DNA from: Streptomyces sp. MJM8645
Lineage (GTDB): Bacteria > Actinomycetota > Actinomycetes > Streptomycetales > Streptomycetaceae
Length of the DNA: 64,000 nt
NCBI RefSeq assembly: GCF_001625365.1
Contig: NZ_LJJF01000001.1
Coordinates: 4,747,501 to 4,811,500, forward strand
Direction: 5' to 3'
Part shown: positions 1 to 64,000 of the stretch, one piece after another
Numbering within the stretch: the first letter of the stretch is position 1
Layout: each line of letters begins with the position of its first letter
Notes under the pieces: generated by a model
What the model was told of the DNA's origin: nothing
What the model saw: the letters and a program-made list of their open reading frames with translations, nothing else
Databases searched by the model: none
Translations under genes and position numbers: made by a program

Positions 1-14
1 ATCACCTCCTTTCT
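1..14 (+). rRNA. rrs: 16S rRNA, extreme 3' end (partial)
   Basis: The window opens with ATCACCTCCTTTCT, the 3' terminus of bacterial 16S rRNA including the anti-Shine-Dalgarno core CCTCC. The rest of the gene lies upstream of the window. The exact 3' end is inferred from the usual streptomycete end (...CCTTTCT). Confidence 0.9.
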
Positions 15-281
15 AAGGAGCACATGGCCGCTTGCAGGCGAATGTCCTGCACGGTTGCTCATGGGTGGAACGTTGACTATTCGGCACAGGAAGAGATCAG
101 AGGTTAGTACTGCTTCGGCGTGGAACGCTTCTGGGATTGACTGTGTCGGGCACGTTGTTGGGTCCTGAGGGAACGGAAGTTGCCTCATGGAAGCCGGCCT
201 CATCTGATGCGCTCTTCGGGGTGTTGAGGGTGTGTGACTGGTCGTTGTTTGAGAACTGCACAGTGGACGCGAGCATCTGTG
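15..281 (+). other. 16S-23S internal transcribed spacer without tRNA
   Basis: This is the 267-bp spacer between the 16S end and the 23S start. I see no tRNA cloverleaf or CCA end in it, which is usual for streptomycete rRNA operons. Just before the 23S start lies the motif TTGTTTGAGAACTGCACAG, of the kind found in actinobacterial rRNA spacers near the processing stem. Open frames across it on either strand are not coding. Confidence 0.8.
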
Positions 282-3402
<3,121 letters not shown>

Positions 3403-3486
3403 GTTGCTCGCGTCCACTGTGTTGTTCTGAAACAACGACCCCAACCCGTTTGGCTACGGGGTTGGTGCGGTTGACAGTTTCATAGT

Positions 3487-3605
3487 GTTTCGGTGGTCAT
3501 AGCGTGAGGGAAACGCCCGGTTACATTCCGAACCCGGAAGCTAAGCCTTACAGCGCCGATGGTACTGCAGGGGGGACCCTGTGGGAGAGTAGGACGCCGC
3601 CGAAC
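3487..3605 (+). rRNA. rrf: 5S rRNA
   Basis: This is a complete 5S rRNA of about 119 nt lying some 85 nt after the 23S. It begins GTTTCGGTGGTCATAGC, contains the conserved CCGAACCCGGAAG block, and ends GGACGCCGCCGAAC, which pairs with the 5' end. The 23S-5S spacer (3403-3486) contains a hairpin with CCAACCC/GGGTTGG arms and no other feature. Confidence 0.95.
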
Positions 3606-3617
3606 AATCATTCACAG

Positions 3618-3651
3618 AGAACCCCCATCCGGGAAACCGGATGGGGGTTCT
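3618..3651 (+). terminator. rRNA operon terminator
   Basis: A perfect 15-bp stem (3618-3632 with 3637-3651) closes on a GAAA tetraloop and is followed by TTGCGTTTC. Its position just after the 5S gene makes it the operon's intrinsic terminator. Confidence 0.85.
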
Positions 3652-3731
3652 TTGCGTTTCCGGCCCACGGGAGCACCTCACCAGGGCCCCACGAAAGTCC
3701 CCACGAAAGTTCAAAAAAGTTCGGCCGGCCA

Positions 3732-3758
3732 TGTCGAGAACCCGTGGCTGGCTCCGTC
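3732..3758 (+). promoter_or_regulatory. Candidate ECF42-type promoter for the DGPF/sigma pair
   Basis: TGTCGA (3732-3737) is separated by 17 bp from CGTC (3755-3758), 52 bp before the ATG of the DGPF-protein gene. From memory of the published ECF42 work in Streptomyces venezuelae, the group recognises TGTCGA at -35 and CGA/TC at -10 in front of DGPF genes. The match suggests that the sigma factor encoded downstream controls its own operon. This is inference; no transcript data are available. Confidence 0.6.
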
Positions 3759-3809
3759 CCCGGGGTGGACGCGGCCACAATGGGTCGCACCAGCACCGAG
3801 GAGAACATC

Positions 3810-4217
3810 ATGGCCAAGTACCTGCTGCTCAAGCACTACCGAGGCGCCCCGGCTCCGGTCAACAACGTGCCCATGGACCGATGGACGCCCGAGGAGATCT
3901 CGGCGCACGTGCGGTACATGCAGGACTTCGCGGACCGGCTGGAGAAGACCGGCGAGTTCGTCGACGGCCAGGCACTCGCTCCCGAGGGGACGTTCGTCCG
4001 GTACGACGGCGAGGGGCGCCCGCCGGTGACCGACGGCCCGTTCGCCGAGACCAAGGACCTGATCGCCGGCTGGATGGTGATCGACGTCGACAGCTACGAG
4101 CGCGCCGTCGAGCTGGCCGGGGAACTGTCGGCCGCTCCCGGGGCGGGCGGGCGGCCGATCCACGAGTGGCTGGAGCTGCGTCCGTTCCTGGCCGCGCCGC
4201 CCACCGTCACCGAGTGA
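3810..4217 (+). CDS. YCII/DGPF-domain protein linked to an ECF42 sigma factor
   Basis: The 135-residue protein begins MAKYLLLKHYRG and is a single YCII-related domain of the dimeric ferredoxin-like fold. It carries the diagnostic motif TDGPFAETKD near residues 74-83, the DGPF signature after which these proteins are named in ECF42 neighbourhoods. The ATG at 3810 follows GAGGAGAA and sits 52 bp behind a candidate ECF42 promoter. An in-frame extension upstream runs into the 5S gene and is rejected. The stop codon overlaps the GTG of the sigma-factor gene (GTGA), so the two are co-translated. The biochemical role of DGPF proteins is not settled. They are usually targets or accessory partners of the adjacent sigma factor. 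Confidence 0.9.
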   Translation: MAKYLLLKHYRGAPAPVNNVPMDRWTPEEISAHVRYMQDFADRLEKTGEFVDGQALAPEGTFVRYDGEGRPPVTDGPFAETKDLIAGWMVIDVDSYERAVELAGELSAAPGAGGRPIHEWLELRPFLAAPPTVTE

Positions 4218-5371
4218 CCTCCCCGGTGGACGAAGTCCTGCTCCGGAGCCTCGCGCCGAGCGTGCTCGGTATCCTCGTCCGCCGCGGAGCCGACTTCGCG
4301 GCGGCCGAGGACGCCGTGCAGGACGCGCTGGTCGAGGCGGTCCGCGTCTGGCCGGCCGACCCGCCGCGGGACCCCAAGGGCTGGCTGGTCACCGTGGCCT
4401 GGCGCCGGTTCCTCGACGGGGCCCGGGCGGACGCGGCCCGCCGCCGACGCGAGGACCGGGTCGAGGAGGAACCGGAGCCGGGGCCCGCGTCCGCGGTGGA
4501 CGACACGCTCCAGCTCTACTTCCTGTGCGCGCACCCGTCGTTGACGCCGTCGTCGGCGGTCGCGCTCACGTTGCGGGCCGTGGGTGGGTTGACCACCCGC
4601 CAGATCGCCCAGGCCTACCTGGTGCCCGAGGCGACCATGGCGCAGCGGATCAGCCGGGCCAAGCGGACCGTCTCGGGGGTGCGGTTCGACCGGCCCGGCG
4701 ACGTCGCCACCGTGCTGCGCGTGCTCTACCTGGTCTTCAACGAGGGCTACTCCGGGGACGTCGACCTCGCCGCCGAGGCCATCCGGCTGACCCGGCAGCT
4801 CGCGGAGGCGATCGACCACCCCGAGGTGGCGGGGCTGCTCGCCCTGATGCTGCTCCACCATGCCCGGCGCGGGACCCGGACCGCGTCTGACGGGAGCCTG
4901 GTGCCGCTCGCCGAGCAGGACCGTGGCCGGTGGGACACCGGGTTGATCGCCGAGGGCGTCGGGATCCTGCAAGCGGCCCTCGGCCGCGACCGGTTGGGCG
5001 AGTTCCAGGCCCAGGCCGCCATCGCGGCGCTCCACGCCGACGCGCCCACCGCCGAGGAGACCGACTGGGTGCAGATCGTCGAGTGGTACGACGAGCTCGC
5101 CCGCCTGACCGAGAGCCCGGTCGTCCGGCTCAACCGCGCGGTGGCCGTCGGTGAGGCCGACGGACCGCGCGCCGGGCTGGCGGCACTCGGGGAGCTGGAC
5201 GGCTCGCTGCCCCGCCACACGGCGGTGGCGGCGTACCTCCACGAGCGCGACGGCGACCTGGAGACGGCGGCCCGGCTGTACGCCGAGGCGGCCCACCGGG
5301 CCCCCAACCTCGCCGAGCGCGACCACCTGACGCGCCAGGCCGCCCGGCTCAACGCCCGTCGGCGTCGCTGA
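4214..5371 (+). CDS. ECF42-type RNA polymerase sigma factor with C-terminal TPR extension
   Basis: The 385-residue protein is about twice the length of a simple ECF sigma factor. Sigma region 2 covers roughly residues 10-75 (AEDAVQDALVEA, then DPKGWLVTVAWRRFLD). Region 4 lies near 120-155 with the helix-turn-helix LTTRQIAQAYLVPEATMAQR. The long C-terminal part has family signatures NEGYSG and DRGRWD, then TPR-like helices (residues 280-385) ending in an arginine-rich tail. These mark the COG4941/DUF6596 group, called ECF42. No anti-sigma gene is adjacent; in this group the C-terminal extension is thought to be needed for activity. The GTG start overlaps the stop of the DGPF gene. Transcription is probably autoregulated through the site at 3732-3758. 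Confidence 0.92.
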   Translation: MTSPVDEVLLRSLAPSVLGILVRRGADFAAAEDAVQDALVEAVRVWPADPPRDPKGWLVTVAWRRFLDGARADAARRRREDRVEEEPEPGPASAVDDTLQLYFLCAHPSLTPSSAVALTLRAVGGLTTRQIAQAYLVPEATMAQRISRAKRTVSGVRFDRPGDVATVLRVLYLVFNEGYSGDVDLAAEAIRLTRQLAEAIDHPEVAGLLALMLLHHARRGTRTASDGSLVPLAEQDRGRWDTGLIAEGVGILQAALGRDRLGEFQAQAAIAALHADAPTAEETDWVQIVEWYDELARLTESPVVRLNRAVAVGEADGPRAGLAALGELDGSLPRHTAVAAYLHERDGDLETAARLYAEAAHRAPNLAERDHLTRQAARLNARRRR

Positions 5372-5457
5372 CGGACCAGGTGGGTGACGCCGCGTCACCA
5401 CGGCCTGCCCGTTGAAGGAACGGGACCACCCGACGGGGCCGTCCGTACGGCGATGGC

Positions 5458-6768
5458 TCAGAGGCGGCCGGCGGCCTTGAGGGCGAGGTAGGTGTCCGCG
5501 AGGGCGGGGGCGAGTTGGGCGGGGGAGGCGTCGAGGACGGTGACGCCGTGGCGGCTGAGGAGGTCGGCGGTGGCACGGCGGTCGGCGCGGGTCTGTTCGG
5601 CGGCGGCGGCGCCGTAGACGGCCTCCAGGGTGCCGCGCCCGGCGGCGAGGGCGTCCAGGTGGGGGTCGGCGACGGAGGCCAGGACCACCTCGTGGCGCTT
5701 GGTGAGGAGCGGCAGCAGCGGGCGCAGGCCGTCTTCGACCGGGGCCGTGTCGAGGCCGGTGAGCAGGACGATCAGCGAGCGGTGCGGTGCCATCTTGAGG
5801 GCGGTGGAGACCAGTGAGCGCATGTCGGTCTCGTGCAGGGCGGGTTGGAGGGAGGCCATCGCGTGGGTGAAGGCCGGCAGGATCTCGCTGGGCGAGCTGC
5901 CGGCGACCGCGGCGCGCTTGCGGGCGTCGTGGGCGAGCAGGTCGACGCGGTCGCCGGCGCGGGTGGCGAGGGCGGTGAGCAGCAGGGCGGCGTCGAGGGC
6001 GGCGTCGAGGCGGGGTGCGTCGCCGACCCGGCCGGCGGAGGTGCGGCCGGTGTCGAGGACGACGAGGATGTGCCGGTCGCGTTCGGGGCGCCAGGTGCGG
6101 ACGGCGACGGTGTTGCGGCGGGCGCTGGCCCGCCAGTCGATGGAGCGGACGTCGTCGCCGGGCAGGTACTCGCGCAGGGAGTCGAACTCGGTGCCCTGGC
6201 CGCGGGTCAGGACGGAGGTGCGGCCGTCGAGTTCGCGCAGCCGCGCGAGCCGGGAGGGCAGGTGCTTGCGGCTGTTGAACGGGGGCAGGGCGCGGACCGT
6301 CCAGGGCAGGTGGTGCGAGCCCTGGCGGCCGGCCAGGCCGAGCGGCCCGAGCGAACGGACCGTCACCCGCCGGGCGTGGTGGTCGCCGCGGCGGGTCGGG
6401 GTGAGTACGGTGACGGCCCGGCGCCGCTCGCCGGCGGGGACGTGCAGGGTGTGCCGGGAGGCGGCCTCGGCGGTGCCCGGCCGCCAGGCGGACGGGGCCC
6501 AGGCGTCGCGGATCCGGGCTCGGAGGGGCCGCCCGGAGGGGTTGGTGACGGTCAGTTCGACGGAGGCGGGTTCGCCGAGCCGGACGGTGGTGTCGCCGCC
6601 CCGGCCGAGTTCCAGGCTGCGGACGGGGGCGGCGAGCACCAGGTCGATCACGGCGGCGAGCAGCACGGTGCCGGTGACGAGGCCGATCCCGGCCCAGGAC
6701 GGCAGCAACAGGCCCACGACGAGCGTGCCGAGCGCGGCGAGCAGGGCGGTTCGCCCGGTGAGGGCCAT
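5458..6768 (-). CDS. DUF58 domain membrane protein
   Basis: The 436-residue protein starts MALTGRTALLAAL and has two membrane helices in its first 45 residues. A cytoplasmic region follows with the DUF58 hallmark LPGDDVRSIDWRASARRN near the middle and a vWFA-like strand (ILVVLDTGRTSAG). DUF58 proteins nearly always accompany MoxR ATPases and are thought to act as assembly partners for membrane or cell-envelope complexes. The ATG at 6768 has a good ribosome site (GAAGGAG). It is the last gene of a five-gene minus-strand operon that starts at 10882, only 28 bp after the MoxR gene. The next 86 bp (5372-5457) separate it from the convergent sigma gene and hold a small hairpin. Confidence 0.88.
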   Translation of the reverse strand: MALTGRTALLAALGTLVVGLLLPSWAGIGLVTGTVLLAAVIDLVLAAPVRSLELGRGGDTTVRLGEPASVELTVTNPSGRPLRARIRDAWAPSAWRPGTAEAASRHTLHVPAGERRRAVTVLTPTRRGDHHARRVTVRSLGPLGLAGRQGSHHLPWTVRALPPFNSRKHLPSRLARLRELDGRTSVLTRGQGTEFDSLREYLPGDDVRSIDWRASARRNTVAVRTWRPERDRHILVVLDTGRTSAGRVGDAPRLDAALDAALLLTALATRAGDRVDLLAHDARKRAAVAGSSPSEILPAFTHAMASLQPALHETDMRSLVSTALKMAPHRSLIVLLTGLDTAPVEDGLRPLLPLLTKRHEVVLASVADPHLDALAAGRGTLEAVYGAAAAEQTRADRRATADLLSRHGVTVLDASPAQLAPALADTYLALKAAGRL

Positions 6769-6796
6769 GCGGTGCGCTCCTTCGGGAACGGGTGGT

Positions 6797-7818
<1,022 letters not shown>

Positions 7819-7822
<4 letters not shown>

Positions 7823-9051
7823 GGGTTCCGTACCTGCCTTTCGAGGGCGTCGAGGTCGTCGGCGAGCCGCAGCAGTGCGGCGTCGTCGGTCGGGGGCGGG
7901 CCGAAGAGGAGGGCCCGGACGTCGCCGGCGGGCTGCTCGGGGAGGCGGTCGGCCACGGCCGCGCACAGGGTGTCGGGGTCGGGCGCGCCGGCGTGGAGCG
8001 GGACGCCCAGGGCGGGGGCGAGGCGGTGCGCGGCGGCCCGGCGCAGGGCCTCGGCGGCGCGGCCGCGGGCCTTGGCGCGGCGGTAGAGCCGGGCGCGGCC
8101 CTCGGTGGTCTCGGCGGCGCGGACCACCACGGGCAGGTTCTCGCTGATCACCGGGCCGAGTCGGCGGCCGCGCCACAGGGCGGTCAGGACGGCCGCGGCG
8201 GCGAGCTGGTAGCCGGCCCAGCGCCAGCCGTCCGGGATGTAGTCGCCGAAGGTCTTGTCCCGGGTGCCCTGGGCGGGCGGGACGCTGTAGTCGGGCAGGT
8301 GCCAGGTGAGGCGGGGCTGGGAGCCGAGCAGGCCGAGGGCGAGGGCGGCGTTGCCGTCCTTGGCGAGCTGCTCGTTGTGCAGGAAGGCGCCGGTGCCGAG
8401 CACGATGACGTCGCCGCCGGCGGTCGGGGCGCTGACCAGCGGGTAGCCGTGGCCGCGCGGGTAGCAGCCGGCGCCGCGGCTGCCGCTGGTGTAGAGCATC
8501 CCGCCGATCTCGGCGCTGCCGGCCCGCACGGCCTCGGTGAGCGGGCACTGTGCGGCGGTGCTGCGGACGGAGGCGTAGGAGGGCCCGCCGTCCTCGTCGG
8601 AGGGGCGGATGCCGGGGGCCAGGGCGCTGAGTGCGGCCGGACCGGGGGCGATGAGGACGAGCCGGCTGTGCCGGGCTGCGGCGACGGCGCGCAGTTCGGC
8701 GGGGCCGAGCAGGTCGGGTTCGGGCAGGACGAGGGTGTCGGCGCCGCCCGGGTGGCTGATGAGGTCGGTGGTGAGGTCGGCCTTGAGGCCCTGGTGTTCG
8801 AGCAGCGCGAGGACGGCGTGGGTGCCGTCCTGGTCGTAGGAGCGCGGGTCGAGCGGCGGGTAGCGGCGGTCCTGGCCGAGGGCGGCCACGGCGGTGGCGC
8901 CGATCAGCAGGATGGCGAGGACGAGCAGGTACCAGCGGGCCCGGCGCCAGAGGCCGCGGCCGGTGAGGGCGAGGCTGGTCGTGGCCGTCCCGTCGGGGGC
9001 AGGGACGGCGGGCGGCTGCGGCGCGGGCGGCGCGGGGGTGGTGCTGGTCAT
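7819..9051 (-). CDS. DUF4350 domain membrane protein
   Basis: The 410-residue protein has a proline-rich N-terminus, a membrane helix near residues 37-58 (YLLVLAILLIGATAVAAL), and an extracytoplasmic DUF4350 region (DPRSYDQDGTHAVLALLEHQGL). A second helix is near residue 275 (WAGYQLAAAAVLTALW), followed by a basic cytoplasmic tail. DUF4350 resembles a class I amidotransferase-like fold without obvious catalytic residues. Its ATG overlaps the stop of the DUF4129 gene (ATGA) and its stop overlaps the MoxR GTG. It is therefore a fixed member of the MoxR-DUF58 module. No enzymatic function can be assigned. Confidence 0.85.
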
Positions 9052-9707
9052 GCCGCTCCTCCCAGGGCCGGGCGGGCGCGTTCCAGGGTCCGGTCGAGCT
9101 CGCGCAGCAGCTGGTACGCGGCCTGGTCTGCGGTGCGCTCGCCGTAGGCGATGTCGTCGAAGGTGCGGGCGGCGGCGGCCAGGGCGGCGGCGTGGTCGGG
9201 CAGGGCCCGGCCGGCCTCGGTGGCGGCCTCGTCGGCGGTGCGGCCGGGGCGGACGTCGAGCAGGGTGCGTTCCTCCAGGGCCCGGACCAGGGCTCGCATC
9301 TGCGCGCGGACGGCCTCGTTCCAGTGCCCGGCGGCGGCGTGCCGTTCGGCGTCGGCCCGGTACTGGCCGGCGCCGCGCGGTCCTTCGACGCCGTAGACGT
9401 CGAGGACGGTGCGGGCCGCGCGCCGTGGAGCGCCGAGGCGCCACCAGAGGGCGGCGCCGATCAGCAGGGCGACGATCAGGAAGAGCACCAGGCCGGTGGT
9501 GCCGCTGGTGCCGTTGCCGGAGATGCTGTCGAGCGCGTCGGTGATGTGGTCGTTGAGCCAGGTCATGACCCGTTCCAGGACGCTCGGGTCGTGCTTGTGG
9601 TACTCGGCGTTGAGCAGCTCGTCGCGGGCGGCGTCGCGGGCCGGGTCACGCGGGACGGTGACCGGGGCGCCGTCCGCGACGAGGAGCCTGTCCCCCCAGG
9701 TAGGCAT
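9048..9707 (-). CDS. DUF4129 domain membrane protein
   Basis: The 219-residue protein starts MPTWGDRLLVADGAP. A short extracytoplasmic part contains RDELLNAEYHKHDPSVLERV, then comes one membrane helix (TTGLVLFLIVALLIGAALWW). The cytoplasmic DUF4129 domain is near residues 125-205 (AAGHWNEAVRAQMRALVRALEE, TADEAATEAGRALP). In other bacteria DUF4129 is often the C-terminal part of transglutaminase-like proteins; here it stands alone. It begins 5 bp after the upstream membrane-protein gene and overlaps the DUF4350 start. The start is chosen because it follows GAGG and avoids overlap. Function is unknown beyond membership of the MoxR module. Confidence 0.83.
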   Translation of the reverse strand: MPTWGDRLLVADGAPVTVPRDPARDAARDELLNAEYHKHDPSVLERVMTWLNDHITDALDSISGNGTSGTTGLVLFLIVALLIGAALWWRLGAPRRAARTVLDVYGVEGPRGAGQYRADAERHAAAGHWNEAVRAQMRALVRALEERTLLDVRPGRTADEAATEAGRALPDHAAALAAAARTFDDIAYGERTADQAAYQLLRELDRTLERARPALGGAA

Positions 9708-9712
9708 CCGGG

Positions 9713-10882
9713 TCAGCGCCTCGCGGGGGGTCGGCCGGCCTGGTCGCCCCAGCCGGTGGCGCCGGGCTCGGCGAGGCCGGCGGCGCGGGCGAGTTCGATG
9801 TCCAGGGCCTCGCGGCGGATCCGCTGGTCGATGTAGATGAGGACGCCGAGGGCGGCCCGGAAGGGGATGGTGAGGGTCGCGGCGATGATGCCGGCGATCG
9901 CGGTGGTGATCAGCATCGCGGTGGGCTCGTGGGCCGCGGTGAGGTCGACCTGGCGGTCGAAGTCGCTGAAGCCGAGGACGAGTCCGGCGAAGCGGAACGG
10001 GATCGCGATGACCATGGCGACGATGAAGGTCAGCACCTCGCCGAGCAGCGAGATGCCGAAGATGCGCCACCAGGAGCCGAGGGTCAGGCGCCGGGAGCGG
10101 GACAGTGCGGTCCGCACGCCCTGCTTCTCCAGCATCAGGGCGGGGGCGGCCAGGCTGAACCGGATCCACAGCCAGAACCCGACCGGGATGGTCAGGATGC
10201 CGACGAGGAAGAGGAGGGCCTCCGTCCCGGGGTCGCCCGCCGAGCCGGTGGCGTAGAAGTACCAGGGGCTGAAGCCGAGCAGCACCACGCCGCCGGACAT
10301 CAGGCCGGTGAGCAGGGTCAGCCCGAGCAGCTGGGGCAGCCGGCGGCGGGCGTCGCGCCAGGCGTCCCCGGCGGTCGCGGACTGCCCGAGGACGGCGCGG
10401 CTGACGACCATGGTGAGCAGCGCGGTGGCGACCACGCCGAGCAGCACCGTCAGCGGCATCGAGGCGAGCATGGTCGTCACCTGGGTGGCGGGGCCGGTCT
10501 TGCCCTTGACCAGCAGCTGGGCGGCGACGTTTCCGGCCTGCTCGACGATGGCGATGCCGAGGGAGAGGGCGAGGGTCGTCCGCCAGTGCTTGCGGATGGT
10601 GGCGACGGAGCCGTCGAGGAGTTCGCCGAGTCCGAGCGGGCGCAGCGGGATGACGCCGGGCTTGGGGCTCTGCGGAGCGCCCCAGCCGTAGGGGTGGTGG
10701 CCGCCCGGTGCGGGCCGGCTCCAGTCGGGCCGGGCCTGCTGGCCGTTCCAGCCGGGGGCCGGGGCGCCCTGCGGTGGTGCCGACGGCCCGGGCACGGCGG
10801 CGGGCGCGTCGGCCGGGGGCCGGGCGTCGTCGCGGGGCGGCTCGGGCGAGCCGGGCGAGGCCCAGCCCGGAGTGTCGGTCAT
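9713..10882 (-). CDS. Polytopic membrane protein with a GDPD-type membrane domain
   Basis: The 389-residue protein has a proline-rich cytoplasmic N-terminus of about 80 residues, then a region starting GVIPLRPLGLGELLDGSVATIRKHWR. Five or six membrane helices follow (for example LTMVVSRAVLG, VGILTIPVGFWLWIRFSL, AGIIAATLTIPFRAALG). This pattern matches the membrane domain sometimes fused to glycerophosphodiester phosphodiesterases, but the catalytic domain is absent. It is the first gene of the MoxR operon. The 288-bp gap to the divergent mtrA gene should hold the promoters for both transcription units. Its function is unknown; a structural role in the envelope complex is a guess. Confidence 0.8.
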   Translation of the reverse strand: MTDTPGWASPGSPEPPRDDARPPADAPAAVPGPSAPPQGAPAPGWNGQQARPDWSRPAPGGHHPYGWGAPQSPKPGVIPLRPLGLGELLDGSVATIRKHWRTTLALSLGIAIVEQAGNVAAQLLVKGKTGPATQVTTMLASMPLTVLLGVVATALLTMVVSRAVLGQSATAGDAWRDARRRLPQLLGLTLLTGLMSGGVVLLGFSPWYFYATGSAGDPGTEALLFLVGILTIPVGFWLWIRFSLAAPALMLEKQGVRTALSRSRRLTLGSWWRIFGISLLGEVLTFIVAMVIAIPFRFAGLVLGFSDFDRQVDLTAAHEPTAMLITTAIAGIIAATLTIPFRAALGVLIYIDQRIRREALDIELARAAGLAEPGATGWGDQAGRPPARR

Positions 10883-11120
10883 CACTGCTCCTCGGAGGGG
10901 CGTCACGGGCGCGGTTCCGGGCGGATCTTTCGCCCGCGCGCAGCGCCCATCGTGCCATGGGGCCTGGGGAGGCCCCATGGGTATCCGGCCGCTGATCGGA
11001 AACGGGGGCCTTCCGGTGGTCGGGCGGTGGGCCGCGGACCGTTCGAAGGCGTTCCGACCGGGCACATTCGCCCGGTATGGCCGGAATTAACCGGTGAGGG
11101 GAGTTGGCCGTTGTGGAGCA

Positions 11121-11156
11121 TTGGCACTGCTGTGCGGCAGGTCACAATGCGGTAAT
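11121..11156 (+). promoter_or_regulatory. Candidate mtrA promoter with possible MtrA box
   Basis: TTGGCA (11121-11126), a 16-bp spacer and CACAAT (11143-11148) resemble a housekeeping promoter 23 bp before the mtrA ATG. Overlapping its -10, GTCAC-N6-GTAAT (11141-11156) resembles the loose GTNAC direct repeat reported for MtrA binding. If real, MtrA would control its own gene. Both assignments are by eye. Confidence 0.4.
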
Positions 11157-11170
11157 GAGAGGATGGACGC

Positions 11171-11848
11171 ATGAAGGGACGCGTCCTCGTCGTTGATGAC
11201 GACTCCGCACTGGCCGAGATGCTCGGTATCGTGCTGCGTGGTGAGGGTTTTGAGCCGTTTTTCGTCGCGGATGGAGACAGGGCGCTAGCCGCGTTCCGGG
11301 AGACCAAGCCGGACCTGGTCCTGCTCGACCTGATGCTGCCCGGTCGGGACGGTATCGACGTCTGCCGGCAGATCCGGGCGGAGTCCGGTATTCCGATCGT
11401 CATGCTGACCGCGAAGACCGACACGGTCGACGTCGTGGTGGGCCTGGAGTCGGGTGCCGACGACTACGTCACCAAGCCGTTCAAGCCCAAGGAGCTGGTG
11501 GCCCGGGTGCGTGCCCGGCTGCGCCGTGCCGAGGAGCCGACGCCCGAGCAGCTGACCATCGGCGACCTGGTGATCGACGTGGCCGGCCACTCGGTGAAGC
11601 GGGACGGCCGGGGCATCCCGCTGACCCCGCTGGAGTTCGACCTGCTGGTCGCGCTGGCCCGCAAGCCCTGGCAGGTGTTCACCCGCGAGGTGCTGCTGGA
11701 GCAGGTCTGGGGCTACCGGCACGCGGCGGACACCCGCCTGGTCAACGTCCACGTGCAGCGCCTGCGGTCCAAGATCGAGAAGGACCCGGAGCGCCCCGAG
11801 ATCGTGGTGACCGTCCGTGGCGTCGGCTACAAGGCCGGACCCAGCTGA
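11171..11848 (+). CDS. mtrA: Two-component response regulator MtrA
   Basis: The 225-residue OmpR/PhoB-type regulator has a receiver domain at residues 1-118 with acidic pocket VVDDD, phosphoacceptor Asp53 (LLDLMLPGRDG) and the conserved Lys in YVTKPFKPKEL. A winged-helix DNA-binding domain covers about 130-222, ending TVRGVGYKAG. With mtrB and lpqB directly downstream it is the actinobacterial MtrA system, which in streptomycetes regulates development, antibiotic clusters and cell-wall genes and in mycobacteria the cell cycle. The ATG at 11171 follows AGAGGATGG. A possible MtrA box overlaps the candidate promoter. Confidence 0.97.
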   Translation: MKGRVLVVDDDSALAEMLGIVLRGEGFEPFFVADGDRALAAFRETKPDLVLLDLMLPGRDGIDVCRQIRAESGIPIVMLTAKTDTVDVVVGLESGADDYVTKPFKPKELVARVRARLRRAEEPTPEQLTIGDLVIDVAGHSVKRDGRGIPLTPLEFDLLVALARKPWQVFTREVLLEQVWGYRHAADTRLVNVHVQRLRSKIEKDPERPEIVVTVRGVGYKAGPS

Positions 11849-11849
11849 C

Positions 11850-13955
11850 GTGACGCACCTGGCTGACGAAGCCCCGTCGGGTTCCGCGACCGACGGGGCC
11901 GACGCGGTTCGCGGGTCCGTGCTGAGTTCGACCACCCGCCGCCGGCGCCGGGCGGCCGCGTTCGCGCTGCTGACCCGTCAGCTGCGTCGGCCCGCGCGCC
12001 GGGTGACGGCGCTGTACCGCCGGTCGATCCAGCTGCGCGTGGTGGCGGTCTCGCTGCTCGCGTCCATCGCGGTCGTCCTGGTGCTCGGCGTGGTCGTGAT
12101 GGCGCAGGTGCGCACCGGCCTGCTCGGCACCAAGATGGCGGCCGCCCGCGAGCAGGCCAGGATCGGGTTCCAGGCGGAACTGAAGAAGATCGACGAGGCG
12201 AAGGACCAGCGGCTGCGGGTCGGCGCCACGCCCGACCCCACCATCGAGGAGACCGGCACCTGGCTGCTGCGCCAGGTCAACGACCTGGCCGCGAGCGGGC
12301 AGACCGTCTACTCGGTGATCGCGATGGCCGCCGGCACCGACGCCATCGTCCCGGAGAACGGCTTCGCGCCGCGCTTCTCGGGCGACATCCTGCCCAGCAG
12401 CGTCCCCGACACCCTGCGGGACAGGGTCCACTCCGAGCCCGGCCAGATGTTCGACCAGCCGGCCCGGATCCACCGGGCCGACGAGCGGACCGAGCCCGGG
12501 CTGGCCCTCGGCATGCAGTTCACCGGCCCGGCCGGCAACAGCTACCAGATGTTCTACGTGTTCTCCTTCGGCCAGGAGACCGACACCCTCGACCTGATCA
12601 CCGGCACCCTGGCGACCGCCGGCGTGTTCGTGGTGATCCTGATGGGCGGCATCGCCTGGGTCGTGGTGCGCCAGGTGGTCACCCCGGTCCGGATGGCCGC
12701 CGGCATCTCCGAGCGGCTCGCCGACGGGCACCTGGAAGAACGGATGAAGGTCACCGGCACGGACGACATCGCCCGCCTCGGCGAGTCGTTCAACCGGATG
12801 GCCAATGCCCTCCAGGCGCAGATCCGCCAGCTGGAGGAGCTGTCCCGGGTGCAGCGGCGCTTCGTCTCGGACGTCTCGCACGAGCTGCGCACCCCGCTGA
12901 CCACGGTCCGGATGGCCGCGGACCTCATCTACGACAGCCGCGAGGACCTGGACCCGATGGCGGCCCGCTCGGCGGAGCTGCTGCAGGGCCAGCTGGACCG
13001 CTTCGAGTCGTTGCTCGCCGACCTGCTGGAGATCAGCCGCTTCGACGCCGGCGCCGCGATCCTGGACGGCGAGCCGGTCGACCTGCGCGACATCGTCGCC
13101 CGGGTGGTGGAGGCCGCCGACCCGCTGGCCCAGGCCAAGGGCAGTGCGGTGGTGATCCGCGGCGACGGCGAGCCGGTCGTCGCCGAGGTGGACTCCCGCC
13201 GGATCGAGCGCATCCTGCGCAACCTGGTGGTCAACGCCCTGGAGCACGGCGAGGGCCGCGACGTGGTGGTCCGGCTGGGCTCGGCCGACGGCGCGGTCGC
13301 GGTCGGCGTGCGCGACTACGGCATCGGCCTCAAGCCGGGCGAGGCGTCCCGGGTGTTCCACCGCTTCTGGCGGGCCGACCCGTCCCGGGTGCGGACCACC
13401 GGCGGCACCGGCCTCGGCCTGTCCATCGCGGTCGAGGACGCGCACCTGCACGGCGGCTGGCTGCAGGCCTGGGGCGAGCCCGGCGGCGGCTCGCACTTCC
13501 GGCTCACCCTGCCGCGCACCCGGGGCGGCGAGATCAGCCGGGCACCGTTCCGGCTGGAGCCGGAGGACTCCCGCAACAACCGGGGCCTGGGCACCTACGG
13601 CGCGCCGTACCGGCGGGCGATCAGCCCGGCCGGCGCGACCGCGATGACCGCGGCCGAGGAGCAGGCGGAGACGCCGGAAGGGCCCGTCAACGGCTTCGGC
13701 AGCGGGCTCGGCGGGGTGCTGAACATCGGCCCCGACCTGGGCAAGCGCCGGTTGCCCGAAGGGCCGCGCGCGGACCCCTCGGACGTCCGGACGGCGGGGA
13801 CCGGGTACGGTGCCACCGGCGCCCAGGTGATGGTGGACCCGACGCCCGGACGGCCGTCGGTGGCACAGCGGACGGCGGAGCCGGACGTGACGGGTGGGAT
13901 GGGCGGGACGGACCTGGAGGGGTCGCAGCGTGCGAAGGACGAGCAGCAGGACTGA
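11850..13955 (+). CDS. mtrB: Sensor histidine kinase MtrB
   Basis: The roughly 701-residue kinase has a first membrane helix (LRVVAVSLLASIAVVLVLG), an extracytoplasmic sensor of about 180 residues, and a second helix (LATAGVFVVILMGGIAWVVV). HAMP follows, then HisKA with the phosphoacceptor in FVSDVSHELRTPLTTVR, and HATPase with NLVVNALEH and TGGTGLGLSIAVEDAH. A disordered tail of about 140 residues after residue 560 is rich in Pro, Gly and Asp. The GTG at 11850 is one base after the mtrA stop; a second GTG at 11817 inside mtrA is possible. The gene overlaps lpqB by 26 bp. MtrB phosphorylates MtrA; in mycobacteria LpqB modulates it. Confidence 0.95.
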   Translation: MTHLADEAPSGSATDGADAVRGSVLSSTTRRRRRAAAFALLTRQLRRPARRVTALYRRSIQLRVVAVSLLASIAVVLVLGVVVMAQVRTGLLGTKMAAAREQARIGFQAELKKIDEAKDQRLRVGATPDPTIEETGTWLLRQVNDLAASGQTVYSVIAMAAGTDAIVPENGFAPRFSGDILPSSVPDTLRDRVHSEPGQMFDQPARIHRADERTEPGLALGMQFTGPAGNSYQMFYVFSFGQETDTLDLITGTLATAGVFVVILMGGIAWVVVRQVVTPVRMAAGISERLADGHLEERMKVTGTDDIARLGESFNRMANALQAQIRQLEELSRVQRRFVSDVSHELRTPLTTVRMAADLIYDSREDLDPMAARSAELLQGQLDRFESLLADLLEISRFDAGAAILDGEPVDLRDIVARVVEAADPLAQAKGSAVVIRGDGEPVVAEVDSRRIERILRNLVVNALEHGEGRDVVVRLGSADGAVAVGVRDYGIGLKPGEASRVFHRFWRADPSRVRTTGGTGLGLSIAVEDAHLHGGWLQAWGEPGGGSHFRLTLPRTRGGEISRAPFRLEPEDSRNNRGLGTYGAPYRRAISPAGATAMTAAEEQAETPEGPVNGFGSGLGGVLNIGPDLGKRRLPEGPRADPSDVRTAGTGYGATGAQVMVDPTPGRPSVAQRTAEPDVTGGMGGTDLEGSQRAKDEQQD

Positions 13956-15795
13956 GCCGCGGTTCACGGCGGTGGCCGGCGTGGTGCTCGGCGCCCTGGT
14001 GGCGAGCGGCTGCGCGGCCATGCCGGACTCCGGCGGCATCTCCAGGGTGGAGCTGTCGCAGGGGGCGGCCGACAAGAACCTGCAGGCCAAGGTCTACCCG
14101 GTGGCGCCGGCCAAGGGCGCCAAGCCGCGCGCCCTGCTGACCGGGTTCCTGGACGCGGTGACCGCCGACGAGGGGTACGAGACCGCGCGCCAGTACCTCA
14201 CCGAGAACGCCTCCGCACACTGGAACCCGGACGCCGGCATCCAGGTGCTCTCCGCCGCCACCCCGAACCTCCCGGCCGGCCAGGAGATCGCCGACACCGA
14301 CACCAGCGTCTCCGCGACGGTGACCGGCTCGCTGATCGCCAGGATCGACGAGAAGCACTCGTACCTGGCCGAGGGGCAGCGGGACGTCTCGGCCGACTTC
14401 ACCCTCGTCCGGGAGAAGGACGGCGAGTGGCGGATCGACAAGCTGCCGGCCGGCGTGATCATGAACGAGACCAACTTCAACAACAGCTACCGCCAGGTCG
14501 ACCGGTACTTCTACACCACGCCGGACCCGTCCTCGACCGTCACCGGAAGTGCCGGCCAGCAGGTCCTGATCCCCGACCCGATCTACCTGCGGCGCCGGAT
14601 AGACCCGCTGACCGCCGCCGCCAAGGCCCTGGTCGCCGGGCCCTCGACCTGGCTCGCGCCGGTCGCCCGGACGTCCTTCCCGAGCGGCGTCAGCGTCGAC
14701 CGGGTGAGCGTCGACGACGGCCGGATCGCCCACGTGCAGCTCGGCGGGGCGGACGTCAGCGAACCGGTGTCCTGCCGGCGGATGGCGACCCAGCTCTTCT
14801 ACACCCTCGCCGACCAGGGCAAGGGACAGGTCGAACGGCTTGAGCTGAAGGGCCAGCGGGGCAACTGCTTCGCCAGCCGCAACGACCTGCCGGCCACCGG
14901 CCCCGGCGCCCTGGCCGGGCCGCTGCCCGCGCAGCAGTACTACCAGCGCGCCGACAACGGCCTGCTGATGGTCACCGACGAGCAGCGCAACGGCGAGCCG
15001 GTGCGCGGCGTCCTCGGCAAGCCGCAGCCCGCCGGCAAGGCGCCGCTCGGCACCACGGCCGTCAGCCGGGACGGCTCCCGGGCCGCCGCCATCAGCGGGG
15101 ACGGCCACCAGCTCTACTCGGTGCCGCTGGCGGACAGCGCGGTGGCGCTGCCCGACCCGGTGCTCACCTCGCCGGTGAAGACCGCCGACAAGGAGGACGG
15201 CCTCGCCTCGCCCAGCTGGGACGGCCGCGGCGACCTCTGGGTGGTGGACCGCAACCCGCAGGGCCCGCGGGTGGTGATGGTCCGCGGCAACCGGACGTAC
15301 CCCGTCGCGGTCGAGGGGCTGGACGGGCAGACCGTACAGGCCCTGAAGATCTCCTCGGACGGCGCCCGGGCCGCCCTGGTGGTCAAGACCGCGGGCGTGC
15401 CCAGCCGCTCGCTGTACTTCGGCCTGGTGGTGCACGGCGGCACCCCGGAGGCGCCGACCGCGCGGATCACCGGCCTGCGCCGGGCGGCCCCCTCGCTCAC
15501 CGATGTCGCCTCGGTCTCCTGGGCGGAGGCCGACCAGCTGCTGGTGCTCGGCAAGGAGGCCGACCGGATCAAGCAGCTGTACTACATCGGCACCGACGGC
15601 ACACAGAGCGCCGACACCACGCTGCAGGCCGAGAACATGCTCACCGTCTCGGCCTCCGAGTCCCGGGGCAACGTCCTGGCCCAGGCGCCGGCGGTGCTCG
15701 CGGCGGCCGGAGGCGCGATCTACCGCCTGATCGGCAGTCAGTGGCGCGAGGTCCAGTTGGCCGACAAGGCCGGGTCCTTCTTCTACGCGGGCTAG
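13930..15795 (+). CDS. lpqB: Lipoprotein LpqB
   Basis: The 621-residue secreted lipoprotein has a basic N-terminus, a hydrophobic stretch and lipobox LVASGC about 30 residues in. A GerMN domain follows near residues 195-310 (RRRIDPLTAAAKALVAGPS). The C-terminal half (residues 330-610) reads as a beta-propeller with repeated SRDGSRAA and SSDGARAA blades. The GTG at 13930 is preceded by GGAGGGG and lies inside the 3' end of mtrB, indicating translational coupling. LpqB is the conserved third member of the mtrAB operon and is thought to bind the sensor domain of MtrB. The operon ends here, 77 bp from the convergent ComF gene. Confidence 0.94.
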   Translation: MRRTSSRTEPRFTAVAGVVLGALVASGCAAMPDSGGISRVELSQGAADKNLQAKVYPVAPAKGAKPRALLTGFLDAVTADEGYETARQYLTENASAHWNPDAGIQVLSAATPNLPAGQEIADTDTSVSATVTGSLIARIDEKHSYLAEGQRDVSADFTLVREKDGEWRIDKLPAGVIMNETNFNNSYRQVDRYFYTTPDPSSTVTGSAGQQVLIPDPIYLRRRIDPLTAAAKALVAGPSTWLAPVARTSFPSGVSVDRVSVDDGRIAHVQLGGADVSEPVSCRRMATQLFYTLADQGKGQVERLELKGQRGNCFASRNDLPATGPGALAGPLPAQQYYQRADNGLLMVTDEQRNGEPVRGVLGKPQPAGKAPLGTTAVSRDGSRAAAISGDGHQLYSVPLADSAVALPDPVLTSPVKTADKEDGLASPSWDGRGDLWVVDRNPQGPRVVMVRGNRTYPVAVEGLDGQTVQALKISSDGARAALVVKTAGVPSRSLYFGLVVHGGTPEAPTARITGLRRAAPSLTDVASVSWAEADQLLVLGKEADRIKQLYYIGTDGTQSADTTLQAENMLTVSASESRGNVLAQAPAVLAAAGGAIYRLIGSQWREVQLADKAGSFFYAG

Positions 15796-15872
15796 GAACC
15801 CGCCAGCCAGGCCCTGACGCGCAGTTTCCTGAGGCCCCGACCCCCTGGTGCCCCGTCGGGCCGATCGGTGCC

Positions 15873-16592
15873 TCAGCCGGGCCGGTGCGCGGTGGCGGCG
15901 ACCGCGGCGCCCGCCCGGGCGGGCAGTCCGGCGTCCGCCAGTGCCCGGGCCGCCTCGGCGAGGCTGGCACCGGTGGTCACCAGGTCGTCCACCAGGACCG
16001 GCTGACAGCCCAGCAGGGCGCGCCGGGCACGCGGCAGCACGGTGAGCGCGCCGTGCAGGTTGCGGTGGCGCTCGGCCGCGCTCAGCCCGGCCTGGTCGGC
16101 GACCGGGCGGGCGTGCCGCAGCAGCGGCTCGGCCCGGGCGTCCAGGCCGGACCGGCGCAGTGAGCGGGCGGCGGCCCCGGCCAGCCGCAGCGTCGGGTCG
16201 TGGCCGCGGGCGCGGACGGCGGAACGGGCCGAGGGCATCGGGACCAGCAGCAGCGGCGCGGCCCCGGCACGCGGCCCCAGGGCGGAGCGGACGGCCCGGC
16301 CGAGCGCCTCGCCGAGCGGGCCCGCCAACCGCAGCGCGCCGCGCTCCTTGTGGGCGAGCAGCAACTGCCGGACGGGGTCGGCGTACGGGGCGGCGGCGTG
16401 CGCCCAGGGCAGCAGCGTGGGGCCGGGCCGGGTGGCGGCCAGCGCGTGCCGGCAGGCCGGGCAGAGCTGGGTGCGCTCGGTGCCGCAGCCGGCGCAGCGG
16501 GCCGGGACCAGGACGTCCAGCAGTCCGGCCAGTGCGTGGCCGAACGGCCCTTGGGCGGACGGCGGACGGGTGGGGGCGGAGGGTGGTGGCAT
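15873..16592 (-). CDS. ComF-family phosphoribosyltransferase-like protein
   Basis: The 239-residue protein has an N-terminal zinc-finger-like region with two Cys pairs (PARCAGCGTERTQLCPACR, residues 30-48). The PRPP-binding loop near the C-terminus reads PVLVDDLVTTGASLAEA (about 202-218), the hallmark of type I phosphoribosyltransferases. ComF proteins take part in DNA uptake in naturally competent bacteria. In streptomycetes the role is uncertain, and the gene is a conserved neighbour of lpqB and hpf. It is transcribed divergently from hpf. The ATG at 16592 is preceded by AGGAG. Confidence 0.92.
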   Translation of the reverse strand: MPPPSAPTRPPSAQGPFGHALAGLLDVLVPARCAGCGTERTQLCPACRHALAATRPGPTLLPWAHAAAPYADPVRQLLLAHKERGALRLAGPLGEALGRAVRSALGPRAGAAPLLLVPMPSARSAVRARGHDPTLRLAGAAARSLRRSGLDARAEPLLRHARPVADQAGLSAAERHRNLHGALTVLPRARRALLGCQPVLVDDLVTTGASLAEAARALADAGLPARAGAAVAATAHRPG

Positions 16593-16962
16593 GGCTGCTC
16601 CTGGCGACGGCAGGCACGGAGAGTGAGCAAAGGATGCGCCGTACGGGGGGTGTTGTCCAGGTATTTACCCGTGCTTCACTCGCAGGAGGGTAGACAGGGT
16701 CCAACAGCTTGACCGCCCGCCCGCAGTATCGGGTCATACCCGACTCCGCGCCTGGGGAGGCGAAAACCCCGTGTGAGGTGTTCGATAAAGCTCCAAGGGG
16801 TTTCAACCGTCCCTGGTGGGGAGGAAGTGAGGTGAGGGCCAGTCGTTTCCCGCCGCTGGCGGCGGGGGCGGGGGGCCGGCAGTGGATGGGCTGGTCCAGC
16901 TGGGTCTCAGTCCGGTCCGGTAGCACCCGGATCGGCGTCAGCACGAGGGATCGGAGTTCTGC
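16593..16962. other. Intergenic region between divergent comF-like and hpf genes
   Basis: This is 370 bp without a convincing gene. It must hold promoters for both flanking genes. TTGACC (16709-16714) is a possible -35 element facing hpf, but I find no well-spaced -10, so I call none. Short open frames here lack ribosome sites and coding bias. Confidence 0.5.
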
Positions 16963-17655
16963 GTGGACATCGTCGTCAAGGGCCGCAAGACCGAGGTGCC
17001 CAAGAGGTTCCGCGAGCACGTGGCCGAGAAGCTGGAGAAGGTCCAGAAGTTCGACGGCAAGGTGATCAGCCTCGACGTCGAGGTGTCCAAGGAGCACAAC
17101 CCGCGGCAGGCCGACCGGTCCGAGCGGGTGGAGATCACTCTCCGTACCCGTGGGCCGGTGATCCGGGCCGAAGCCGCCGCCGCCGACCCGTACGCGGCGC
17201 TCGACCTGGCCTCGGCGAAGCTCGACGCCCAGCTGCGCAAGTCCGCGGACCGGCGCCGAGTGCACAAGGGCGGCAACGGCCGCACCCCCATCAGCGTCGC
17301 CGAGGCGACCGCGGCGCTGGCCGCGCTGCCGGACACGGCGGCGCCGGAGGGCGAGACCAACGGGGCCGTCCGCAAGACCATGATGGGATCCCTGGAAGTG
17401 GAGGGCGAAGGCCCGCTGGTGGTCCGGGAGAAGACCCACCCGGCCGCCCCCATGGCGCTGGACCAGGCGCTGTACGAGATGGAACTGGTCGGCCACGACT
17501 TCTACCTCTTCGTGGAGAAGGACAGCGGCCTGCCGAGCGTCGTCTACCGCCGTCACGGCTACCACTACGGCGTCATCCACCTGCAGACCGACGGGTCGGC
17601 CGGCGCGGGTAGTGGCGCGGGCGGGGCGATCGGCGAAAGCGACGACGAGGACTGA
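16963..17655 (+). CDS. hpf: Long-form ribosome hibernation promoting factor
   Basis: The 230-residue protein has an N-terminal HPF/YfiA domain (residues 1-105: MDIVVKGRKTEVPKRFREH, then ERVEITLRTRGPVIRAEA and DLASAKLDAQLRKSADRR). A variable linker follows, then the C-terminal dimerisation domain (residues 165-215: MALDQALYEMELVGHDFYLF, ending YRRHGYHYGVIHL). It binds the small subunit and dimerises 70S ribosomes into inactive 100S particles in stationary phase. The GTG at 16963 follows GGAG. The length fits the long class. A Gly/Ser/Ala-rich tail ends it, and a strong hairpin terminator follows. Confidence 0.95.
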   Translation: MDIVVKGRKTEVPKRFREHVAEKLEKVQKFDGKVISLDVEVSKEHNPRQADRSERVEITLRTRGPVIRAEAAAADPYAALDLASAKLDAQLRKSADRRRVHKGGNGRTPISVAEATAALAALPDTAAPEGETNGAVRKTMMGSLEVEGEGPLVVREKTHPAAPMALDQALYEMELVGHDFYLFVEKDSGLPSVVYRRHGYHYGVIHLQTDGSAGAGSGAGGAIGESDDED

Positions 17656-17679
17656 CCGTCCGAAGACAATCCTGGAGGG

Positions 17680-17711
17680 GTGACCCCGGCGGCCGAGTCC
17701 GCCGGGGTCAC
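17680..17711 (+). terminator. Terminator hairpin after hpf
   Basis: A perfect 13-bp GC-rich stem (17680-17692 with 17699-17711) has a 6-nt loop and lies 25 bp after the hpf stop. The run after it is only weakly T-rich (CGGCGTTTC), as is common in streptomycetes. Confidence 0.65.
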
Positions 17712-17860
17712 CGGCGTTTCGGGGCAGGGCGGCTGGAGCGGGAGTCGAGGGCCGGCCCGGGAGGTCACCCGATGCGGAACGGCGGCGTCGGAGGGTGACC
17801 GCAACGGCCGCGCGGCGTGGAATGATTGGCGCACGACGACCCGCGAAGGGGGAGGAGCGG

Positions 17861-18619
17861 ATGGGGGATCACTTCGGGCTGGGGCCCGCTACGGGGCCGG
17901 TCACCGGACTGTCACCGGGACCGGAGGAGGAACCCGCGTACGCGCCGCACCGGGGTGAGCCGATCCGCGTGCTGGTGGTGGACGACCACGCGTTGTTCCG
18001 CAGGGGGCTGGAGATCGTGCTCGCGGAGGAGCCGGACATCAAGGTCGTCGGCGAGGCCGGCGACGGCGCCGAGGCCGTGCTGAAGGCTGCCGACCTGCTG
18101 CCGGACATCATCCTGATGGACGTCCGGATGCCGCGCCGCAGCGGGATCGAGGCCTGCACCGCGATCAAGGACGTGGCACCCAGCACCAAGATCATCATGT
18201 TGACGATAAGCGACGAGGAGGCCGACCTCTACGAGGCGATCAAGGCAGGCGCCACCGGCTACCTGCTGAAGGAGATCTCCACCGACGAGGTCGCCACCGC
18301 GATCCGCGCGGTCGCCGACGGGCAGTCCCAGATCAGCCCGTCGATGGCGTCCAAGCTGCTCACCGAGTTCAAGTCGATGATCCAGCGCCGCTCCGACGAC
18401 CGGGACCTGGTGCCCGCACCCCGGCTCACCGACCGGGAGTTGGAGGTGCTCAAGCTGGTGGCGACCGGGATGAACAACCGGGAGATCGCCAAGGAGCTGT
18501 TCATCAGCGAGAACACCGTGAAGAACCACGTGCGCAACATCCTGGAGAAGCTCCAACTGCACTCCAGGATGGAGGCCGTGGTGTACGCGATGCGCGAGAA
18601 GATCCTCGAAATAGGGTGA
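17861..18619 (+). CDS. Orphan NarL/LuxR-family response regulator
   Basis: The 252-residue protein has an unstructured N-terminal extension of about 34 residues. The receiver domain follows, with acidic pocket VVDDHALFRRGL, phosphoacceptor Asp87 (ILMDVRMPRRSG) and Lys in GYLLKEIS. A LuxR-type helix-turn-helix is at about 185-250 (LTDRELEVLKLVATGMNNREIAKELFISE is its core). The ATG at 17861 has a very strong ribosome site (GGGGGAGGAG). No histidine kinase gene lies nearby, so it is an orphan regulator whose partner must be elsewhere. All receiver residues needed for phosphorylation are present. It is a conserved neighbour of hpf in streptomycetes. Confidence 0.93.
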   Translation: MGDHFGLGPATGPVTGLSPGPEEEPAYAPHRGEPIRVLVVDDHALFRRGLEIVLAEEPDIKVVGEAGDGAEAVLKAADLLPDIILMDVRMPRRSGIEACTAIKDVAPSTKIIMLTISDEEADLYEAIKAGATGYLLKEISTDEVATAIRAVADGQSQISPSMASKLLTEFKSMIQRRSDDRDLVPAPRLTDRELEVLKLVATGMNNREIAKELFISENTVKNHVRNILEKLQLHSRMEAVVYAMREKILEIG

Positions 18620-18639
18620 CCGTGGCTGCGCCCCAAGCC

Positions 18640-19863
18640 CTAGCTCGCGAGGAGCTTCTCGAGGGCCGGGCGCAGCTGCTCGTCCGGCAGGGTCTCGACC
18701 CGGACGTCGTCGCAGCCCACCCAGGAGGCCGCCTCGCGCAGGGCCGCCGCCAGCGCCTCGACGTGCCGGGCGCCGTGCCCCCGGTCGCCGGCCAGTGAGA
18801 CCTGACGGGCCACCAGGGTGCGCCCCTCCCGGGCCGGGTCGACCCGGCCCACCAGCCGGCCGCCGGCCAGCAGCGGCATCGCGAAGTAACCGTGCACCCG
18901 CTTGTGCTTGGGCGTGTAGGCCTCCAGCCGGTGCGTCATGCCGAAGATCCGCTCGGTGCGTGCGCGGTCCCAGATCAGCGAGTCGAACGGCGAGAGCAGC
19001 GTGGTGCGGTGGCGCCCGCGCGGGGCGGTGGCCAGTGCGGCCGGATCGGCCCAGGCCGCCGCCGCGGCGCCGTCCGGGCCCCAGCCGGCCACCTCGACCG
19101 GGACGAGCCCGCAGTCCGCGAGGACCGGGTCCAGCTCCTCGGCGCGCAGCCGGTGGTAGTCCAGCAGGTCGGCCCGGGTGGCCACGCCGAGCGCGGCCCC
19201 AGCCTGGGCGACCAGGGTGCGCACGCACTCCCGGTCGGTGCGGTCCTGCCCGAACAGGGCCTCGGGGATGGCCTGTTCGGCCAGCGCGTAGACGCGCTTC
19301 CAGCTCCGGCGCTCGGTGCAGACCACGTCGCCGAAGGCCAGCGCCCGTTCCACCGCGATCTTGGTGTCCGACCAGTCCCACCACTCGGCGGTCTTCTTGG
19401 CGCCGCCCAGCTCCGTGGAGGTCAACGGGCCCTCGGCGCGCAGCTTGTCGAGCACGTGCCGGTACGTCTCGGGCGTCACCTGGTGGCCCCAGAGGTGGCC
19501 GCGCTCGCGGTAGCGGCGGCGCCGGAACGCGAACAGCGGCCACTCCTCGACCGGCAGGATGCAGGCCGCGTGCGACCAGTACTCGAAGCTCGTGCCCGAG
19601 CCCCAGTACGCCGCCTCGACGGCCGGGCGGCCGACCGCGCCGAGCCGGGCGTACGGCACCAGTTCGTGCGAGCGGGCCAGCACCGAGATGGTGTCCAGCT
19701 GGACGGCGCCCAGGTGTCGCAGCACCCCGCGCACCCCGGCCCGGCGGTCCGGCGCGCCGAGCAGGCCCTGGGCGCGAAGGGCGATCCGGCGGGCTTCGTC
19801 GGCGCTCAGGACGGTGACGGGCGGCGGGCCGGCGGGGGAGCCGGCGGCAGGCAGGGCGGTCAT
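18640..19863 (-). CDS. YcaQ-like winged-helix DNA glycosylase family protein
   Basis: The 407-residue protein belongs to the winged-helix family that includes E. coli YcaQ and Streptomyces AlkX/AlkZ, which unhook DNA interstrand crosslinks. Visible family features are LSADEARRIALRAQGL at the start, GAVQLDTISVLARSHELV near residue 55, YWSHAACILPVEEWPLF, LLSPFDSLIWDRARTERIFG near 300, and YTPKHKRVHGYFAMPLL near 325. The QLD motif in VQLDTISV occupies the place of the catalytic QxQ/QxD region of AlkZ proteins. The ATG at 19863 is chosen by homology of the N-terminus. It converges with the response regulator gene, 20 bp away. Confidence 0.85.
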   Translation of the reverse strand: MTALPAAGSPAGPPPVTVLSADEARRIALRAQGLLGAPDRRAGVRGVLRHLGAVQLDTISVLARSHELVPYARLGAVGRPAVEAAYWGSGTSFEYWSHAACILPVEEWPLFAFRRRRYRERGHLWGHQVTPETYRHVLDKLRAEGPLTSTELGGAKKTAEWWDWSDTKIAVERALAFGDVVCTERRSWKRVYALAEQAIPEALFGQDRTDRECVRTLVAQAGAALGVATRADLLDYHRLRAEELDPVLADCGLVPVEVAGWGPDGAAAAAWADPAALATAPRGRHRTTLLSPFDSLIWDRARTERIFGMTHRLEAYTPKHKRVHGYFAMPLLAGGRLVGRVDPAREGRTLVARQVSLAGDRGHGARHVEALAAALREAASWVGCDDVRVETLPDEQLRPALEKLLAS

Positions 19864-19919
19864 GTCGGCGAGGGTAGTCCGGGGCACCGACAGCCGGTCG
19901 GGGTGCGTCGGCGCGGACG

Positions 19920-20492
19920 TCAGGGACGGAGGTCCGGGAGGTCCGGGAGGTCCGAGGCGAGCAGTGAGGCGACCCAGGCGTCGTGGAAGGCGCCGCGCTG
20001 CTCGGCGTACGAGCGCAGGGTGCCCTCGAAGCGGTAGCCGACCTTCTCGGCCACCGCGCGGGAGCCCTCGTTGCCCACATAGGCCTGCCACTCCAGGCGG
20101 CGCAGGCCGAGCTCGACCAGGCCGTGGCGGGCGACCGCGCGGGCGGCCTCGACCGTGTAGCCGCGGCCGCGGAACTCCTTCGTCGCCCACCAGCCGACCT
20201 CGGCGGAGCCCGGGTCGCCGTGGCGCAGCACGAGGCCCTGGGTGCCGACCAGGACGTCGGAGCCGCGCTCGAACACGCACCAGATCCGGTTCTCGCCGGT
20301 GCGCCAGCCGTGCGCGGCGAGGTCGCGGACGAAGTACTCGGCGTCCTCGCGCCGGTACGGGCTCGGGACGACCGTCCAGCGCTGGATCTCGGCGTCCTGG
20401 CAGGCGGCGAAGACGGCGTCGATGTCCGACTCCTGCGGGGCCCGCAGGACGAGGCGGTCGGTGGTGAGGGTGACGGTGCGGGGCTCTTCCAT
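19920..20492 (-). CDS. GNAT-family N-acetyltransferase (RimJ/RimL type)
   Basis: The 190-residue protein has the GNAT fold expected of ribosomal-protein alanine acetyltransferase relatives. It opens TVTLTTDRLVLRAPQESDID, has an acetyl-CoA loop FRGRGYTVEAARAV, and carries LEWQAYVGNEGSRAVAEKVGY typical of the RimJ/RimL (Acetyltransf_3) group. The substrate cannot be told. The ATG at 20492 is chosen because the domain begins directly after it; an upstream ATG at 20528 would add 12 residues. It is divergent from secA. Confidence 0.88.
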   Translation of the reverse strand: MEEPRTVTLTTDRLVLRAPQESDIDAVFAACQDAEIQRWTVVPSPYRREDAEYFVRDLAAHGWRTGENRIWCVFERGSDVLVGTQGLVLRHGDPGSAEVGWWATKEFRGRGYTVEAARAVARHGLVELGLRRLEWQAYVGNEGSRAVAEKVGYRFEGTLRSYAEQRGAFHDAWVASLLASDLPDLPDLRP

Positions 20493-20734
20493 GGGCGGAT
20501 TATTCCGTGGAAAGAGGAATTCGGGCATCCGAATATCGAGCCAACCCCTCGATCCGCTGACCGGTTTGTCCTGGTGGACGGTGCTATCGGATCAAGTGCT
20601 CGCGCGGGTGACACGGGAATACCGTGCTGACGCACCTCCCGGGGCATTGGACTCCTCGCATACGATGGCCCGTGCGGTGGGGTGAACCCGCCGTGCAGTC
20701 GTCCAGTGCCAATACAGGCAAGGAGCCCGCCCAA

Positions 20735-23497
<2,763 letters not shown>

Positions 23498-23518
23498 GCA
23501 GGCCGCAGGACGCCGCGC

Positions 23519-23550
23519 AGGGCGCCGCTCCCGGACGGGGGCGGCGCCCT
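23519..23550 (+). terminator. Terminator hairpin after secA
   Basis: A 10-bp GC-only-rich stem (23519-23528 with 23541-23550) has a 12-nt loop and lies 21 bp after the secA stop. There is no clear T-tract. It lies between convergent genes. Confidence 0.5.
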
Positions 23551-23637
23551 GTGCCGTCCCGGGCCGCCGCGCGGTCGTGGGGGCTGCTGTGGCCGCCCTG
23601 GCCGCTGAGACTGCCGTGGTCGCTGCGACTGCCGTGG

Positions 23638-24078
23638 TCATCGGGCCTCCACGGCGGTGCACTGCCACTGCCCGGCCTGGCCGCGTTGCTCCAGCCGGAA
23701 GGCCACCATGTGGTGCCGCCGGCCGAGGTCGACCCGGACGCAGGCCTCGACCGCGTCGGGCGAGGGCGAGCGGTCGTGCACCGGGCCCAGCCGGGGCCGG
23801 TCGGCGGCGCCGCCGCGGCGCAGCGCGCCGGCCCGGACCAGGGAGGCGAGCTGCCCGTAGCCGTCCAGGCTGGTGTGCCGCATCAGCTGGCCGGAGGGCC
23901 GGGCGCCGGTGAGCACCTCGACCAGCTGGTGGGCGAAGCGGGAGGCCAGCGCCCGGGGGTCGTGGCCGCCCGGGCCGGTGCAGGCGGCGCGGGGGTGGCG
24001 CGGGCGGCGCCCGGCCGGGTCGTGGGCGGCGGTCGTGCGCGGCCGGCGGTGCGGGCGGGCGGTGAGCGGTGCGGTCAC
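23638..24078 (-). CDS. Rv3235-family protein
   Basis: The protein of about 146 residues has an Arg/Pro/His-rich N-terminus followed by a conserved region. That region reads DPRALASRFAHQLVEVLTGARPSGQLMRHTSLDGYGQLASL and ends with a beta-rich part (VEACVRVDLGRRHHMVAFRLEQRG). This matches the Rv3235 family, found beside secA in actinobacteria and of unknown function. I choose GTG 24078 because AGGAG lies 6 bp before it. A GTG at 24189 in the same frame would give 183 residues but has no ribosome site. It converges with secA. Confidence 0.78.
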   Translation of the reverse strand: MTAPLTARPHRRPRTTAAHDPAGRRPRHPRAACTGPGGHDPRALASRFAHQLVEVLTGARPSGQLMRHTSLDGYGQLASLVRAGALRRGGAADRPRLGPVHDRSPSPDAVEACVRVDLGRRHHMVAFRLEQRGQAGQWQCTAVEAR

Positions 24079-24438
24079 GGCGGGCTCCTGGGCAAGGTGG
24101 TACGGGTGCGGACGGGTCCTTGCTAGCGGTGCGCCGCGTCGGGCGGCAAGGGCTTTTGCCGCTGCTCCAGGAGTGACCGACAAGTTCACCTATCCGAGTG
24201 AATCGATCAGTGCGGTGCCGGGCCCGGCGCGCGGTCGTGCGGTGCCCGATTGACGTGCGTGGCCGGGCCGTACGGTCCGAAAGAGGACGGTTCGATGCGC
24301 CGGACCGGGTGGCCCGAATCGCCGCCCCCGTTGCGGTGCCCGGCCGTCGGCGCGCACCATCGGAGCCTGATCGGGAACCGCGCGGAGCGGGACGGGGCCG
24401 GGCGGCCACGACCGCACCCACGACGACGGGCGGTCGCG
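24079..24438. other. Intergenic region between divergent Rv3235-like and patatin genes
   Basis: This is 360 bp without a supported gene. It must carry the two divergent promoters. TTGACG (24250-24255) followed by TACGGT (24271-24276) has a 15-bp spacer, too short for a confident promoter call toward the patatin gene. Composition is slightly more AT-rich around 24160-24215 than in the flanks. Confidence 0.45.
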
Positions 24439-25611
24439 ATGACGACACGGGTAGCGGCGGTTCCGGCTCCGGCAGCCGCGGGCACCGCCCCGCCGACCGG
24501 GGACGCACCCCGGCGCGGCCTGGTGCTGGGCGGCGGCGGGATGCTCGGCGCGGCCTGGACGGTCGGCGCGCTCTGCGCCGTCGAGGAGGCCACCGGCTGG
24601 CGGCCGGGCCGCGCGGACGTGCTGCTCGGCACCTCGGCGGGCTCGATCCTCGGCGCGATGCTGGCCGGCGGGGTCCGCACCGAGCAACTGCGCGACCACC
24701 AGCGCGGCCTGCCGATCACCGACGGCCCACTGGCCGGGGTGGACTTCGACTACGACACGGCCGCCGGTGGCGCGCTGCCGCCCCGCCCCGGGGCCGGCAT
24801 CGGCTCGCCCGGCCTGCTGCGGGACGCCGTCCGGCACCCGCGCGAGTACCCGCTGCTGACCATGGTGTCGGCGATGGCGCCGCCCGGCCGCGGTTCGCTG
24901 GCCCCGGTCGGCGAGCTGGTGCGCGGCCTGCTCGGCCCGGGCGGCTGGCCGCCGCCGGGCGCCGACGGCGAGGCCGACGCCGGGGCCGGAGCGGCGGCGC
25001 TGCGGGTGGCGGCCGTGGACTACCGCAGCGGCCGCCGGGTGGTCTTCGGGGACCCGGACGCCCCGGCGGTCGCGGTCGCCGACGCGGTGATGGCCTCCTG
25101 CTCGATCCCCGGCTGGTTCGCGCCGGTGCGGCTGAACGGCTCGGCGTACGTGGACGGCGGCTGCTGGTCCGCCACCAACGCCGACCTGCTGCTCGGCCGC
25201 GGCCTGGACGAGGTGTACGTGCTCGCCCCGATGGCCCTGCGGCTGCGCCCCCGCGCCGACCGCGCCGACAGTGCCGACCGCGCCGACCGCGCCGACCGCG
25301 CCGACGCCGGCGGGGTCGCCGGCACCAGCGGGCTCGCGGGCTCCCTCGCCGCGCTGCGCGAGTGGCGCGCCCGGGACCGCCCGCGCGGCGTGCTGGCCCA
25401 GCTGGTCAGCCGCTACCGCCGCGCCGTCACCCGGCAGCTGCTGCGCGAGACCGTGCTGCTGCGGGCCGAGGGCGTACGGGTGCGGCTGCTCGCGCCGACC
25501 CCGGCCGACCTGGCCGTGATGGGCCCGAACATGATGGACCCGGCCCGCCGCGACGCGGTGCTGGAGAGCGCCCTGCACACGTGCGGCGAGGCCCTGCGGG
25601 CCGCCTGCTGA
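24439..25611 (+). CDS. Patatin-like phospholipase
   Basis: The 390-residue lipid hydrolase belongs to the patatin family. The oxyanion loop is LVLGGGGMLGAAW (residues 31-43), the nucleophile elbow is GTSAGSILG (about 73-81), and the catalytic Asp is in YVDGGCWSATNADLL near 237. The Ser-Asp dyad is therefore intact. No signal peptide is evident, so it probably acts in the cytoplasm or at the inner membrane face. After the catalytic domain comes a short run of Asp-Arg-Ala repeats (residues 273-290), encoded by a 9-bp tandem repeat. The ATG at 24439 gives the conserved N-terminus. The substrate is unknown. Confidence 0.9.
   Translation: MTTRVAAVPAPAAAGTAPPTGDAPRRGLVLGGGGMLGAAWTVGALCAVEEATGWRPGRADVLLGTSAGSILGAMLAGGVRTEQLRDHQRGLPITDGPLAGVDFDYDTAAGGALPPRPGAGIGSPGLLRDAVRHPREYPLLTMVSAMAPPGRGSLAPVGELVRGLLGPGGWPPPGADGEADAGAGAAALRVAAVDYRSGRRVVFGDPDAPAVAVADAVMASCSIPGWFAPVRLNGSAYVDGGCWSATNADLLLGRGLDEVYVLAPMALRLRPRADRADSADRADRADRADAGGVAGTSGLAGSLAALREWRARDRPRGVLAQLVSRYRRAVTRQLLRETVLLRAEGVRVRLLAPTPADLAVMGPNMMDPARRDAVLESALHTCGEALRAAC
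25255..25305 (+). repeat. 9-bp tandem repeat inside the patatin gene
   Basis: Six copies of GCCGAC are separated by CGC (one by AGT), giving an in-frame repeat of Asp-Arg-Ala within a surface-exposed linker. The repeat unit is a multiple of three, so copy-number change would not shift the frame. Confidence 0.85.
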
Positions 25612-25701
25612 GTCGGGCCGAGGTGATCACGCCCGGCCCGGCGGCGCTTATTCTTGGGGCGCTGGAAGCTGTGCCGCTGGACGAACCGGAGAGTGCCACC
25701 G

Positions 25702-26211
25702 ATGCGCGTGTACGTGCCCACCACCCTGAACGGCCTGGCGGCGGCGCACCCGGGTGGTGCCCTGGACCAGTCCGCGGCCTACGCCGTGACGCCCGCGCTG
25801 CGCGAGTGGTACGTCAGTGACGACCTGGAGGAGCTGGAGTACGCGGCGCTGAACCGGGCCGCGCAGTCCTCCCTGCGGCTGCTGGCCGCCGACCCGGACG
25901 CCCCGCGCCGCCGGGTCGTGGTGGCCCTGGACGTGGCCGACTCGGCCATCCGGCCGTTCCCCGGCGACGAGTACCAGGACCAGGCCTCGCTCGGCCGGGT
26001 GGTGCTGGCCGGCCCGTTGCCGCTGGCGAAGGCGGCGGCGGTGCACGCGGACGTCGCCGACGGCGAGGTGGTCGAGGACGTCGCGGCGGCGGTGGCGGCG
26101 GTGGCCGCGGCCGACGCGGGCGACCAGGACGCCCAGTTCACCGTGGACGGGGCCGAGGACCACGACCTGCTCTGGTTCGCCACCCAGGAGATCTCCGCGC
26201 TGCTGGCCTGA
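25702..26211 (+). CDS. DUF6912 family protein
   Basis: The 169-residue protein starts MRVYVPTTLNGLAAAH, has AYAVTPALREWYVSDDLEELEY, and later LWFATQEISALL at the C-terminus. This fits the uncharacterised actinobacterial family DUF6912. There is no signal peptide or membrane helix. The ATG at 25702 follows GGAGAG. It lies 90 bp after the patatin gene and 85 bp before the HAD gene on the same strand. The function is unknown. Confidence 0.8.
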   Translation: MRVYVPTTLNGLAAAHPGGALDQSAAYAVTPALREWYVSDDLEELEYAALNRAAQSSLRLLAADPDAPRRRVVVALDVADSAIRPFPGDEYQDQASLGRVVLAGPLPLAKAAAVHADVADGEVVEDVAAAVAAVAAADAGDQDAQFTVDGAEDHDLLWFATQEISALLA

Positions 26212-26296
26212 ACGGCCGGGTGCACCCGAGCGGAGCAGAGGGGTGCGTGAGCCCCGTCCTACCGGCGTGTCGGTGGTCGGGGCTACCGTTTCGCGC

Positions 26297-26956
26297 GTGG
26301 CTACACACATCGTTTGGGACTGGAACGGCACGCTCTTCCACGACATGGAGGCGGTGCTCGGCGCGAGCAACGCCGCGTTCGCGACCATCGGCGTCGGGCC
26401 GATGACCATGCGGGAGTACCGCGAGCAGTACGAGATCCCGATCCCCCGGTTCTACGAGCGGCTGCTCGGCCGGATGCCGTCCCAGGAGGAGTGGCTCCGG
26501 CTGGACGAGGCCTTCCACGACCGCTACCGGGAGCTGAGCCCGGCCTGCGGGCTGACGGACGGCGTGCACGAGCTGATGGACGGCTGGCGGGAGGCCGGGC
26601 ACAGCCAGTCGCTGCTGTCGATGTACGAGCACGAGAAGCTGCTGCCGCTGGTCGACGCCTTCGGCCTGACCGGCCGGTTCCTGCGGGTGGACGGCCGCAG
26701 CGGCCCGTCCGGCGGCCAGAAGGCGGAGCAGTTGGCCCGGCACCTGGCCGCGCTCGGCGAGCGGGTGGATCCGGCCCGTACGGTGCTGATCGGCGACGCG
26801 GCGGACGACGCCCGGGCGGCCCTGGGCGCGGGTGCGCGCGCGGTGCTCTACACCGGCGGCTCGCACACCCGGGAGAAGCTGGAGCCGCTCGGGGTGCCGG
26901 TGGTGGACAGCCTGGCGGAGGCGGTCGAGCTGGCCGGGCGGCTGGGGCGGGGCTGA
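26297..26956 (+). CDS. HAD-family phosphatase
   Basis: The 219-residue haloacid dehalogenase-type hydrolase has motif I VWDWNGTLFHDME, where the second Asp of DxD is replaced by Asn-Gly as in DWNGTL-type phosphatases. Motif II is LLSMYEH, and motif IV is RTVLIGDAADDARAALGAG. The first Asp nucleophile (Asp8) is present. This subgroup includes phosphoglycolate phosphatase-like proteins, but the substrate is undetermined. The start is uncertain: GTG 26297 gives the compact N-terminus, and GTGs 9 and 30 bp upstream are also in frame. No strong ribosome site is seen for any. Confidence 0.85.
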   Translation: MATHIVWDWNGTLFHDMEAVLGASNAAFATIGVGPMTMREYREQYEIPIPRFYERLLGRMPSQEEWLRLDEAFHDRYRELSPACGLTDGVHELMDGWREAGHSQSLLSMYEHEKLLPLVDAFGLTGRFLRVDGRSGPSGGQKAEQLARHLAALGERVDPARTVLIGDAADDARAALGAGARAVLYTGGSHTREKLEPLGVPVVDSLAEAVELAGRLGRG

Positions 26957-27026
26957 CCGGCCGGGGCGGGCGTGGCGGGCGCCACGTCCGCCGTCCGCGT
27001 GTCTGAGCGGGCGGATCGCGTGGCCG

Positions 27027-27077
27027 CTGGTCAGGCTGGACCAGGGCCTGTCCGGTGGGATCGGGCCCTCCCACCGG
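27027..27077 (+). other. Two hairpins in the pruA leader
   Basis: CTGGT/ACCAG arms (27027-27044) are followed by a perfect 9-bp stem CCGGTGGGA/TCCCACCGG (27052-27060 with 27069-27077), ending 24 bp before the pruA ATG. They could be a terminator for the upstream HAD gene or a leader element for pruA. No T-tract follows. Confidence 0.45.
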
Positions 27078-27101
27078 AGCAGTCAGCAGGACGGAGCCGC
27101 C

Positions 27102-28733
<1,632 letters not shown>

Positions 28734-29016
28734 GAGTGAACGGGAAGCTCCGGTTTGGACATGGTGTCCAGGACGGACCGATCATCCTGCGAGTTTGCGC
28801 CTCCCTGTCCCTGTCCACCTTCGATTGATCCGGTTAGGCTGGCTGGCGTCGTCGGGTGGCTCCGCAGGACGAATCGTCCTACCCATTGCGAAGGAATTTC
28901 ATGCGCGCCATGAAGCCTTTTCAGTCGGAAGGTGCGGCAGGATTGCGAGTGACCCGTCGGTGTACACCCACACACCACCGAGTCACGCAACGGCGCGCGA
29001 CAGGAGCCAAGAAGTC

Positions 29017-32000
29017 ATGCAGACCAAGCTGGACGCAGCCAAGGCCGACCTGCTCAAGAAAGCAGCCGCAGCCGCTGAGAACAGCCAGGTGGGGGGAGCG
29101 GCGCCGGGGGAAGGTCTGAGCAACGGCGCTCTGACCGCGTACCTGCACCACTACTACCTCCACACCGCGCCCGAGGACCTGGTCGACCGCGACCCGGTCG
29201 ACGTCTACGGCGCGGCGGCCTCCCACTACCGGCTGGGCCTCAAGCGCCCGCAGGGCACCGCCGAGGTGCGGGTGCACACCCCCTCGGTCGAGGAGAACGC
29301 CTGGTCCTGCGGCCACACCGTGGTCGAGGTCGTCACCGACGACATGCCCTTCCTGGTCGACTCCGTCACCAACGAGCTGTCCCGCCAGGACCGCGCCATC
29401 CACGTCGTGATCCACCCCCAGCTGGTCGTCCGCCGTGACATCACCGGCAAGCTGCTGGAGATCCTGGACGTCGACGCCTGCTCCCGCAGCCAGGCCGCCG
29501 GCGCCGAGTGGCCCGCCGACGCGAGCGTCGAGTCGTGGATGCACATCGAGATCGACCGCGAGACCGACCGCGACGACCTGCGCGCGATCGAGGCCGACCT
29601 GCGCCGGGTGCTCGGCGACGTCCGCGAGGTCGTCGAGGACTGGAGCAAGATGCGCGAGAGCGCGCTGCGCCTGGCCGACGAGCTCGCCGAGGAGCCCCCG
29701 ACCGGCCTGCCCGAGCAGGAGGTCGGCGAGGCCTGGGAGCTGATGCGCTGGCTCGCCGACGACCACTTCACCTTCCTCGGCTACCGCGAGTACGACCTGG
29801 TCGGGCACGAGGGCGAGGAGGTCCTGAAGGCCGTCGCCGGGACCGGCCTCGGCATCCTGCGCTCCGACCCGCGCGGCCACGACGACCACCACCACCCGGC
29901 CAGCGAGGCCTTCGGCCGCCTCTCCGCGCCGGTCCGCGCCAAGGCGCACGAGAAGAAGCTGCTCGTCCTCACCAAGGCCAACAGCCGCTCCACCGTGCAC
30001 CGCCCGTCCTACCTGGACTACGTCGGCGTGAAGAAGTTCAACGCCGCCGGCGAGCCGATCGGCGAGCGCCGCTTCCTCGGCCTGTTCTCCTCCGCCGCCT
30101 ACACCGAGTCGGTCACCCGCATCCCGGTCGTGCGCCGCAAGGTGCAGGAGGTGCTCGAAGGCTCCGGCTTCTCCAGCGAGAGCCACGACGGCCGCGACCT
30201 GCTGCAGATCATGGAGACCTTCCCGCGGGACGAGATGTTCCAGACCGCGGCCTCCGAGCTGATCTCCATCGCCACCAGCGTGCTGTACCTCCAGGAGCGC
30301 CGTAAGCTGCGGCTCTTCCTGCGCCAGGACGAGTACGGGCGCTACTTCTCCGCGTTCATCTACCTGCCGCGCGACCGCTACACCACCCGGATCCGGCTGC
30401 TGCTCACCGACATCCTCAAGGAAGAGCTGAACGGCGCCACCATCGACTACACGGTGTACGCCACCGAGTCGGTGCTGACCCGTCTGCACTTCGTGGTCCG
30501 CGTCGCCCCCGGCACCGAACTGCCGCAGCTCACCGACTCCGACATCGAGCGGATCGAGAACCGCCTCGCCGAGGCCGCCCGGTTCTGGATGGACGGCTTC
30601 CACGACCAGCTGCACACCGAACTGGGCGAGGAGAAGGCCGCCGAGCTCGGCCACAAGTACGCCAACGCCTTCCCCGACGGCTACCGTGCCGACTTCCCGC
30701 CGCGCACCGCCGTCGCCGACATCAAGCAGATCGAGTCGCTGCACGGCGAGGGCGACTTCCGCCTCAACCTGTACCAGCCGGTCGGCGCCGGCGCCGACGA
30801 GCGCCGCTTCAAGGTCTACCGGGTCGGCGGCCCGATCTCGCTGACCGAGGTCCTGCCGGTGCTCCAGCGCCTGGGCGTCGAGGTGCTGGACGAGCACCCG
30901 TACGCGCTGCGCCGCTCCGACGACACCACCGCGTGGGTGTACGACTTCGGCCTGAAGCTGCGCGAGGCCACCGAGCTCACCGACGAGGCCCGCGAGCGCT
31001 TCCAGGAGACCTTCGCCGCCACCTGGACCGGCAAGGCCGAGAACGACGGCTTCAACGAGCTGGTCCTCACCGCCGGGCTGACCTGGCGCCAGGCGACGGT
31101 GCTGCGCGCGTACGCCAAGTACCTGCGCCAGGCGGGCTCCACGTTCTCCCAGGACTACATGGAGGACGCGCTCCGCAACAACACCCACACCACCCGGCTG
31201 CTGGTCAACCTGTTCGAGGCCCGGCTGAGCCCCAGCCACCAGCAGGGCGCCGCCGAGCTGACCGAGGGCATCCTGGAGGAGCTGTCCGGCGCGCTCGACG
31301 AGGTCGTCTCGCTGGACGAGGACCGCATCCTGCGCTCCTTCCTGCACCTCATCACGGCCACCCTGCGGACCAACTTCTTCCAGCACGACGGCTCCGGTGA
31401 CTGGCACTCCTACGTGTCGATGAAGTTCGACCCGAAGGCCATCCCGGACCTGCCGGCCCCGCGCCCCGCGTTCGAGATCTGGGTGTACTCGCCGCAGGTC
31501 GAGGGCGTGCACCTGCGCTTCGGCAAGGTCGCCCGCGGCGGTCTGCGCTGGTCCGACCGGCGCGAGGACTTCCGCACCGAGATCCTCGGCCTGGTCAAGG
31601 CGCAGATGGTCAAGAACACCGTCATCGTGCCGGTCGGCGCCAAGGGCGGCTTCGTCGCCAAGCAGCTGCCGGACCCGTCGGTCGACCGGGACGCCTGGCT
31701 GGCCGAGGGCATCTCCTCGTACAAGACGTTCATCTCCGCGCTGCTCGACATCACCGACAACCTGGTCGCCGGCGAGGTCGTCCACCCGGCCGACGTCGTC
31801 CGCCACGACGAGGACGACACCTACCTCGTCGTCGCCGCCGACAAGGGCACCGCGACCTTCTCCGACATCGCCAACGGCGTCGCCGAGTCCTACGGCTTCT
31901 GGCTGGGCGACGCGTTCGCCTCCGGCGGCTCGGCCGGCTACGACCACAAGGGCATGGGCATCACGGCCCGCGGCGCCTGGGAGTCGGTCAAGCGCAACTT

Positions 32001-33963
32001 CCGCGAACTCGGCGTCGACACCCAGACCGAGGACTTCAAGGTCATCGGCATCGGCGACATGTCCGGCGACGTCTTCGGCAACGGCATGCTGCTCAGCGAG
32101 CACATCCGCCTGGTCGCCGCCTTCGACCACCGCCACATCTTCCTCGACCCGAACCCGGACGCCGCCGCCTCCTACGCCGAGCGGCGCCGGCTCTTCGAAC
32201 TGCCCCGCAGCTCCTGGGACGACTACGACAAGTCGCTGATCTCGTCCGGCGGCGGCGTCTTCCCGCGCACCGCCAAGTCGATCCAGCTCAGCACGCAGGT
32301 CCGGGCCGCCCTCGGCGTCCAGGAGACCCGGCTCACCCCGGCCGAGCTGATGAAGGCGATCCTCCAGGCACCGGTCGACCTGTTCTGGAACGGCGGCATC
32401 GGCACCTACATCAAGGCCTCCACCGAGACCAACGCCGAGGTCGGCGACAAGGCCAACGACGCCATCCGCGTCAACGGCGACCAGGTCCGGGCCCGCGTCA
32501 TCGGCGAGGGCGGCAACCTCGGCTGCACCCAGCTCGGCCGCATCGAGTACGCCGCGGTCGGCGGCCCCGAGAGCACCGGCGGCTGGATCAACACCGACGC
32601 CATCGACAACTCGGCCGGCGTGGACACCTCGGACCACGAGGTCAACATCAAGATCCTGCTCAACCAGGTCGTCACCGACGGCGACATGACGGTCAAGCAG
32701 CGCAACGTCCTGCTCGCCGAGATGACCGACGAGGTCGGCCACCTGGTGCTGCGCAACAACTACGCGCAGAACGTGGTGCTGGCCAACGCCGTCGCCCAGG
32801 CGCACAGCATGGTCAACGTCCACTCCCGGATGATCAACCGGCTGGAGTCGGCCGGCCAGCTCGACCGGGGCCTGGAGTTCCTGCCCACCGAGCGCCAGAT
32901 CCGCGAGCGCCAGCAGAACGGCCGCGGCCTCTCGCAGCCCGAGATGTCCGTCCTGCTCGCGTACACCAAGATCACGCTGGCCGACGAGCTGCTCGCCACC
33001 GCGCTGCCCGACGACCCGTACTTCCACGCCGCGCTGCACGACTACTTCCCGAGCGCGCTGCGGGCCCGGTTCGCCGACGCGATCGACAGCCACGCGCTGC
33101 GCCGCGAGATCATCACCACCCTGATCGTCAACGACACGATCAACCGCGGCGGCTGCACCTTCGCCTTCCGGCTGAAGGAGGAGACCGGCGCGACCTACGA
33201 GGAGATCGCCCGGACCCACACCGCCGCCCGGGCCGTGTTCGGCCTGGAGGACATCTGGGCCGAGATCGAGGGCCTGGACAACGAGGTCACGGCCCGGGTC
33301 CAGACCAAGATGCGGCTGCACTCGCGGCGCCTGGTCGAGCGCGCCACCCGGTGGATGCTCAACAACCGCCGCCAGCCGCTCGACATCGCCGGCACCATCG
33401 AGTTCTTCCACGACCGGGTCGACCAGGTCTGGGGCTCGCTGCCCAAGCCGCTGCGCGGCGACGACCTGGTCTGGTTCGAGGCCGTCTACAACGAGCTCGC
33501 CTCGGCCGGGGTGCCGGAGGAACTGGCCACCCGGATCGCCGGCCTCTCCTCGACCTTCCCGACGCTGGACATCAGCGAGGTCGCGGACCGCTCCGACAAG
33601 GACGTCGCCGAGGTCGCCGAGCTCTACTACGACCTCGCCGACCGCCTCCAGATCACCCACCTGCTCGACCGCATCATCGAGCTGCCCCGCACCGACCGCT
33701 GGTCGTCGATGGCCCGGGCCGCGATCCGCGAGGACCTCTTCGCGGCGCACGCGGCGCTGACCGCCGACATCCTCGCCTGCGGCCCCGAGGGCGCCACCCC
33801 GGAGGAGCGCTACACGGCCTGGGCAGACCTCAACGCCACCCTGCTGAACCGCGCCAAGAGCACCCTCGACGACATAAGGGGTTCGGACAACTACGAGCTG
33901 TCCAGCCTCTCGGTCGCGATGCGCGTCATCCGCACCCTCCTGCGCACGGGCTCCATGCGCTGA
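29017..33963 (+). CDS. gdh: Giant NAD-specific glutamate dehydrogenase (about 180 kDa)
   Basis: The 1648-residue enzyme oxidatively deaminates glutamate to 2-oxoglutarate and ammonia. It belongs to the GDH180 class first described in Streptomyces clavuligerus, and the length agrees. The N-terminal third holds ACT-like regulatory regions (TDDMPFLVDSVTNELSRQDR). The catalytic Glu/Leu/Phe/Val dehydrogenase core carries GGLRWSDRREDFRTEILGLV and PVGAKGGFVAKQLP near residues 840-885. Nucleotide binding is in IGIGDMSGDVFGNGMLLS near 1010 and GEGGNLGCTQLGRIEYA near 1165. The ATG at 29017 follows AGGAG. The 283-bp gap after pruA suggests its own promoter. A MITE-like element lies between its stop and its terminator. 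Confidence 0.97.
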   Translation: MQTKLDAAKADLLKKAAAAAENSQVGGAAPGEGLSNGALTAYLHHYYLHTAPEDLVDRDPVDVYGAAASHYRLGLKRPQGTAEVRVHTPSVEENAWSCGHTVVEVVTDDMPFLVDSVTNELSRQDRAIHVVIHPQLVVRRDITGKLLEILDVDACSRSQAAGAEWPADASVESWMHIEIDRETDRDDLRAIEADLRRVLGDVREVVEDWSKMRESALRLADELAEEPPTGLPEQEVGEAWELMRWLADDHFTFLGYREYDLVGHEGEEVLKAVAGTGLGILRSDPRGHDDHHHPASEAFGRLSAPVRAKAHEKKLLVLTKANSRSTVHRPSYLDYVGVKKFNAAGEPIGERRFLGLFSSAAYTESVTRIPVVRRKVQEVLEGSGFSSESHDGRDLLQIMETFPRDEMFQTAASELISIATSVLYLQERRKLRLFLRQDEYGRYFSAFIYLPRDRYTTRIRLLLTDILKEELNGATIDYTVYATESVLTRLHFVVRVAPGTELPQLTDSDIERIENRLAEAARFWMDGFHDQLHTELGEEKAAELGHKYANAFPDGYRADFPPRTAVADIKQIESLHGEGDFRLNLYQPVGAGADERRFKVYRVGGPISLTEVLPVLQRLGVEVLDEHPYALRRSDDTTAWVYDFGLKLREATELTDEARERFQETFAATWTGKAENDGFNELVLTAGLTWRQATVLRAYAKYLRQAGSTFSQDYMEDALRNNTHTTRLLVNLFEARLSPSHQQGAAELTEGILEELSGALDEVVSLDEDRILRSFLHLITATLRTNFFQHDGSGDWHSYVSMKFDPKAIPDLPAPRPAFEIWVYSPQVEGVHLRFGKVARGGLRWSDRREDFRTEILGLVKAQMVKNTVIVPVGAKGGFVAKQLPDPSVDRDAWLAEGISSYKTFISALLDITDNLVAGEVVHPADVVRHDEDDTYLVVAADKGTATFSDIANGVAESYGFWLGDAFASGGSAGYDHKGMGITARGAWESVKRNFRELGVDTQTEDFKVIGIGDMSGDVFGNGMLLSEHIRLVAAFDHRHIFLDPNPDAAASYAERRRLFELPRSSWDDYDKSLISSGGGVFPRTAKSIQLSTQVRAALGVQETRLTPAELMKAILQAPVDLFWNGGIGTYIKASTETNAEVGDKANDAIRVNGDQVRARVIGEGGNLGCTQLGRIEYAAVGGPESTGGWINTDAIDNSAGVDTSDHEVNIKILLNQVVTDGDMTVKQRNVLLAEMTDEVGHLVLRNNYAQNVVLANAVAQAHSMVNVHSRMINRLESAGQLDRGLEFLPTERQIRERQQNGRGLSQPEMSVLLAYTKITLADELLATALPDDPYFHAALHDYFPSALRARFADAIDSHALRREIITTLIVNDTINRGGCTFAFRLKEETGATYEEIARTHTAARAVFGLEDIWAEIEGLDNEVTARVQTKMRLHSRRLVERATRWMLNNRRQPLDIAGTIEFFHDRVDQVWGSLPKPLRGDDLVWFEAVYNELASAGVPEELATRIAGLSSTFPTLDISEVADRSDKDVAEVAELYYDLADRLQITHLLDRIIELPRTDRWSSMARAAIREDLFAAHAALTADILACGPEGATPEERYTAWADLNATLLNRAKSTLDDIRGSDNYELSSLSVAMRVIRTLLRTGSMR

Positions 33964-33980
33964 CGGCCGGCTGCACAGCA

Positions 33981-34144
33981 AGGCCCTGTCCGGCCGATCT
34001 TGCCGGGCCCGCGACGCCGGGCATCCCGCCTGGACGCACGCCCGAATCGCCCAAGTACGTCCAGTACGAGGATGATTCGGGCGCACGCCCAGCCGGGCGC
34101 CCAACGCCGCGGGCTGATCCGCCAAGATCGACCGGACAGGACCT
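33981..34144. mobile_element. MITE-like palindromic element in the gdh 3' region
   Basis: The 164-bp element is bounded by 22-bp terminal inverted repeats (33981-34002 and 34123-34144) that differ at only two positions; the shared core is CCTGTCCGG-C/T-CGATCTTG. Internally the two halves also pair imperfectly (CGCCCGAATC near 34040 with GATTCGGGCG near 34074), so the whole unit can fold as one long hairpin around the centre GTACGTCCAGTAC. It has no open frame. I see no clear target-site duplication. It is inserted between the gdh stop and the gdh terminator. A non-autonomous transposable element or a dispersed streptomycete intergenic repeat fits best. Confidence 0.7.
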
Positions 34145-34187
34145 AAGCGGCGGGCCCGCGTCCACGGACGCGGGCCCGCCGCTTTTC
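34145..34187 (+). terminator. gdh intrinsic terminator
   Basis: A very strong hairpin (19-bp arms from AAGCGGCGGGCCCGCG onward, minimal loop near 34163) ends in CTTTT. It probably ended the gdh transcript before the MITE-like element inserted in front of it. Confidence 0.85.
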
Positions 34188-34568
34188 GTTGCCGCCGGCG
34201 GGCGGCGAGCGGCGGGTGGCGGCCGGTGGATTCCGGACGGTGACGGAGCCATCACGCTGCGCGCGAGCCGGGGTGCGGCCGGGAAGTGTCCCCGCGATTA
34301 ACGTCGCGCTACGAACTCCGCCCATTCCCACCGGAGTTCCCGTCCGGTCGCGAAATTTCGCCCCAACTGCCCTTTTTGGCAGCTGTTCTGACCTACCAGG
34401 AGTTGCAGTAGGCTGACCCCGCGATAGGCGTCGCCGCAGGTCCCGTGCCGGAAAGCACCGCGATGTGATGTGACATCAGGTGTCTTTCGGAGGGGGTTCA
34501 GGCCGCCAGTCCCATTCGCGCCTTGGGGCCCGGACCGGCTCCACACGGTGCCACCTGAAGAGAGTTTC
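34188..34568. other. Upstream region of the conservon with candidate promoter
   Basis: This is 381 bp without a gene. TTCTGA (34386-34391), a 17-bp spacer and TAGGCT (34409-34414) form a plausible housekeeping promoter for the conservon, leaving a leader of about 150 nt. Within the leader is an inverted repeat around GATGTGATGTGACATC (34462-34477), a possible operator or hairpin. The stretch 34355-34415 is AT-richer than its surroundings. Confidence 0.4.
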
Positions 34569-35888
34569 ATGACGTCATTTGTGCAGGAACCCTTTTTCTG
34601 GGTCTTCATCGTGGTGATGCTCGCAGCCGTCGGAGCGGCCCTCCAGGCCCGCAGGACGAACCTCGCCCTGCGGAGGCGAAACGTTTCCCTGGAGGAGGCC
34701 AGCGCCCTGGCACAGCGGCAGCGCGACGAGTTCGCCGTGCTGCACGACCAGCTGCGGAACCAGCACGCATCCGAGCTGACGGACGTCCGCCGCGACGCCG
34801 AGGAGGACACCAAGGCCGTCCTCAAGGCGGCGATGCGGACGCTGCAGGGCTTGGCCGACGAGCAGCAGGTCGTCATCGACAAGGTGCAGCGGAAGTACGG
34901 CGACAGCCCGCAGATCCTGGCCGACCTGATGACGATCGACCACACGAACAGCCAGTTCGGCCGACGCGCCCAGGGCATCGCGGTGCTCTGCGGCGGCTGG
35001 CTGGGCCGCCGTGAGAGCGTCGCCTCGGTCTACGACGTGGTCCGCAGCGCCCAGGGCCGGATCCGGCACTTCGACCGGGTGCGGATCCACTCCCAGGTCA
35101 GCGTCGCGCTCGTCAGCAAGGTCGTCGAGCCCGTCGCCGTCGTGCTGTCCGAGCTGCTCGCCAACGCGACCAACTACTCCGCCCCGGACACCCCGGTGGA
35201 GGTCAGCGTCCAGGCCGTCCCCACCGGCGTCTGCCTGATCGTCGACGACGCCGGCCTCGGCATGGGCCAGGAGGAGAAGGACCGCGCGGCGGTGCTCCTG
35301 AACCCGGGCGCGCCGATCGGCCTCACCAGCCTGGGCAACCCCCCGAAGTTCGGCTTCGCCGTCTCCGGCATGCTGGCCGCCCGCTACGGCTTCCGGGTCT
35401 CCGTCGACTCGGTCTCCCCGTACGGGGGCGTGCGGGCCGTGGTGCTGCTGCCGGCCGAGCTGCTCAGCAGCGAGGTCGCGGCCCCGGCCCCGGCCCCGGC
35501 CGCCGCCGTGCACGGCGAGCACCAGGCCGCGCACGGTGACCACCAGGGCGCGCGCGGCGACTACCAGGCCCCGCCGGCGGAGCAGCCCGCGCAGGCCTGG
35601 GCGCAGGCCCCCGGTCAGCGGCTCGTGTCGCTGCCCGAACCGGCGGCGCCGCTGGCCCCGGTGCCGGCGGCGGCGGTGACGGAACCGGAGATGACCGCGG
35701 ACGGACAGCTGCCCCGCCGCCGCCGCAACCGCCCGGTGTCCGTCCTCCCCTCCCCGCAGGACCCCGGCCGGGCCGAGGCACCGGTGCGGAGCCCCGTCCA
35801 GAACACGCCGTCCCGCCTCGGCGCGTTCCAGCGCGGCACGCTGTCCGGGCGCAACACCACGAACACGGAAGGAACCGAGATCCAGTGA
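34569..35888 (+). CDS. cvnA: Conservon sensor-kinase-like protein CvnA
   Basis: The 439-residue protein has one N-terminal membrane helix (FFWVFIVVMLAAVGAALQA), then a coiled-coil-like stretch rich in Gln, Glu and Arg (residues 30-100). Next is a DHp-like region with IDHTNSQFGRRAQG, and a HATPase domain with N-box ELLANATNYSAP, VDDAGLGMG and FGFAVSGMLAARYGF. A Pro/Ala/His-rich tail follows. The large extracytoplasmic sensor of many CvnA proteins is missing, as in the RarA type. The ATG at 34569 is preceded by GAAGAGAG. Its stop overlaps the cvnB GTG. Together with CvnB-D it should form a membrane-associated complex resembling a eukaryotic G-protein-coupled system; kinase activity is unproven. 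Confidence 0.9.
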   Translation: MTSFVQEPFFWVFIVVMLAAVGAALQARRTNLALRRRNVSLEEASALAQRQRDEFAVLHDQLRNQHASELTDVRRDAEEDTKAVLKAAMRTLQGLADEQQVVIDKVQRKYGDSPQILADLMTIDHTNSQFGRRAQGIAVLCGGWLGRRESVASVYDVVRSAQGRIRHFDRVRIHSQVSVALVSKVVEPVAVVLSELLANATNYSAPDTPVEVSVQAVPTGVCLIVDDAGLGMGQEEKDRAAVLLNPGAPIGLTSLGNPPKFGFAVSGMLAARYGFRVSVDSVSPYGGVRAVVLLPAELLSSEVAAPAPAPAAAVHGEHQAAHGDHQGARGDYQAPPAEQPAQAWAQAPGQRLVSLPEPAAPLAPVPAAAVTEPEMTADGQLPRRRRNRPVSVLPSPQDPGRAEAPVRSPVQNTPSRLGAFQRGTLSGRNTTNTEGTEIQ

Positions 35889-36295
35889 GCCGCGATCTTT
35901 CCTGGGTGCTCAACGACGTACTCCAGGTACCCGGCGCCCGGCACGCCATCCTCGTCTCCGCCGACGGCCTCCTGCTCGAACGGTCCAGCGAGATAGGCCG
36001 TGACGAGGCGGAGACCAACGCCGCCGCGATGAGCTCGATGCAGTCGCTGAGCCGCGCGGTCGCCCCGTTCGTCGGCGCAGACGGCGCAGGCGCCGGGGTC
36101 TGGCGCCAGACCCTGCTGGAGTACGACCACGGCTGGATCTTCCTGATCGCGGCCGGCAGCGGCGCGTACCTGGCCGCCTCCACCGCCCCCGACGTCGACA
36201 TGGAGGCGATGTCCTTCCGGATGCAGCAGCAGGTCGGCGCGCTCGGACGGGCGATGTCGGCGGCGCCGCGCCAGAGCACGCTCAGCGGCTCATGA
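35885..36295 (+). CDS. cvnB: Roadblock/LC7 protein CvnB
   Basis: The 136-residue Roadblock/LC7 domain protein of the MglB type starts (GTG) SRDLSWVLNDVLQVPGARHAI and has VSADGLLLERSSEIGRDEAETNA in the conserved core. It overlaps cvnA by 4 bp and cvnC by 4 bp. In conservons CvnB is the proposed regulator of the small GTPase CvnD, similar to MglB for MglA in Myxococcus. Nothing in the sequence departs from the family. Confidence 0.93.
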   Translation: MSRDLSWVLNDVLQVPGARHAILVSADGLLLERSSEIGRDEAETNAAAMSSMQSLSRAVAPFVGADGAGAGVWRQTLLEYDHGWIFLIAAGSGAYLAASTAPDVDMEAMSFRMQQQVGALGRAMSAAPRQSTLSGS

Positions 36296-36666
36296 CGGCC
36301 GGCGGCGAGGAACAGCGGGTCACCGGCGGCTTCATCCGCTCCTACGTGATCACCGGTGGGCGCGAGTTACCGAGTGCGGAGGCCCTGTCTCTGATCACCC
36401 TGGTCACCGTCGCGCCCGAGCAGGACCTCCCGACCCTGCCGAGCCCGGAGACCCGGGCGATCTGGGAGCTGTGCTCCGGCGGCTACCTCTCGGTGGCCGA
36501 GGTCGCGGCCCGGCTGGAGCTGCCGGTGGGGGTCGTGAGGCTGCTGCTGACGGACCTGATCCATGAGGGACGGTTGCTGTGCCGGTCGGCCCCGCCCCCG
36601 GCCCAGGCCCCGGATCCGAGACTTCTAGAGAAGGTACTGCATGGACTTCAACGCCGGTTCGCCTGA
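36292..36666 (+). CDS. cvnC: DUF742 protein CvnC, with a TTA codon
   Basis: The 124-residue DUF742 protein has family motif RVTGGFIRSYVITGGR near residues 9-24 and a winged-helix-like C-terminal half (SGGYLSVAEVAARLELPVGVVRLLLTDLIHEGRL is its span, residues 62-95). DUF742 proteins form the third conservon component and bind the other Cvn proteins; the exact role is unclear. Leu26 is encoded by TTA (36367-36369), a codon read in streptomycetes only by the bldA tRNA. Synthesis of CvnC may therefore be limited to later growth. It overlaps cvnB by 4 bp and cvnD by 26 bp. Confidence 0.93.
   Translation: MTAGGEEQRVTGGFIRSYVITGGRELPSAEALSLITLVTVAPEQDLPTLPSPETRAIWELCSGGYLSVAEVAARLELPVGVVRLLLTDLIHEGRLLCRSAPPPAQAPDPRLLEKVLHGLQRRFA
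36367..36369 (+). other. TTA (bldA) codon in cvnC
   Basis: Codon 26 of cvnC is TTA. Frame and position were checked by counting from the ATG at 36292. It is the only in-frame TTA I found by eye in the protein genes of this window, and it lies early in an overlapping operon. Confidence 0.85.
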
Positions 36667-37231
36667 GGACATCTACGTCCCGGGCGCGGTGACGACCGCG
36701 GTCAAGATCCTGGTCGTGGGGCACTTCGCGGTCGGCAAGACCACGCTCATCGGGGCCTTGTCGGAGATCGCCCCGCTGAGCACCGAGGAGAGCATGACGC
36801 AGGCGTCCATCCGCGTCGACGACCTCCGCGGCGTACCGGACAAGAAGACCACGACCGTCGCCCTGGACTTCGGCCGGCTGACACTCGGCGACGACCTGGT
36901 GCTGTACCTGTTCGGCACTCCGGGGCAGCAACGGTTCATGCAGCTCTGGGAGGACATGGCGCGGGGCGCGCTGGGAGCGCTGCTGCTGGCCGACCCGACC
37001 CGCCTCGCGGACACCTTCCCCGTCATCGACCTGATCGAGCAGTACGGCCTGGAGTACGCCGTGGCGGTCAACAGCTTCGACCGGCAGGACGAGTACACCG
37101 AGGACCAGCTGCGCGAGGCACTCGACCTGCTGCCGCACACCCCGGTGGTGTTCTGCGACGCGCGGGACCAGCGCTCCTCGGCCGACGCCCTGCTGACGCT
37201 CGTCCGGCACCTGCTCGCCCGCGCCTCCTGA
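36641..37231 (+). CDS. cvnD: Conservon small GTPase CvnD
   Basis: The 196-residue MglA/Ras-like GTPase has P-loop VVGHFAVGKTTLIGAL near residues 26-41, switch region TTTVALDFGRLTLGDD, G3-type motif LFGTPGQQRFMQLWEDM and specificity region AVNSFDRQDEY. In the G3 position the canonical DxxG is FGTPG, as in other conservon GTPases. It begins inside the 3' end of cvnC. The adjacent CvnB is its likely regulator. The cytochrome P450 genes that follow are the usual conservon effectors. Confidence 0.93.
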   Translation: MDFNAGSPEDIYVPGAVTTAVKILVVGHFAVGKTTLIGALSEIAPLSTEESMTQASIRVDDLRGVPDKKTTTVALDFGRLTLGDDLVLYLFGTPGQQRFMQLWEDMARGALGALLLADPTRLADTFPVIDLIEQYGLEYAVAVNSFDRQDEYTEDQLREALDLLPHTPVVFCDARDQRSSADALLTLVRHLLARAS

Positions 37232-37304
37232 CCTCCCCCGCGCCTCCCTCCCCGCACGCCTCCCGGGTCCGCACCCGCCCGGGGCCACCTCCAAGGAACG
37301 ACCC

Positions 37305-38690
37305 ATGGATTCTCCGCAGCGACCCGCCCCGCAGTCGCCTCCGCAGGGCTGCCCGATGCACGTCGGCGTGAGCACACCGCTCTACGGGGAGATGTTCTCG
37401 TCCGACCCCGGCGCGGTCTACGACAAGCTGCGCGCCAACGGCCCCGCCGCGCCGGTGGAGTTGGCCCCTGGGGTGGAGGCCACCCTGGTCACCTCGCACG
37501 AGGCCGCCCTGCGGGTGCTGCAGAACCCGGGGATGTTCGCCCGGGACTCGCGGCGCTGGGCGGCGCTCAACGAAGGACGGGTGCCGATGGACAGCCCCGT
37601 CCTGCCGATGATGTTCTACCGGCCCAACTGCCTCTTCACGGACGGCGCCGAGCACCTGCGGCTGCGCAAGGCCGTCACCGAGAGCCTGGGCCGGCTCAAC
37701 GACAACCGGCTCAACCGGCACGTCGAGCGGATCGCCGGCTACCTGATCGACCAGTTCAGTCCGCTGGGCCGGGCCGACCTGCTCAACGACTACGCCAAGC
37801 TGCTGCCGCTGCTGCTGTTCAACCAGCTGTTCGGCTGCCCGGCCGACATCGGCGACCGGCTGACCCGCAGCATGTCCGCGCTCTTCGACGGCCTCGACGT
37901 GATCCAGGCCAACGAGGAGCTGACCGCCTGCCTGATGGACCTGGTCGCGCTGAAGCGCCGCCAGCCCGGCGACGACATCACCTCGTGGCTCATCCAGCAC
38001 CCGGCCGGCCTGCGGGACGAGGAGCTCAAGGACCAGCTGGTCATGCTGATGGGCGCCGGCGTCGAGCCCGAGCGCAACCTGATCGGCAACGCGCTGCTCC
38101 TGCTGCTGTCCGGCGAGGGCCGCTCCGGACTGCGCATCGAGGACGCCCTCGACGACGTGCTGTGGAACAACCCGCCGATCGCCAACTACGCCACGCACTA
38201 CCCGATGCAGGACCTCGACGTGGGCGGGGTCCCGATGGACGCGGGCAGCCCGGTGGTGATCAGCTTCGCCGCCGCCAACAGCGACCCCGCGCTGACGGAC
38301 GCCCGGCTGACCCTCAGCAAGGGGGCCCACCTGGCCTGGGGCGCCGGCCCGCACGCGTGCCCGGCCAAGTCCCCGGCCCAGCTGATCGCCCTGAGCGCGA
38401 TCGAGTGCCTGCTCAACGCCCTCCCGGACGTCACGCTCGCGGTGCCCGCGGAGAGCGTGGAATGGCGGCCGGGCCCGTTCCAGCGCGGCCTGGTCTCGCT
38501 GCCGGTCCGGTTCAGCCCGGCGCCCGCCCGGACCGCGAGGCCGGCCGCGGGCGCGGACACCGCGCCGGGCGGATCGCCGGTCGGCGCCGAGGCGACGCAG
38601 GCGTACCCGCAGGCCACCGCCCCCGCGCCGGGCCGGGCCGGGCAGAAGAAGGGGTGGTGGAGCTCCTTCCTGGACGTCTTCCGGGTCTGA
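37305..38690 (+). CDS. Degenerate cytochrome P450 of CYP157 type (CvnE-like)
   Basis: The 461-residue P450-fold protein keeps the haem-ligand Cys352 in LAWGAGPHACPA but lacks three features of canonical P450s. The K-helix ExxR is replaced by DVLW (residues 284-287). The I-helix acid-alcohol pair reads GAGVEPE, with Pro255 in place of Thr. The haem loop has Trp for Phe and Ala for the final Gly. Loss of ExxR is the known peculiarity of the CYP157 family, which occurs in streptomycete conservons next to CYP154 genes. The C-terminal 55 residues are an extension ending GWWSSFLDVFRV. It may be catalytic with unusual structure, or a non-catalytic partner of the next P450. Confidence 0.88.
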   Translation: MDSPQRPAPQSPPQGCPMHVGVSTPLYGEMFSSDPGAVYDKLRANGPAAPVELAPGVEATLVTSHEAALRVLQNPGMFARDSRRWAALNEGRVPMDSPVLPMMFYRPNCLFTDGAEHLRLRKAVTESLGRLNDNRLNRHVERIAGYLIDQFSPLGRADLLNDYAKLLPLLLFNQLFGCPADIGDRLTRSMSALFDGLDVIQANEELTACLMDLVALKRRQPGDDITSWLIQHPAGLRDEELKDQLVMLMGAGVEPERNLIGNALLLLLSGEGRSGLRIEDALDDVLWNNPPIANYATHYPMQDLDVGGVPMDAGSPVVISFAAANSDPALTDARLTLSKGAHLAWGAGPHACPAKSPAQLIALSAIECLLNALPDVTLAVPAESVEWRPGPFQRGLVSLPVRFSPAPARTARPAAGADTAPGGSPVGAEATQAYPQATAPAPGRAGQKKGWWSSFLDVFRV

Positions 38691-38863
38691 CACGCCCCGG
38701 GCTCCGATCCGACGCGCCGTCGGAAGCCGTTCCGCCACCGCGGCGTGAACGGAGTCCGACGGCGGTGCGGGTACGTGACGCGGGCAACACGGATCGACGC
38801 TTGAGCGCGCTGTTGCTGGGTAGATCGCCGCCGTACTGCCCGCCCGCGCGTAAGGAGCCCCGT

Positions 38864-40147
38864 GTGACCGCCACGTTGGAAGCCCGCCCCGCAGACCCGG
38901 AGCGCCCGGACGGAAGGGTGGTCGACCGCCGTGCCGCCGTGCCGCTCCTGCGCAGGCTGCGGTCGGCCGAGGGACTCGCCGACCCGAGCCCGGTCTACGA
39001 CGGGCTGCGGGCGCTGGGAGACCTCGTTCCGGCGCCCTGGGGCGGCTACCTGGTCACCGGGTACGACGCGTGCGACCAGGTCCTGCGCGGCAGGACCTGG
39101 CTCGTCCCCGACTTCGCCTGGCAGGAACGGCAGACCGAGACGGGGCGCTGGGACGCCGTCGCCACCCAGGAGATGAGCCGGACCCTCTCCCGGCTCAACG
39201 CCCCCGACCACACCCGGCAGCGGCGCAGCCTCGGGAACCTCTTCGACCGGAACACCCTGCGGGACATGGAGCCGCAGATCGAGGCCGACGTCGCCGAACT
39301 GCTCGACCGCCTGGCCGAGCGAATACGGACGGACGGCGAGGCGGACCTCTCCGCCCTGGTCAGTGAGCAGCTGCCGATCGGCACCGTCGGGCGCTGGCTG
39401 GACATCGCGCCCGAGGACTACCCGCACATCCTGACGATGACCCACAACCAGGTGCACGCCCAGGAGCTGCTGCCCACCAAGAGCCAGCTGGCGGTCTCCG
39501 AGCAGGCCACCATGGACCTGCGCGAGTACTTCACCCGCCTCGTCCGGGAGCGTCGCGACAACGACGGCGACGACGTGATCGCCGGCTGGATCCGCACCTG
39601 GGACGCGCTGGAGTCCGACCGCGAGGCCACCGACCGGATGGTCTACCAGCTCACCATGTTCGTCACCATCGCCTCGCTGGAGACCACGGCGACGCTGCTC
39701 TCCTCGCTGGTGTGGTCGCTGCTGCGGTCGCCCGGCCGGTGGGAGTGGCTGCGGGAGCGGCCGGAGCACATCGACGACGCGATCGACGAGGCGCTGCGCT
39801 ACGACCCGCCGGTCCGCGTCAACAGCCGCGTCGCGGGCGAGGACACCGAGCTGGCCGGGGTGTTCCTGCCCAAGGACACCATGGTCCACGTGATGTACGG
39901 CGCGGCCAACCGCGATCCGCGCCGCAACCCGGACCCGCACACCTTCGACGTGCTCCGCCGGGGCACCCACCTCACCTTCGGCGGCGGCGCCCACTACTGC
40001 CTCGGCGCGGGCCTGGCCCGGCTGGAGGCACGCGCCCTGCTCGGCCAGCTGCTGCGGCGCTTCCCGACCCTGCGGGTGGCGAGCCCGCCCGAGTACGCAC
40101 CCCGGATGGTCTTCCACCGGGTGACGTCCCTGAGAGTGGCCGCATGA
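38864..40147 (+). CDS. Cytochrome P450 (conservon-associated)
   Basis: The 427-residue canonical bacterial P450 has I-helix FVTIASLETTATLLS, K-helix ExxR at Glu309-Arg312 (DEALRYDPPVRVNSR), and haem loop LTFGGGAHYCLGAGLARLEA with ligand Cys379. The GTG at 38864 follows AAGGAG. It lies 173 bp after the CYP157-like gene and overlaps the next gene by 4 bp (ATGA). It needs external ferredoxin and ferredoxin reductase; neither is encoded nearby. Position suggests the CYP154-like partner of the degenerate P450, but subfamily cannot be fixed by eye. The substrate is unknown. Confidence 0.9.
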   Translation: MTATLEARPADPERPDGRVVDRRAAVPLLRRLRSAEGLADPSPVYDGLRALGDLVPAPWGGYLVTGYDACDQVLRGRTWLVPDFAWQERQTETGRWDAVATQEMSRTLSRLNAPDHTRQRRSLGNLFDRNTLRDMEPQIEADVAELLDRLAERIRTDGEADLSALVSEQLPIGTVGRWLDIAPEDYPHILTMTHNQVHAQELLPTKSQLAVSEQATMDLREYFTRLVRERRDNDGDDVIAGWIRTWDALESDREATDRMVYQLTMFVTIASLETTATLLSSLVWSLLRSPGRWEWLRERPEHIDDAIDEALRYDPPVRVNSRVAGEDTELAGVFLPKDTMVHVMYGAANRDPRRNPDPHTFDVLRRGTHLTFGGGAHYCLGAGLARLEARALLGQLLRRFPTLRVASPPEYAPRMVFHRVTSLRVAA

Positions 40148-41058
40148 ATGTTCCTCCGCAGGCTCCCCAGTACCCCCCGTACGCGATGCAGCCGCCGCCG
40201 TACGTCCCGTACCCCTCGGCGTCGGCCGGCTGGTACCCGCCGGTCCCTCAGTCCTCGTCGGCCCCCGAGCCCGTGCCGGCCCCTGCGCCCGCCCGTACGG
40301 TCCGTTCCGAGCTCCGGGGCGCGGTGCTCCACGTCGAGCTGGACAGCCCGGAGACCGGGAACGCCGTCACCATGGCGATGCTGGACGAACTCCTCGCCGT
40401 CCTCGCCGTCCCCGACCCGGCCGTGCGGGTGATCGTGCTGTCCGCGGCCGGCCGGGACTTCTGCCTCGGCGGCGACCGCGACGAACTCCTCGCGGGCCTG
40501 GACGAGGACCCGACCGGCGGCCGCATACGGGCCTACGGGGACAAGGCCCGCCGGGTCTGCGACGCCCTCGTCAACAGCCCCGCCGTCACCGTCGCCCGGG
40601 TCCAGGGCCGGGCGACCGGCGCCGGCTTCGCCCTGGCGCTCGCCTGCGACCTGCGGGCCGGCGCCGACAACGCCGTCTTCCGGCTGCCCGAGCTGGCCCT
40701 CGGCCTGCCCGTCGCCTGGGGCGGCCTGCTGCCCCGGCTGCTGCACGAGGTCGGCGCGGCCCGGGTCCGCGAGATCATCCTCACCGGCCGCCCGGTCGGC
40801 GCGGCGGAGGCGCGGGAGCTCGCCATCCTGCAGCGCGTCGTCCCCGAGCAGGAGCTGGACGAGGCGGTGGCCGAGTGGGCCCGGCCCATCACGCGCCGCC
40901 CCGAGGCCGCCCTGCGGGTCACCAAGACGCTGCTCGCCTCCCACGCGTCGGCGACCCGGATGGCCGACGCCTCCATGCTCGACGCCGAGCTGATGGCCTC
41001 GGTCCTGGCCGCCGCCCACTACACCCACACCGCCGCCGGCCGGGGGCCGGCCTCCTGA
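40144..41058 (+). CDS. Enoyl-CoA hydratase/isomerase homologue with proline-rich N-terminus
   Basis: The 304-residue protein has about 52 N-terminal residues made almost only of Pro, Tyr, Ala, Ser and Val, then a crotonase domain. The oxyanion-hole segments are RDFCLGGDRDELL and VQGRATGAGFALALACDLRAG. Further conserved parts are ELALGLPVAWGGLLPRLLHEVG and LTGRPVGAAEARELAIL. The usual catalytic glutamates are not clearly in place: the Glu equivalent to Glu144 is in RLPELALGL, and that for Glu164 appears to be lost. Activity as a hydratase is therefore uncertain. It overlaps the P450 gene by 4 bp and ends the conservon operon, an unusual partner for this system. Confidence 0.85.
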   Translation: MNVPPQAPQYPPYAMQPPPYVPYPSASAGWYPPVPQSSSAPEPVPAPAPARTVRSELRGAVLHVELDSPETGNAVTMAMLDELLAVLAVPDPAVRVIVLSAAGRDFCLGGDRDELLAGLDEDPTGGRIRAYGDKARRVCDALVNSPAVTVARVQGRATGAGFALALACDLRAGADNAVFRLPELALGLPVAWGGLLPRLLHEVGAARVREIILTGRPVGAAEARELAILQRVVPEQELDEAVAEWARPITRRPEAALRVTKTLLASHASATRMADASMLDAELMASVLAAAHYTHTAAGRGPAS

Positions 41059-41070
41059 CCGGTGCGTGCG

Positions 41071-41109
41071 AAGGGGCCCGCTAGAACCCAAGGAGGATGC
41101 GGGCCCCTT
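41071..41109 (+). terminator. Terminator hairpin after the conservon
   Basis: An 11-bp stem (41071-41081 with 41099-41109) of AAGGGGCCCGC has a 17-nt loop and lies 12 bp after the last conservon gene. No T-tract follows. The loop happens to contain AGGAGG. Confidence 0.6.
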
Positions 41110-41185
41110 CCGCGTGTGTGGGGACCGGTGGTGGATCGTGTCCGAACGTCCGCTACCGTGTGCGGTCGACGAAGCGGAGATGATC

Positions 41186-41989
41186 ATGGCGGGGATGACG
41201 CGCGGCGTGCGCGTAGCGGGGGCCGTGCTGACGACGGCCCTGGTCGTGGCCGGAGCAGCGGCCTGCGCGGGGGACGAGGGCGGAGCCGCCGCGGCGGCCA
41301 GTACACCGCCGCAGCCGTTCGGTGCCGCAGGCTACCGCGGGCTCCAGCTCTCGATGACCAAGGAGGAGGCGCTCACCTCCGGGGCCCTGGAGCCGTCGCC
41401 GGTCTCGCTGCTCAACGGCTGCACCGACTACGCGTACAAGGGCGGCCCGGCGCCGGACCCGGTCCGGATGGCGGCCGAGGCGGAGGTCCGTACGAAGGTC
41501 GACAAGGCTCGGGCCAGGATCGACGAGATCAAGGCGACCAGGAAGCCGGTCGCGCCCCTGGCCCCCGGGGCCTCCTCGAAGGAGCGGCAGGAGTACCTCG
41601 CGGGCCTTCGGGAGCAGCTCGATCAGACCGAGGCGGGGCGGCAGGAGATGGCCGTGCTCTACAAGGACCTGGACCTCATCGGCCCGGCCCGCAAGAACCG
41701 GGACCAGGCCTTCCTGGCCACCGGCCGGGTCAACTTCGGTACCGAGGGCCTGCGCCAGCTGGTCGCCCCGGCGGACGCCCGCACCGCCGAGGGAGTCGGC
41801 GCCGGCTCGGCGGAGGAGGAGCTCAAGCGGGCCTACGAGGGCAAAGACCTCAAGCCGACCAAGGACGGCACGTACGAACTCCCGGCCGAGGGCGGCAACG
41901 GCGGCCCGGACTGGTTCTACGAGTTCACCATGGCCGAAGGCAAGGTCGCAGGCCTCGCCCTGGTCAAGCACAACACGTACTGCTCCTGA
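41186..41989 (+). CDS. Putative secreted lipoprotein of unknown function
   Basis: The 267-residue protein has a lipoprotein signal: basic start MAGMTRGVR, hydrophobic AGAVLTTALVVAGA and lipobox AAAC near residue 27. A Gly/Ala/Ser linker and a mature domain follow, rich in charged helices in the middle (residues 100-170, probably coiled coil: KVDKARARIDEIKATRK). It contains SMTKEEALTSGAL and LLNGCTDYAYKG near the N-terminus and ends KHNTYCS. I recognise no family. The start ATG 41186 has GGAG 7 bp upstream; ATGs at 41180 and 41195 are alternatives. It ends in a 14-bp tandem duplication. Confidence 0.72.
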   Translation: MAGMTRGVRVAGAVLTTALVVAGAAACAGDEGGAAAAASTPPQPFGAAGYRGLQLSMTKEEALTSGALEPSPVSLLNGCTDYAYKGGPAPDPVRMAAEAEVRTKVDKARARIDEIKATRKPVAPLAPGASSKERQEYLAGLREQLDQTEAGRQEMAVLYKDLDLIGPARKNRDQAFLATGRVNFGTEGLRQLVAPADARTAEGVGAGSAEEELKRAYEGKDLKPTKDGTYELPAEGGNGGPDWFYEFTMAEGKVAGLALVKHNTYCS

Positions 41990-42003
41990 CGTACTGCTCC
42001 TGA
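41976..42003 (+). repeat. 14-bp tandem duplication across the lipoprotein stop codon
   Basis: CGTACTGCTCCTGA occurs twice head to tail (41976-41989 and 41990-42003). The first copy holds the last codons and stop of the lipoprotein gene. The second lies outside, about 110 bp from the left end of the IS30 element. Confidence 0.9.
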
Positions 42004-42115
42004 GAATCGACGGCGACGCCTCGGCCGAGGAAAGGCGCACGGCGCCAGGACCTCCGTCCGGTCGAGGCGGCGCGTACGTGGCTCCGCTCTCGGCGGCCCC
42101 GGCCGACCCCTTGGG

Positions 42116-43403
42116 TTCTAGGAGTCGTTGCAACACCCCAGTTCAAGGGGTGCGATGGACTTCGAGATCCGCAGGGTCCGGGCGAACCACACCACGAGGC
42201 CTCTGGTCCGTGAGCGGGAGGAATACTTCCGGCTCATGGACCAGGGCCTGAGTAGCGCCGAAGCGTGTCGGCGTGTGGGGATCAACCACCGGACGGGCAA
42301 GCGGTGGCGCAACGGCCGCAACCCGTCGGGCAGGAACAAGGCGGCACCACCGGCCAACGCGGTGGTGCCGCCTTCCGCTCCGTCCCGCTACCTGAGCGAG
42401 GCCGACCGGCTCCACATCGCCGACCGGCTGCGGGAGAAGGCCACCGTCCGCGCGATCGCCGCCGAGCTGGGCCGCAGCCCGTCCACGGTCAGCCGGGAGA
42501 TCCGCCGCAACCGGCACCCGGACAGCGGGGCCTATAGCCCGCACGCCGCACAGGCCCGCGCCGATGCCCGAAAGCCCCGTCCCAAGCCTGGCAGGATCGG
42601 CCGCAACCCCGAGCTGCGGGACTTCATCCAGGACCGTCTGGACAGGAAGTGGAGTCCGGAGCAGATCTGCCAGGCTCTGCGGGACACCTTTCCCGAGCGG
42701 CCGGAGATGCACGTGGTCCACGAGACTGTCTACCAGGCCCTCTACGTCCAAGGCCGCGGGGAGCTCCGCCGCGAGCTGGCCGGCGCCCTGCGCACCGGCC
42801 ACGCGCGCCGCGTCCCCCACCGCCAGGCCGCCGCACGCAGGCCCAGGTTCGCCACCCCGATGGTCATGATCAGCGAACGCCCGGCCGAGGCCGAAGACCG
42901 GGCAGTGCCCGGCCACTGGGAGGGCGACCTGATCATCGGAAAGGACGGCGCCTCCGCCATCGGGACCCTGGTCGAGCGCGCCACTCGCTACGTGATGCTC
43001 CTGCACCTGCCCCACGGCCGCGCCGCCGAGCACGTTCGCGACGCCCTGGTGGACACCGTGCAGTCCCTGCCCGGCCACCTGGTCCGGTCGCTGACCTGGG
43101 ACCAGGGCGCGGAGATGGCCTCCCACGGCTCGTTCACCGTCGCCACCGGCGTCCCGGTCTACTTCTGCGACCCCGCCAGCCCCTGGCAGCGCGGCTCCAA
43201 CGAGAACACCAACGGGCTCCTGCGGCAGTACTTCCCCAAGGGCACCGACCTGACCACCCACGGCCCGCAACACCTCGCAGAGGTCGCCGCCGAACTCAAC
43301 GGCCGCCCACGCAAAACGCTCGGCTGGGAAACCCCAGCCGAGCGCCTGCATAAACTACTCGCGGCCTGATCAAACCAACCACGTGTTGCGACGATCCCTA
43401 GAA
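42116..43403 (+). mobile_element. IS30-family insertion sequence
   Basis: The element of about 1288 bp is bounded by imperfect inverted repeats of about 21 bp (TTCTAGG-NN-TCGT-N-GCAACAC with three mismatches) and encodes one complete transposase. The ends are inferred from the inverted repeats and may extend a few bases further, since GG precedes both. I do not see a convincing direct target duplication in the flanks. The transposase frame is intact, so the element could still be mobile. Confidence 0.82.
42155..43369 (+). CDS. IS30-family transposase
   Basis: The 404-residue protein has an N-terminal helix-turn-helix (GLSSAEACRRVGINHRTGKRW) and a second HTH typical of IS30 (LREKATVRAIAAELGRSPST, then VSREIRRN). 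The DDE catalytic domain has Asp in GHWEGDLIIGKDG, Asp in LTWDQGAEMASH and Glu in GSNENTNGLLRQYFPKGTD, all present. The ATG at 42155 gives MDFEIRRVRANHTTRPL. A TTG at 42128 in the same frame lies inside the inverted repeat. The reading frame is intact. Confidence 0.95.
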   Translation: MDFEIRRVRANHTTRPLVREREEYFRLMDQGLSSAEACRRVGINHRTGKRWRNGRNPSGRNKAAPPANAVVPPSAPSRYLSEADRLHIADRLREKATVRAIAAELGRSPSTVSREIRRNRHPDSGAYSPHAAQARADARKPRPKPGRIGRNPELRDFIQDRLDRKWSPEQICQALRDTFPERPEMHVVHETVYQALYVQGRGELRRELAGALRTGHARRVPHRQAAARRPRFATPMVMISERPAEAEDRAVPGHWEGDLIIGKDGASAIGTLVERATRYVMLLHLPHGRAAEHVRDALVDTVQSLPGHLVRSLTWDQGAEMASHGSFTVATGVPVYFCDPASPWQRGSNENTNGLLRQYFPKGTDLTTHGPQHLAEVAAELNGRPRKTLGWETPAERLHKLLAA

Positions 43404-43475
43404 ACCGCCCCCCGGCCGGGGCCGCCGGCGTGTTCGCGGTTCCTGGGAAGTGGGCGGCGCGCTGGTGCGAGCCGG

Positions 43476-46337
43476 TCAGTGGGCGGCCGCGCGTTGGAGG
43501 GCGCTGGCGAGGAGGGCGAGGTCGGTGGGGCCGTTGCCGAGTTCGCGGACCGGGCGGCGGGCGGGTGGGGCGCCGAGTTGGAGCGGGTCGATCGCGACGA
43601 CGGTGGGGCGCAGGGTGGCGGTGCGCGGGATGCGGCCGCTGATCCGGGCGGTCTGGAAGGCGGTGACGCCGCCGTCCGGCAGGCGCAGGTAGCCGCGGCC
43701 GGGGGTGTCCTCGGGCAGGGCGGCCGCGTCGCCGAGGTGGATCAGCAGGTCGGAGTCGGCCGGGTCCTCGGTGCGCAGCGCGATGCGGAGCAGGGCGGCC
43801 TCGTCGACCTCGGTGCCGGCGCTCTCCTCCGGGTGGCCGGTGGTGACCGCGAGGTGGACGCCGAGCGGGCCGCCGTGGCGGGCGACGGCGGCGAGGGCGC
43901 GGGCGAGCGGGCGGCCGGCCGGGGAGGTGGGGGAGAGGAGGGCGTCGTAGTCGTCCACGACGACGACCAGGCGGGCGGGGCAGGGGGCGGCGGCGGGGGA
44001 GGTGACCGGCCGGGGGCCGTCGCCACCGCTGCGCGGGTGGATGATCTTCGGGGTGGCGGCGGAGGCCGCGCCGACGACGGCGGGCACCGGGACGGCCGGG
44101 TGTCCGGCGAGGCTCTGTCCGGCCAGGCCCTGCCCGGCCAGGCCCTGCGCGTCCAGGCTCTGCCCGTCCAAGATGCGGGCGGCGTGCCAGGAGGCGAAGT
44201 CCAGTCCGTCGAACAGCCGCTCGCGCAGGGCGAGTTCGTCCTCCAGGGCCTCTGCGGCGAGCAGCGCGGCCCGCGGGTCGTCGGCGGCGTTCACCAGGCC
44301 GGTGACGTGCGGCAGTTCGGTGCAGCCGTCCAGGCCGTCCTCGGTGGACCGGCCCTCGATGAGGGTGACGGTGAGGCGCTCGGGGCGTTCCGAGACGGCG
44401 AGCGAGGCGACCAGGGTGCGCAGCAGCTCGGTCTTGCCGGAGCCGCGGGCGCCGCCGATGAGCAGGTGCGGGCCGCCCGGGTCGGGGGAGGGGAGGGCGA
44501 GTTCGGGGTCGGCCAGGTCGAGCGTGCAGAGCTCGTCCCGGGTGGTGCCGAGCAGCGCGGTGGCGGCGCCGATGCCGCCGGCGTGCGCCGCCCAGCGGGC
44601 GGACAGCTTGGCCGGGGTGACGGTGTCGAGCTGGAGCAGGTCGAGCAGCCGCAGTGCGTCGGGCAGCGGGCCGCGGGCGGCCGGGGCAGCCTCGCGCAGC
44701 GGGGCGAGCACGCGGGCGAGCCGTTCGGCCCAGGCGTCGGAGACGGCGTCCAGGGAGACCTCGTGCAAGGTCTCCCGGCCGCGGGCGACGGGGCGGTCGA
44801 GGGAGAGCTGGGTGCCGACCTCGCCGGTGATCAGGGCGGTGGCGCCGAGGCCTCGGGGGAGCAGTTCGGGCTGCTCGGCGAGGCAGACCGGGAAGATGCC
44901 GACGGCCGGTCCCTGGCGCAGCAGCAGGTCGACGGCCTGCCGGGCGGTCTCGGTGGTCGGGCGGCCGTCCACCACGACGACGGTGGCGGGGTGGCCGCCG
45001 AGGCCGGCCGGGCCGCTGAGCCGGGCGGTGAGTTCGGTCAGCCGGGCGGTGGCCTGTTCGTCGTCGAGGCCGAGCAGCAGCCGGCAGTCCTGGCCGTCGG
45101 CGGGGCGCAGGTGGGGCAGCCAGAGGGCCCAGGCCCAGGTGTCGGCGCGTTCTTCGGGGGTGCGGGCCTGGTCGGCGTCGACGACGACCAGGCTCAGGCC
45201 GGTCGGCGGGTGCAGGGCGGCGAGCTGGGCGACGACGGCCCGGGTGAGTGCGTCCAGGCGTTCGCGCGGGCCGCTGAGGCCGAGGCTGCCGGCGGTCTGC
45301 AGGTCGAGGGTGACGGGGACGGCGGGCAGCATGGTGCCGGGTGCGGTGCCGGGGCCGCCGGGGCGGTCGGCGGTGCCCAGGCGCAGGGTGAGCGCGTCGG
45401 GGTGGCCGGGGCCGCGCTCCCAGAGCCGGGGGCCGGGGCCGACGGCGTTGAGCAGCAGGGTGGCGAGATCCGGCCACCGTTCGCGCTGGGCGGCGGCCTG
45501 GCGCAGTCGTACGGCGGTGTGGTGGCGTTCGGCGCTCTCCTGGCCGGGCGGTTCGGCGGTGCGGCCGAGTCGCAGCGAGAGCAGGCCGCGGCCGCGGCCG
45601 GGGGCCGGTTCGGGGGCGGCGGGGGGTTCGGCCACCGGCGGGGTGGGGCGGACCGGGCCTGGGGCGGCGAGCTGGAGGTGGCCGTGGCCGTCGGGCAGGG
45701 CGGCGCGGCCGGTGCCGTCGGCCGGGTCGGGGGTGGCCACGTGCAGGGTGGATTCGCCGATGCGCAGCAGGGCGCCGGCTTCCAGCGGGACGGCTTCCTC
45801 GGGGGCTCCGGGCGGGACGAGCCGACCGTCCAGGGTGGTGCCGTTGGTGGAGCCGAGGTCGCGGACGGTGATCCTGCCGTCGTCGGCGAGGTGCAGGGCC
45901 AGGTGCAGCCGGGAGACGTCGGGGTCGTCGAGCGGGACGTCGGCTTCGCCGGAGCGGCCGATCCGGATCTCCCGGCCGTGCAGCCGGTGCACTCCGCCGG
46001 CGTCCGGGCCGCCGACCACGCGAAGTTCGGCGGCGGCGGGGGTGTCGTCGGGGTCGTCGGCGGTCGGGTCGGGCTCGTTGAGGCTGAGGACGGCCCCGTC
46101 GAGGAGCGGGGGGTGGCCGAGCAGCGTGTGCTCGTCGACCCGGTGCGCCCCGGCGTACAGGTGCACGTGGGTGGCGGCCCGGGGCCCGCGCACGCCGACG
46201 GCGCCGGCGAGGGCGCCCGCGAGGGAGCCGAGCGCGGTGCCGACGGGGGCGGTGACCAGCACGTCCACGTAGGGGATGGCGGAGCCGGCGGCGGCCGGGC
46301 CGCTGCGCGGTCGGAGGACGGTCAGCCGGATCTGCAT
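43476..46337 (-). CDS. FHA-domain FtsK/SpoIIIE-type ATPase
   Basis: The 953-residue protein has an N-terminal ubiquitin-like or YukD-like region (residues 1-95). An FHA domain follows at about 105-185, with GREIRIGRSGEADV, SRLHLALHL and DLGSTNGTTLDG. Then come ATPase modules of the EccC/EssC type. The first module has lost its P-loop (LGLSGPRERLDALTRAVV). The second has intact Walker A IGGARGSGKTELLRTL (about 625-640) and Walker B RLVVVVDDYDAL. FHA domains bind phosphothreonine, and two Ser/Thr kinases are encoded divergently 416 bp away. No WXG100 or other type VII secretion gene lies in the window. A 15-bp repeat gives an LAGQ-rich insert near residue 725. Confidence 0.9.
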   Translation of the reverse strand: MQIRLTVLRPRSGPAAAGSAIPYVDVLVTAPVGTALGSLAGALAGAVGVRGPRAATHVHLYAGAHRVDEHTLLGHPPLLDGAVLSLNEPDPTADDPDDTPAAAELRVVGGPDAGGVHRLHGREIRIGRSGEADVPLDDPDVSRLHLALHLADDGRITVRDLGSTNGTTLDGRLVPPGAPEEAVPLEAGALLRIGESTLHVATPDPADGTGRAALPDGHGHLQLAAPGPVRPTPPVAEPPAAPEPAPGRGRGLLSLRLGRTAEPPGQESAERHHTAVRLRQAAAQRERWPDLATLLLNAVGPGPRLWERGPGHPDALTLRLGTADRPGGPGTAPGTMLPAVPVTLDLQTAGSLGLSGPRERLDALTRAVVAQLAALHPPTGLSLVVVDADQARTPEERADTWAWALWLPHLRPADGQDCRLLLGLDDEQATARLTELTARLSGPAGLGGHPATVVVVDGRPTTETARQAVDLLLRQGPAVGIFPVCLAEQPELLPRGLGATALITGEVGTQLSLDRPVARGRETLHEVSLDAVSDAWAERLARVLAPLREAAPAARGPLPDALRLLDLLQLDTVTPAKLSARWAAHAGGIGAATALLGTTRDELCTLDLADPELALPSPDPGGPHLLIGGARGSGKTELLRTLVASLAVSERPERLTVTLIEGRSTEDGLDGCTELPHVTGLVNAADDPRAALLAAEALEDELALRERLFDGLDFASWHAARILDGQSLDAQGLAGQGLAGQSLAGHPAVPVPAVVGAASAATPKIIHPRSGGDGPRPVTSPAAAPCPARLVVVVDDYDALLSPTSPAGRPLARALAAVARHGGPLGVHLAVTTGHPEESAGTEVDEAALLRIALRTEDPADSDLLIHLGDAAALPEDTPGRGYLRLPDGGVTAFQTARISGRIPRTATLRPTVVAIDPLQLGAPPARRPVRELGNGPTDLALLASALQRAAAH
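44110..44169 (-). repeat. Four 15-bp tandem repeats in the FHA-FtsK gene
   Basis: Units at 44110, 44125, 44140 and 44155 follow AGGCYCTGYSCGKCC. They encode 5-residue repeats (LAGQG, LAGQS, LDAQG) between the Walker A and Walker B parts of the second ATPase module. Being a multiple of three, copy changes keep the frame. Confidence 0.85.
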
Positions 46338-46753
46338 CTCGCCCGCGGGTCCCTTCTGCTGGTGTGGAGCCTGGTACCGCTGCCCGGTGTCGTCGCGGGC
46401 GCGCGGGGCGGCCGCGGCGACCCTTTGGGCCACACGAGTGGCGAGTGTCCATCCTGCCATCCGTCACGGACAGTCCGCGCACCGTACCGGATTTGACGAT
46501 CTTGCGATCATCGCCATGGTGGAGGCGACGGAGGGTCAGGTCAACCGGTGCGGCGAGGGCCCCGTCGGCAGGCCCGCCGAACCGGTCCGGGAACTCCCCT
46601 AGGGGATGTCCCCCAACCCCTCCGGGATGGCCTGCCGGTCGCCCCAAAAACCTGAACGGACACCGTTAGAGTGGCCGCAGACACGGGCCCGGCAGGCTCA
46701 CCGCACCGGCGGAGGAGCGCCCCGCGCGGGCGGCACGACGAGGAGTGCGACAG
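46338..46753. other. Intergenic region between divergent FHA-FtsK and pkaA genes
   Basis: This is 416 bp without a supported gene, with promoters expected in both directions. TTAGAGTGG (46666-46674) could contain a -10 element for pkaA (TAGAGT), but the corresponding -35 is weak. TTGACG (46491-46496) may be a -35 with no good partner. Nothing further can be supported. Confidence 0.4.
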
Positions 46754-48649
46754 GTGCGGCCAGTCGGCAGCAAGTATCTGCTTGAGGAGACCCTCGGACG
46801 GGGTGCCACCGGGACGGTCTGGCGCGGCCGGGTGCGCCCCGACGTCCAGGTGCCCGGCAGCGAGCCCGGGCAGCTGGTGGCGATCAAGGTGCTGCGCGAG
46901 GAACTGGCGTCCGACCCGGACGTCGTGATGCGCTTCCTGCGCGAGCGCTCGCTGCTGCTGCGGCTGACCCACCCGAACATCGTCCGGGTCCGCGACCTGG
47001 TGGTCGAGGGCGAGCTGCTGGCCCTGGTGATGGACCTGATCGACGGCCCCGACCTGGCCCGCTACCTGCGCTCCAACGGCCCGTTCAGCCCGATCGCCGG
47101 CGCCCTGCTGATGGCCCAGGTCGCGGACGCGCTGGCGGCCAGCCACGAGGACGGGATCGTCCACCGCGACCTCAAGCCGGCCAACGTGCTGCTCGCCTCC
47201 ACGGTGCTGGACGGCACCGAGCAGATGCACCCGATGCTGACCGACTTCGGCATCGCCCGCCTCGCCGACTCCCCGGGCATCACCCGCACCCACGAGTTCG
47301 TCGGCACCCCCGCCTACATCGCGCCGGAGTCCGCCGAGGGCCGCCCGCAGACCTCCGCGGTGGACGTCTACGGCGCCGGGATCATGCTGTACGAGCTGGT
47401 CACCGGCCGCCAGCCGTTCCAGGGCGACAGCGCGATCGCGCTCCTCCACGCCCACCTGGCGCAGGAGCCGCAGCGGCCCAGCACCATGCCCGAGCCGCTG
47501 TGGACGGTGATCGAGCGCTGCCTGCGCAAGGACCCGGCGCAGCGGCCGTCCGCGACCTCGCTGGCCCGCGCGCTGCGGGTGGTGGCGGCCGGCGTCGGGG
47601 TGCACGCCTCCCCGTCGGCGGTGGACGAGGCGCTCGCGGTCGGCTCGCTGCTGCTGCCGGACCCGCGCCCGACCTCCGTCCCGAGCGCCGGTGCGGGCGT
47701 CCCCGGCCTGTCGCCGGCCGCCCCGGCCGCCCCCGCGGCCCCGCAGTACGACCCGGCCGGGGCGACCCAGGTGATGGGCACCCAGCCGCCGCCCGCCCCG
47801 CCGTTCGGGGCCCCGGACCGCACCCAGGTGATGCCGCCCACCGTCGTGCCCCCGCCCCCGCCGGGCGCTCCGGGTGTTCCGGGGTCTCCGGGGGAGGAGA
47901 CGCCGCACCCGTGGCAGACGCAGCTGCGGGCGGCCCGGGACCGCAACCAGCAGACCCAGGTCGGCTACTTCGGCCCGGAGGACTTCGAGGACCCGCAGGT
48001 CGCCCCGAGGCCCTTCCAGGCCGGCCCCCCCGGCTACCAGCCGCAGCCGCCGGCCGGCTACCACCCGGACCAGCGGCGCCAGGGCCCGCCGCCGCCCGGG
48101 TACGCCCAGCGGCCGCCGGTGGCCCCGCCGCCCTACCAGGGCGGTCAGGGCTACCAGGCCGGGCAGTCCGGTCACGGCGGCCCGCCGCAGCCCGGGCCCG
48201 GTGGACGCCCGCAGCCGCCCGGCGGCTACCGGCCGGCCCCGGCCGCGTACGGGCAGTCGCAGGGCGGCTACCCGCCCCCGCCCGCCCCGGTCCCGCGCCG
48301 GGCCGAGCCGCCGGCGCCGCAGCACCGCGAATCGCCGCAGCACCGCGAGCCCCCGCAGCACCGCGAGCCCCCGCAGCGCCGGGACGAGCCGCGTCGGGAC
48401 GAGCCGCGCGAGCAGGACCGCCGCGAGCCCGCCCCGCCGCGCGAGCGGCGCCCGCGCAGCCGCAACCGGATGTACATTCCCGGGCTCGGCTGCCTCAAGG
48501 GGTGTCTGGTGGTGCTGCTGGTGCTGGTGGTGGCCGGGGTGGCGCTGTGGAACTTCACGCCGCTGCCGCACTACTGGGACAACATCCAGGGCTGGTTCAA
48601 CACCGTGCGCGACTGGGCGGACGCCTTGTTCGGCAGCTCGAAGAACTGA
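46754..48649 (+). CDS. pkaA: Membrane Ser/Thr protein kinase PkaA
   Basis: The 631-residue kinase has its domain at residues 8-275: glycine loop LGRGATGTVWRG, VAIK Lys, catalytic loop HRDLKPANVLL with His137-Arg138-Asp139, DFGIARL and VGTPAYIAPE. A long Pro/Gly/Gln/Tyr-rich linker (residues 300-560) includes QHREP repeats, then a basic patch and one membrane helix near the C-terminus (LVVLLVLVVAGVALWNF). A short extracytoplasmic tail ends it, without PASTA domains. The GTG at 46754 has GAGGAG 9 bp upstream. Gene order before pkaB and prfB matches the streptomycete pkaA locus. Its targets may include the FHA protein encoded divergently. Confidence 0.92.
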   Translation: MRPVGSKYLLEETLGRGATGTVWRGRVRPDVQVPGSEPGQLVAIKVLREELASDPDVVMRFLRERSLLLRLTHPNIVRVRDLVVEGELLALVMDLIDGPDLARYLRSNGPFSPIAGALLMAQVADALAASHEDGIVHRDLKPANVLLASTVLDGTEQMHPMLTDFGIARLADSPGITRTHEFVGTPAYIAPESAEGRPQTSAVDVYGAGIMLYELVTGRQPFQGDSAIALLHAHLAQEPQRPSTMPEPLWTVIERCLRKDPAQRPSATSLARALRVVAAGVGVHASPSAVDEALAVGSLLLPDPRPTSVPSAGAGVPGLSPAAPAAPAAPQYDPAGATQVMGTQPPPAPPFGAPDRTQVMPPTVVPPPPPGAPGVPGSPGEETPHPWQTQLRAARDRNQQTQVGYFGPEDFEDPQVAPRPFQAGPPGYQPQPPAGYHPDQRRQGPPPPGYAQRPPVAPPPYQGGQGYQAGQSGHGGPPQPGPGGRPQPPGGYRPAPAAYGQSQGGYPPPPAPVPRRAEPPAPQHRESPQHREPPQHREPPQRRDEPRRDEPREQDRREPAPPRERRPRSRNRMYIPGLGCLKGCLVVLLVLVVAGVALWNFTPLPHYWDNIQGWFNTVRDWADALFGSSKN

Positions 48650-48710
48650 CGCCGGGCCAGGCCCTGCCGTGCGGGCCCGCCCGGTCCAGGGCCGGGCCCG
48701 CGCGGCGGGA

Positions 48711-48739
48711 TTGACGCTTTGTCGACAATTCGCAAGATT
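48711..48739 (+). promoter_or_regulatory. Candidate pkaB promoter
   Basis: TTGACG (48711-48716), a 17-bp spacer and AAGATT (48734-48739) resemble a housekeeping promoter 139 bp before the pkaB start. The spacer contains the perfect 10-bp palindrome TTGTCGACAA (48719-48728), a possible operator. The call is by eye. Confidence 0.5.
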
Positions 48740-48877
48740 TCTCGCCCGCGACTGCCCGCCCAGGGCCCTCGGGCGGCCCGCGCGGGGCGCCGGGGCGCGT
48801 AGGTTGGTCGCTGTTGTCCCGCCCCATCGAGCGCACCGGACCCCCGGGCGCGCTCCCGCGCCGCCCACGGAGCAGCA

Positions 48878-50137
48878 TTGGCACGCAAGATCGGCAGCCG
48901 GTACACCGTTCACCAGGTGATCGGCCGGGGTTCGGCCGGGACGGTCTGGCTCGGTGAGGGGCCCGACGGCCCGGTGGCGGTCAAGCTGCTGCGCGAGGAC
49001 CTGGCCGCCGACCAGGTGCTGGTCGGCCGCTTCGTCCAGGAGCGCGCCGCGCTGACCAGCCTCGACCACCCCCGGGTGGTCGGCGTGCGTGACATGGTCG
49101 TGGACGGCAGCGACCTCGCCCTGGTGATGGAGCTGGTCCAGGGCACCGACCTGCGCTCCCGGCTGGAGCGTGACGGCGCGCTCCCGCCGCAGACCGCCGC
49201 CTCGGTCATCGCGGACGTCGCCGACGGCCTGGCCGCCGCGCACGCCGCCGGCATCGTCCACCGCGACGTCAAGCCGGAGAACGTCCTGCTCGACCTCGCC
49301 GCCGCCCCCGGCCCCGGCGGCGCCCCGCGCGCCAAGCTCACCGACTTCGGCGTGGCCCGCCTGGTCGACGCCCCGCGCCGCACCCGGGCCACCCGGATCA
49401 TCGGCACCCCCGACTACCTCGCCCCGGAGATCATCGAGGGCCTGGAGCCGCGCGCCGCCGTCGACATCTACGCCCTCGCCACCGTGCTGTACGAGCTGCT
49501 GGCCGGGTTCACCCCGTTCGGCGGCGGCCACACCGGCGCGGTGCTGCGCCGGCACGTCACCGAGCAGGTGCCGCCGATCCCCGGCCTGCCGGACGGGCTG
49601 TGGCGGATCATCTCCGAGTGCCTGGCCAAGGCCCCGGCCTCCCGGCTGCGGGCCGCCGAACTGGCGGCCCGGCTGCGCGAGCAGCTGCCCTCGCTGGCCG
49701 GCCTGCCGGTGCTGGCCGTCCCCTCCCAGGGCCGCGCCCCGGCGGAGGAGGCACTGACCCCCGGTGAGGCCGTGTACGCCGAGGTGGACGCAGGCCCGGG
49801 AATCCACAAGCGCCGCCGGGGCCCGGCCGTCCCGTTGGTGCCCGGCGTCGCCCCCGACTCCACCCGGGACACCCACACCAGCCTGCGCCGCCCCTCCGCG
49901 GACGAGCTGGCCGCGTACGCCGCGGAGTCCCGTGCCCAGCGCACCGCCCCGGGCACCGGGCACCGCCGGGACCGGCAGGCGCTGCTGCGCCGCCGCCGGG
50001 TGCTGGCCGTCCTGCTGGCCACCGTCCTGCTGCTGGCGGGCGCCGCCGCGGCCTGGACGGCCTTCGCGGCCACCGCCCCGGACGCCGGTCACCCGGCCCG
50101 TCCGACGGTGTCCGGCACGGCCCCGCGGGCGCCGTAG
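48878..50137 (+). CDS. pkaB: Ser/Thr protein kinase PkaB, TTG start
   Basis: The 419-residue kinase has its domain at residues 6-265: [31 protein letters not shown] with His128-Arg129-Asp130, DFGVARL and [15 protein letters not shown] juxtamembrane region of about 100 residues is rich in Pro and Arg. One membrane helix ([21 protein letters not shown]) is followed by a tail of about 25 residues. The start is TTG at 48878 with GGAG just upstream; homology to PkaA places the domain directly after it, and no ATG or GTG fits better. It follows pkaA by 228 bp with its own candidate promoter, so pkaA and pkaB are probably separately regulated. Confidence 0.92.
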
Positions 50138-50217
50138 CGGGCCGTCGGGCGGGTACCGCGAGAGCCGGAGGACCCCGGTGTCGTCATGACCACCCCCGGA
50201 ACCATTACCCTGGGGGC

Positions 50218-51330
<1,113 letters not shown>

Positions 51331-51334
51331 GCGC

Positions 51335-51387
51335 AGGCATACGAAAGGGCCCCCGACCGCAGTGGTCGGGGGCCCTTTCGTATGCCT
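51335..51387. terminator. Bidirectional terminator between prfB and the zinc-ribbon gene
   Basis: A perfect 24-bp inverted repeat (51335-51358 with 51364-51387) with a 5-nt loop GCAGT lies between two convergent genes, 5 bp after the prfB stop and 9 bp from the other stop. The outer part of each arm contains GAAAGG/CCTTTC, giving a short T-run on each strand. Confidence 0.88.
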
Positions 51388-51395
51388 CGGTGGGT

Positions 51396-51590
51396 TCAGG
51401 CCAGTGCCTGCCGGGCGATCAGCGCCACCGCGAGCAGACCGGCCAGCAGGGCCAGCAGCATCGCGGGGGAGAACGCCGCGAACGGACCCTGCTGCTCCTG
51501 CAGCCGGGCCCGGTTGGCGCGGCAGACCGCGCAGCGCCCGTCACTCACGCGGCCGTTGCAGTTGGCGCACACCAGATGGTCGCAGGTCAT
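51396..51590 (-). CDS. Small zinc-ribbon membrane protein
   Basis: The 64-residue protein has two Cys-x-x-Cys pairs (Cys8 and Cys11 in LVCANC, Cys20 and Cys23 in GRCAVC), forming a small zinc ribbon. A Gln/Phe-rich hinge and one C-terminal membrane helix (MLLALLAGLLAVALIA) follow. The ATG at 51590 has an excellent ribosome site (GAGGAGGAG), and the gene ends at the bidirectional terminator shared with prfB, which supports it as real. The ribbon would face the cytoplasm if the helix is a tail anchor. I know of no function. Confidence 0.8.
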   Translation of the reverse strand: MTCDHLVCANCNGRVSDGRCAVCRANRARLQEQQGPFAAFSPAMLLALLAGLLAVALIARQALA

Positions 51591-51939
51591 GCGATCTCCT
51601 CCTCGCTGCTACAGCCAACGCACCGGACGGGGCTTTGGTTCCTCTTCTTGCCCTGTGCGGGGGAGCGCCCGAACACGGACGCCACCTCCACTCTGCCAGG
51701 TTCTGACCGTTCCGGCTCCCGGGCTGTGAGATGCCTCCCAATTTTCGGGGCATAACCAGACATTCTCCCCCAGATTTCGACGGCTGTCCTGGGCGAGCCC
51801 TGCACGCCGACCGACGATTCGCGTATGGTCCCAGACCGGGAGCGGCCCTTTCCGCTCCCGCCACCCGCCCCAGGGCCGGGAGCCCGGGGTGGACCGACCG
51901 AGGACTGGCGCCGCCTAGGATGGCCTCCGTGATGCAGCC
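51591..51939. other. Intergenic region upstream of ftsE
   Basis: This is 349 bp between divergent genes. An 8-bp hairpin (GGGAGCGG/CCGCTCCC, 51838-51860) lies in the middle. TAGGAT (51916-51921) is a plausible -10 for a short-leader ftsE transcript, with only a weak -35. I see no gene. Confidence 0.4.
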
Positions 51940-52629
51940 GTGATCAGATTCGACAACGTCTCCAAGACCTATCCCAAGCAGAACCGTCCCGCCCTGGACA
52001 ACGTCTCGCTGGAGATCGAGAAGGGTGAGTTCGTCTTCCTGGTCGGCTCGTCCGGCTCGGGCAAGTCCACCTTCCTGCGCCTGTGCCTGCGCGAGGAGCG
52101 CCCCTCCACGGGCGAGGTGCACGTGCTGGGCAAGGACCTCGGCAAGCTGTCCAACTGGAAGGTGCCGCACATGCGCCGCCAGCTGGGCACCGTCTTCCAG
52201 GACTTCCGCCTGCTGCCCAACAAGACGGTCGCGCAGAACGTCGCCTTCGCCCTCGAAGTGATCGGCAAGCCCAAGAGCGCCATCAACAAGGTGGTGCCCG
52301 AGGTGCTGGAGCTGGTCGGCCTCGGCGGCAAGGAGGACCGCATGCCGGGCGAGCTGTCCGGTGGTGAGCAGCAGCGCGTGGCGATCGCCCGCGCGTTCGT
52401 GAACCGTCCGATGCTGCTGATCGCGGACGAGCCCACCGGCAACCTCGACCCGCAGAACTCGGTCGGCATCATGAAGCTGCTCGACCGCATCAACCGCACC
52501 GGCACCACGGTGCTGATGGCCACCCACGACCAGGCCATCGTCGACCAGATGCGCAAGCGCGTCATCGAGCTCGACAAGGGGCTGCTCGTCCGCGACCAGG
52601 CCCGCGGCGTCTACGGATACCAGCACTGA
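51940..52629 (+). CDS. ftsE: Cell division ATP-binding protein FtsE
   Basis: The 229-residue ABC ATPase has Walker [14 protein letters not shown]-loop [13 protein letters not shown], signature [15 protein letters not shown], Walker [14 protein letters not shown] and switch His in MATHD. With FtsX it forms the FtsEX complex, which in actinobacteria and other bacteria controls peptidoglycan hydrolases at division sites rather than transporting a solute. The GTG at 51940 gives the conserved [11 protein letters not shown] start. It precedes ftsX by 86 bp. Confidence 0.97.
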
Positions 52630-52715
52630 CCGACCGGCGCAGCCGGCGCTGAACCCGTAGGGCCGTCCGCCCGCGTCGCCAGACCAGCAGTACCGACCCT
52701 GGAGTTGTTACCCGC

Positions 52716-53627
52716 ATGCGTGCCCAGTTCGTCCTGTCGGAGATCGGTGTGGGTCTCCGCCGCAACCTGACGATGACCATCGCGGTCGTGGTCAGTGTCG
52801 CGCTCTCCCTCGCCCTGGCCGGTTCCTCGCTCCTGGTCCGCGACCAGGTGAACTCCATGAAGGGGTACTGGTACGACAAGGTCGAGGTGAGCATCTACTT
52901 CTGCACCAAGTCGGACGCGCGCAACTCGCCGCAGTGCGACAAGGGTGCGGCCACCGACCAGCAGGTGCAGGACATCAAGGCCCAGTTGGACAAGATGGAC
53001 TCGGTGGTCCAGTCGTCGGCCTTCGAGAGCTCCGCCGAGGCGTACAAGCACTGGAAGGAGATGAACCCGGACAACCCGCTCATCTCCGTCCTGGGCCCGG
53101 ACGCGATGCCGCAGTCCTGGCGGGTCAAGCTGAACGACCCGACCAAGTACGACGTCATCCAGAGCGCCTTCGCCGGCAAACCCGGCGTCAAGTCGGTGGA
53201 GGACCAGCGGAAGATCCTGGAGAACCTGTTCGGCCTGCTCAACGGCCTCCAGACGGCGGCCTTCGTGATCATGGTGCTGATGCTGTTCGTCGCCCTGCTG
53301 CTGATCGTCAACACCGTCCGGGTGTCGGCGTACAGCAGGCGGCGCGAAACCGGCATCATGCGCCTGGTCGGCGCCTCGAACTTCTACGTCCAGATGCCGT
53401 TCATCGCCGAGGCCGCGTTCTCCGCGCTGCTCGGCGCGGCCATGGCCTCCGGGCTGCTGGTCGGCGGGCACTTCTTCGTCCAGAACTGGCTGGCCGACCG
53501 GGTGCAGTTCATCCACTTCATCGGCCTCGGCTCGGTGCTCGCGGTGATACCGCTGCTGATCGTGGTCGGTATGGGCATGGCCGGCGTGGCGGCGTTCTTC
53601 ACCCTGCGCAAGTACCTCAAGGTCTGA
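52716..53627 (+). CDS. ftsX: Cell division membrane protein FtsX
   Basis: The 303-residue partner of FtsE has an N-terminal membrane helix (TMTIAVVVSVALSLALAGSSLL), then an extracytoplasmic domain of about 115 residues with two Cys (YFCTKSDARNSPQCDKG). Three more helices follow (AAFVIMVLMLFVALLLIV, then two in residues 215-298), giving the four-helix FtsX topology. The Cys pair may form a disulfide outside the cell. The ATG at 52716 follows CTGGAG. A terminator-like hairpin follows. Confidence 0.96.
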   Translation: MRAQFVLSEIGVGLRRNLTMTIAVVVSVALSLALAGSSLLVRDQVNSMKGYWYDKVEVSIYFCTKSDARNSPQCDKGAATDQQVQDIKAQLDKMDSVVQSSAFESSAEAYKHWKEMNPDNPLISVLGPDAMPQSWRVKLNDPTKYDVIQSAFAGKPGVKSVEDQRKILENLFGLLNGLQTAAFVIMVLMLFVALLLIVNTVRVSAYSRRRETGIMRLVGASNFYVQMPFIAEAAFSALLGAAMASGLLVGGHFFVQNWLADRVQFIHFIGLGSVLAVIPLLIVVGMGMAGVAAFFTLRKYLKV

Positions 53628-53640
53628 CCACCTCCGGCCC

Positions 53641-53679
53641 CGGCGGCCCCGGACGGCACTGCGCCGTCCGGGGCCGCCG
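53641..53679 (+). terminator. Terminator hairpin after ftsX
   Basis: A 17-bp perfect GC-rich stem (53641-53657 with 53663-53679) has a 5-nt loop and is followed by TCGTTTCG. It lies 13 bp after the ftsX stop. Confidence 0.75.
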
Positions 53680-53737
53680 TCGTTTCGCCCGCCGTTGTGG
53701 CCCGTCGCGCCCGACACGGTGTCTACACTCCGGTGCC

Positions 53738-54874
53738 ATGCTGGAAACTCCGCGCAGGGCACGTCAGGTGGCCACCCTCAGCCTGGTGTTCGGTGTCGTG
53801 CTGATCGCCGGGGCCGCCACCGGCGCCTGGGGCGACCCGCCACGGCACCCGGCCGCCGGCGCCGCCCCGGTCGCGGGCGCGGCCCCGGGCCTCCCGGCGG
53901 ACCCGGCCGGCACCGCGCTGTCCGAGCAGCAGGCCGAGCACCTGCTCGGGGCCAACGGCGACCGCTGGGGCGCCTACTACAGCGCCCAGGAGTACGCCGC
54001 GTTCAGCCAGGGACTGGACGGCCGCTACCTGGGCGTCGGGCTCTCGGTCGGCCGCGGCGAGGACGGCGCCACCGCGGTCTCCCAGGTCGCGCCCGCAGGG
54101 CCCGCCGCCACGGCCGGGATCGAGGCCGGCGACCGGCTGCTGCGGATCGACCAGGACCAGGCCGACCACCTGCCGGTCACCGAGGTGGTGGCCCGGCTGC
54201 GCGGGCGCGACGGCGAGCGTGGGGTGGGCTCCGAGGTCACCCTCGCCGTGCGGCGCGGTGCCGGCGAGGTCCGCGAACTGCGGCTGCGGCGCGCCCTGTT
54301 GGACAGCCGGCAGGTCACCGCCGAGCAGCTGGAGAAGGGCGTGCTGCGGATCGCCGTGCGGGCCTTCACCAGCGGCGTGACCGATCAGGTGCGCGCCGCT
54401 CTGCGCGCCCCGCACGCCGGTGTGGTGCTCGATCTGCGCGGCAACTCGGGCGGGTTGGTCGAGGAGGCCGCCGGCACCGCCGGGATCTTCCTGGACGGCG
54501 GCCCGGTCGGCTCGTACCAGGAGCGCGGCGAGACCAGGGAGTTGACCGCCCCGCCCGGGGGCGACCAGCGCACCCCGCTGGTGGTGCTGGTCGACGGCGG
54601 CACGATGAGCGCCGCCGAATTGCTCACCGGCGCGCTCCAGGACCGCAGCCGCGCCGTGGTGGTGGGCTCCCGGACCTTCGGCAAGGGCACCGTCCAGCAG
54701 CCCAGCCGGCTCGCCGACGGCGCCGTGCTGGAGCTGACCGTCGGCCGCTACTACACCCCGGCCGGCCGCTCCCCGGAGGGCTCCGGCCTGACCCCGGACG
54801 TCCCGGCGGCGGCCGGCGAGGACGCCGACGCGCTCGCCCTGCGGGTGCTGGCCGGGCTCGGCACCCGCGCCTAA
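53738..54874 (+). CDS. S41-family C-terminal processing protease
   Basis: The 378-residue protease has an N-terminal membrane anchor or signal ([21 protein letters not shown]). A PDZ domain covers about residues 88-180 ([31 protein letters not shown]). The S41 catalytic domain has [14 protein letters not shown], nucleophile Ser in [14 protein letters not shown] and general base Lys in [13 protein letters not shown], so the Ser-Lys dyad is intact. It would act outside the membrane on C-termini of envelope proteins. It lies 110 bp after ftsX on the same strand, separated by a terminator-like hairpin. This order recurs in streptomycetes. Confidence 0.94.
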
Positions 54875-54917
54875 AGGGGCTGCCCCGAACCGGCCGAAGT
54901 GCGAGAATGGCCGCGCT

Positions 54918-55394
54918 ATGGCAAAGGAAACCGGACAGAAGCTGATCGCGCAGAACAAGAAGGCGCGACACGAGTACACGATCCTCGACACCTATGAGTG
55001 CGGCCTCGTGCTCACCGGCACGGAGGTGAAGTCACTGCGCGAGGGGCGGGCCAACCTGGTCGACGGCTACGCCTACATCCAGAACCACGAGGCCTGGATC
55101 GACAACGTGTTCATCCCCGAGTACACCCAGGGGACGTGGACCAACCACGCGGCCCGGCGCAAGCGCAAGCTGCTGCTGCACCGGCTGGAGATCCGCAAGA
55201 TCGAGAGCACGGTCCGCGACGCGGGCCACACGCTCGTCCCGCTCTCGCTGTACTTCAAGGACGGCCGGGTGAAGCTCGAACTCGCGCTCGCGGTCGGCAA
55301 GAAGCTCTACGACAAGCGGCAGACGCTGCGCGAGAAGCAGGACACCCGCGAGACGGCCCGCGCGGTGGCGGCCGCCCGGCGGCGCCAGGGTTAA
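54918..55394 (+). CDS. smpB: SsrA-binding protein SmpB
   Basis: The 158-residue partner of tmRNA in rescue of stalled ribosomes has hallmarks [40 protein letters not shown] and [12 protein letters not shown]. The basic C-terminal tail ([19 protein letters not shown]) occupies the empty mRNA channel. The ATG at 54918 follows the protease gene by 43 bp. The tmRNA gene itself lies 85 bp downstream. Confidence 0.97.
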
Positions 55395-55479
55395 TCCGCT
55401 GGACCCTCACCCGCCGCCTCGCGTACTATGGCGTCAGCAACACGGACGGTCACCGTCCGGCTGTTTCTCAACAAAACAT

Positions 55480-55861
55480 GGGGATGATCGGTTTCGACAG
55501 GGGATGTTGAAACAGGGGAAGCGAGCCGAGGAACGCGGCAATGATCTCGTTAACCACGTGTCGCAAAAAAATAATCGCCAACTCTAAGCGCGATTCCCAG
55601 CAGTTCGCTCTCGCTGCCTAATAAGCACCGATAGCGCTTGGGTGTCAGACCGGGGAGTTCCCGACCCGGACCCTGGCATAATCTAGGGAACTCAACCGTC
55701 CGCCCGGGCTGCGAGGGTGGATGGGAAATCAAACAGCAGCTGGGCCTGTTGGCGGCTTGTCCGTGTGACTGCCAGGGCCGAGAAAATCACAGCGGACTGC
55801 GCTCGGAGAAGCCCTGAATTAACTCCACTGGACCCGGGTTCGATTCCCGGCATCTCCACCA
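55480..55861 (+). ncRNA. ssrA: Transfer-messenger RNA (tmRNA)
   Basis: This is a 382-nt tmRNA. The 5' end GGGGATG pairs with the 3' end CATCTCC of the acceptor stem, the T-arm GGGTTCGATTCCC is near 55837, and the gene-encoded CCA ends at 55861. The tag reading frame starts with the GCC resume codon at 55577 and ends at tandem TAA stops from 55619. With the tRNA-like Ala it encodes the degradation tag ANSKRDSQQFALAA. Its location next to smpB supports the call. Confidence 0.96.
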
Positions 55862-55874
55862 CCCCATGTTGACA

Positions 55875-55913
55875 GTGAAGGCCGTCCACCGCTTTGCGGT
55901 GGGCGGCCTTCAC
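55875..55913 (+). terminator. tmRNA terminator
   Basis: An 18-bp stem (55875-55892 with 55896-55913; one mismatch region) has a TTT loop and is followed by GTTT, 13 bp after the tmRNA end. Confidence 0.85.
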
Positions 55914-55989
55914 GTTTACCCCGGTTGGGGCGTAGGATCATCCGTCCGCTCGTTTTCCGGAGCCGGATTCCGCCGCTACCACCGAGGCC

Positions 55990-58293
55990 ATGCAGAGCAA
56001 CACGGACACCACCGCCGCCACCGACCGCGAGACCGTACGCGAGCGCGAGATCGCCGGTGAGCAGCAGCACCTCGACACCGTCTACCACCGGCTGGAGGAG
56101 AAGCTTGCCGAGGCCGAGTACATCCTGGAGGACGCCGCCAAGCGGGTCCACGTCGGCACCCCCGGCGCGCTCGCCGAGCGCGACGCCCAGGTCTACCGGG
56201 CCGGCGCCCACCTCCAGCGCCTGAACAACGAGTTCGAGGACTTCCTGTTCGGCCGGATCGACCTCCAGCGGGCGGACGCCCCGGAGGAACACGGCATCCC
56301 CTCCGACACGCCGCTCGACCCGGCCGACCCGGCCGTCGCCGAGACCCTGCACATCGGCCGTCTCGGTGTGCTGGACGCCGAGTACGGGCCGCTGGTGATC
56401 GACTGGCGGGCGCCCGCCGCCGCGCCGTTCTACCGCGCCACCCCGGTCGAGCCGGGCCGGGTGGTCCGCCGCCGGGTGATCCGCTCCAAGGGGCGCAAGG
56501 TGATCGGCGTCGAGGACGACCTGCTGCGTCCCGACCTCACCCCGACCCTGAACGGCCGGGAGCTGGCGGTGGTCGGCGACGGCGCACTGATGGCCTCGCT
56601 CGGCCGCGCCCGCAGCCACTCGATGCGCGACATCGTCTCCTCCATCCAGAAGGAGCAGGACGAGGTGATCCGGGCGGCCGCCGCCGGCGCCACGCTCGTC
56701 ACCGGCGGCCCGGGCACCGGCAAGACCGCCGTCGCCCTGCACCGCGCCGCGTACCTGCTGTACCAGGACCGCCGCCGCTACGCCGGGGGCATCCTGGTGG
56801 TCTCGCCGACCCCGTTGCTGGTCTCCTACACCGAGGGCGTGCTGCCCTCGCTCGGTGAGGAGGGGCAGGTCGCCATCCGCGCGGTCGGCTCGCTGGTGGA
56901 CGGCATCGAGGCGGGCACCTACGACAGTCCGGAGGCGGCCCGGGTCAAGGGCTCGGGCCGGATGGTGCAGCTGCTGCGCCGGGCGGCTCGGGCCGCGCTG
57001 GAGCTGGGCGCGCCGCAGGAGCTGAAGGTGGTCGCCCGCGGCGAGGTGCTCAAGCTGGACGCGGGCCGGCTCAAGGCCGTGCGCGGCAACGTGATCGGCG
57101 CCGGCGGCACCCCGCTGAACCTGCTGCGCCCGCGCGCCCGCCGGATGCTGCTGGACGCCCTGTGGCAGGAGCTCACCCGGCACCTGCCGAAGCCGACCGA
57201 CCACTACGCCCGCGAGCAGCGCCAGGAGGAGAAGGAGTCCTTCGACGAGTACGTCTCGGACGAGGCGCCGTTCCTGGACTTCCTGGACGCCTGGTGGCCC
57301 GCCGTGACCCCGCGCCGGGTGCTCGGCACGCTCAAGCAGCACCGGCACATCAACCGGATCGCCCGCCGCGCCGTCTCCCCGGACGAGGCGAGGCTGCTGG
57401 CGGCGTCCTGGCGCCAGCTGTCCCCGAACGGCGAGGGCGCGCTGTCCGCGCACGACGTCGCGCTGGTGGACGAGCTCCAGGTGCTGCTCGGCGAGGCGGC
57501 CCGGCCGAAGGTGCGCGAGGTGAACGCGGTGGACCTGCTGAGCGGGCTGGAGGAGGTCACCACCTTCGCCGACCGCAGCTCCCGTCAGCGCGAGCGCGTC
57601 CCCGTCGAGCGCACCGAGTACGCGCACGTGATCGTGGACGAGGCGCAGGACCTCACCCCGATGCAGTGGCGCATGATCGGCCGCCGGGCCCGGATGGCGA
57701 CCTGGACGATCGTCGGCGACCCGGCGCAGTCCTCCTGGCCGTTCCCGCAGGAGGCGCAGGCCGCACTGGACGAGGTGCTGTCCGGCAAGCCGCGCCGCCG
57801 CTTCACGTTGACCGTCAACTACCGCAACCCGGCCGAGATCGCCGAGGTCGCGGCCAAGGTGCTGGCGCTGGCCGCGCCGGGCACCCCGTCGCCGACCGCG
57901 GTGCGCCGGGTCGGCGTCGAGCCGCGCTTCGCGGCCGTCGTGGATCCCGCCCCGGAGGCCTTCGGTGCGGCGGCCCGGGCGGAGCTGGAGCGGCTGCTGG
58001 GCGAGGTGGACGGCACCGTGGCGATCGTGGTGCCGATGGACCGCCGGGCCGAGGCGGCGGGCTGGGCCGAGGGCCTGGGCGAGCGGGCGGTGGTGCTGGG
58101 CAGCCTGGAGGCGAAGGGCCTGGAGTACGACGCGACCGTGGTGGCCGACCCGACCGGCATCGCCGGCGAGTCGGAGGCCGGCCTGCGGGTGCTGTACGTG
58201 GCGCTCACCCGGGCGACCCAGCGGCTGACCGTGCTGTCCGGTCCGGACGACCTGCCGGACGCGGCCGGCGTGCCCGCGCTGCTGCACGGCTGA
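55990..58293 (+). CDS. helD: HelD-type superfamily 1 helicase (RNA polymerase recycling factor)
   Basis: The 767-residue protein starts with a coiled-coil arm (residues 15-85: REREIAGEQQHLDTVYHRLEEK). SF1 helicase motifs follow: Walker A VTGGPGTGKTAVALHRAAYL (about 236-255), Walker B IVDEAQDLTPMQWRMI (about 546-561), IVGDPAQSSW, VNYRNPAEIAEVA, and near the end LYVALTRATQRL. HelD proteins dissociate stalled RNA polymerase using ATP; some streptomycete members (HelR) confer rifampicin tolerance. Which subgroup this belongs to cannot be told by eye, and no rifamycin-associated element is visible upstream. The ATG at 55990 follows the tmRNA terminator by 76 bp. Confidence 0.92.
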   Translation: MQSNTDTTAATDRETVREREIAGEQQHLDTVYHRLEEKLAEAEYILEDAAKRVHVGTPGALAERDAQVYRAGAHLQRLNNEFEDFLFGRIDLQRADAPEEHGIPSDTPLDPADPAVAETLHIGRLGVLDAEYGPLVIDWRAPAAAPFYRATPVEPGRVVRRRVIRSKGRKVIGVEDDLLRPDLTPTLNGRELAVVGDGALMASLGRARSHSMRDIVSSIQKEQDEVIRAAAAGATLVTGGPGTGKTAVALHRAAYLLYQDRRRYAGGILVVSPTPLLVSYTEGVLPSLGEEGQVAIRAVGSLVDGIEAGTYDSPEAARVKGSGRMVQLLRRAARAALELGAPQELKVVARGEVLKLDAGRLKAVRGNVIGAGGTPLNLLRPRARRMLLDALWQELTRHLPKPTDHYAREQRQEEKESFDEYVSDEAPFLDFLDAWWPAVTPRRVLGTLKQHRHINRIARRAVSPDEARLLAASWRQLSPNGEGALSAHDVALVDELQVLLGEAARPKVREVNAVDLLSGLEEVTTFADRSSRQRERVPVERTEYAHVIVDEAQDLTPMQWRMIGRRARMATWTIVGDPAQSSWPFPQEAQAALDEVLSGKPRRRFTLTVNYRNPAEIAEVAAKVLALAAPGTPSPTAVRRVGVEPRFAAVVDPAPEAFGAAARAELERLLGEVDGTVAIVVPMDRRAEAAGWAEGLGERAVVLGSLEAKGLEYDATVVADPTGIAGESEAGLRVLYVALTRATQRLTVLSGPDDLPDAAGVPALLHG

Positions 58294-58313
58294 CGGCCGG
58301 TCCGCCGGACGAA

Positions 58314-58345
58314 GAAGGCCCCTCACCGGATGGTGAGGGGCCTTC
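58314..58345 (+). terminator. helD terminator
   Basis: A perfect 14-bp stem (58314-58327 with 58332-58345) with GGAT loop lies 20 bp after the helD stop. The T-tract is short. Confidence 0.75.
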
Positions 58346-58355
58346 AGACGTTAGT

Positions 58356-58442
58356 GACACCGACCCGCCATGCTCGCCTCGCGGCAAGTGGTCCCTCGAA
58401 GGGACGAAGGTTGGGCCCGGGGGCTTGGATCGAGCCGGTGTC
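58356..58442 (+). other. Possible structured RNA or palindromic region upstream of malic enzyme
   Basis: GACACC (58356-58361) can pair with GGTGTC (58437-58442), enclosing two further hairpins: GTCCC/GGGAC (58391-58405) and GGCT/AGCC (58422-58436). This would give a multi-branched fold of about 87 nt. It lies between the helD terminator and a candidate malic-enzyme promoter, so it would not be in that promoter's transcript. It is not a tRNA, as no T-arm or CCA is present. I match no known riboswitch. Chance pairing in GC-rich DNA is possible. Confidence 0.35.
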
Positions 58443-58524
58443 CCGTCCAATGTAACGCATCGGCCCGGAGAGGCAAGAAGTTGTCGGGTCCACACACTCA
58501 ATGAACGTTATTTCTGGCTACCCC

Positions 58525-58554
58525 TTGGAAGGTGCGACGATCGAGGTCTAGCAT
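58525..58554 (+). promoter_or_regulatory. Candidate malic enzyme promoter
   Basis: TTGGAA (58525-58530), an 18-bp spacer and TAGCAT (58549-58554) resemble a housekeeping promoter 62 bp before the malic enzyme ATG. The expected start of transcription lies just before a 17-bp palindrome. Confidence 0.5.
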
Positions 58555-58568
58555 GCGCAGGCGATGCC

Positions 58569-58585
58569 TTCAACAAAATGTTGAA
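58569..58585. promoter_or_regulatory. 17-bp perfect palindrome, probable operator of the malic enzyme gene
   Basis: TTCAACAAAATGTTGAA consists of two 7-bp arms around AAA. It lies 15-31 bp downstream of a candidate -10 element and 31 bp before the start codon, where a repressor would block transcription. It is strikingly AT-rich for this genome. The cognate regulator is unknown; no regulator gene is adjacent. Confidence 0.65.
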
Positions 58586-58616
58586 CCTGCCGCACGGACG
58601 GAAGAAGGAAGCGTCG

Positions 58617-60089
58617 ATGGCGACGGTGCCCAGTGTCTCCAACTCGATCACGGTGCGGCTGGAGGTCCCGGCCCGGGGCAACGCCGTCAGTGCGATCACC
58701 ACGGCCGTGGAGTCCTCCGGCGGTTCGGTGACCGGTCTCGACGTCACCGCCTCCGGCCTGGAGGCGCTGCGGATCGACGTCACGGTGGCGGCCTCCTCGG
58801 TCGCGCACGGCGAGGAGATCGTCGAGAAGCTGCGGGCGATCGACGGCGTGTCGATCGGCAAGGTCTCGGACCGCACCTTCCTGATGCACCTCGGCGGCAA
58901 GATCGAGATGTCGTCCAAGCTCCCGATCCGCAACCGTGACGACCTCAGCATGATCTACACCCCGGGCGTCGCCCGGGTCTGCATGGCGATCGCCGAGAAC
59001 CCCGAGGACGCCCGCCGCCTCACCATCAAGCGCAACAGCGTCGCCGTGGTCACCGACGGCTCGGCGGTGCTGGGCCTGGGCAACATCGGCCCGGCCGCCG
59101 CGCTGCCGGTCATGGAGGGCAAGGCGGCCCTGTTCAAGCGCTTCGCCGGGATCGACGCCTGGCCGATCTGCCTGGACACCCAGGACACCGACGAGATCGT
59201 GGCCATCGTCAAGGCGATCGCCCCCGGCTTCGCGGGCATCAACCTGGAGGACATCTCCGCGCCGCGCTGCTTCGAGATCGAGGCCCGGCTGCGCGAGGCC
59301 CTGGACATCCCGGTCTTCCACGACGACCAGCACGGCACCGCGATCGTGGTGCTGGCCGCCCTCACCAACGCGCTGAAGGTGGTCGGCAAGGAGATCAGCG
59401 ACATCCGGGTGGTGATGTCGGGCGCCGGCGCCGCCGGCACCGCGATCCTCAAGCTGCTGCTGGCGGCCGGTGTCGAGCACGCCACCGTGGCGGACGTGCG
59501 CGGTGTGGTCCACCAGGGCCGGGAGGACCTCAACGACAGCCTGCGCTGGATCGCCGAGCACACCAACCGCTCGGGCCGCACCGGCAGCCTCAAGGAGGCC
59601 GTGGCGGACGCCGACGTCTTCATCGGCGTCTCGGCCCCGAACGTCCTGGACGGCGACGACCTGGCCACCATGGCCGAGGACTCGATCGTCTTCGCGCTGG
59701 CCAACCCGGACCCGGAGGTCGACCCGGCCATCGCCCGGCAGACCGCCGCCGTGGTCGCCACCGGCCGCAGCGACTTTCCCAACCAGATCAACAACGTGCT
59801 GGTCTTCCCGGGTGTCTTCCGCGGCCTCCTGGACGCCCAGAGCCGCACCGTCAACACCGAGATGATGATCGCCGCCGCCCGGGCGCTGGCCACCACCGTC
59901 GCCGACGACGAGCTGAACGCCAACTACATCATCCCGAGCGTCTTCCACAAGGACGTCGCCAAGACGGTCGCCTCGGCGGTGCGCGAGGCGGCGCTGGCGG
60001 GCGTCCAGGAGAGCACGGAGCCGGCCCGTCCGACCCCGGGCATCGTCGGCACGCTCGACGCCTCCTCCTTCCCCACCGTCAAGCTCTGA
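58617..60089 (+). CDS. NAD-dependent malic enzyme with N-terminal ACT domain
   Basis: The 490-residue malate oxidoreductase (decarboxylating) converts malate to pyruvate and CO2. An ACT-like regulatory domain (residues 9-85: [20 protein letters not shown]) precedes the catalytic part, which opens [13 protein letters not shown] and has [14 protein letters not shown]. The divalent metal site is in [15 protein letters not shown] and [16 protein letters not shown], and the NAD-binding loop is [14 protein letters not shown]. The C-terminal transacetylase-like extension of MaeB is absent. The ATG at 58617 has GAAGGAAG 8 bp upstream. Control by an unknown factor at the 17-bp palindrome is likely, and allosteric control through the ACT domain is plausible. 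Confidence 0.94.
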
Positions 60090-60598
60090 CCGGCGAGGCG
60101 GCCGACGTGTCGCTGATCGGTCAAATGTCCGAATAGCGGCCTTACCCGTCCGAGTCCGCCCCGAACCCTTGCGACACAAGGGCGAGGGGCGTGTTTGGGC
60201 TTGTCGTGCCTAGGGCGTACGGTAGCCCTGCACGGGGCAGGCGTGTCCGACAAGTACGGAACGTCCCCCTGGTCTTCCGGCGCGTCGTCCCGACCGCCGC
60301 CCGGGCCCGGTCCGCCGGAGCCGACGGAGCGTCACACCTCCAACGGGCGGGGTTCGTTCGGGTGTCGTGGCCGGGGCCCGATTGGCTTTCTCGGGGCCGG
60401 TCGGGGCAGGATTCGTATCCAGGCAGGCGGACGGGCCTTCGACGGCACCGGCGCGCGGCATCGGGTACGGACCCGGCCTGCGACCACGCATTGCCTGCAT
60501 GAGCACAGTGTGCGGACCTGCGGCCTATCCGGGTGCCCCCCGGTGGGAGTACCGATGGGCCCCCGCACACCGCAAGCGAACAGACCACAGGAGTACAC
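60090..60598. other. Long intergenic region upstream of hup
   Basis: This is 509 bp without a supported gene. TTGGGC (60195-60200), a 17-bp spacer and TACGGT (60218-60223) form a candidate promoter for hup, implying a 5' leader of about 370 nt. A GCCCTGCACGGGGC hairpin (60225-60238) follows. Open frames in the leader lack ribosome sites and have atypical composition. No riboswitch was recognised. Confidence 0.4.
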
Positions 60599-60880
60599 AT
60601 GAACCGCAGTGAGCTGGTGGCCGCGCTGTCCGAGCGCGCCGAGGTGACCCGCAAGGACGCCGACGCCGTTCTGGCCGCCTTCGCCGAGATCGTCGGCGAG
60701 GTCGTCGCCAAGGGCGACGAGAAGGTCACCATCCCCGGTTTCCTGACCTTCGAGCGCACCCACCGCGCCGCCCGCACCGCCCGCAACCCGCAGACCGGTG
60801 AGCCGATCCAGATCGCGGCCGGCTACAGCGCCAAGGTGAGCGCGGGCTCCAAGCTGAAGGAAGCCGCCAAGGGCGCCTGA
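60599..60880 (+). CDS. hup: HU-family nucleoid protein HupA
   Basis: The 93-residue protein starts MNRSELVAALSERAEVTRKD, has the HU core IPGFLTFERTHRAARTARNP (the DNA-binding arm with the intercalating Pro) and ends KLKEAAKGA. It is the short HU type without the Lys/Ala-rich C-terminal tail of the second streptomycete HU (HupS). It bends and compacts DNA as a dimer. The ATG at 60599 follows CAGGAG. A strong terminator follows. Confidence 0.96.
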   Translation: MNRSELVAALSERAEVTRKDADAVLAAFAEIVGEVVAKGDEKVTIPGFLTFERTHRAARTARNPQTGEPIQIAAGYSAKVSAGSKLKEAAKGA

Positions 60881-60897
60881 ACCACCCCTTGAACGCC

Positions 60898-60937
60898 CGA
60901 GAGGCCGGGCTCCCCGTCTGGGGAGCCCGGCCTCTCG
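60898..60937 (+). terminator. hup terminator
   Basis: A perfect 18-bp GC-rich stem (60898-60915 with 60920-60937) with GTCT loop lies 17 bp after the hup stop, facing the convergent murA gene. Confidence 0.8.
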
Positions 60938-60949
60938 TCGTGGGGCCAC

Positions 60950-60979
60950 GGGCCCGTAGGCCCGTAGGCCTACGGGCCC
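60950..60979 (-). terminator. murA terminator
   Basis: A perfect 13-bp stem (60950-60962 with 60967-60979) with CGTA loop lies 6 bp after the murA stop. Two separate hairpins therefore insulate the convergent hup and murA genes. Confidence 0.7.
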
Positions 60980-60985
60980 TGCGGG

Positions 60986-62326
60986 TCAGGCGTCGACCAG
61001 CTGCTCGGACGGCAGCTCGACGTGGGCGCCCAGGTCGCGCAGCTTGTCCATGAAGTTCTCGTAGCCGCGGTTGATCAGGTCGATGCCGTGCACGGTCGAG
61101 GTGCCCTCGGCCGCCAGCGCCGCGATCAGGTACGAGAAGCCGCCGCGCAGGTCGGGGATGACCAGCTCGGCGCCCATCAGCTTGGACGGGCCGGAGACGA
61201 CCGCCGAGTGCAGGAAGTTGCGCGCGCCGAAGCGGCACGGGGTGGCGCCCAGGCACTCGCGGTACAGCTGGATGTGCGCACCCATCTGGTTGAGCGCGCC
61301 GGTGAAGCCGAGCCGCGACTCGTACACCGTCTCGTGGACGATGGACAGGCCGGTGGCCTGGGTCAGGGCGACGACCAGCGGTTGCTGCCAGTCGGTCTGG
61401 AAGCCCGGGTGCACGTCGGTCTCCAGGGCGATCGCCTTGAGCTCGCCGCCCGGGTGCCAGAAGCGGATGCCCTCGTCCTCCACCTCGAAGGCGCCGCCGA
61501 CCTTCCGGAAGGTGTTCAGGAAGGTCATCATCTCCAGCTGGCGGGCGCCGCGGACGTAGATGTCGCCCCTGGTGGCCAGCGCCGCGCAGGCCCAGGAAGC
61601 GGCCTCCAGGCGGTCCGGCAGCGCGCGGTGGGTGTAGCCGCCCAGCTCGTCGACGCCGGTGATCAGGATGGTCCGGTCGGTGCCCAGGGTGATGATCGCG
61701 CCCATCTTCTGCAGCACGCAGATCAGGTCGACGATCTCCGGCTCGATGGCCGCGTTGCGCAGCTCGGTGACGCCCTCGGCGAGGACGGCGGTGAGCAGCA
61801 CCTGCTCGGTCGCGCCGACCGAGGGGTAGGGCAGCTCGATCTTGGTGCCGCGCAGGCGCTGCTGGGCGACCAGGTAGGTGCCCTGCGGGTGCTTCTCGAT
61901 GGTGGCGCCGAACTGGCGCAGCACCTCGAAGTGGAAGTCGACCGGGCGGCCGCCGATGTCGCAGCCGCCCAGGCCCGGGATGAAGGCGTGGCCGAGGCGG
62001 TGCAGCAGCGGGCCGCAGAACAGGATCGGGATCCGCGAGGAGCCCGCGTGCGCGTCGATGTCGGCGACGTTCGCACTCTCCACGTGCGACGGGTCGAGGA
62101 TCAGCTCGCCGTCCTCGTCGCCGGTCCGCACGGTGACCCCGTGCAGCTGGAGCAGGCCGCGGACCACCTTGACGTCGCGGATGTCCGGGACGTTGCGCAG
62201 TCTGCTGGGGCCCTGGCCGAGGAGGGCGGCGACCATGGCCTTGGGCACCAGGTTCTTCGCACCGCGGACGCGGATCTCGCCTTCGAGCGGGTTTCCGCCG
62301 TGGACCAGCAGGACGTCGTCGGTCAT
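60986..62326 (-). CDS. murA: UDP-N-acetylglucosamine 1-carboxyvinyltransferase MurA
   Basis: The 446-residue enzyme catalyses the first committed step of peptidoglycan synthesis, adding enolpyruvate from PEP to UDP-GlcNAc. The N-terminal VRGAKNLVPKAMVAALL contains the conserved Lys-Asn pair. The active-site loop reads GLGGCDIGGRPVDFHFE with Cys122, the residue alkylated by fosfomycin. It is Cys and not the Asp found in mycobacteria, so sensitivity would be expected. Further motifs are DRLEAASWACAALATRG and IPDLRGGFSYLIAALAAEG. The ATG at 62326 gives MTDDVLLVHGG. It converges with hup. Confidence 0.97.
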   Translation of the reverse strand: MTDDVLLVHGGNPLEGEIRVRGAKNLVPKAMVAALLGQGPSRLRNVPDIRDVKVVRGLLQLHGVTVRTGDEDGELILDPSHVESANVADIDAHAGSSRIPILFCGPLLHRLGHAFIPGLGGCDIGGRPVDFHFEVLRQFGATIEKHPQGTYLVAQQRLRGTKIELPYPSVGATEQVLLTAVLAEGVTELRNAAIEPEIVDLICVLQKMGAIITLGTDRTILITGVDELGGYTHRALPDRLEAASWACAALATRGDIYVRGARQLEMMTFLNTFRKVGGAFEVEDEGIRFWHPGGELKAIALETDVHPGFQTDWQQPLVVALTQATGLSIVHETVYESRLGFTGALNQMGAHIQLYRECLGATPCRFGARNFLHSAVVSGPSKLMGAELVIPDLRGGFSYLIAALAAEGTSTVHGIDLINRGYENFMDKLRDLGAHVELPSEQLVDA

Positions 62327-62625
62327 CGTTCTCGCAATCCGGGGTGCCAGAGGGGTGGGAAGGCTCCGGTAGAGAGCCGGTGGTGGACCGGTTGGTACGG
62401 GCGCGCTCGGGCCCCCGGCAAAACCGAGTCGGCACCGTAGAAGGGCGTCCACCATCCGTAGATGGTAGTGGGCGTGCCGATGGTTCCCGTGAGCCTCTCC
62501 CGTGATGGTCCTCTCTCCGGGCTCGCTCCCGCCCGCCGGAGGGGCCGTTCGGGTGTTTGTCCGGCGTGGCGGGGTTTCGATCGTTGAGGTGTCCGACCCC
62601 GGCCGTTCTGCGGGATCATGTGGGC
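62327..62625. other. Intergenic region between divergent murA and yqgE-like genes
   Basis: This is 299 bp with promoters expected in both directions. I see no convincing -35/-10 pair and no gene. The open frames that extend murA upstream into this region lack ribosome sites. Confidence 0.4.
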
Positions 62626-63210
62626 ATGACGGCGGCCCACTCGCACGCAGGACGGTCCCACACCGGCCGTCTGCTCGTCGCGACGCCCCTGCTCACCGAC
62701 CCGAACTTCGCCCGGGCGGTGGTGCTGCTCCTCGACCACGACGTCGAGGGGGCGCTCGGCGTGGTCCTCAACCGGCCGACGCCGGTCGAGGTGGGCAGCG
62801 TCCTGGACGGCTGGGGGCGGCTGGTCGGGCAGCCCGCCGTGGTGTTCCAGGGCGGACCGGTGGCGCTGGACTCGGCGCTCGGCCTCGCCGTGGCGCCGGG
62901 GGAGCCGGGCACCGGCGAGCCGCTCGGCTGGCGGCGGGTGCACGGCGCGATCGGCCTGGTGGACCTGGAGGCGCCGCCCGAGGTGCTGGCCGGCGAGCTG
63001 GGCGCGCTGCGGATCTTCGCCGGGTACGCCGGCTGGTCGCCGGGCCAGCTGGAGACGGAGCTGGGGAGCGGCGCCTGGTACCTGGTGGACTGCGAGCCGG
63101 GGGACATCTCCAGCCCGGAACCGGAGCGGCTGTGGCGCTCGGTGCTGCGCCGCCAGCGCGGCCCGCTGGCGCTGCTCGCGACCTATCCGGACGACCCGAC
63201 GCTGAACTGA
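62626..63210 (+). CDS. YqgE/AlgH family protein
   Basis: The 194-residue single-domain protein has HTGRLLVATPLLTDPNFARAVVLLLDHD at the start, GVVLNRPT, FQGGPVALDSAL, LRIFAGYAGWSPGQLETEL and AWYLVDCEPGDI. These are all hallmarks of the YqgE/AlgH (DUF179) family. The family was linked to alginate regulation in Pseudomonas, but its general biochemical function is unknown. The ATG at 62626 is chosen as the start; the ribosome site is weak, so translation may be nearly leaderless. Confidence 0.93.
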   Translation: MTAAHSHAGRSHTGRLLVATPLLTDPNFARAVVLLLDHDVEGALGVVLNRPTPVEVGSVLDGWGRLVGQPAVVFQGGPVALDSALGLAVAPGEPGTGEPLGWRRVHGAIGLVDLEAPPEVLAGELGALRIFAGYAGWSPGQLETELGSGAWYLVDCEPGDISSPEPERLWRSVLRRQRGPLALLATYPDDPTLN

Positions 63211-63271
63211 CGTACGGGCCGCCGTCGCGATACTGGCCGGGTTTCGCGGGGCGCCCATAGACTTGGCACCT

Positions 63272-63556
63272 ATGAGCACTCTTGAGCCCGAGCGCGGCCT
63301 CGGCACCGGCACCCTGGTCGAGCCAGTCCCCCAGGTGTCCCACGGGGACGGCGACCACGAGCGCTTCGCGCACTACGTCCAGAAGGACAAGATCATGGAG
63401 AGCGCGCTCTCCGGCTCGCCCGTGGTGGCGCTCTGCGGCAAGGTCTGGGTGCCCGGGCGCGACCCGAAGAAGTACCCGGTCTGCCCGATGTGCAAGGAGA
63501 TCTACGACGGCATCGGCAAGCCGCAGGGCGGCGACGACAACAACGGCGGCAAGTAG
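63272..63556 (+). CDS. DUF3039 family zinc-ribbon protein
   Basis: The 94-residue acidic protein has DHERFAHYVQKDKIMESALSG and a treble-clef-like metal site (ALCGKVWVPGRDPKKYPVC, then PMCKEIYDGI, with Cys in CxxC spacing). This matches the actinobacterial family DUF3039. The C-terminus is Gly/Asp/Asn-rich. TAGACT at 63257-63262 could be the -10 of a nearly leaderless transcript. It follows the YqgE gene by 61 bp. Function is unknown. Confidence 0.88.
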   Translation: MSTLEPERGLGTGTLVEPVPQVSHGDGDHERFAHYVQKDKIMESALSGSPVVALCGKVWVPGRDPKKYPVCPMCKEIYDGIGKPQGGDDNNGGK

Positions 63557-63587
63557 CACCGGCCGCCGCGGGCCGGTGCCCGGCGCC

Positions 63588-63632
63588 GTTGTGCACGGTG
63601 TGGTTGTGCACAGTGCCGTTTTGCATAGTGCC
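63588..63632 (+). repeat. Three 15-bp imperfect tandem repeats upstream of the hexosaminidase gene
   Basis: GTTGTGCACGGTGTG, GTTGTGCACAGTGCC and GTTTTGCATAGTGCC follow one another without gaps, ending 10 bp before the DasR-like site. They are AT-richer than their surroundings. They may be direct-repeat operator half-sites or part of the promoter. Confidence 0.7.
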
Positions 63633-63642
63633 GAGTTTCCGA

Positions 63643-63658
63643 AGTGGTCTATGCCAGT
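63643..63658. promoter_or_regulatory. DasR-responsive element (dre) candidate
   Basis: AGTGGTCTATGCCAGT matches the 16-bp dre consensus A(C/G)TGGTCTAGACCA(C/G)T at 14 of 16 positions. It is centred 36 bp before the start codon of a chitin/GlcNAc-pathway enzyme. DasR is the GntR-type GlcNAc-sensing repressor of streptomycetes. The consensus is quoted from memory. Confidence 0.75.
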
Positions 63659-63685
63659 CGTCCGGGGCGGGGGCAGGATGTCGGA

Positions 63686-64000
63686 ATGGACCTCATTCCC
63701 GTGCCTTCGAGTGCCGTCCGCCGCCCGGACGAGGACTTCCCCCTCGACGACGCCACCACGCTGACCGCGCCGCCCGGGCTGGCCGACGCCGAGCGGTGGC
63801 TGCGAACCACGCTGACCGCGGCCACCGGGCTGCCGCTCGGCCCGGGCCGGCCGGGCACGGGCATCGAACTGGTCCAGGACGACGCGCTGGCCGCCGAGGC
63901 GTACCGGATCACGGTGCGCCCCGGCCACGTCCTGATGGCCGCGGGCGGGCCGGCCGGTGCGCTGTGGGGCGCGCAGACCCTGCGGCAGCTGCTCGGCCCG
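63686..64000 (+). CDS. Beta-N-acetylhexosaminidase, GH20 (N-terminal part, runs off the window)
   Basis: The first 105 codons are present, beginning MDLIPVPSSAVRRPDEDFPL, with no stop before the window edge. The visible part is the GH20b domain that precedes the catalytic barrel: AYRITVRPGHVLMAAGGPAG and LWGAQTLRQLLGP are typical of hexosaminidases. The catalytic Asp-Glu pair would lie beyond the edge. No signal peptide is seen, so it is probably cytoplasmic and releases GlcNAc from imported chitobiose. The dre-like site upstream fits this role. Confidence 0.85.
   Translation, partial: MDLIPVPSSAVRRPDEDFPLDDATTLTAPPGLADAERWLRTTLTAATGLPLGPGRPGTGIELVQDDALAAEAYRITVRPGHVLMAAGGPAGALWGAQTLRQLLGP

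Follow-up and report, generated by a model that had tools for sequence, protein, structure and literature searches.

Two P450 genes and a crotonase gene downstream of a conservon

The window, a 64,000-nucleotide stretch of the Streptomyces sp. MJM8645 genome, carries a complete conservon, cvnA-D, followed by two cytochrome P450 genes and a gene of the enoyl-CoA hydratase/isomerase (crotonase) family, all on the forward strand. The cvnA gene (34569..35888, start codon inferred) encodes an HATPase protein (Pfam HATPase_c), cvnB (35885..36295) a roadblock/LC7 protein (Pfam Robl_LC7, 3.8e-18), cvnC (36292..36666) a DUF742 protein (Pfam DUF742, 6.2e-30), and cvnD (36641..37231) a small GTPase that matches Pfam ATP_bind_1/GTP_EFTU and, below the cut-off, the NCBIfam small GTP-binding domain. 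Hydropathy gave CvnA a single N-terminal transmembrane segment (residues 9-27), and neither an extracytoplasmic sensor domain nor a NIT match was found in it by domain search and hydropathy. An initial annotation had placed both P450 genes in the conservon, and the complete cvnA-D set that precedes them bears this out.

The first P450 gene (37305..38690), hereafter P1, is a single open reading frame of 461 residues and encodes a CYP157-like, CvnE-type P450 without the Arg of ExxR and without the I-helix Thr. The second, P2 (38864..40147; GTG start, 427 residues; Pfam p450, 1.2e-23), was described in the annotation as canonical, and we indeed observed ASLETT, EALR and FGGGAHYCLG in its sequence. 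The ATG of the crotonase gene (40144..41058; Pfam ECH_1, 7.6e-40) overlaps the P2 stop codon (ATGA); this gene, which is co-conserved with P2, falls outside the region that had been annotated. In comparison with rat enoyl-CoA hydratase, what we take to be the position of the first catalytic Glu holds Ala, and the second Glu is retained.

We then surveyed the source genome, in which nine DUF742 genes mark nine conservons. A NIT-domain CvnA lies nearby in four of the nine, none of which has an adjacent CYP157-like gene; where CvnA is of the non-NIT type, a CYP157-like gene follows cvnD in four of five cases. This distribution matches that described by PMC13343842 and, in so small a sample, is consistent with it rather than proof of it. 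There, P450 (CvnE) and GAF (CvnF) proteins were found to accompany sensor-less CvnA and were suggested in 2026 to be sensors or modulators (PMC13343842). P1 shares with CvnE its synteny, as a P450-type gene placed after cvnD, with a CvnA that has no sensor domain; however, CvnE is described as a single accessory gene, with no CvnE biochemistry (PMC13343842), whereas two P450 genes and a crotonase gene follow cvnD here.

Motif losses shared by a clade of P450-like proteins

The annotation had read ExxR as replaced by DVLW at residues 284-287 and the I-helix Thr as replaced by Pro255, with Cys352 kept, and both the sequence and our alignment agree with it. The I-helix motif is A251-G-V-E254-P255-E256 (38055..38072), against a canonical AGxETT, with the acid kept and Thr changed to Pro. 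In the K helix, D284-V-L-W287 (38154..38165) takes the ExxR position and is followed by N-N-P-P. Cys352 (38358..38360), the predicted proximal haem ligand, sits in a haem loop that aligns as H342-L-A-W345-G-A-G-P-H350-A-C352-P-A, and is altered as the annotation had stated: Pro follows Cys, and CxG is not kept. We also scanned the whole of P1 for the missing motifs, a check proposed with the annotation. [ED]xxR strings begin only at residues 40, 81, 116, 254 and 457, none of them an ExxR within the K helix, and the sole [ED]T string, at 418, lies in the C-terminal linker, leaving the I helix with no acid-Thr pair. AlphaFold2 (99 aligned sequences) predicted a full P450 fold with a mean pLDDT of 87.5, and the helices of the model at 238-269 (I) and 278-288 (K) cover the motif residues cited above.

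To place P1, we assembled a set of 106 distinct relatives drawn from genus, phylum and plasmid sequences. In an SH-aLRT tree, these form one clade, with support of 100, against 56 canonical P450s. At position 287, 94 of them have Trp, seven Phe and one Arg; at position 255, 70 have Pro, 27 Thr, and eight Ala or Ser. Cys352, H350, H117 and R119 are present in every relative, R121 in 103 of 106. Pro directly follows Cys352 in each of the 106, and only 18 retain the CxG Gly, whereas eleven canonical outgroup P450s have E...R, T and CxG without exception. By these alignments, the clade has given up the Arg of ExxR and the FDxxR meander and has kept most haem-propionate contacts. The motif pattern of P1 is neither chance nor a single lesion, because it is seen again across the whole clade.

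Pro255 marks a sub-clade of 71 rows (support 97), within which two changes to Ala have occurred; a single separate case (L133) lies outside it. Other branches of the clade pair ETT with Trp at the ExxR position, and W287 and Pro255 are therefore separable. The annotation had regarded the loss of Thr as an additional, special step at this locus. This does not hold: Pro255 is ancestral to the sub-clade, a single old event, and a CYP157A with GHQPT and EVLW was already tabulated in 2013 (PMC3599690). In Table 2 of that paper, Svu023 (CYP157A) has GHQPT / EVLW / HRCPFPA, and Svu024 (CYP157C) has AFETT / EQILW. What the annotation had recognized, a CYP157-like conservon protein that lacks both motifs, agrees with alignment and synteny, and judged by these residues P1 is a typical representative of an old clade of predicted P450-like haem proteins in streptomycetes, whose losses are clade-wide. 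In two CYP157-like proteins (L118 and L152), which read GGTAPL, the I-helix Glu is gone too.

P1 resembles the CYP157 family of Streptomyces (PMC3599690, citing a 2006 paper in FEBS Letters) in its P450 fold, the proximal Cys, Trp for the Arg of ExxR, and its place downstream of cvnA-D, and resembles Svu023 in its I-helix Pro and in having CP rather than CxG in the haem loop. Taking 40% identity to a named CYP157 or CYP154 as the family-level threshold for P1 and P2, respectively, we call P1 CYP157-like on its sequence and give it no formal CYP family, because it is 45.6% identical to its own-genome paralogue L002 but only 31.8-37.8% identical to the branches that carry the published CYP157C (EQSLW) and CYP157A (EVLW, HRCPxP) motifs, these branches having been assigned by motif. 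The solved folds closest to the P1 model by Foldseek are CYP154C5, C2, C4 and C1, yet identity to solved CYP154 members is 27-30%, and the CYP154-like partners of other CYP157-like genes retain ExxR and Thr, unlike P1. Nor is the partner of P1 a CYP154, in contrast to the CYP157 genes of PMC3599690: a CYP154-like query was 31-33% identical to P2 homologues, below the 40% threshold, and the top PDB sequence match of P2 was CYP164A2. The motif losses of P1 are on record, and the gene is of a known kind. What is new is modest: residue frequencies across the clade, the comparison of constraint between P1 and P2, the unit of seven genes and the C-terminal tail.

Selective constraint and the C-terminal tail

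We compared dN/dS across eight closely related operons. Median values were 0.21 (P1 core), 0.48 (P2) and 0.47 (crotonase). The mean pairwise amino-acid difference was 0.061 for the P1 core versus 0.128 for the P2 core (95% confidence interval of the gap, 0.041-0.093); P1 is more conserved than the canonical P2. A decaying pseudo-enzyme would account for the missing motifs and for nothing else; with a core dN/dS below that of the intact P2, and with the same states fixed across 106 relatives, we ruled this reading out as extremely improbable.

Beyond the core, residues 406-446 (38520..38642) form a Pro/Ala-rich linker of low pLDDT with a dN/dS of about 1.1, as in neutral evolution. It ends in a tail, QKKGWWSSFLDVFRV (38643..38687), a conserved, Trp-rich, amphipathic and cationic segment with a dN/dS of 0.23, a hydrophobic moment of 0.70 and a net charge of +1, in which AlphaFold2 placed a helix (451-460) with low confidence. 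In kind, the tail resembles the membrane-targeting helix of E. coli FtsA, which we used as a yardstick. A long linker with a short terminal segment was present in 81 of the 106 relatives, and 80 of those 81 have Trp among their last 16 residues; several branches, some from another actinobacterial family, have no tail. Since about one-third of single tails were not clearly above shuffled sequences, the evolutionary contrast between linker and tail is the stronger evidence. A literature search for amphipathic C-terminal helices on bacterial P450s found none, which is a weak negative. A conserved tail on a drifting linker is possibly a membrane anchor for P1. In one CYP157-like branch without the tail, the accompanying CvnA proteins (L053, L058-L063 and L081) are ~100 residues longer between the transmembrane segment and the HATPase domain.

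Gene partners and the possible role of P1

The order cvnABCD-P1-P2-crotonase was found again in other Streptomycetaceae, including on large plasmids of S. fungicidicus, Streptomyces sp. SAT1 and NBC_01558; on an Embleya plasmid, the crotonase gene lies upstream instead. Within the genus, 8 of 70 genomes hold a P1-type gene, and the same eight hold a P2-type gene. This strict co-occurrence in the sub-clade, in genus genomes, other Streptomycetaceae and plasmids alike, is what an obligate partnership would produce, with P1 as an activator or scaffold of P2 comparable to the P450-derived glycosyltransferase activators (TIGR04515), in which a P450 fold serves a partner protein. However, in two genus genomes a P2-crotonase pair stands without P1 or a conservon (L153, 7092-9156; L154, 6871-9004), in neighbourhoods where only generic Pfam matches were found, none assigning a pathway. 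Many relatives of P1 have no adjacent P450, and others have a CYP154-like one (at some loci, the sequence examined extended just 1.5 kb downstream); a CYP154-like gene was the most frequent tandem partner of CYP157-like genes in the sampled loci. P1 and P2 each occur without the other, so partners are exchanged across the clade, with neither P450 strictly requiring the other, and the annotation's suggestion of an obligate partner is not supported. P1 also retains Cys and scores 72 bits against the TIGR04515 cut-off of 343; we rejected it as a member of that activator family, and we consider an obligate protein partner of P2 improbable.

The annotation had also raised a sensor role for P1, which is plausible; conservon P450s have already been proposed as sensors or modulators (PMC13343842). 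We lean toward P1 being a haem-binding, ligand- or redox-responsive modulator of CvnA rather than an ordinary O2-activating monooxygenase. In favour of this reading are the residues conserved across the clade, the constraint on the P1 core, the maintained tail, the lack of any sensor domain in CvnA itself, and the distribution of CYP157-like genes among the conservons of the genome. That CvnE binds and modulates CvnA is a proposal for the class; CvnF8 stimulates CvnA8, and AlphaFold2 placed CvnE11 on the HATPase domain of CvnA11 (PMC13343842). P1 kept the P450 fold and the Cys ligand and most likely binds haem, as predicted from its conserved ligands. It would sense a ligand or redox state and adjust CvnA, and the flexible linker and amphipathic tail may tether it to the membrane next to CvnA. 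P2 and the overlapping crotonase would form an enzymatic module of their own, which perhaps synthesizes or removes the small molecule involved. Only tentatively would we extend this to CYP157-like conservon proteins in general, as membrane-tethered haem-thiolate sensors on an FtsA-like C-terminal helix and a disordered linker, whose oxygen-activation machinery is gone, with ligand or redox state passing through CvnA to a GTPase output and the ligand itself made or cleared by P2 and the crotonase. Orphan CYP157-like genes, free of cvn genes for about 9 kb (L158-L160, L162, L163 and L165), and CYP157-CYP154 pairs outside conservons (L161 and L166) mean that not every CYP157-like protein can act through a neighbouring CvnA.

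The annotation had suggested that P1 may be a non-oxygenase haem protein, but P450eryF is functional with Ala at the I-helix Thr site, and loss of that Thr alone is not enough to abolish P450 catalysis. P1 might still be catalytic by a route that does without the acid-Thr relay, as a peroxygenase, an isomerase or, with its uncommon K helix, a substrate-assisted oxygenase, and its retained haem-site residues, strongly constrained core and the separability of W287 from Pro255 are in keeping with this. CYP152 peroxygenases and decarboxylases are active and have a conserved I-helix Arg-Pro pair (PMC12284513), and P1 likewise has Pro directly after the acid/Arg position. However, the Arg position is Glu254 in P1, on which ground we rejected a CYP152-type peroxygenase, and the ExxR and meander changes are common to a clade with no reported substrate in the literature searched; overall, we regard a catalytic P1 as unlikely. 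Loss of ExxR and of the FDxxR meander, normally tied to fold and haem retention, together with the conserved tail, could instead point to a structural, haem-free adaptor of the conservon complex, with the P450 fold merely a scaffold. That reading leaves the absolute conservation of Cys352, H350 and H117 unexplained, and we think it quite improbable.

If true, signalling instead of oxidation by a P450 fold would be notable: one survey reported CYP157 in 48 of 48 Streptomyces species (PMC6408508), and the conservon cvn8 controls specialised metabolism in Streptomyces (PMC8510531). Concrete, cheap tests follow from the residue counts across the clade, from the comparison of constraint and from the conservation of the tail. 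Among the loci sampled, two (L164 and L167) are tandem conservon-CYP157-CYP154-CYP157-CYP157 arrays, and a P2 homologue in one genome (L096) has ASLEAT, the I-helix Thr of a canonical partner being changed to Ala.
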